Of a stretch of 36,227 nt of DNA, positions 1 to 36,227 are shown piece by piece; position 1 is the stretch's first letter; each line of letters opens with the position of its first letter. The stretch is from NCBI GenBank assembly GCA_013287205.1, contig JABDEE010000008.1, positions 1-36,227 on the forward strand. Reading direction: 5' to 3'. The notes beneath the pieces are model-generated. The model had not been told where the DNA came from and did no database searches. It saw nothing but the letters and a program-made list of their open reading frames with translations. The position numbers and the translations under genes were made by a program. This DNA is from Alphaproteobacteria bacterium (GTDB lineage Bacteria; Pseudomonadota; Alphaproteobacteria; UBA9655).

Positions 1-42
1 GGTGGTATGATGCAGGAAAAGTGTCATCCCCGCGAAGCTAAT

Positions 43-184
43 TTGTCATCCCCGCGAAGGCGGGGCCCCAGGCTTAAAACCTTTGTTTCGTCAACACAGA
101 ATGACTCTCGAAGTATTACCCCAAACGATCAGATCTATAAAAAAAACTGTCAAGTCTGGGTCCCCGCCTTCGCGGGGATGACAA
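43..184. repeat. Palindromic dispersed element (TTGTCATCCCCGCGAAGGCGGGG ... CCCCGCCTTCGCGGGGATGACAA), copy 1, directly upstream of ftsY; a partial extra terminus lies at 22-36
   Basis: Terminal inverted repeats of about 22 bp read directly; internal sequence (aggcttaaaacctt ... ataaaaaaaactgtcaagtctgggtcccc) is homologous to the copy at 9973-10100. Confidence 0.85.
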
Positions 185-197
185 GTGAGGGAAGAGT

Positions 198-1109
198 ATG
201 ACCTCTTGGCTCACGCGCCTTAAGGAGGGTCTCAAAAAGTCCTCTTCCCGCCTTACGACGGGCATTACAACCCTTTTGACCCACCGAAAGCTTGACGATG
301 AAATGCTCGAAGAGCTCGAGGACCTCCTCATCACAAGTGATATTGGTGTAGCAACGGCGAGAGACCTTATTCAAAAACTTAAGAAAAAGCGCTTTAATCA
401 GGACATTACCGTAGAAGAAGTCAAAGCGGATTTTGCGGAAGAGATTGAAGCTCTTTTGGCTCCTTATGCGCGTCCCTTGGTGCCAGAGGGACCCCACAAG
501 CCCTTCGTGATCTTGGTGCTTGGCGTCAATGGGGCTGGCAAGACAACGACCATTGGAAAGCTTGCCTATCAGTGGAAGCATCATGGTCATCAACTCTCCC
601 TTGTGGCCGGCGACACTTTCCGGGCCGCTGCTACAGAGCAGCTGGAGATCTGGGCGAACCGTGCCGGCGTTCCTTTGGAAAAGGCTACGACCCAAGATGC
701 TTCCGGTCTCATTTTTGAGGTATTGCAAAAGGCGCAAGCGCGTCAAGATGATATTGTCCTCATTGACACGGCCGGGCGTCTTCATAATAAAAGTGAGCTC
801 ATGGAGGAGCTCAAGAAAATGCGGCGGGTGATTCAAAAAATTGATCCCACGGCGCCTCACGCCACAATTTTGGTGCTCGATGCCACCACCGGTCAAAACG
901 CGCTTACGCAAGCCAAAGTATTTCAAGAAGCCGTGGACGTCTCCGGCCTCATTGTGACCAAGCTTGATGGGACCGCCAAGGGCGGCGTCCTCATCTCCAT
1001 TGCCCAACAAACCGGCCTCCCTCTGCACGCGATTGGTGTGGGAGAAGCGATTGAAGATCTCCATCCTTTTGTAGCGAAAGAGTTTGCAGAGGGGTTGTTG
1101 GAAGGATAA
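198..1109 (+). CDS. ftsY: Signal recognition particle receptor FtsY
   Basis: SRP GTPase motifs GVNGAGKTTTIGKLA, GDTFRAAATEQLEIWA, DTAGRLHNKSELMEEL, TKLDGTAKGG. Confidence 0.97.
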   Translation: MTSWLTRLKEGLKKSSSRLTTGITTLLTHRKLDDEMLEELEDLLITSDIGVATARDLIQKLKKKRFNQDITVEEVKADFAEEIEALLAPYARPLVPEGPHKPFVILVLGVNGAGKTTTIGKLAYQWKHHGHQLSLVAGDTFRAAATEQLEIWANRAGVPLEKATTQDASGLIFEVLQKAQARQDDIVLIDTAGRLHNKSELMEELKKMRRVIQKIDPTAPHATILVLDATTGQNALTQAKVFQEAVDVSGLIVTKLDGTAKGGVLISIAQQTGLPLHAIGVGEAIEDLHPFVAKEFAEGLLEG

Positions 1110-1155
1110 AGTTCCGCGAATACAATTTCACACTACGTGTTATAGGCTCGGCAGC

Positions 1156-1332
1156 TCATTCGTTCGGCGTCGCCATCGGAGTACACACACCAGCTGGTTC
1201 ATGATGCAGCTCCGGTGCATATGTTATCCAGACCTGCCCTTGAGGGCACTCACCCGCATCAGCCATCGCACTTTGTGAACTCACTGCAAGAAGCCCAAGA
1301 AGGAACGTGATCTTTAATAAATTTTTGTACAT
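1156..1332 (-). CDS. Small secreted hypothetical protein (58 aa): MYKNLLKITFLLGLLAVSSQSAMADAGECPQGQVWITYAPELHHEPAGVCTPMATPNE
   Basis: Manual translation; absent from the supplied ORF track. ATG preceded by GGAGAG about 6 nt upstream; predicted signal peptide with AMA-like cleavage; two Cys in the mature part. Confidence 0.6.
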   Translation of the reverse strand: MYKNLLKITFLLGLLAVSSQSAMADAGECPQGQVWITYAPELHHEPAGVCTPMATPNE

Positions 1333-1390
1333 TTTTTCTCTCCATATGTTTGTCTCGTTTTTATTTTACATCGAAATTGTGTATTTTTTC

Positions 1391-1663
1391 TTAATTTTTA
1401 CCACATAAGATAAGAAGACTCTCCTGTCCTCCCTCAATCTCCACCTCTTTTAGCCGTGCCTTCGCCCCTCGCACGATCGTGATCTTTGATTTGGGCACAG
1501 AGAAGGTTTTGCTGAGAAGCTTGATGAGGGCGTCATTGGCTTTGCCATCTTCAGGCACGGCCGTGACCTTGATGCGCAAGCGCTTCTCCCCTTTCTCATC
1601 TATCTCCCATCCTTCAATTTTATTATGAGACGCATTGGGGGTAAGATGAATGAGGAGTTTCAT
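1391..1663 (-). CDS. DUF167 / YggU family protein
   Basis: Sequence LRIKVTAVPEDGKANDALIKLLSKTFSVPKSKITIVRGAKARLKEVEI typical of DUF167; start overlaps lipB stop (ATGA). Confidence 0.85.
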   Translation of the reverse strand: MKLLIHLTPNASHNKIEGWEIDEKGEKRLRIKVTAVPEDGKANDALIKLLSKTFSVPKSKITIVRGAKARLKEVEIEGGQESLLILCGKN

Positions 1664-2349
1664 GTGTTAAATGGACAAGTTTTAATCAATACCTCATCCA
1701 CTTCTTCCATCGTCACTGTCACACCTAAATCGGCAAGAGAAGTCACCCCATACTGAGAGAGGCCACAAGGCACAATGTGCTGATAGGCTGTTAAATCTGG
1801 GGACACGTTGAGGGCAAACCCGTGGGAGGTGACCCACTTTTGCACCCGTACCCCGAGGGCTGCAATTTTGTGGTCCTTCCTCTTTTTTTCAACCCAGATG
1901 CCGACGCGACCCGGGCGCCGTTCTCCTTTGATTTCAAAGTGGGCTAGGGCTTGGATGATCCATTCTTCCAAAGTTGCCACATAGAGACGGAGGTCTTGCT
2001 CTCGTTTTCTCAAATCGATCATGGCGTAGACAATGCGTTGGCCAGGACCGTGATAGGTGACCTGCCCTCCTCTGCCTGTTTGAAAGGTAGGTAGGGTGGC
2101 GGAGGGAAGAATATCCAACGCCTTCCCGCTCGTACCTAAGGTGTAAAGCGGTGGGTGCTCAAGGAACCAGAGGCACTCGGGCTCAGTGCCTGCTTGGATG
2201 GCAGACACGCGGGTGGACATCCACTCCAGTGTAGCGGTGTAGCAGTGGAGCGGTGGAGCAGATGGTGTGCTGTTCTTCTCTACCGTCTCATCGTTATATG
2301 TATTCGACTTTTTTGACATATTTTTATTGACATCCATTTTTACAAGCAT
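1660..2349 (-). CDS. lipB: Octanoyltransferase LipB with a repeat-encoded N-terminal extension (start could be at 2349, 2337 or 2319)
   Basis: Motifs LEHPPLYTLGTSG, TGRGGQVTYHGPGQRIVYAMIDLR, GFALNVSPDL; the N-terminal [33 protein letters not shown] is repeat-derived. Confidence 0.92.
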   Translation of the reverse strand: MLVKMDVNKNMSKKSNTYNDETVEKNSTPSAPPLHCYTATLEWMSTRVSAIQAGTEPECLWFLEHPPLYTLGTSGKALDILPSATLPTFQTGRGGQVTYHGPGQRIVYAMIDLRKREQDLRLYVATLEEWIIQALAHFEIKGERRPGRVGIWVEKKRKDHKIAALGVRVQKWVTSHGFALNVSPDLTAYQHIVPCGLSQYGVTSLADLGVTVTMEEVDEVLIKTCPFNT

Positions 2350-2421
2350 TCCCCTTCCGCTACACCGCTACACCGCTACACCGCTACACCGCTACACCGC
2401 TACACCGCTACACCGCTACAC
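2227..2421. repeat. Composite octamer-arm palindromic element E1 (cytochrome c1 | lipB junction)
   Basis: Eight perfect tandem CCGCTACA units at 2357-2420, AT-rich core about 2270-2350, inverted arm AGTGTAGCGGTGTAGCAGTGGAGCGGTGGAGC at 2227-2258. Confidence 0.9.
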
Positions 2422-4391
2422 TTTCTTCCAAATACGTCGCATCAGGAAATACATCAACACGGAAAAAACGCTACAATAAAGCAGCACCCGGACTCCCATG
2501 CGTTTGCGGGCCTCAAGTTCCGGCTCAGCGGCCCAAGCAAGGAAGGCTGTGACATCATGGGCCATTTGTTTTACGGACGGTTTTTCTCCATTATCATAGG
2601 TGACGAGCCCCTCAGAGAGAGGGGGGGGGCATGGCGATTTGCCCTCCTGGAAAGATGGGGTTATAGGACATGCCAGCGGCAAGCTCGACGTTTTTCGGCG
2701 GCGTTGCCTTATAGCTCGTGAGCAGGTCAAACACATAATGCGCCCCCCCTTCCCGCGCCTTTATGATTAAAGAGAGATCAGGCGGATGGGCGCCATTGTT
2801 GGCAGCACGAGCAGCCTTTTCATTTTTTGTAAGGATTGGGAAAGAGATCTGTCGGAAGAGCGAGTCTTTCAGCGGGCTCTCCCTGATCATTGATGTCCGC
2901 AACTTTATACGCGGAGGCAATCTTTTTGACTTCCTCCCCTGTATAGCCCAATCCTTCTAAATCCCGAAAGCGCACTTGATCCAGACCATGGCAGGCGGCA
3001 CACACCTGTTTATAGATCTCAAACCCATGTTGCAGTTCTGCGCGGTCATAGGTGCCGAGAGGGTTTTCAAAAGACCAATGTTGATCAGCACAAATAGCGG
3101 GGGGGCCGCTTAGGAAAAAGATCATTAGGAGGCTGGTGGGAAGGGGGCGCGGTTTCTCAAAGATCCCCATCAAGGGAAGAGCAATGAGAAAGAAAGCAAA
3201 ATAGAGGAAGGTTGTGACTTGCCCTAGAATCTGGTTTGAAACCCCACTGCTGTAGACATAATCCGGGGAATGGGCGCCCACAAACCCGAGGACGAGACAA
3301 TTCAAAACAAATACCCAGAACACCCATTTGAAGATAGGGCGGAAGGTAGCGCTGCGTACCTTCGAGCGGTCAAGCCAGGGCAGGACAAAGAGAATGAGGA
3401 CCGCTCCAAACATGGCAATGACACCAAAGAGCTTATTGGGAATCGAACGTAAAATGGCGTAGAACGGCAAAAAGTACCACTCGGGCACGATATGAGGCGG
3501 TGTGACGAGAGGATTGGCGGGGATATAATTGTCCGGTTCTCCAAAGAAATTGGGCTCAAAGAAAATAAAGTAGGACCAAATGGCGGCAAAAATGCCGAGG
3601 CCAAAGAGATCTTTCACGGTGTAATAGGGATGGAAGGGAATCTTCTCCTCTTTTTTACATTCAATCCCCAATGGATTGTTTGATCCATGTTGGTGCAATG
3701 CCACAAGGTGCAAACAGACAACGCCCACAATAAGGAAAGGGAAGAGGTAATGGAGCACAAAGAAACGATTAAGGGTTGGGCCTGAGACAGAAAATCCACC
3801 CCACAACCATTGCACAATGGACTCTCCAAAGGGGAATACGGAAAAGAGATTGGTGATGACAGTTGCTCCCCAGTAGCTCATCTGCCCCCAAGGGAGCACA
3901 TAGCCCATGAAGGCGGTCGCCATCATGAGGATGAGAATCACGACGCCGAGCATCCACAGGAGCTCCCGCGGGGCTTTATAGGAACCATAGTAAAGTCCTC
4001 GGAACATATGAATGTACACGAGGATAAAGAACATACTGGCCCCATTGGCGTGCAAATAACGCATGAACCATCCATAGTTCACATTGCGCATGATGTATTC
4101 CACACTTTCAAAGGCCTTGTCGGCACTGGGGTCATAATGCATCGCCAGAAAAATGCCAGATAGGATCATGATGACCAGGGTAATGCCGGACAGAGATCCA
4201 AAGTTCCACCAATAGTTTAAATTTTTTGGGGTGGGGTACTTCGTGAGTTCCTTGTCGATGAAGGTAAAGATGGGGAGACGGTGGTCGATCCACTGACGTA
4301 GTGGAGCGGTGGAGCAGTGGAGCGGTGGAGCAGATGCTGCGCTGTTCTTCTCTACCGTCTCATCGTTATATGTATTCGACTTTTTTGACAT
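2416..4391 (-). pseudogene. Fused cytochrome b / cytochrome c1 (FbcH-type bc1 polyprotein) interrupted by two +1 homopolymer frameshifts; may be a sequencing artefact rather than a true pseudogene
   Basis: Cyt b: [69 protein letters not shown]. c1: [13 protein letters not shown] haem site, [19 protein letters not shown]-terminal TM anchor. Reading frame continues in three successive minus-strand ORFs (2820-4391, 2612-2920, 2416-2736). Confidence 0.88.
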
Positions 4392-4489
4392 ATTTTTATT
4401 GACGTCCTTTTTTACAAGTGGCTCATTTTTTCCGCTACACTCCGCCTTCGCTAAAGCTTCGGCGTGACGGCGGACGCTACACCGCTACC
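4299..4489. repeat. Composite octamer-arm palindromic element E2 (petA | cytochrome b junction) with embedded hairpin TCCGCC...GGCGGA
   Basis: GTAGTGGAGCGGTGGAGCAGTGGAGCGGTGGAGC arm, core nearly identical to E1 over about 80 bp, right side CCGCTACACTCCGCCTTCGCTAAAGCTTCGGCGTGACGGCGGACGCTACACCGCTACC. Confidence 0.88.
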
Positions 4490-5035
4490 GATCCGAATGC
4501 TTGTTGCCGTCAAAAACGTATAAGGTGGCACTTCTAAATTCAACGGCGCGGGGCCGCGGCGCACTCGCCCTGAAACATCATAGAGGGATCCATGGCAGGG
4601 ACAGGCCCATCCCCCATACTTGCCTCGCGTCTCTGTAGGTTTGTTGCCTGTGGGAATGCATCCCAAATGGGTACAAATCCCAACAACCACGAGCCATGGG
4701 TTGTGGCCCTTTTTCACACGGTCCTGATCGGTTTGTGGATCAATCAAATCTTTTAAAGGCGTTGCCTCGGCAGCTTGAATCTCAGCCTGTGTACGATGAC
4801 GAATAAAGATGGGTTTTCCTCGCCACACCACCGTAATGGCTTGGCCCTCGGCAATGGGACTCAAGTCAACATCAATGGTTGATTGGGCCAAGATGTCAGC
4901 GGCAGGGTTCATGCTGTCAAGGAAGGGCCAGGCAAAATAGGCGGCTCCCACAGCGCCCACCGCACTTGCCGTCAGGAGAAGAAAGTCCCGGCGGGTGGGA
5001 TTGGGAACATCTGAGGAGTCTGATGGTTTTTTCAT
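4451..5035 (-). CDS. petA: Ubiquinol-cytochrome c reductase Rieske iron-sulfur subunit
   Basis: TAT-like N-terminus [10 protein letters not shown], Rieske motifs CTHLGC and CPCHGS; C-terminal [11 protein letters not shown] is repeat-encoded. Confidence 0.95.
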
Positions 5036-5058
5036 TCTATGTCTTACTTTGCATTCTC

Positions 5059-5119
5059 AGTGGAGCGTCCGCCGTCGCGACAAAGGCGTGATCACGCCAG
5101 CGGAGGTGGAGTGTAGCAG
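5059..5119. repeat. Degenerate partial octamer/hairpin element E5 upstream of petA
   Basis: AGTGGAGCG TCCGCCGTCGCGAC...GATCACGCCAGCGGA GGTGGAGTGTAGCAG: octamer remnants flank a TCCGCCGTCGCGAC module also seen near 33013-33031. Confidence 0.6.
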
Positions 5120-5158
5120 AGATGGTTAAAATTCATGAAGTCCCTCCATTGTCATCCC

Positions 5159-5217
5159 TGTGGCAAAATTATATGGTTGCTGTACCAGGCGCGCTTTTTT
5201 ACAGTTGCATATGCCAC
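5159..5217. repeat. Imperfect palindrome GTGGCAAAATTATATGGTTGCTGTAC ... ACAGTTGCATATGCCAC, copy 1
   Basis: Related to 16203-16268; right arm encodes the last residues of the 5199-5633 ORF. Confidence 0.6.
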
Positions 5218-5633
5218 TTTGTTTTTGCAAGTGCCACGAGTGCGCTATCTGGTTCGGCAAAACGATAGCCGTTCTTTAAATAGTATCGAGCCGTTATCTC
5301 ATTGCCACGGAACCCTAAGTACACAGAGAGGGCAAACGTGATTAATCCACTCCATTTATAGATTAAATGATATGTATACAAGTTCAATGGGCAAAAATTG
5401 GTTGTTTCGCACGTAAAGAATGGATAATCGATCCCAACAAAAGAAAACTGGCGTTCAAGGATAAAAGCAAGCAACTGGAGGGCAGCAATACCGAACGCCC
5501 ACGGGTAAACCCGTCGTATAAAAAGAGGGAGAGCGAATAAGCATGTCCAAAACAACAAGGTCCAACTAAAACCAACTTTAACTTTTGCAACGCGTTGTTC
5601 AGCTTTGTTGATCAATACGATATGATTCGCCAT
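5199..5633 (-). CDS. Hypothetical membrane protein (possibly DUF2628-like)
   Basis: Several hydrophobic segments; C-terminal GNEITARYYLKNGYRF resembles DUF2628-type tails (weak). Confidence 0.6.
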   Translation of the reverse strand: MANHIVLINKAEQRVAKVKVGFSWTLLFWTCLFALPLFIRRVYPWAFGIAALQLLAFILERQFSFVGIDYPFFTCETTNFCPLNLYTYHLIYKWSGLITFALSVYLGFRGNEITARYYLKNGYRFAEPDSALVALAKTKWHMQL

Positions 5634-5718
5634 GATGGAGTTCCTTAAAGATAAGATAAAAAATTTCTCTTCATAGCCGGAGCGTGGTCTCTTTTTGTAA
5701 AAAAGTCAAGATAACAGC

Positions 5719-6135
5719 TTAGCTTCCCTCAGAATCAAAATTGCTGAGGGCTGTACGCAAGCCAGAGTCAAGTCGCGTTGGTTTGCCCTTTCCATTCACA
5801 TACGCCAAAAGCACATCTAGAGTTGTAATGAGAGTGTTTCCTCGGAATACCTCTTGGACCAGAGTAAGAGAAGCCCCTCCTTGTTCGGTGCAGTGGGTTC
5901 TCACCTCGACCAGGTCATCCAAATAGGCTGGCGCAATGCAGCTTAGGGTGCATGTCCGCACAACGAACATATTTCCGTTCTCTTTCATCAGGCTGGAATG
6001 ATCCCATCCTAGAGATCGCATAAACTCCGTTCGCGCGCGCTCAGCAAATTTCAGGTAATTGGCGTAATAGACGATCCCGCCTGCATCCGTATCCTCAAAG
6101 TAAATACGGAGCGGAAAGGTGTGGACGTTAGTCAT
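5719..6135 (-). CDS. ybgC: Acyl-CoA thioesterase, YbgC/4HBT family
   Basis: FPLRIYFEDTDAGGIVYYANYLKFAERARTEFMRSLGW; start chosen at MTNVHTF, overlapping the upstream LOG gene end. Confidence 0.9.
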   Translation of the reverse strand: MTNVHTFPLRIYFEDTDAGGIVYYANYLKFAERARTEFMRSLGWDHSSLMKENGNMFVVRTCTLSCIAPAYLDDLVEVRTHCTEQGGASLTLVQEVFRGNTLITTLDVLLAYVNGKGKPTRLDSGLRTALSNFDSEGS

Positions 6136-6691
6136 TTTTCTCGCCCAGAAGAACCTGGAAGGCTTCGGACACGGAAGAAACGATTTGAAAGAGGTCCTTA
6201 TCCTCAGATCTCGCAAAATTTTGGTCAAAAATATTTTTCACCATGACGCTCAAAGCATCCCAATATCCATTTACATTGATAAAAATGATGGGCTTTTCAT
6301 GAAGTTTTAAGTCTTTCCGCGCAATTATTTCAAAAGTTTCATCAAGGGTTCCAAATCCACCTGGGAGAATAAAAAAAGCATCTGAATGTTCAAACATAAG
6401 GTGCTTTCGGATATGCGAGGTATCAACGAGGTGGAGTTCTGTAATATCGTCTTTGGGGACTTCAATTTTTTTCAAATGCTTCGGTATAAAGCCAATCACA
6501 CGTCCTCCATGGGTCATGACGGCCTCCGCTGCCGCTCCCATCATGCTTCGCGTTGACCCCCCATAAATCATCGTTAGCTGACGACGTGCTAATTCTTCCC
6601 CCACCTCACGCGCAGCATCAAGATAAAGAGGGTCTATTTTGACAGAAGCACTGCAATACACAGCAACTGTTTGAATTTTATTTGGCTTCAC
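6128..6691 (-). CDS. LOG family protein (cytokinin riboside 5'-monophosphate phosphoribohydrolase-like)
   Basis: [36 protein letters not shown] motifs. Confidence 0.92.
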
Positions 6692-7431
6692 AGCAATTTT
6701 TCCATCACTGTGTCGGGAATGTCAAAGTTTGCAAAAACGGTTTGGACATCGTCATTGTCTTCCAAAACATCGATGAATTTCATCAGGGTGATGGCTTTTT
6801 CCTCATCAACGGCGGTGGTATTATTGGCTTTCCAGATGAGCTCTGCACTTTCTGGATCTCCAAAGGCTGCCATCAAATGATCTCGCACGGTCGCAAAATC
6901 TTCAAGGGTGCACTCAACTTCATAAGATTTTTCCGATTCCTCAACGTTTTGTGCGCCACCTTCAAGAGCTTCATCAAAAATAGCGTCAAAGGTCATCTTG
7001 TCCTTAGGGTACCTGATGAGGCCAATCCGATCAAACATAAAGCTCACGCTATTGGTTTCACCTAAGGCTCCCCCATGCTTCGTAAAGGCAGATCTGACTT
7101 CCGCTGCCGTTCTGTTGCGATTATCGGTGAGCGCTTCCACGATGACAGCGATCCCCCCAGGGCCGTAGCCTTCATAACGGACCTCGACATAGTCGGTCAT
7201 GTCTTCACCGCCGGCACCTCGCTTAATGGCGCGTTCCATGGTGTCTTTAGGCATATTTGCACCCCGCGCCGCAATGACGGCTTGACGCAGGCGAGGATTG
7301 GATTCGGGATCTGGATTTATGCGCGCGGATGTGGTGAGCTCTCGAATGATCTTTGTAAAGACTTTCGCCCTTTTTGCATCTTGGGCTCCTTTGCGATGCA
7401 TAATGTTCTTAAATTGTGAATGGCCTGCCAT
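6688..7431 (-). CDS. yebC: YebC/PmpR family transcriptional regulator
   Basis: [37 protein letters not shown]; the ORF extends to 7686 but the family start is at 7431. Confidence 0.95.
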
Positions 7432-7567
7432 GGTGTCCTCGTTCTGAAAGATTATGCTTGGGATCTTAACAAATTTTTCCTTTTTTGTCATCTCTTTCGG
7501 ATGGCCATCTTGATTCCCTTCCTTAAATCTCTTAGGGTAAGGTTCATTTATTTTGATGGGCTCATCT

Positions 7568-8458
7568 ATGACACATCCGCGCGTTACGAAAGCAATCTTT
7601 CCAGTAGGCGGCCTTGGCACCCGTTTTTTACCTGCTACTAAAGCGATCCCCAAGGAAATGCTGCCGGTTCTTGATAAACCCCTCATTCAATATGCGGTTG
7701 AAGAGGCGCTTGCTTCCGGCATTGAGGAAATTATTTTTGTGACAGGCAAAGGAAAGACGGCCATTGAAGATCATTTTGACCGTGCTTTTGAACTTGAAAC
7801 GCTTTTAGCCCGCTCGAACCCCAAAGCGCTTGCTGCTCTCAAAAAACTCCAACTGCCACCAGGAAGTGTGGCCTACGTTCGCCAACAAGAACCTTTAGGC
7901 TTGGGTCATGCCATTTGGTGTGCGCGTCATCTTGTGCGGGACGAACCGTTTGCTGTTCTTTTGGCTGACGATTTCATTTTGAGTGAGCGCCCTCCGCTCG
8001 CTCAGCTGCTCGAACAGCATGCTCAGTTTGGCGGTCATTGGGCTACGGTGATGTCGGTGCCTCCTTCTGACACCTCTCGGTATGGTATTCTGGACATTGC
8101 TTCTCAAGACGGGGCGATTATAAAAGTGAAGGGTCTTGTTGAAAAACCGCTTCCTGAAAAGGCCCCCTCCACAACAGCCATTGTGGGGCGGTATATCCTT
8201 TCGCCAACCATCTTTCCCCATCTCGAGGCAAAAATCTCAAGCACCCCTACAGGTGAAATTCAAATTACAGATGCGATTGCAGCTTCTTTTGCAACGGACC
8301 CTTTTTATGGCCTCGTTTTTGAAGGTGACCGGTTTGATTGTGGCACGCTCCCTGGCATGTTTGAGGCGACGGTTGCTGCTGCTCGTTTAAGGGCTGACTT
8401 GGCTGGTTCCCTCTTCACTCAAGACGGAATGTCTGTCAGGAACTCTTTCACCAGGTAA
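7568..8458 (+). CDS. galU: UTP--glucose-1-phosphate uridylyltransferase
   Basis: [50 protein letters not shown] near the C-terminus. Confidence 0.95.
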
Positions 8459-9378
8459 CGTGGACGATTCTGCACGGTTTGGTAAATACGTCCCACATAC
8501 TCTCCCAAAATCCCAATGCCTGTGATCACAACGCTGAGCAGAAAGAATGTGATGGCAAAGAGGGTAAACATGCCTTGCGCCTCTTGTCCTACAATGAGGC
8601 GACGCACCAAAAGGTAGGCGACCAAAAGGCTGCTGAGTCCAGAGATGGAAAGTCCAAAAAAGGTGAAAAGCTGAAGCGGCACCAGGGAAAACCCTGTGAA
8701 TAAGTCAAAGTACAGCCGAATGAGTTTATAGAGCGTATATTTGGACTTCCCCCCTTCCCGTGCTCTGTGCTCCACACCCACTTCTGCAGGATTTGCAGCA
8801 AACGTATAGGCAAGGACCGCAACCAGCAATGAGGGCTCATGGCAAGAGAGAACCGTATCCACAATGCGCCGATGATAGGCCCGCAGCATGCATCCCTGGT
8901 CACGCATGGGGACTTTCGTTGCGCATCTTCGCAGCCAATTCGTGAGTTGAGACGCATAGGTGCGGAACCAATTGTCATGGCGTTTGAGCCGAAAACTCCC
9001 CACATAATCATGGCCCTGGTCCATTAAGGTGATAAGCTTTGGGATTTCCTCGGGGGGATTCTGAAGATCCGCATCAATTGTCATGGCAAAGGTGCCGCGT
9101 GACACTTTAAAGCCCGCAAGAATTGCCATTTGTTGGCCATAGTTCCCATTGAACGTCACCACACGGATCTGATGGGGACGTCTTTTAAAGAGATCCTTCA
9201 AAATTTCGTCTGTTTTATCCTTGCTGCCATCATTCACAAGAATGATTTCAAACGGACGCCCAGTGGCATCAAGGGTTTTTGTGAGGCGGCTGTAAAGTTC
9301 CTCTAAATTAGCTTCCTCATTGTAAACAGGCACAACGAGGGAGAGAAAAGGGAGGGGAGGTTCAGCTTGCTTTGTCAT
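8419..9378 (-). CDS. Family 2 glycosyltransferase (ArnC / dolichyl-phosphate sugar synthase-like)
   Basis: LSLVVPVYNEEANLEELYSRL, IILVNDGSKDKT, MTIDADLQNPPEEIP plus two C-terminal TM helices. Confidence 0.9.
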   Translation of the reverse strand: MTKQAEPPLPFLSLVVPVYNEEANLEELYSRLTKTLDATGRPFEIILVNDGSKDKTDEILKDLFKRRPHQIRVVTFNGNYGQQMAILAGFKVSRGTFAMTIDADLQNPPEEIPKLITLMDQGHDYVGSFRLKRHDNWFRTYASQLTNWLRRCATKVPMRDQGCMLRAYHRRIVDTVLSCHEPSLLVAVLAYTFAANPAEVGVEHRAREGGKSKYTLYKLIRLYFDLFTGFSLVPLQLFTFFGLSISGLSSLLVAYLLVRRLIVGQEAQGMFTLFAITFFLLSVVITGIGILGEYVGRIYQTVQNRPRYLVKEFLTDIPS

Positions 9379-10964
9379 CGAGGCAATTCTTCCTTGTTTA
9401 ATTTATAAATTGTTATACGCGCATTTGGTTTTTGTATGAAAATCAAACGATCACGGATATCTTGCGGGAGTTGAGAAAACCCAGTTCCGTCGAGAGCAAT
9501 GAACGGATCCTTCTCTTCTCCCAATGCTTTTTGGAACTCTTGAATGTCACGGACAAGACGGGCCTGTCCTGCCGAATAGAATTCTATCGAATACGCTCCT
9601 TTACACCAATAGATGAGTTTACCTTTTTCCTCTTTCTGAAGGGGAGAAAAGGATTCTGCCACTTCTTTTTGACTGAGGACAAATTTATAAAAAAGACTTG
9701 GATTTAGCAAGAAGATACTCACAATGATTCCCATCAAGCAGGGAGGGATGAGGCAGGACCCCAAAAAGGCCCTTTGTTTCCAAAGCGTGTCTTTTATATT
9801 GAGGTAGCCATAAGCAATCAAAAGAGAAAAGGCCGGAATCGCCGGAAGCGGATAGGCCATGGTGATGTTGCTGCAGACGGTGAAAAAGATCAACGGGGTG
9901 AGTGTCCACAGCAGAAGGTAAAACGTCCAACCGTCATTTTCACTTTCTTCCTTGTTATCTCCGTCTCTCTCTTTGTCATCCCCGCGGAGGCGGGGACCCA
10001 GGCTTAACACCTTTTTTTTTGTGTTTGATACAGAAAATATATTTGAAAGCAGATAAAAAAAACTGTCAGGTCTGGGTCCCCGCCTCCGCGGGGATGACAG
10101 CGTTAAGTAGATACCCCACAAAGACCAGGGGAACATCCCTCCAAGCCAAAAAAGCCAAATGGTTCCTTTTGGGTACGGGTGCCCATTTCCGTAGAGGTCT
10201 CCCGACCATCCTTTAATGAGAAAGCGCTTAAAGTGTTCATCCACAAAAAAATACTCAAGAAAGCCAGGTGTTCTCATCTCAGCCAAAACAAACCAAGGCA
10301 CCGTGAGGATAAGGACGAGGAGTCCCCCTGAAATCCAGGGAACCTTTTTCCAGAGTTCCAGGAGTGTGACTTGACTTACACCCCAAATAAAGACGGGAAC
10401 GCCTGTGAAAATGAGCGCAATCGGTCCTTTCGATAGGAATCCAATGGCAAGACCCACAAAGAAAAGATATCGCCAGCACGACGGGGCGGCCCCCCTCATC
10501 GTATGCCAAAAGGCCACCATGGAGAGAGTGGTGCCAAAGGTCAGCGTAATGTCTGTCAGCACACTCCCACTGACGATATAAAATAAGGTGCTTGTCAAAA
10601 GGACGAGGGCGCTGAGGAGGGGGAGCTCTGTCTGGGGGCGGCTGCGGGCTAGGCTCATGACAAGCCCGATAACTCCTAAAGCGACCAGAAACGTGGGCAG
10701 CCTCACCGCAAAGGCATTTATCCCACATACAGACAGCCCCGTGGCTGCTGCCCATGTGGAGAGAGGTGGTTTTGCCCAGAACGGAATACCGTAGCTGGAC
10801 CAGAGGGTCACCCAATCGCCGGTTGCCACCATCTTACGAGCAATTTCGGCATACCGGGATTCAGAGGGATCCATGAGGGGCAAGCAATACATGCCGAGCA
10901 ACCGCACGACACCCGCAAACATCAGAAGATACATCCATTTTGAGGTGTGTCTTAATTGGGTCAT
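9375..10964 (-). CDS. ArnT-like / PMT family membrane glycosyltransferase with in-frame palindromic repeat insertion
   Basis: LPLMDPSESRYAEIARKMVATGDWVTLWSSYGIPFWAKPPLSTW, multiple TM segments; SSPRRRGPRPD...LGPRLRGDDKERD insertion in a loop. Confidence 0.88.
   Translation of the reverse strand: MTQLRHTSKWMYLLMFAGVVRLLGMYCLPLMDPSESRYAEIARKMVATGDWVTLWSSYGIPFWAKPPLSTWAAATGLSVCGINAFAVRLPTFLVALGVIGLVMSLARSRPQTELPLLSALVLLTSTLFYIVSGSVLTDITLTFGTTLSMVAFWHTMRGAAPSCWRYLFFVGLAIGFLSKGPIALIFTGVPVFIWGVSQVTLLELWKKVPWISGGLLVLILTVPWFVLAEMRTPGFLEYFFVDEHFKRFLIKGWSGDLYGNGHPYPKGTIWLFWLGGMFPWSLWGIYLTLSSPRRRGPRPDSFFYLLSNIFSVSNTKKKVLSLGPRLRGDDKERDGDNKEESENDGWTFYLLLWTLTPLIFFTVCSNITMAYPLPAIPAFSLLIAYGYLNIKDTLWKQRAFLGSCLIPPCLMGIIVSIFLLNPSLFYKFVLSQKEVAESFSPLQKEEKGKLIYWCKGAYSIEFYSAGQARLVRDIQEFQKALGEEKDPFIALDGTGFSQLPQDIRDRLIFIQKPNARITIYKLNKEELPR
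9973..10100. repeat. Palindromic dispersed element, copy 2 (TTGTCATCCCCGCGGAGGCGGGG ... CCCCGCCTCCGCGGGGATGACA), inside the ArnT-like CDS
   Basis: Inverted termini and internal sequence homologous to 43-184. Confidence 0.9.
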
Positions 10965-11044
10965 GTTTTCTTGTCACTTGAGAGCGTGCGTGAAGGCCCT
11001 TGTGTAGCATCTGAGGAGAAGCTAAGTAAAGGGGTTCCCTCGAT

Positions 11045-12514
11045 CTAGAATTTCTTCGGTCCAACAAAGGCATACTCAAAATCAAGGCCATTGATCGTCA
11101 CTTTTTTCCACTCAAGGGGCATGCTCTTAAAGGCTGTTTTTGCTTTCTCGATACACTCTGCGTTTTGACACAGGAGGGTGGCGCCGTCTTTTTGTATTGC
11201 CCCCTCTTCAATCCAGGGACTTTTCTTTTCATCGAAATCGAGAAGAGCGGAAGGATGATTGGCGCAGAAGAATGTCAGGGTATAAAGATATCCCCCTCCC
11301 CCGGCCACATATTTGAGAGGCGTCCCTGGAAAGGCTGTTTTCCATTCTTTCTCGATAAACTGAGGCAAAGCTTGGATCGGTTCTGCATAGAACATATGGT
11401 ACACTTCTTTTTTATCGTAAAATTGAGACAAAATTATCTTAAAAATGATAAAGAGGCACAGAATAAATGCGAGGAAAGCATACACAATTCGGGTGACGAT
11501 CTTCACAGAACGTTCAGAAAACACAGCGGCTTTGCTGACGATAAACACCCCAAACAGAAAATAAAAGGGCGTCGCAAATTGAACTCCAAGCTCTGCTTTA
11601 AAGAGAAGAGCACCGACGATCATCAAGAGAGAGGGCACATAGACAATTGACGAGACAAAGGCTTTTTCAAGCGTCGAAAAATTGGGACGAAACATCGTTT
11701 TAAAAGGAATCTTAAAGGTAAGTTTTCCAATCAAAATGATTGGAGAGAGAATGAGGGCATTTACGGTAATGAACTCAATGATTCGAAAGGCAACAGATCC
11801 ACTCTTAAAATAGCGATTCGCCGCATACTGCATGGGCATAAAGTCATGGTGCACGAGCCAATAGAGATGGGGCAATGTCATGATGAGAAAAACAGCAAGA
11901 CAGATCAACGGACCGGGCTTACAGATCTGAGACATAAAATTCTTTTTATGATTGATGACAAAGGCAACAAAAGCGGCGATAAGCAGCAAGATAGATGGAT
12001 ATTTGCTGAGCATGGCAAGACCACCTATGAATCCAGCAAGTGCCCAATCTCTTATGTGATTATGCTTCAACGCTCGGAAGGCAAAAAAGGCAAAGGCAGG
12101 CCAGAGGGAGACGAGAATGGAGTTGTTGCAAAAAGTGAGCCCCGAAAACGAATGATACACCACAAGCTCCAGCAGGAGGATCGCGACCAGTGCCTTGGAT
12201 TTTTCAAGAAGCTCGCGTGCGAGAAGGTAGGAAAACGTCAACCCGAGGGCCACATTTGCTTGAGTGAGAATCAGAAAAAATTGAGGGGTCCTTGGGAAAA
12301 GAGCAAACCACCCTCCCACAACCCAAGAAGGAAAGGGCGGGTGCTTATGATAGCCCCATTGAAATTCCTGTCCCCACACGAACATTTCCAGCATATCAAC
12401 ATTTAGCCGATTGAAGAGCACGCCTGCCGCGAACCACACACATACGTGCAGGCTCAAGAAAATCATGAATTGTTGATCAGGATCTTTTTTTAGGAGGGTG
12501 TTTAATGTTTTCAT
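11045..12514 (-). CDS. PMT_2-type membrane glycosyltransferase
   Basis: LEMFVWGQEFQWGYHKHPPFPSWVVGGWFALFPRTPQFF plus many TM segments; GGLAMLSKYPSILLL. Confidence 0.85.
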   Translation of the reverse strand: MKTLNTLLKKDPDQQFMIFLSLHVCVWFAAGVLFNRLNVDMLEMFVWGQEFQWGYHKHPPFPSWVVGGWFALFPRTPQFFLILTQANVALGLTFSYLLARELLEKSKALVAILLLELVVYHSFSGLTFCNNSILVSLWPAFAFFAFRALKHNHIRDWALAGFIGGLAMLSKYPSILLLIAAFVAFVINHKKNFMSQICKPGPLICLAVFLIMTLPHLYWLVHHDFMPMQYAANRYFKSGSVAFRIIEFITVNALILSPIILIGKLTFKIPFKTMFRPNFSTLEKAFVSSIVYVPSLLMIVGALLFKAELGVQFATPFYFLFGVFIVSKAAVFSERSVKIVTRIVYAFLAFILCLFIIFKIILSQFYDKKEVYHMFYAEPIQALPQFIEKEWKTAFPGTPLKYVAGGGGYLYTLTFFCANHPSALLDFDEKKSPWIEEGAIQKDGATLLCQNAECIEKAKTAFKSMPLEWKKVTINGLDFEYAFVGPKKF

Positions 12515-12582
12515 GTCAGTCGTTTTTTGAGAGCGGGCGCTCTTCCTTTCTGCTAGGAGGCATTAGGCTCCATGGGCAAAAT

Positions 12583-12760
12583 CTGTGTCATCCCCGACTT
12601 AGAAACTCTCGATTTTCGCAGAAAATCATAGAGTTTCTTGATCGGGGATCCAGAGGCAGCACAAAAATTCCTTCATTCCTTGGCTCCTGGATCCCAGATC
12701 AAGACCTCCTAAACCCCGATTAAATCGGGGGCAAGAAGGTCTAAGTCTGGGATGACACAG
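12583..12760. repeat. 178-bp cloverleaf-like palindromic element (MITE-like)
   Basis: Outer arms CTGTGTCATCCCCGACTTAGA / TCTAAGTCTGGGATGACACAG (about 20 of 21 bp) enclosing three further hairpins. Confidence 0.8.
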
Positions 12761-12827
12761 ACTTCCAAATTCAGCTACTTATGGAATCAATCTTTCCATG
12801 CTGTCAAGAGAGTCCTTCCCTCCCCCG

Positions 12828-12856
12828 TTGACAAAAATACAACTCTCATCTAATTA
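12828..12856 (+). promoter_or_regulatory. Putative sigma70-type promoter for the 12895 CDS
   Basis: TTGACA (12828-12833), 17-bp spacer, TAATTA (12851-12856). Confidence 0.45.
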
Positions 12857-12894
12857 TACATAATTGTTATTATATTAATTGGATAGTTTTCCGC

Positions 12895-14226
12895 ATGAAA
12901 TCCCTATATGTTGCTTTTCTCATCTTTCTATGCCTGCTGGCCACTCCCGCCTATAGTGCGAAAAAAAACGAAAAGGAAGAAGATTTCTCTGGTGGACAGC
13001 ATCGCGTGCTCTCTCCTCAGGAAAAGCAATTTTATCAAGAGTATTATCTTCCCTACCACTTTCGTGTCAAAGGGACGACTGCACTTTTGACCCCCACACA
13101 ACATGATGTGCAATTCAACCAGGTTCCAGAAGGATTTTTGAAACCCATCCTTGATCGTCAAGAACTCATCCTGGAAAACACAGCTAAAGATCCAAAAGGG
13201 TTGGGATGGAAAAGGATCGTAAAAGGAATTACAGATTTAGTGGAAAAATGTGGAGGGCGGGAAAAGATTTTCTTGCCTCCTGGCACCCCAAACTTTCACA
13301 TCCCGCAGACGCACGAACACTTCCAGCATGCATGGCATTGTATTTTAGAGGCTCTGCCCCCTGAAGATCAGGAAAAACTCTCTTTTCTAAAGGACATTGG
13401 TTGCTTGCGCCCTGGCTTTGTCGCAACGCTAAATTTTATGTGTGATAGTGGATCCACTGCTGATATTGACACAGGCTTCGATATGGCTCTCCTCAAAGAT
13501 TTTAAGGAAAAAGGGAAACCCGTTTCTGGTCTCGAGGATCCTATCAGCACATTGGTCCCCAATTGCTCTATTCAAACTGTTGAAGAGGTGCGAGGCAATT
13601 TTGACAATGACCAATTAAAAGTTCTTCAAAATTTTCCTGCTTATGTAAAATGGAAAACGATCCTTGACCAAATGAATGAAGCCACGGAGCATCTTGAAAA
13701 ACAAGTAGGTGTCTTACCACAGGAAAGAATTTTGGAATCCATGATTGAATACGCCAAAGCCTTTGAGGTTCGCTACACGGACCCCACATTGCCATCTAGT
13801 TTAAAATCATCCTTTCTTAGGGCTTGGGAGAGGTGTACAAAAATAGGGGTGCCAGCAGAATCCGCCCTTCCCTCAACAGAACCTCCTTCTCAAGTGAAAC
13901 TTCCTGATTTGTTTGAGCGATTAAAAACCCTTGAGGGACATGACAACGATGCGCATGATATTCTGACCGTTAATGATGCGATGGGCGTGCGTAATCGCGC
14001 ATGGATTCCGACGATTCTTTCAAAACTCAATACGGACTCTGCTATTGGAGTAGGAGTTATGCATTTTGTTGGCCCCAAAGGTCTCTTGTGTCTCCTCCAG
14101 AACGAAGGCAAGACCCTCGAATATCGTGGCTCTGATGGAGAATGGAGGGAGTTCCGATACGAGCCTCTGAAAGGAGGAGACATCGCATCAGCAGCAAGCG
14201 CCTCTGCTTCTGCAAGCGCCTCTTAA
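12895..14226 (+). CDS. Secreted hypothetical protein with Ala/Ser repeat C-terminus
   Basis: Signal peptide MKSLYVAFLIFLCLLATPAYSA; C-terminus SAASASASASAS; no family recognised. Confidence 0.75.
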   Translation: MKSLYVAFLIFLCLLATPAYSAKKNEKEEDFSGGQHRVLSPQEKQFYQEYYLPYHFRVKGTTALLTPTQHDVQFNQVPEGFLKPILDRQELILENTAKDPKGLGWKRIVKGITDLVEKCGGREKIFLPPGTPNFHIPQTHEHFQHAWHCILEALPPEDQEKLSFLKDIGCLRPGFVATLNFMCDSGSTADIDTGFDMALLKDFKEKGKPVSGLEDPISTLVPNCSIQTVEEVRGNFDNDQLKVLQNFPAYVKWKTILDQMNEATEHLEKQVGVLPQERILESMIEYAKAFEVRYTDPTLPSSLKSSFLRAWERCTKIGVPAESALPSTEPPSQVKLPDLFERLKTLEGHDNDAHDILTVNDAMGVRNRAWIPTILSKLNTDSAIGVGVMHFVGPKGLLCLLQNEGKTLEYRGSDGEWREFRYEPLKGGDIASAASASASASAS

Positions 14227-16175
14227 AAAAAGCTATAAGGATCCACGTCAATTTGGAGTTTTACTGAAGGAGGAAGGGGCGCCTTCTGTAACCACACCCG
14301 CAGCAGGGCTTGAGGCGGATAATCCTTCGTTGTTTTGAGAAGGAGACGCCACCGGTGGTTTCCTCTTAAATAGGACAAAGGGGCGGGCGTTGGGCCTAAG
14401 AGCTCTGCCTTCGGATGCTGAGGAAAAACGCGAGCCAAAAGGCGGGCCGTACTTTGAACCTCGGCTTCTTTTTTGCCCGAGAGAATCAGGCCCACTAAAC
14501 GTCCATAGGGCGGAAACCCATGAAGCTGACGCTGCTCCGCCTCTAATGCAAAAAACTGGGATTGATCTTGATGCTTGAGAGCCTGCATCAGGGGATGGTC
14601 GGGCAAATAGGTTTGAATCAAGACCTGCCCCCGCTTGTCCTCTCGCCCTGATCTCCCTGATACTTGATGCAACAAATGGAAGGATTTTTCAGCAGCCCGC
14701 AGGTCACTGCCTGAAAGGGCACTATCCCCATCCACAATCCCCACAAGGGTGAGCAAGGGGAAATGATGCCCTTTGGCCATGATCTGGGTCCCAATGAGAA
14801 TATCCACCTCGTGGTTCTGAATACTCGCGACGCACGCTTCAATCTTCTTAGGCGTCGTGAGGTGATCGCTGGTGAGGAGCGCACACCGCGCTTCAGGGAG
14901 CAACGTTTGAACTTCCTCTAAAATGCGCTCAACCCCTGGGCCAATGGCTGTATAGGTATCCGCCTCCTGACAGGTGGGGCACACAGAAGGCACGACACCA
15001 AGGTGCCCACAATGATGGCAAATGAGCTTTCCATGGGCCTTATGATGGACCAGGCTGATACTGCACTGGGGACACATGATGCGGTTCCCGCAAGCATGAC
15101 ACAGGGTCAAGGGTGCATAACCGCGACGGTTGAGGAACAACATGGCTTGCTCCCCGCGTTCCAAGGTTTCTGTGAGTGCTTTCTTGAGTGCCGGCGAAAT
15201 CCAGGTTTGGGAGGGCATCTTGACGCTGCGCAAATCCACGATCTGCACATCCGGCATCTGGGCTCCTCCAAAACGGGAGGGGAGGTGGAGGTGTTGATAT
15301 TTCCCCGCCTCTACATTCACGCTTGTCTCCAAAGAAGGGGTGGCAGACGCAAGCACACACGTTGCCTGATTCAGACGAGCCCGTACAACGGCCATGTCCC
15401 GTCCATGATAAATGGCTCCCTCCTCCTGCTTGTAAGATCCATCATGCTCTTCATCCACGATGAGGAGTTTGAGGTTTGTGAAAGGAAGGAAGAGGGCGGA
15501 CCGTGCCCCCACCACCACCCTCACCTCCCCTTTCAAAAGCGCCAGGAAGGTTGCTTTCCGTTGTGCGAGCGGAACAGCTGAATGCCACAGCGCCGGGCGA
15601 AAGCCAAAACGTGTCTCAAAGCGCTGCAGCCATTGGGCACTGAGGGCAATTTCCGGGAGCATGACCAACGCTTGGCCCTCTGTTTGAAGGAGATGATCGA
15701 TTGCCTCAAAATAGACCTCCGTCTTGCCCGATCCCGTCACCCCTTCCAAGAGGAACGTTTGGAACTTTTTTCCTTCCAAACTCCCGATCAGCCGATCCGC
15801 TGTCTGCTGTTGATCGGGAGAGAGCAGAGGTTTCTCAGGCGGCTTTATCTCAGCGACGGCCCGCGCTTTCGGGGGCGCCTCAAAGGCCTCCGGCACGGCC
15901 AAAACCATCTTGAGGATTTGTCCTCGAGGGGCCAATGTATAGTCACTGACCCAATCAATGAACTGGAGAGAGACCCCTGGAAGCTGTCCCTCCCCCGCTC
16001 CCTTGATTGCTTTCAAGGTTTGAGAAGGGGCCGTCTCGTTGCGCGTCCACACCACCCCATAGAGTTCTTGGCGTCCAAAGGGTACCTTTATGATTGTGCC
16101 TGGCGGAAAATCTTCCGCACTCTCATAATCAAAAGGATCATTAAAGGGGCGGGGAAGGAGGATGGAAACGCGCAT
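14223..16175 (-). CDS. priA: Primosomal protein N' (replication restart helicase PriA)
   Basis: FLLEGVTGSGKTEVYFEAI, LIVDEEHDGSYKQEEGAIYHGRDMAVVRA, Zn-binding Cys cluster CHACGNRIMCPQCSISLVHHKAHGKLICHHCG. Confidence 0.97.
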   Translation of the reverse strand: MRVSILLPRPFNDPFDYESAEDFPPGTIIKVPFGRQELYGVVWTRNETAPSQTLKAIKGAGEGQLPGVSLQFIDWVSDYTLAPRGQILKMVLAVPEAFEAPPKARAVAEIKPPEKPLLSPDQQQTADRLIGSLEGKKFQTFLLEGVTGSGKTEVYFEAIDHLLQTEGQALVMLPEIALSAQWLQRFETRFGFRPALWHSAVPLAQRKATFLALLKGEVRVVVGARSALFLPFTNLKLLIVDEEHDGSYKQEEGAIYHGRDMAVVRARLNQATCVLASATPSLETSVNVEAGKYQHLHLPSRFGGAQMPDVQIVDLRSVKMPSQTWISPALKKALTETLERGEQAMLFLNRRGYAPLTLCHACGNRIMCPQCSISLVHHKAHGKLICHHCGHLGVVPSVCPTCQEADTYTAIGPGVERILEEVQTLLPEARCALLTSDHLTTPKKIEACVASIQNHEVDILIGTQIMAKGHHFPLLTLVGIVDGDSALSGSDLRAAEKSFHLLHQVSGRSGREDKRGQVLIQTYLPDHPLMQALKHQDQSQFFALEAEQRQLHGFPPYGRLVGLILSGKKEAEVQSTARLLARVFPQHPKAELLGPTPAPLSYLRGNHRWRLLLKTTKDYPPQALLRVWLQKAPLPPSVKLQIDVDPYSFF

Positions 16176-16202
16176 GAATGATACGACCTGTTGGTAATTT
16201 TG

Positions 16203-16268
16203 AGTACAGCAACCATAAAATTATGACCACGCGGTTATGTGGCAAAATTTATATGCTTACTGTGCTCA
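16203..16268. repeat. Imperfect palindrome GTACAGCAACCATAAAATTATGACCAC ... GTGGCAAAATTTATATGCTTACTGTGC, copy 2
   Basis: Self-complementary arms; left arm closely matches the reverse complement of 5159-5185. Confidence 0.6.
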
Positions 16269-16374
16269 TTTTCCCCTCAGTCTACAGAAAATTCTGAGAG
16301 ACGCAACTTTTCCGAGTGGTTATTTGCGAGAGAACACGATAGGGTAAAGAATAAACAAAAAGGATCTGAGACCC

Positions 16375-17031
16375 ATGAAATTTTTTATCGATACGGCCGA
16401 TGTTGCCGAAATTCGCTCCCTTATTGACACAGGATTTGTCGATGGGGTGACAACCAATCCCACCCTCATTGCCCGCTCAGGGCGCGGCATGGTGGAGACC
16501 ATTGCTGAGATTTGTGGTCTTGTTGAGGGCCCGGTGAGTGCGGAGGTCACCGCGTCTGATCTGGAGGGCATGCTGGCGGAGGGCCGTTTCTTAGCTAAGA
16601 TTGCCACCAACGTCACCATTAAAGTCCCTCTTACGCCAGACGGTCTCAAAGCCTGTCGTGTTCTCACCCAAGAAGGCCACAAGGTGAACGTCACCCTGTG
16701 CTTTTCTCCTGCTCAAGCGTTGCTTGCTGCAAAAGCAGGAGCAACATTTATTTCCCCTTTTGTGGGGCGTTTGGATGATGTGGGCGAGAGCGGCATGACT
16801 CTGATTGACGAGATCATCCAAATTTATGATCATTATCCGCACCTCAATACGGAAGTCTTGGTGGCGTCCGTCCGTAATCCCCTTCACGTGGTGGAAGCGG
16901 CCCTTGCGGGTGCGGATGTCGTTACCCTTCCTCCGAGCGTCGTGCGCCAGCTTTATAATCATCCCCTCACGGATAAAGGCATTGCCCTCTTTACCGCGGA
17001 CTGGGCCAAAACGGGTCAGAGCATTTTATAA
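16375..17031 (+). CDS. Transaldolase-like / fructose-6-phosphate aldolase
   Basis: [53 protein letters not shown]. Confidence 0.95.
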
Positions 17032-17062
17032 ACACTTCTAAGATCCATCGAGGAGACACCCC

Positions 17063-17890
17063 ATGCCTTTTCCATCCATCGACCCCATTGCCTTTCAATT
17101 TGGTCCGTTTGCCATTCGTTGGTATGGTATTGCTTATGTGGTGGGAATCTTGGGATGGTGGAAGTATAGCTTGTGGCTCCTGAAAAAACGGCCTCAAGCC
17201 TTTCCGAAAGTGACCGCCCAGTTGATTGATGACTATGTGGGCTGGGCGATTGGGGGGGTCATTATCGGGGGACGCTTGGGATGGGTTCTCTTTTATCAAC
17301 CTGCCAAGTATCTCGCCGATCCTCTACAAATCTTCCAAGTGTGGAAAGGGGGCATGGCGTTCCATGGGGGGCTTCTCGGAGTTGCCATTGCAACGCTCCT
17401 TTACGCTCACCGCCATCACATTCGCGCCCTTTCTTTTATGGATTTGGTGTGTTGTGGTATTCCTATCGGTTTGTTTTTTGGTCGCATTGCTAACTTTATT
17501 AATGGGGAGCTTTATGGGCGGGTGACAGATGTTTCTTGGGGAGTTCTTTTTCCTCATGGCGGATGGTTGCCCCGTCATCCGAGTCAACTGTATGAAGCGT
17601 GCTTGGAAGGACTCCTTCTCTTTGTGGTCCTCGGGGTCAGTGCCCTCTGGACCCGTGCGCCTGACAGGCGGGGCTGCATGACCGGCCTCTTTCTGGCTGG
17701 ATATGGCTTGGCTCGCATTGCGGCTGAATGTTTTCGAGAACCGGACGCCTTTTTGGGTACTTTTGTGGGAGGGGTAACGATGGGACAATTGCTTTCCATT
17801 CCCTTGGTACTCGTTGGTTCCTTTCTGATCATAAGAGCTTCTAGGGGAACTAGTGTAGCGGTGAGAAAATGGGACGCTTTTACAAAATGA
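17063..17890 (+). CDS. lgt: Prolipoprotein diacylglyceryl transferase; C-terminus overlaps repeat E3
   Basis: GPFAIRWYGIAYVVGI, GGRLGWVLFYQP, GGMAFHGGLLG, RIANFINGELYGR, RHPSQLYEA. Confidence 0.96.
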   Translation: MPFPSIDPIAFQFGPFAIRWYGIAYVVGILGWWKYSLWLLKKRPQAFPKVTAQLIDDYVGWAIGGVIIGGRLGWVLFYQPAKYLADPLQIFQVWKGGMAFHGGLLGVAIATLLYAHRHHIRALSFMDLVCCGIPIGLFFGRIANFINGELYGRVTDVSWGVLFPHGGWLPRHPSQLYEACLEGLLLFVVLGVSALWTRAPDRRGCMTGLFLAGYGLARIAAECFREPDAFLGTFVGGVTMGQLLSIPLVLVGSFLIIRASRGTSVAVRKWDAFTK

Positions 17891-17983
17891 CTGTCAACAC
17901 ATTTTTATTATATAGGCACTCACGATGTCTGAAAAAAAAGATGTAACTGCTCCACCGCTACACTGCTCCACCGCTACACTGCT
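17850..17983. repeat. Composite octamer-arm element E3 (lgt | midA junction), short stop arm
   Basis: TAGTGTAGCGGTGAG arm, core ATGACTGTCAACACATTTTTATTATATAGG...ATGTCTGAAAAAAAAG, right arm GCTCCACCGCTACACTGCTCCACCGCTACACTGCT. Confidence 0.8.
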
Positions 17984-18965
17984 TTCCCAAGGTCAATTCA
18001 TGGAGCTCGCCCTGCAACATCCCGACTCTGGGTATTATCGTACCCAGCAAGCCGTGGGCCAAGATTTCACAACGGCCCCTGAGATCTCTCAAGTTTTTGG
18101 GGAGCTCATTGGGGCTTGGGTGCTTGATATTTATGAACAGCTCGGATCTCCTTCTCAGGTGAATCTTGTGGAGCTGGGGCCGGGACGCGGGACGCTGATG
18201 GCGGATTTGCTCAGGGTTGCTGCTTTGTCTCCCGCCTTTATGGCGGCCCTGCAGATTCATCTGGTTGAAATCAATCCCTTCCTTCTGCAGCAACAAAAAG
18301 GAAAAATTCATCATTCTGAGATTTATTGGCATGAAACGGTAGAGACCCTGCCCCTGCAAGCGCCCCTCCTCCTCATTGCCAATGAGTTTTTTGATGCCAT
18401 GCCGACACATTTTTATAGACGCCAAGAGAATATGCTCTATGAACGCTTCATTGATCTGTCTGGGGAGGAACCTGTTTTTACCTTTCTTCCTCTTGCATCC
18501 GAAGAAGGCGAGGACGTGGAATGGGAGACAAGTCCTGTTTCTCTCCATATTATGGAGCTCTTGAGTCAACGCCTTCGCCTTCAGGGAGGTGTCTGTCTCC
18601 TGATTGATTATGGGTATGAGAGCGGCACGGGAGATACACTCCAGGCTCTTTTCAGGGGCGAGCCCTCCCCTCCCCTTTCCCACATTGGTAAGTCGGATTT
18701 AACCTGTCATGTCAATTTTGGCGCCCTTAAGCAGGTCGCCATAACCCAAGGCCTTTCCGTTTTTGGTCCTGTCTCCCAACGTACTTTCTTAAAAAACTTG
18801 GGAATTGACTTGCGAATTGCTCAGCTGCAACATAAAAACAAGCAAGAAGCTGCTGTCCTGAACGTTGCTCACGCGCGTCTTACCCATCCTTGCCAAATGG
18901 GGACACTGTTTAAGGCGATGGCAATTGTTTCGCAAGCGCTCATCCCAGGAGGATTTCACGAATGA
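17925..18965 (+). CDS. SAM-dependent methyltransferase, MidA/NDUFAF7 family, with repeat-derived N-terminus
   Basis: HPDSGYYRTQQAVGQDFTTAPEISQVFGELIGAWV, VELGPGRGTLMADLLR, NEFFDAMPTH; N-terminus [13 protein letters not shown]. Confidence 0.92.
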   Translation: MSEKKDVTAPPLHCSTATLLSQGQFMELALQHPDSGYYRTQQAVGQDFTTAPEISQVFGELIGAWVLDIYEQLGSPSQVNLVELGPGRGTLMADLLRVAALSPAFMAALQIHLVEINPFLLQQQKGKIHHSEIYWHETVETLPLQAPLLLIANEFFDAMPTHFYRRQENMLYERFIDLSGEEPVFTFLPLASEEGEDVEWETSPVSLHIMELLSQRLRLQGGVCLLIDYGYESGTGDTLQALFRGEPSPPLSHIGKSDLTCHVNFGALKQVAITQGLSVFGPVSQRTFLKNLGIDLRIAQLQHKNKQEAAVLNVAHARLTHPCQMGTLFKAMAIVSQALIPGGFHE

Positions 18966-19672
18966 TAGCCCGTTGTCCTCACTTTTCTCACTTTTCCCGC
19001 ATCAAACATGCCTTTTTTGAGGAAGACCGGGAACCCTTAGAGGCACGAAAATCACGGGTGATGCGCACCTTGGCTGGAGAAGAGATCCCTCTCGTTGTCC
19101 TTAATCAGGTGCATGGTAACACGGTTATCTCGATTACTGACCCTTGGGATGAGGAGATCAAACCTCGTCAGGAGCGGCAGATGGGGGACGCCCTTGTCAC
19201 ACATGTCCCCGGCATTGCCCTTGGGGTTGAGACGGCCGACTGTGGTCCTGTTTTGTTCTATGACCCAGAGGCTCATGTGATTGGTGTAGCCCACGCTGGT
19301 TGGAAAGGCGCTCGGGCGGGTATTCTTCAAGCAACAATTGCGGCTATGGAAACGTTGGGGGCAAGACGGGCCACCCTTCATGCAACCTTGGGTCCTACGA
19401 TTCAGCATCAGGATTATGAAGTGGGGCCAGAGTTTCCAGATCTCATCGGAGAACCCTATACATCCTATTTTTATCCTGCTGTAAAGCCCACGCATCACCA
19501 CTTTAATCTTCCGCAGTATATCCATGATATTTTGCAAAATGAGGGGATCACCCATCGGCATGATCTTAAAATTAATAGCTTTACCAGCGGATTTTCCAGC
19601 CGCAGGCGCACCCTTTCTCCTGGTGCGGAAGGTGAGTACTTCTCTGGTCTTTCTGCCCTCGTCCTTCTTTGA
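18962..19672 (+). CDS. pgeF: Multicopper-oxidase-domain (laccase domain) peptidoglycan editing factor
   Basis: LNQVHGNTVI, GVETADCGPVLFYDPEAHVIGVAHAGWKGARAGILQATI; overlaps the midA-like stop. Confidence 0.94.
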   Translation: MIARCPHFSHFSRIKHAFFEEDREPLEARKSRVMRTLAGEEIPLVVLNQVHGNTVISITDPWDEEIKPRQERQMGDALVTHVPGIALGVETADCGPVLFYDPEAHVIGVAHAGWKGARAGILQATIAAMETLGARRATLHATLGPTIQHQDYEVGPEFPDLIGEPYTSYFYPAVKPTHHHFNLPQYIHDILQNEGITHRHDLKINSFTSGFSSRRRTLSPGAEGEYFSGLSALVLL

Positions 19673-19837
19673 TCGACTTTTAAAAATATCTCTCAAAAGG
19701 GAAAAAAGTTATTTTTGTTTTCTTTTGGCAAAATGAATTGCAGTTTCCCGAATTTTGTGATAGTCTCTTTCCAGTCCGGTTAATTTTACGACATAGAAAG
19801 AGTCCCCCGGCAACTCTAACGAATGAGGAATAAAAAA

Positions 19838-20110
19838 ATGAACTATAAAGTAACCGCCGCTTTGTTCGCAGCTTCTGCACTTGCTCTCGTATCTTGCGGA
19901 GAAAAAAAGCCATCAGAACCAGCACAAGAACCAGCGGCACAAGTTTCTACTGATCAAGAAACACCACCAACAACTGAGTCAACACCTGAAGCAGAGCCTG
20001 CGGCACCTGCGGCTGATGCAGTTGTTACTGAGCCAGCACCAGCTGCTGACGCACCTGCTGCTGATGCTGCGGCACCAGAAGCTAAATCAGAAACACCAGC
20101 TGCTAACTAA
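19838..20110 (+). CDS. Small Ala/Pro/Glu-rich putative lipoprotein
   Basis: Lipobox-like ALALVSCG; low-complexity PAAPAADAVV...; followed by a terminator. Confidence 0.75.
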   Translation: MNYKVTAALFAASALALVSCGEKKPSEPAQEPAAQVSTDQETPPTTESTPEAEPAAPAADAVVTEPAPAADAPAADAAAPEAKSETPAAN

Positions 20111-20134
20111 GCAGTTAGGCTTTCTGTATTTTAT

Positions 20135-20161
20135 AAAAACCCCGCTTAGGCGGGGTTTTTT
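20135..20161 (+). terminator. Rho-independent terminator
   Basis: AAAAACCCCGCTTAGGCGGGGTTTTTT stem-loop with T-tract. Confidence 0.9.
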
Positions 20162-20224
20162 GTGCGCTTCCACACCCTTAACTCGTCATTCGCGTTTGTG
20201 AAGCGGGCATCACAAAGTTTCAGC

Positions 20225-20944
20225 TCATAAAGCCCTGATTTCCCCGTTCACCAGTACGTTTTCATTCAGAGATGTCTTCAACAAAAGGGCCCCCTCTTCA
20301 TTAATACCACAAAAGATTCCTGTCTGAGGGATCCCCTCCACATCAAGAGAGAGGGGGGTACCGAGACCCATGGCGCTTTCCATCCAAAGATCCCGAATGA
20401 GTGAAAATCCCTCATTTTTCCAAAGCGTTAAGTATTCCTGGAGAGAGAAGGCGATGGCTTCCACACAGCTTTCATAAGGAAGATCAATGCCTTCGGCATG
20501 AAAGGACGTTGTCGGATAGCGAACCGTATGGGGGTGTTGTTTCAAATTGAGTCCACATCCAATGAGATAGGCTGTCTTGCAGGAATTGGGTAGAGAGAGA
20601 CATTCCAATAAAAGTCCTCCCACTTTTTTCCCCTTCAGCAGCAAATCATTGGGCCATTTATAGAGCAGCGGAAGCGTTTGTAACACCCGTAAGGCCTCCG
20701 CAATTGCAACGCACGCGACAAGAGAGAGTTGAGAGCCTTGTCCCGGCGAGCATTCCTGATAGGTGATATAGGTCAGGGAAATATTCCCTTCTGCTGCTTC
20801 CCAGATGCGTCCGCGCCGTCCGCGTCCAGCACTTTGGTGCTTTGCCACAACAACCGTGCCCTCCTCCGCTCCTTGTAAAGCCAGAGCTTGGGCTTCATCC
20901 ATTGTGGAGGCAAGAGTTGGGTAAAAAATTACCTGTGGCATCAA
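20225..20944 (-). CDS. birA: Biotin--[acetyl-CoA-carboxylase] ligase
   Basis: VVVAKHQSAGRGRRGRIWEAAEGNISLT, LYKWPNDLLLKGKKVGGLLLE. Confidence 0.95.
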   Translation of the reverse strand: MMPQVIFYPTLASTMDEAQALALQGAEEGTVVVAKHQSAGRGRRGRIWEAAEGNISLTYITYQECSPGQGSQLSLVACVAIAEALRVLQTLPLLYKWPNDLLLKGKKVGGLLLECLSLPNSCKTAYLIGCGLNLKQHPHTVRYPTTSFHAEGIDLPYESCVEAIAFSLQEYLTLWKNEGFSLIRDLWMESAMGLGTPLSLDVEGIPQTGIFCGINEEGALLLKTSLNENVLVNGEIRAL

Positions 20945-20947
20945 AAA

Positions 20948-22408
20948 TTACCCGGCACACACAACGGCTGCGTGGTGGATCAGTTTAAAGAAGGGATCTG
21001 AAAAAAGGCAGAAAAAGAGAGATATCCCTCCACAAAGCCCCATGACAATCACGGCTTGTGAAGAAAGGACGCCGTAAAAATCTGAAGTGAGCTCATCGCG
21101 TTTATCAAAGTACATGATTTTGATAATACGTAAATAATAGGCTGCAGCAACAACTGAAATCAGGATGCCCAGGGTTGCAAAAAAATAAAGTTCTGCAGAG
21201 ATCGCTGCCTTCAAGAGGTAAAACTTTGAAAAAAATCCAGCGAAGGGAGGAATTCCTGCCAACGAAAACATGAAAAGCGCTAAAAGGAAGGCCAGGCGAG
21301 GATGGAACTTTGAGAGCCCTGATAAATCCTCAAGCGTCTGAATTCCTCCTACTTTTTTGCTTTGTAAGCATAGGACACATCCGAAGACCCCGAGGACCAT
21401 CACAAGATAGAGAGAAATATACATGAGAACAGCTTGAATCCCCTCTTGAGGACCAGAGGCAATCCCCAATAAGACATACCCCATTTGACCAATCGTACTA
21501 TAGGCGAGAAAGCGTTTGAGATTTGTCTGGACAAGAGCTGCGAACGTTCCCACTACCATTGATACAAGCGAAAGAGCGAGAAGAAGAGGAACCCATTGCG
21601 CATACACGGCCATAAACGGGTAAAAGAGGAGGCGCAAAAGAACAAGTACTCCCACTACCTTAGGTGCGGTCGCAATGAAGGTAACGACGGGAGTTGGACA
21701 TCCTTCATACACATCAGGCGTCCACATATGAAAGGGCACAGCTGCTATTTTGAAACAGAGCGCTGAGACAATTAAAAGGGTGCCGACATAAAGCCCTAAA
21801 GGAAGAGAGCTTGCATCCATATGGATTGCGGCGGCAAGAACGCCAAAGTTGGTTGATCCCGAAAATCCATACAGGAAACCTGCACCGTACAGATAAAAGA
21901 CGGTTCCAAGAGCCCCAAGGATAAAATATTTAAGGGCTGCTTCTGCTGTTTTGGTCTCATGTCGATTAAGGGCCGCGAGGACATAAAGGGACAATCCTTG
22001 CATTTCTAAACCGACAAAAAGATTGATAAAATCGTTGGCCCCCATCATGAGCAGCATGCCTGTTGTGGCTAATAAAGTCAGGGCGGCATATTCAAAAGAA
22101 AGCAGCTTTTCCCTTATTAAGGGAAACACGGAAAGAGAAAACGCGCCATAGGAAGCGATTAAAATCAGGATTTTCCCGACATAACTGAAATCATCCTCAA
22201 GAATTTGACCTTCAAATCCTATTCCCGCTTTTCCCATCTTATGAGACAAGAAAAGGGCACCTCCTGCCAGGAGGAAACTTAGCGTTGTGATGTGACCACA
22301 GAATTCTGCTTTCTTCACTGCACCCATTGTCAGAATGAAAAGGGCCATTCCACTTAAAATAAGCTCGGGCAGAATACGTAGAAAATCAGGAGGATAGAGC
22401 TCAAACAT
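20948..22408 (-). CDS. nuoN: NADH-quinone oxidoreductase subunit N
   Basis: FELYPPDFLRILPELIL, operon position, antiporter-like TM protein; start taken at 22408. Confidence 0.95.
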   Translation of the reverse strand: MFELYPPDFLRILPELILSGMALFILTMGAVKKAEFCGHITTLSFLLAGGALFLSHKMGKAGIGFEGQILEDDFSYVGKILILIASYGAFSLSVFPLIREKLLSFEYAALTLLATTGMLLMMGANDFINLFVGLEMQGLSLYVLAALNRHETKTAEAALKYFILGALGTVFYLYGAGFLYGFSGSTNFGVLAAAIHMDASSLPLGLYVGTLLIVSALCFKIAAVPFHMWTPDVYEGCPTPVVTFIATAPKVVGVLVLLRLLFYPFMAVYAQWVPLLLALSLVSMVVGTFAALVQTNLKRFLAYSTIGQMGYVLLGIASGPQEGIQAVLMYISLYLVMVLGVFGCVLCLQSKKVGGIQTLEDLSGLSKFHPRLAFLLALFMFSLAGIPPFAGFFSKFYLLKAAISAELYFFATLGILISVVAAAYYLRIIKIMYFDKRDELTSDFYGVLSSQAVIVMGLCGGISLFFCLFSDPFFKLIHHAAVVCAG

Positions 22409-22409
22409 G

Positions 22410-23876
22410 TTACGATTTTCCCAGCAATGAAGAAAAGCCGACAAGCTTCATCACGGCCCCCTCCGTCACCTTAAAAAGAGGGGCGGGATAAAGGCCTAAG
22501 AGTAAGACGCCTACCAGAAGAGGAGAGAAGCTTATGAGTTCCCGTCCATTCAGATCTGTGAAAGTGCATGCCGTTGGGGGGCCAAAGATGATCCGTTGGT
22601 ATAACCATAGCGCATAAGCCGCCCCTAAAATCATGGCAAGGGAGGCCATCGTCGCTGCATAGATGTTCACTTGATACGTCCCCAGAAGCACGAGGAATTC
22701 TCCCACAAAACCACTGGTCCCAGGAAGACCAAGAGAGGCCAGAATAAAGAGCATGAAGATAACCGCATAGCGGGGCATCCGATAAACCAAAGCGCCAAAC
22801 TCTGCGATCTTGCGTGTGTGGGTTCGCTCATACATTACCCCGACACAGAGAAAGAGAGCTGCCGAAATCATGCCGTGACTCACCATCTGGGTGATGGCGC
22901 CACTGATGCCTGCGGCATCCATTGTAAAAATGCCAAGGGTTACAAAGCCCATGTGGGCAACAGAGGAATAGGCCACCAGTTTTTTGATGTCCGTTTGTGC
23001 CAGCGCCACAAAGGACGCATAAATGATGGCAATGATACTCAAGATAAAGACAAAGGGGGCAAAGTCAGCGGAGGCATCAGGGCACAAGGGAAGCGAAAAC
23101 CGCAAGAACCCGTAGCCCCCCATCTTGAGGAGAATCCCCGCTAAAATCATGGATCCCCCTGTTGGGGCTTCGACGTGAACATCTGGCAACCAGGTATGAA
23201 AGGGCCACATGGGAATTTTAATGGCAAAGGAGGCAAAAAATGCAAGCCACAACCAAGTCTGTACCTTGGGATCAAAAACGGACTCAAGGGCTAAGGGAAT
23301 ACTGCTGCCGACCTCAAAATAGATATACAAGATGGCAAGCAACATCAGCCCTGATCCCAGCAAGGTATAAAGGAAAAACTTGAAGGCAGCATAGATGCGA
23401 TGAGGTCCTCCCCAGATGCCGATAATAAAAAACATTGGAATGAGAACGCCTTCGAAGAAGATATAAAAAAGAAGGATGTCAAGGGCTACAAATGATCCGA
23501 GCACGAAGGTTTCAAGAATAAGAAAGGCCATCATATAATCAGCCGTTCTCTTTTTAATCCCCTTCCAGCTGGCTAAAATACAGAGAGGGACAAGGAGTGT
23601 TGTCAACAGGATAAAGGGAAGAGATATACCATCAACGCCGACATGGTAAGTGAGCCCCAGATAAGAGATCCACTGCATCGTATTCTCCAGTTGAAATCCT
23701 CCAAGGGTGGGATCATATCGTCCCCACAAAACAAGGGAGAGCACAAAGGTAACGAGGGAGACCCACAAGGCGACCCAGCGTGCATTTGCACTGCGCTTTG
23801 CGCCACTCAACAAAATGCTCACTGCTCCCAGAAGAGGAAGAAAGACAATCATGCTTAAGAGGGGAAGAGGGTGCAT
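22410..23876 (-). CDS. nuoM: NADH-quinone oxidoreductase subunit M
   Basis: GLTYHVGVDGISLPFILLTTLLVPL, PMWPFHTWLPDVHVEAPTGGSMILAGILLKMGGYG. Confidence 0.96.
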   Translation of the reverse strand: MHPLPLLSMIVFLPLLGAVSILLSGAKRSANARWVALWVSLVTFVLSLVLWGRYDPTLGGFQLENTMQWISYLGLTYHVGVDGISLPFILLTTLLVPLCILASWKGIKKRTADYMMAFLILETFVLGSFVALDILLFYIFFEGVLIPMFFIIGIWGGPHRIYAAFKFFLYTLLGSGLMLLAILYIYFEVGSSIPLALESVFDPKVQTWLWLAFFASFAIKIPMWPFHTWLPDVHVEAPTGGSMILAGILLKMGGYGFLRFSLPLCPDASADFAPFVFILSIIAIIYASFVALAQTDIKKLVAYSSVAHMGFVTLGIFTMDAAGISGAITQMVSHGMISAALFLCVGVMYERTHTRKIAEFGALVYRMPRYAVIFMLFILASLGLPGTSGFVGEFLVLLGTYQVNIYAATMASLAMILGAAYALWLYQRIIFGPPTACTFTDLNGRELISFSPLLVGVLLLGLYPAPLFKVTEGAVMKLVGFSSLLGKS

Positions 23877-23883
23877 CTGGATT

Positions 23884-25836
23884 CTATCCTTTATAGCGCG
23901 CCAAAAAATCATAAACTTCTGCAAGTCTAAGCGTGTCAGAGTTCAGCCACAAAATCCCCCCGACCATTGCGCCAAATCCCAATACCATGGCAAAGGCTGC
24001 GTGATAGAGATAGCCCGTCTGGAGGCGACAGATCAAGCGGCCGCCCAACAGAGACAAAGTCGTAAGCCCCTTTGGCCCTAGGCTCTCAATGCCTTTCTGA
24101 TCCCCTTCCTTCCACAAGAGGTTTGCAAGCTTCAAAGAAGGAACGACAAAGAGACGATCATAAAGGGCATCTATGTAGCATTGATGAAAGAAGAATTCAT
24201 ATGTCCTCTTAAACGTCATCTCGAGATGGGAGGGCCACTTCTTTGAGCGCATATAGAAGAGGTAAGCCACACCAATACCGAGGAGGGTTGCCAAAACAGG
24301 GACTGTTTTTATCTCGTAACTTGTTTGCTGAGCGGCGAGGATCACCTCATTTTGGGGCCCAAAAAAGGACCCGACAAAAAGAGTGTACAGGCCAGGTCCT
24401 ACCACCAGGGTTATCAGTCCAAGACTTATCAAAGGGACCAGCATCGAGAGAGGAGATTCCTTTAAGTGGCTCATCACCGCATCATTGGCGCGCGGTGTTC
24501 CTTGAAAAGTCAGGATCAAAAGGCGCCATGCATAAAAGGCGGTCAGAACAATCCCCACCAGTCCGCACGCAAAGGCCACGGGCATCTTGGAGACCCAGTT
24601 AATTTCAAGGATCAGATCCTTTGAGTAAAATCCTGCAAAAAATGGCAATCCTGCAAGAGCTAGGCTGCCAATCCACATTAAGGTATAGGTGATGGGAATG
24701 GCGCGCCAAATTCCCCCCATTTTCTGGATATCTTGTTCGTCCGACATAGCATGAATCACAGACCCTGCGCCTAAGAAAAGGGTCGCTTTAAAAAAGGCAT
24801 GCGTTGTTAAATGGAACATGGCGGCGCTATAGCCAGAAAGACCTATGGCCATAAACATATACCCTAATTGGCTGCCCGTTGAGTAAGCAATGATACGTTT
24901 GATGTCATTTTGAACACAGGCAATGGAGGCTGCCAGGACAACGGTTGCAGCCCCCACTATGGTGATCATCTCCCGTGTTAGGGGGGTATAGTCGAGAAGG
25001 GGCGAAATTCGCACCATGAGAAAAACACCGGCTGTGACCATAGTTGCTGCATGCAGCAACGCTGACACAGGTGTTGGTGCTTCCATGGCATCAGGAAGCC
25101 ATGTATGGAGGCCCACTTGAGCGGACTTACCCATCGCTCCTACAAAGAGAAGGATCGTTGCAAGGGTAAGGGTGTGACACTGCCATCCATAGATCTCAAT
25201 CATGTGGGCTTGTTTGTCCGGGACCCCTGTAAAAATAGGTGAAAAATCAAAGGTCTGGAACAGAAGATAGAGAGTTAAAATACCCAAAACATATCCCACA
25301 TCCCCAATACGATTCATCAAGAAAGCCTTGAAGGCGGCTCTGTTGGCACGGGGGTCGTTATACCAATACCCAATCAGCAGATAGGAGGAAAGCCCCACCC
25401 CTTCCCATCCAAAAAAGAGCTGAACAAAATTGGGTGCGGTGACAAGGACAAGCATGAAAAACGTAAAAAAGCTGAGATATGCCATGAAGCGACTGAATCC
25501 TGGTTCTCCCTTCATATATCCGATGGAATACACGTGCACCATCAGGGAAATAAAGGTGACAATCATGATCATGACCAAGCTGAGATGATCGATGAGGATC
25601 CCCCATTTCACTTCTAATGCGCCGACATGAATCCATGAAAACCCAGGCACAGAAAGGGCTGTGTCAAGAGGGCCTAAGATAATCACAAGCCAAAGGGAGG
25701 TGAGAGTTGCCAAGCCCATGCACCCACATGTCACCCATTGACTGAATCGCATGCCCCAGAGTGGCCCGAAACTCCCTGCACAGAGGCCGCCGAGGAGGGG
25801 CAAAAAAAGGGTGAAAATGGCGAGGGTGCTGTCCAT
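23884..25836 (-). CDS. nuoL: NADH-quinone oxidoreductase subunit L
   Basis: GKSAQVGLHTWLPDAMEAPTPVSALLHAATMVTAGVFL. Confidence 0.97.
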   Translation of the reverse strand: MDSTLAIFTLFLPLLGGLCAGSFGPLWGMRFSQWVTCGCMGLATLTSLWLVIILGPLDTALSVPGFSWIHVGALEVKWGILIDHLSLVMIMIVTFISLMVHVYSIGYMKGEPGFSRFMAYLSFFTFFMLVLVTAPNFVQLFFGWEGVGLSSYLLIGYWYNDPRANRAAFKAFLMNRIGDVGYVLGILTLYLLFQTFDFSPIFTGVPDKQAHMIEIYGWQCHTLTLATILLFVGAMGKSAQVGLHTWLPDAMEAPTPVSALLHAATMVTAGVFLMVRISPLLDYTPLTREMITIVGAATVVLAASIACVQNDIKRIIAYSTGSQLGYMFMAIGLSGYSAAMFHLTTHAFFKATLFLGAGSVIHAMSDEQDIQKMGGIWRAIPITYTLMWIGSLALAGLPFFAGFYSKDLILEINWVSKMPVAFACGLVGIVLTAFYAWRLLILTFQGTPRANDAVMSHLKESPLSMLVPLISLGLITLVVGPGLYTLFVGSFFGPQNEVILAAQQTSYEIKTVPVLATLLGIGVAYLFYMRSKKWPSHLEMTFKRTYEFFFHQCYIDALYDRLFVVPSLKLANLLWKEGDQKGIESLGPKGLTTLSLLGGRLICRLQTGYLYHAAFAMVLGFGAMVGGILWLNSDTLRLAEVYDFLARYKG

Positions 25837-25838
25837 CT

Positions 25839-26135
25839 CTATCCCTTCGTGCCATTCACATTAATATCTCCGCGATTGCGGAAATAGACGACAAGAATGG
25901 CAAGGCCAATGGCAGTCTCAGCGGCGGCAACAGCTAAGATAATCAGGGAGAAAATTTGTCCCGTAAGATTTTCCAGGAAATGAGAGAAAGCCACAAAGTT
26001 GATGACAGTGGCAAGCAGCATTAGCTCAATGGACATGAGCATTACAATGAGATTGCGGCGCTGCATAATGACCCCGAGTACCCCTATCATAAAGAGACAT
26101 GCTGCAAGGAGAAGATAGTGATCAAGTCCGATCAT
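25839..26135 (-). CDS. nuoK: NADH-quinone oxidoreductase subunit K
   Basis: [39 protein letters not shown]. Confidence 0.96.
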
Positions 26136-26722
26136 CGTGCTTCCTCCTTCATGCTTGAGGAACGCAAATCAACCAAACGCATTGGCTCATTCGACAGAAG
26201 TTGAAGGGGTTTGCGCCTGTGACGTAAGGTCAGCACAATTGCCCCGATCATCGCAATGAGCAGAATAAGACCTACCCCTTGAAAGGGAATGAGGTAATGG
26301 GTGTAGAGAAGATTCCCCAGTGCTTCAGTGTTTTTCATGTCCACTGTAGGGGAAAACCCAAAAATAAGGGCCTCTGAAGAGGTTTTCCACCGCACCACCA
26401 TAATCCCTAGGGCTGTGAGCAGGAAAAGACATACTCCCCCTACGGCACAGGCATATCGGCGAGACAAGGGTGTTTTTGTTTGCGTCTCCCCCAACATCAT
26501 GACGACAAAGAGGAACAAAACGGCAACCGCGCCTACGTATACAATCAGAAGAATAAACGCAAGAAACTCAGCATGAAGCATAATCAAAAGCCCCGCCGCA
26601 TTGAGGAAGGCAAAGATGAGAAAAAACACGCTATAGACTGTTTGCGTGCTCCGTATCACCATCAACGCTGAACCTAATAGGAGGCCAGAAAAGAGATAAA
26701 AAAGAGAGGCTGTTATCATCAT
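26132..26722 (-). CDS. nuoJ: NADH-quinone oxidoreductase subunit J
   Basis: [39 protein letters not shown]. Confidence 0.95.
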
Positions 26723-26725
26723 GGA

Positions 26726-27214
26726 TTACCGATAAGGCGCCTCCTGCTCCAAACGTGCTGCAATGGCCACCTCCCATCGCTCTCCATTCGCGAGGAGCTT
26801 TTCCTTCGTATAGTAAAGCTCTTCACGAGATTCAGTGGCAAATTCAAAATGAGGGCCCTCTACAATCGCATCGACGGGGCATGCTTCCTCACATAACCCG
26901 CAATAAATGCACTTTAGCATATCGATATCATATCGCGTGGTGCGGCGCAGCCCATTTTCTTGTTCTTCTGCTTCAATGGTAATGGCTTGGGCCGGACAGA
27001 CCGCTTCACATAGTTTACACGCAATACAGCGTTCTTCCCCATTGGGATAACGCCTTAAGGCATGTTCCCCTCGAAAGCGCGCGGATACCTGTCCCTTCTC
27101 ATAAGGGTAGGCAAGGGTCACCTTTTTCTTAAAAAACATATACCGCAGGGTAAGTCCCATGCCTTGAAGCAACTCGATGAGGGCAAAAGGTTTGAGATGT
27201 TTGATAAACTGCAT
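26726..27214 (-). CDS. nuoI: NADH-quinone oxidoreductase subunit I
   Basis: Two 4Fe-4S motifs [16 protein letters not shown] and [16 protein letters not shown]. Confidence 0.97.
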
Positions 27215-27220
27215 ACGACC

Positions 27221-28207
27221 CTACCCCGTTATCGCCTGATAAAGAACAATCACACTCGCCGTTAGAATGACCCAAATCAGGGAAAAGGGAAGAAAAATCT
27301 TCCACCCCAAGCGCATGAGCTGATCATACCGATACCGGGGAAAGGTTGCTCTGACCCACAAGAAAACGAAAAGGAGAGCTGCCATTTTCATGAAGAACCA
27401 CAGAGGTCCAGGAACCCAGGTGAAGGGGATACACGCAAAGGGAGGTAACCATCCTCCCAGGAAGAGGATACTTCCCAAGGCACTCATCAGAATCATGTTG
27501 GCATATTCCCCTAAGAAAAACAGGGCAAAGGGCAGCGAAGAGTACTCCACATTAAAGCCCGCCACGAGTTCACTCTCTGCCTCTGACAAGTCGAAAGGAA
27601 CGCGATTGGTTTCAGCTAAAGCCGAAATTCCAAAAATAACAGCCATGGGAAAATGGGGGATAACATACCACACCCGTTGTTGGGAGAGGACAATGTCTGT
27701 CAAATTCAAGGATCCCGCACAAAGGAGGACGGTAATGAGAACAAGCCCAATAGAGACTTCATAGGAGACCATTTGCGCTGCTGACCGCAAGGCGCCTAAA
27801 AATGCATACTGAGAATTACTCGACCATCCCGCCATCATAATGGCGTAGACGTTCAGAGAAGACACGGCAAAGAGGTAGAGAATGCCCACATTCATGTTAC
27901 TGAGCACCATTTTATAGCCGAAAGGAATGACGGCCCATCCCGAGAGACTCAATCCAAAAATCAGAACTGGGGCCAAAAGAAAAAGAAAGGGGCTGGAGCG
28001 CGTGGGGATAATCGGTTCTTTAAAGAGAAGCTTCAACCCGTCTGCAAGCGGTTGCAAGAGCCCAAACCATCCCACCACATTCGGACCCACCCGCCGCTGC
28101 ATGGCCGCAATCACTTTGCGTTCCACATAGGTGAGAAAGGCAACGGCAACCAGCAAAGGGATGATGATGAATAAAGAGGACTCCACAAGGGCAATAAGCT
28201 TATCCAT
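27221..28207 (-). CDS. nuoH: NADH-quinone oxidoreductase subunit H
   Basis: [64 protein letters not shown]. Confidence 0.97.
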
Positions 28208-30239
28208 GATCCCTCCCCGTGCATTTTGCCATAATGAGGGAGTGGCGCGAAATGGGGTCGGTCATATAAAAATTGTCAATGATGGGTTTAAAGGGCTCTG
28301 GCAAAATGTCACCTTTTTCTCCAAATGGTTCCCAAGCTGCTCGTTGTACCGTATCCGTCTCATCAAACAAGGGATTGACCGCAACCAATCGCGCCCGCAC
28401 TTGAGCCAGCGTGTTATAGGGCAAAGGCACCCCAAGTGTTTCTGAAAGGGCACGGATGATTTTCCAATCTTCCTTGGCTTGACCTGGAGGAAAGACGGCC
28501 TTGAAGGTTCGCTGCACACGGCCTTCTGTATTCACATACGTCCCTGATTTTTCTGTGCAGGCGGCCCCTGGCAAAATCACATCCGCTCCATGAGCGCCTC
28601 GGTCCCCATGGTGACCCTGATAGATCACGAAGGTGCCTTTGAAAGGCTGCATATCGATTTCATCCACCCCAAGTAAGTAGACCACTTCTAATTTTTTGTG
28701 AGCTGCAGCTTGAAGAATATGCGATGTGTCCCATCCTTGAGGACCAGGAACAAATCCTAAATCCAAGCCGCCTACGCGACTGGCAACGGTATGGAGCACA
28801 TTGAACCCATTCCAGCAGGGAGCGGATTGAATGAATCCATATTTCTCTGCAATGTCACGGGCTAAGGAGAGCAAAGCTTGGGAGTCTTTCCGTCTGAGGA
28901 CATCTTGTCCCAAAATCATCATCGGTTTTTTGGCTGCTTTCAGCGTCTCTGCAAAAGGGTGGCGCCCTTTCAGGATCTTCTCCAACAAGGTAGGATCATT
29001 CCCCAGCTCTTCCACCGGATATCCGAGGTCATGCACTGGCCCCATGCGAAACACAGGAAGTCCTGAAGCCACATAAGTTTTGCGCAGGCGCGCATTGATC
29101 AGGGGCGCCTCCCACCGAGGGTTTGTGCCGATGAGAAGGCACACATCCGCTCGTTCAATCCCCTGAATGGTTGTGTTAAAGAGGTAACTGCACCGGGCAC
29201 CCGCACTCTGGGCACCATCCTGACGACAATCAAGATGGGGGGAGCCCAAAGCTTCCATAAGATCTTTCAACGCCACCATGGATTCTGCATCCACCAAGTT
29301 CCCCGCAAGGGCTGCGATGCGATCTCCCGGGACTCCCTTGAGGCGTTTGGCAATCGCCTTGAAAGCTTGATCCCAACTGGCAGGAGTAAGTTCACCGTTC
29401 TTTCCCCTCACATAAGGGGTATCGAGGCGCTGATACTTGAGTCCATCATAAAAGAAGCGGGTTTTATCGGAAATCCAATCCTCATTCACCGCATCATTTT
29501 GTCGCGGCAGAATCCGCATGACCTCAAGCCCTCGCGTATCAATGCGAATGGCACTCCCCACCCCGTCGAGCACATCAATGGATGGCGTGTGGGTGAGTTC
29601 CCAAGACCGTGCGTGAGCGCTATAGGGCTTTGAGGTCAGGGCACCCACGGGGCAAATATCAATCATATTCCCAGAGAGTTCCGAGGTGATGGCGTGGTGC
29701 AGGGCCGTGCCAATGGCCATGTCCTCTCCCCGTCCCAGGGCGCCTAGCTCAGAATCTCCTGCAATTTCGGTCGCAAATCGTACGCACCGGGTACACTGAA
29801 TACACCGGTTCATGGACGTCTCAATCAAAGGGCCCAGGTCGAGATTAGGCACCGCTCGTTTATTGAGGTCATACCGACTCGCGTCCCCCCCATAAGCCAC
29901 TGTGATATCTTGCAGATCGCATTCACCGGCCTGATCACAAATCGGACAGTCGAGGGGGTGATTGATGAGGAGAAACTCAAGGTTGCTCTGGCGACTTTTT
30001 TGAACCATGGGCGTATTCGTGCGAATCGCCATTCCGGGGGAGACGGGCATGGCACAACTTGCAATGGGTTTCGGGCATCCCTCGAGTTCAACGAGGCACA
30101 TGCGACAGTTGCCGGCGATGGAGAGCTTGGGGTGATAGCAAAAGACAGGGACTTCAATGCCTGCCGCTTCCACAGCTTGCAGAACCGTTATTCCTTCAGG
30201 AACATCAACCTGTTGCGCATCAATGGTAATCTTTGGCAT
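28200..30239 (-). CDS. nuoG: NADH-quinone oxidoreductase subunit G
   Basis: [67 protein letters not shown]. Confidence 0.97.
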
Positions 30240-30395
30240 GGTTCATTTTTTTATGAAGACCCTGGCCTCTTATACCATGGGAGGGATGGGAAAAGTCAAA
30301 TTTTAAATGGGGTTACCTGTGGCAATCTTGTTATCATTTTTAAAAAGTGGTACGTCAATGAAAGAGGAATACATTTCAATTTGAGGAGATAGCCT

Positions 30396-31040
30396 ATGAA
30401 CTCTATTTCTAAAATTTTATTAAGTTCAATTACGGTTCTTGGGTTTTTATCTTGTTCCGTAACGGTTTTGAAGGCATCTCTCTCGTTCCAGAATGAAGAT
30501 TCTCGCTCAGCAGCAGGAGCTCATCGCACAGGAACGTCTGTATCAACGTCCATGATGGTTGATGAAGACTTTCTAGATCTTCTTCTTGAACTACCGTCCC
30601 CTTCTATCGATTCATCCGCCAAGCCTTTCATTAAGAAAGAGCTCGTGAGCTCCATCTCAGGTGAGGGGCAGCAGTCGAGTGCACTTTTGAAAAATATGCT
30701 TAATAATGACATGTATTTGCAGGAAGCAGTTGGTGTTCTTCTGCGTTGCGCAACTCTCTTGGGAGAGAAAAAGCGCGAATTGGAAGGAATAGATGATAAA
30801 GTACTCCGATCATACGCATCTGCTGTAGCAGCAAATGGAATTGTTTATTCAGCGGCTGAACGCATAGTCGAGAGAATGATAGGAACCGGGGGCTCAACGT
30901 TAGCAATAAATCAAAGGCGAGCAAATGCGATGAGAGATCTAGCGAGCCAAATAGAGTCTGGATCGCCAGGAAGAGCGAGTGTATTGCGAAAATTTGCGCA
31001 GAAAGAAGAAAGAAAAGCAGAAATCGATTCTACAAAATAG
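30396..31040 (+). CDS. Hypothetical secreted protein, antisense within the nuo operon
   Basis: 214-aa ORF with signal-like N-terminus MNSISKILLSSITVLGFLSCSVTVLKA; preceded by TTTGAGGAGATAGCCT (RBS-like GAGGAG). Confidence 0.7.
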   Translation: MNSISKILLSSITVLGFLSCSVTVLKASLSFQNEDSRSAAGAHRTGTSVSTSMMVDEDFLDLLLELPSPSIDSSAKPFIKKELVSSISGEGQQSSALLKNMLNNDMYLQEAVGVLLRCATLLGEKKRELEGIDDKVLRSYASAVAANGIVYSAAERIVERMIGTGGSTLAINQRRANAMRDLASQIESGSPGRASVLRKFAQKEERKAEIDSTK

Positions 31041-31047
31041 ACTAGGT

Positions 31048-32301
31048 TTAGAGACGCCCCTCCATCTCACCCCTAAAATGACGAATCAGCCCCTGAATTG
31101 GCCAGGCGGCGGCTTCGCCGAGGGCACAAATCGTGTGGCCTTCAATCGCGTGGGTCACGCTTTCGAGTTGATCGATGTCGTGAGGCGTGCCAATTCCCTC
31201 CGCAAGGCGGGTAAGCATCCGCCACATCCACCCCGTGCCTTCTCGACAGGGCGTACATTGGCCACAGCTTTCAATCATGTAAAATTTTGACAAGCGGGCA
31301 ATGGCGCGCACAATATCGGTGGAGGTGTCCATCACAATCACCCCTCCCGTTCCCAGCGCACTTTTGACATCACACAATGAGGTAAAATCCATGCGGACCG
31401 TTTCGCATATGTCTTTGGGGATCAGGGGAACAGAAGAGCCTCCTGGAATCACGGCTTGGAGCTTTTTCCATCCTCCCCGTATCCCACCGCCGTGAGCCTC
31501 AATAAGTTCCTTCAGCGGAATCCCCATTTCTTCTTCCACCACACAAGGCGTGTTCACGTGGCCTGAGAGGCAGAATATTTTCGTGCCCGCATTCCCGGGT
31601 GTCCCTAAGCTTGCGAACCATGCCCCTCCCCTGCGCAGGATGGTGGGAACGGCAGCAAGGGTTTCCACATTATTGATAATCGTAGGGCATCCATACAGAC
31701 CAATATTTGCAGGAAAAGGGGGTTTAAGGCGCGGCATGCCCTTACGTCCCTCAAGGCTTTCGATGAGAGCCGTTTCCTCACCACAAATATAAGCTCCAGC
31801 CCCTCTGTGGACATAAAGGTCAAAGTCGACGCCCGATTTGCAGGCATTCTTCCCCAGGTATCCTGCCTTGTAAGCTTCCGCGATGGCTGCTTCTAAAATT
31901 TCTGTTTCTCGGTGAAATTCCCCACGAATATAGATGTATCCGACGTGAGCTCCCACTGCCATGCCCGCAAGCAGGGACCCTTCGATGAGTTTATGAGGCT
32001 CATATCGCAGAAGATCGCGATCCTTACAGGTCCCAGGCTCGCTCTCATCTGCATTGATGATAAGATAGTGAGGGCGGCCCTCCTCCACCTTGGGCATAAA
32101 GGACCACTTCTTGCCCGTGGGAAAGCCGGCCCCGCCCCGTCCCCGTAATCCGGAGGTCGTGATTTCTTGAATTATGTTCTCGGGCCCTTTTTGAAGGAGC
32201 TTTTTGGTGTTATCCCAATCTCCTCGGGCCTTTGCTTCCTTCATCCTCCAGTCCTGCTGGCCTTGGAGATTGGTGAAGATGCGGTTGGCGGGCGTTAGCA
32301 T
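31048..32301 (-). CDS. nuoF: NADH-quinone oxidoreductase subunit F
   Basis: [63 protein letters not shown]. Confidence 0.97.
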
Positions 32302-32789
32302 GCTTTCAACACCTCCACGACACCCTTTTCCGTCAGATTCTCATGATAATCCTCATTGATCTGAACCACAGGTGCAGCTGTACATGCCCCGAGGCACTCC
32401 ACCTCGCTTAACGTAAATTGTCCATCTGCCGTTGTTTCTCCACATCGAATGCCGAGGTGGCGCTCGCACGCCTTCATGATGTCCTCACTCCCCCGCAACA
32501 TGCAAGGCGTCGTGCCACACACTTGAACGTGGTATTTTCCGATGGGTCTCTGGTTAAACATCGTATAGAAGCTTGCCACCTCATAGCCCTGAATCTCAGG
32601 AATACCCAGCCTTTCCGTCACATGCCGGATAGCCTCAGGGGGCAACCATCCCCCGCATTGTTTCTGGGCCAACTCAAAAAGGGGGAGAATCGCACTCGCC
32701 TGCCGCCCTTCAGGATAACGCTTAAGGATGGCGGGGATCTTGGCTTCGTTTTCAGGGGAAAAAGCAAATGGAGTCATTTGGAACACCAT
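32295..32789 (-). CDS. nuoE: NADH-quinone oxidoreductase subunit E
   Basis: [43 protein letters not shown]; start could be 32789 or 32777. Confidence 0.95.
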
Positions 32790-32821
32790 AATGCTCTCGT
32801 GATACAGCCTTCGCGCTTCTC

Positions 32822-33031
32822 AGTATAGCGGTGTAGCGGTGTAGCGGTGTAGCAGACAGTAAAGCAGTGTGACTGTGGAGCAGATATTTTGTTGATCATC
32901 ATCTCATTTCCATATTTTTCGATATATTTTTTATTGACAGCCATTTCTATACTTATTCCTCCACCGCTCCACCCGCCTTCGCTAAAGCTTCGGCGGACCA
33001 TCCGCCATAGCGACTTCGTCGCGACGGCGGG
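32822..33031. repeat. Composite octamer-arm element E4 (nuoD | nuoE junction) with embedded nested hairpins
   Basis: AGCGGTGTAGCGGTGTAGCGGTGTAGCAG arm, core on transcript strand ATGGCTGTCAATAAAAAATATATCG..., then CCACCGCTCCACCCGCCTTCGCTAAAGCTTCGGCGGACC...GTCGCGACGGCGGG. Confidence 0.85.
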
Positions 33032-34204
33032 CTATCTGTCAATCTCCCCAAATACGATATCCAAGGACCCAATAATAGCGGGTACATCGGCCAGCATGTG
33101 GCCTTTGGCCATAAAGTCCAGGGCTTGGAGGAAGGCAAAGCTCGGGGGGCGGATCTTGCAGCGATAGGGACGGTTACTCCCATCGGCAATGAGGTATACC
33201 CCGAACTCTCCCTTCGGAGCCTCAACAGCCGTATAGGTCTCCCCAGCGGGCACATGGTACCCTTCCGTGTAAAGCTTAAAGTGGTGAATCATGGCTTCCA
33301 TGGAGGTCTTCATCTCTGCGCGGGGGGGAGGCGACACCTTGAAATTTTGACTCTTCACAGGACCTTCAGGCATTTTCTCAAGACATTGATTGATGATACG
33401 CACGCTTTGGCGCATTTCCGCCATGCGCACCAGATACCGGTCGTAACAATCCCCGTTGCGCCCCACGGGGATGAGGAAATCCATCTCCTCATAGACCTCA
33501 TAGGGTTGAGTACGCCGCAGATCCCATGCCACATTGGAGGCGCGCAGCATGGGACCTGTGAAGCTCCAATCAAGAGCTTGCTCATCGGTCACAACGCCAA
33601 TCCCTACGGTGCGTTGTTTAAAGATGCGGTTGTTTGTCAGAAGGGTTTCGATGTCATCCAACACACTCGGGAAGCGCTCCGCAAACGCTGCGATATCTTC
33701 TGCAAGACCCACTGGCATATCCGCATGGACCCCTCCCGGGCGGAAGTAGGCTGCATGCATGCGCGCCCCCGACACGCGCTCATAAAAGCCCATCAGAACC
33801 TCCCGTTCCTCAAATCCCCACAAAAGAGGCGTCGTGGCGCCGACATCCAAGGCCATGGTGGTGATGTTCAGCAAGTGATTCAGAAGGCGGGTAATCTCTG
33901 AGAAAAGCACACGAATATATTTGGCGCGTACGGGCACCTCAAGTTTTAGCAATTTCTCAACCGCCAGCGCAAAGGCATGTTCCTGACACATGGGCGACAC
34001 GTAATCCAACCGATCAAAATAAGGAATGGCTTGCAGGTAGGTCTTATGCTCAATGAGCTTTTCCGTGCCTCGGTGGAGGAGCCCGATGTGTGGGTCGGCC
34101 CGCTCCACAATTTCCCCGTCCATCTCGAGAATGAGGCGCAACACCCCGTGAGCAGCCGGATGCTGGGGGCCAAAGTTCATAGTGAAAGTTTGGGACGTGG
34201 TCAT
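33032..34204 (-). CDS. nuoD: NADH-quinone oxidoreductase subunit D
   Basis: [49 protein letters not shown] overlap with nuoC supports start at 34204. Confidence 0.97.
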
Positions 34205-34809
34205 GAAGCCTTCTTTCCAAGAGCTGCTGTTTCCATTGCTGCTGTTTCCATTGCCTCCCAAGGACTCTCAAAATCAAAGGTGCGGAAAGCTTGCGGTAAA
34301 TTCACAGGCTCATAAATCACGCGCTTTTGATCTTCATCATACCGCACTTCTCCATAACCGGTCAGAGGGAAATCTTTGCGCATGGGGTATCCCTCAAAGT
34401 CATAATCCGTCAGGATCCGCCGCAAATCCGGATGGTCTTCAAAGGGGATGCCATACATATCAAAGACTTCCCGTTCCCACCAATCGGCGCTGCTGTACAC
34501 AGAGGTGACAGACGGCACAGGAATGCCCTCCTCGATACCAATTTTGAGGCGAATACGACGATTATACACAAGGCTCAGCAGGTGATAGACAACCTCAAAG
34601 CGCAAATCTCTTTGGCCTAAATAGTCGACCCCACAAATGTCAATGAGTTGCGCAAATTGCAGTTGGTCCGACTCCCGCAGATAGGTCAGCACACGGGTCA
34701 CAGCAAGGGCATCGATGGTGAGGGTGAGCTCTCCCCATTCGACCCCATAAGCCAGACAATCTGTGCCAATGTCTTCCGCAATGAGGAATCCCATCTCTTC
34801 TAAGGTCAC
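34201..34809 (-). CDS. nuoC: NADH-quinone oxidoreductase subunit C
   Basis: [50 protein letters not shown]. Confidence 0.97.
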
Positions 34810-35360
34810 TTTGAAAACACCTTCTGTCGCTTAATTTTACGCTGAAGCAATAAAATGCCATAAAGGAGAGCTTCTGCAGTGGGGGGGCACCCGGGCACAT
34901 ACACATCCACCGGCACAATGCGGTCACATCCCCGGACGACCGAATAGGAGTAGTGATAATACCCTCCGCCATTGGCGCAGGACCCCATGGAGATGACGTA
35001 CCGGGGCTCTGCCATCTGATCATAAACCTTGCGAAGGGCCGGGGCCATTTTGTTGGTGAGGGTGCCTGCTACAATCATCAGATCTGCTTGCCGAGGGCTG
35101 CCCCGAAAAACAACGCCAAACCGATCCAGATCGTACCGGGCGCCGGCAGCTTGCATCATCTCAATGGCACAGCAAGCGAGCCCAAAGGTCATGGGCCACA
35201 AGGATCCCGCTTGGGCCCAAGCTGCGATTTCATCGAGCTTTCCGATGATAAAACCAGGATTTCCAGGAGTCAGGGAACTGGCATCAGGAGTCAGGAGATA
35301 ACTGTCAAGTCCCCCCTCCTCTTTCCTGTTTCCTGCGTCCTGCTTGCTGGCACCTGTCAT
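34806..35360 (-). CDS. nuoB: NADH-quinone oxidoreductase subunit B, with repeat-derived N-terminal segment
   Basis: [47 protein letters not shown]; start at 35360 by ATGA overlap with nuoA. Confidence 0.96.
35263..35348. repeat. CAGGA/TCCTG-arm palindromic element within the nuoB 5' coding region
   Basis: Plus strand CCAGGAGTCAGGGAACTGGCATCAGGAGTCAGGAG - ATAACTGTCAAGT - CCCCCCTCCTCTTTCCTGTTTCCTGCGTCCTGC. Confidence 0.75.
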
Positions 35361-35749
35361 TCCCACTCCAACGCTCCCTTGCGCCATTCGTAAAAGAAGC
35401 CAATGCCAAGGATGCCCAAAAATACCATCATGGAGAAAAATCCACACAGGCCTATCTCCGTGAGGGTCACAGCCCAGGGAAATAAGAAGGCAATCTCGAG
35501 ATCAAAAATAATAAATAAAAGGGCTACTAGGTAAAAGCGGACATCAAACTTAAGTCTTGCGTCGCTAAAGGGGGCAAAACCACATTCATATGGTGCGTTT
35601 GTTGCTGCATCAGAGCGGCGCCTTTTCAAAAAAGAAAAGCTGAGAATGAGCAGTGAGAGACCAAACGCTATGCTCACAAAGACAAGAATCGGGAGATAGT
35701 CTCCCTCTCCTTTAGGGGTAAGAAGGTGCAGTATGTTTTGGGTCTCCAC
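35357..35749 (-). CDS. nuoA: NADH-quinone oxidoreductase subunit A
   Basis: [43 protein letters not shown]. Confidence 0.97.
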
Positions 35750-35967
35750 GTTCTTTTGCTCTTTATATCGGCTATTGTGGAAGGGACTATAGCAGATCCT
35801 CTCTTAAGGAACCAGGGGGCACGATCTCTCCGCGCAGATTGACGTAAAAAGGAGGGGTTTCTTCTGTAATAAAAAAATTATTATTGCATTAATAAAATTA
35901 ACTTGTATTTAACAATTTGCCTATAGACTAGATAACAATAAGATCGTTAATATTTTGAGAGCATATA

Positions 35968-36227
35968 TTGTCAATTAAAACAAATCTTCTTTATTCAGCT
36001 ATCCTTGTCGGACTAACAGGAGGTAGCGCCTTTGCCGGCGACCCCTTTGAGAGCAGAAGCTCTCTGAGACATAGAATGGCCATGCAATCGCGAGAATATG
36101 ATGATAGGGATGCGCAATTTCCTCATTTATCTAAAGTGCCACACTCTCCACTTTCTGCAGCTATAGAAGCTGCCCCTCCGCCTTCTGCCCCACCTGCTGA
36201 GTTTTCTGTTATTCGTAAAACTGTTCT
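35968..36227 (+). CDS. Secreted hypothetical protein, 3'-truncated by the window end (TTG start)
   Basis: Manual translation: (M)SIKTNLLYSAILVGLTGGSAFAGDPFESRSSLRHRMAMQSREYDDRDAQFPHLSKVPHSPLSAAIEAAPPPSAPPAEFSVIRKTV; signal peptide with AFA cleavage; open to the last base; not in the ORF track. Confidence 0.6.
   Translation, partial: MSIKTNLLYSAILVGLTGGSAFAGDPFESRSSLRHRMAMQSREYDDRDAQFPHLSKVPHSPLSAAIEAAPPPSAPPAEFSVIRKTV

Follow-up and report, generated by a model that had tools for sequence, protein, structure and literature searches.

Octamer-armed palindromic repeats that probably end one gene and start the next at gene junctions of an alphaproteobacterium

Small palindromic repeats that contribute to coding sequences have been described in several bacteria. 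Rickettsia palindromic elements (RPE) are found as in-frame fusions with many genes (reviewed in PMC10969869). In enterobacteria, ERIC and the RU-1 and RU-2 sequences are presented, in the passages cited here, as small palindromic mobile sequences that carry ORFs and in some cases form fusions with a gene at its N- or C-terminus, one of which lies within a predicted signal sequence (PMC2759123). Finally, QMITE1 and QMITE2 of Coxiella burnetii are MITEs that overlap gene ends and add residues or stops (PMC5896051). The element considered here, E3, occupies positions 17850-17983 of a 36,227-nt stretch of alphaproteobacterial DNA (the window). It lies at the junction of lgt (17063..17890, plus strand) and midA (Methyltransf_28; 17925..18965, plus strand), two genes whose identities were taken from NCBIfam and Pfam.

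E3 is a member of a dispersed family built from the octamer GTGTAGCG and its variants, arranged as inverted arrays that flank an AT-rich core. Its left arm (AGTGTAGCGGTGAG; 17852..17865, plus strand) is the inward, stop-bearing one, of about 1.75 octamers, and reads as the Lgt C-terminus SVAV(R). The Lgt reading frame crosses this arm (TSVAVRKWDAFTK) and stops at TGA 17888-17890, inside the core (17866..17946, plus strand), where it is followed by the core sequence ACAAAATGACTGTCAACACATTTTTATTATATAGGCACTCACGATGTCTGAAAAAAAAG. The core also contains two ATG codons. The first, at 17887, opens ORF1 (MTVNTFLLYR..) and corresponds to the conserved start of the type A copies described below; ORF1 of E3 ends out of frame, and the second ATG, at 17925, is the start of MidA and reads MSEKKDVT. 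The right arm (CTGCTCCACCGCTACACTGCTCCACCGCTACACTG; 17947..17981, plus strand) is outward and stop-free, counts about 4.5 octamers and encodes 11 residues of MidA. As expected from inverted arms, E3 is predicted to fold as RNA into a long hairpin (z = -3.6), as is E1, another copy in the window (z = -5.9). The layout of arms, TGA in the core and open arm at the MidA N-terminus is the one that an earlier note on this sequence had proposed.

The order lgt-midA-pgeF is conserved, other families included, and in most of the genus relatives whose junction was compared the midA ATG overlaps the lgt stop by 8 nt (AATGCTTAA). The left arm of E3 begins at the point where the two genes overlap in these relatives. 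Lgt orthologues end in ..RALLREENA, where the present protein ends in ..RASRGTSVAVRKWDAFTK; MidA orthologues of the genus begin with MLxxLLxxEIKEKGPLSQSRFM, in place of which residues 1-18 are here encoded by the element, residue 20 being the first with homology to orthologues. E3 stands in for the final residues of Lgt and approximately the first 15 codons of MidA. Since the orthologue termini differ from those found here, E3 has replaced, and not merely separated, the two gene ends, and the comparison with orthologues confirms the proposal that both are element-encoded. MidA also has an internal alternative start at Met26 (18000), with AAGG seven bases upstream. In the relative G005, a different palindromic repeat (GTCATCCTGAGC...) is inserted at the lgt-midA junction (L183, ~1330-1490); it is flanked by an 11-nt duplication (AAAATGCTTGA), which leaves lgt with its stop and midA with its start.

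Counts across the genome refer to the 946-kb MAG, which is 64% complete. Octamer arrays occur at 33 sites, a few of which, 16-bp single-arm ones, may be due to chance. The octamer pair pattern gave 142 matches in 49 arrays; a single mononucleotide shuffle yielded 8 matches, and reversing the pattern yielded 3. Arms of 2-10 octamer units lie within coding N-termini, and inverted arms enclose cores of about 65-105 bp. Inward octamers carrying TAG provide stops in all three frames (one TAG per frame each 24 nt); outward octamers, (CGCTMCAC)n, have zero stops in any frame. Two types of core, with 11 copies of type A and 9 of type B, share the same arms and a common left half, the oriented type A alignment having a consensus of roughly GGAAGGgga...tTgTAAAAATGgaTGTCAATA. 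The right half is a purine-rich stretch in type A, usually with further ATGs, and a pyrimidine-rich stretch in type B (TTCTTTTCTCCTCTTATTTCTTACTTTTCTGACTAAC). The type A copies are found 5' of dnaE, tpiA, lipB, cytB, midA, nuoE, dnaJ, a Do-type protease gene, holC, tkt and a gene on C33. A copy on C21, which has only the left core half and precedes a tRNA-like sequence, was excluded from the type A counts.

Besides E3, the window contains three type A copies, all on the minus strand: E1 (EL12; 2228..2424) at the start of lipB, behind a cytochrome c1 ORF; E2 (EL13; 4300..4490) between the Rieske and cytochrome b genes; and a fourth copy, E4 (EL15; 32822..32973), between nuoD and nuoE, whose ORF ends in an ATGA overlap with the nuoE start. 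Other palindromic repeats are present as well. One of them (CCGCCTTCGCTAAAGCTTCGGCG...GTCGCGACGGCGG) adjoins or nests within octamer arrays at 4442-4484, 5060-5115 and 32973-33030 of the window, recurs at L067, L069, L071 and L072, and lengthens reading frames, for example at the Rieske C-terminus. Another (GTCATCCCCGCGAAGGCGGGG) has copies at 22-184 and 9972-10099 of the window.

E3 is a genuine copy of this family. A type A core profile trained on ten cores (that of C21 included, those of E3 and of the copy upstream of tpiA left out) scored E3 at 10.8 bits, above the maximum of 7.3 bits reached in 500 dinucleotide shuffles, and its only additional matches in the whole genome were E3 and the tpiA-upstream copy. 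This latter copy, on contig C7, is the closest to E3, with 64 of 69 core positions identical. As the profile score is modest, what links E3 to the subfamily of E1 and E2 is the left core half, together with the arms and the position. The earlier note had seen in E3 an older, diverged copy of E1/E2; because E3 and the tpiA element form one subfamily, it is better regarded as belonging to a separate subfamily than as simply an older copy.

The same note had argued for a preserved polarity relative to the genes from the succession of stop-arm and open-arm. This argument is uninformative: the arms are inverted repeats, so that each strand shows the same succession of stop-arm, core and open-arm, and arm order as evidence of polarity is a tautology. 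The polarity itself, judged by the core, is real for type A. All 11 type A cores, that of E3 among them, share the direction of the gene that follows (p = 0.0005 against 0.5), as compared with 4 of 9 type B cores (Fisher p = 0.008 for A versus B), which occupy mixed positions, including between convergent genes. All 11 type A copies also lie between co-directional genes, an arrangement that accounts for 71% of gene pairs genome-wide. Gene neighbours in these counts come from a simple gene finder trained on the MAG itself.

The replacement of a native N-terminus by element residues extends to seven genes: those of MidA, TpiA, DnaE, LipB (1660..2349, minus strand; element E1), Tkt, cytochrome b (2820..4391, minus strand; element E2) and the Do-type protease. 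For all but MidA, homology to orthologues begins at the edge of the element, and in dnaE and tpiA the element ORFs continue into the gene. The Rieske C-terminus is likewise replaced, at a junction where the native overlap with cytB is 4-8 nt in most relatives. Cytochrome b and c1 pieces are separate ORFs here (523 aa at 2820-4391 and 106 aa at 2416-2736 of the window), while relatives have one continuous frame of some 670 aa; the gene is possibly split or frameshifted in this genome. In the Do-type protease (L135; G000:C10, 15255 downstream, minus strand), the signal peptide is apparently half element-encoded (MLKKILLVATATLRHRYTATLLALLCLTTAPLSA).

In the four non-fused copies, the element ORF stops no more than 5 nt from the start of the next gene, with an ATGA overlap in two of them. 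By a strict rule, 10 of the 11 type A copies reach the next start through an ORF or short hops, versus 34% of a background of element-free intergenic ATGs located 40-150 nt 5' of a co-directional gene; the associated p = 0.0002 is only indicative, since the rule and the window of distances were chosen after the data had been seen and the design is liberal. SD-like runs precede ORF1 by about 15-20 nt, a spacing above the ideal, and a simple test found none in E3. A trained gene finder placed the starts of MidA and LipB within their native part.

These features could be read as neutral palindromic junk, inserted at random and surviving only at gene ends, with downstream genes using their own or internal starts. 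In-frame extensions would then be incidental, as the arm happens to lack stops, and indeed its sequence is free of stops in all frames. The mixed positions of type B copies also fit this reading, as do the internal Met codons that lie close by in MidA (Met26), Tkt and LipB and could serve as alternative starts. It is nevertheless unlikely, because the orientation of type A cores is uniform, and because DnaE, TpiA, cytochrome b and the Do-type protease have no native or other start between the element and their essential conserved residues. If these four proteins are expressed, the start within the element is needed. A second alternative, ectopic recombination among dispersed copies that would have joined genes and swapped their 5' ends, draws on the fact that the upstream neighbours of dnaE, tpiA, lipB and tkt are unlike those in relatives. 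It appears quite improbable, given that gene order is conserved at E3, Rieske-cytB and HflC-Do and that the termini are replaced nonetheless. More doubtful still are phase-variable switches. Gain or loss of an octamer would shift the downstream frame, 8 not being a multiple of 3, and arms of 2-10 units do occur within coding N-termini, but on/off switching is hardly to be expected of the core housekeeping genes affected.

From its sequence features, the family is probably a MITE-like, non-autonomous palindromic repeat that serves as translational punctuation between genes, ending one gene and starting the next. The inward arm, with a TAG in each frame, would cause any upstream gene that enters the element to terminate in the arm or core, giving the -SVAV* ends. 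Translation would start in the type A core, which has a purine-rich run, at the conserved ATG or at the second, overlapping ATG ORF that is often present, and the core ATGs would be used in vivo. As the outward arm is stop-free in all frames, ribosomes from a core ATG could be carried into the next gene. The in-frame N-terminal fusion would take over from the native start in seven copies; in the four others, an ORF ending at or beside the native start would permit translational coupling. Copies may have spread via transposition, selection retaining only the insertions oriented so as to give a working start. A more specific reading, offered tentatively and short of an even chance, is that each copy would be a cassette for translational punctuation, a single unit which supplies a stop to the upstream gene and a start with a stop-free, frame-flexible leader to the downstream one, and that the family has in this way rewritten the N-termini of a whole series of core genes in one lineage.

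Searched for in 14 further genomes from the genus, the type A core gave only short, low-significance matches, and it thus looks lineage-specific. In the relative G005, octamer arms surround different cores; one such related element occupies the pepA-holC junction, as in the present genome, and gene(s) there end in -SVAV*. The arms therefore either predate the type A core or have spread independently of it. A scan of GTDB for the octamer, source genome excluded, found arrays in unrelated taxa such as Saprospiraceae and Prevotellaceae, without the E3 core. Prevotellaceae/Bacteroidaceae also have AT-rich palindromes with the same octamer arms in the opposite polarity, CGCTACAC arrays being at the left (L088:727-975, L096:6612-6810, L099:2732-2980 and L103:7683-7880). 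No Rfam family matched the window at the gathering score, and the literature search returned neither the octamer string nor anything relevant on octanucleotide tandem repeats in Alphaproteobacteria.

Target-site duplications were not apparent around the copies: flanking k-mers were shared over a mean of 4.3, versus 4.0 in shuffled pairings, a comparison in which variable arms blur the element ends. No Y1 transposase (Y1_Tnp, PF01797) was detected in the 64%-complete MAG, versus 5 of 14 control genomes. The case for mobility therefore comes from dispersion only. A long element bearing these arms was not noticed in the incomplete MAG, where Y1_Tnp was the only transposase searched. REP/BIME sequences with their RAYT were considered and ruled against, the Y1 transposase being missing from this 64%-complete genome.

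If the punctuation reading is correct, selfish repeats can enter operons whose genes are densely packed, or even overlap, and leave them unbroken, and the N-termini of proteins such as DnaE, TpiA and cytochrome b can be overwritten in a single step. It predicts defined N-terminal peptides, namely SEKKDITAPLLHR for TpiA, NSSTSAPPLHR for DnaE and the 18 element residues for MidA. Gene callers would be liable to misplace starts in genomes with such elements, as at MidA and LipB.

Among the described systems, RPE resemble the present family in being palindromic repeats of about 150 bp, with several families in an alphaproteobacterium and in-frame fusions in protein-coding genes (PMC10969869). In-frame fusion was found here in seven genes, but at the start of the gene, not inside it; whereas RPE add internal peptides, the present copies sit at junctions, replace starts and stops, and have arms made of octamer arrays. 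Being short, multi-copy and bounded by terminal inverted repeats, the family would be filed, on its sequence characters, with MITE-like palindromic elements and not with RPE, to which it was compared by description only. ERIC and RU sequences share with it the character of small palindromes carrying ORFs fused to gene ends, but they are presented as individual cases, the passages cited here mentioning no bias in orientation at gene starts across a whole family, and their sequence and arms differ (PMC2759123). The QMITEs are likewise MITE-type elements at gene ends that contribute residues or stops; the functional genes they affect are all hit at the 3' end (PMC5896051), whereas in the present family the downstream gene has its 5' end replaced as well. 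Palindromic repeats within genes are known, for the most part where the host protein tolerates an internal peptide or where residues are added at the 3' end, and what would be new here is the co-directional replacement of gene starts.
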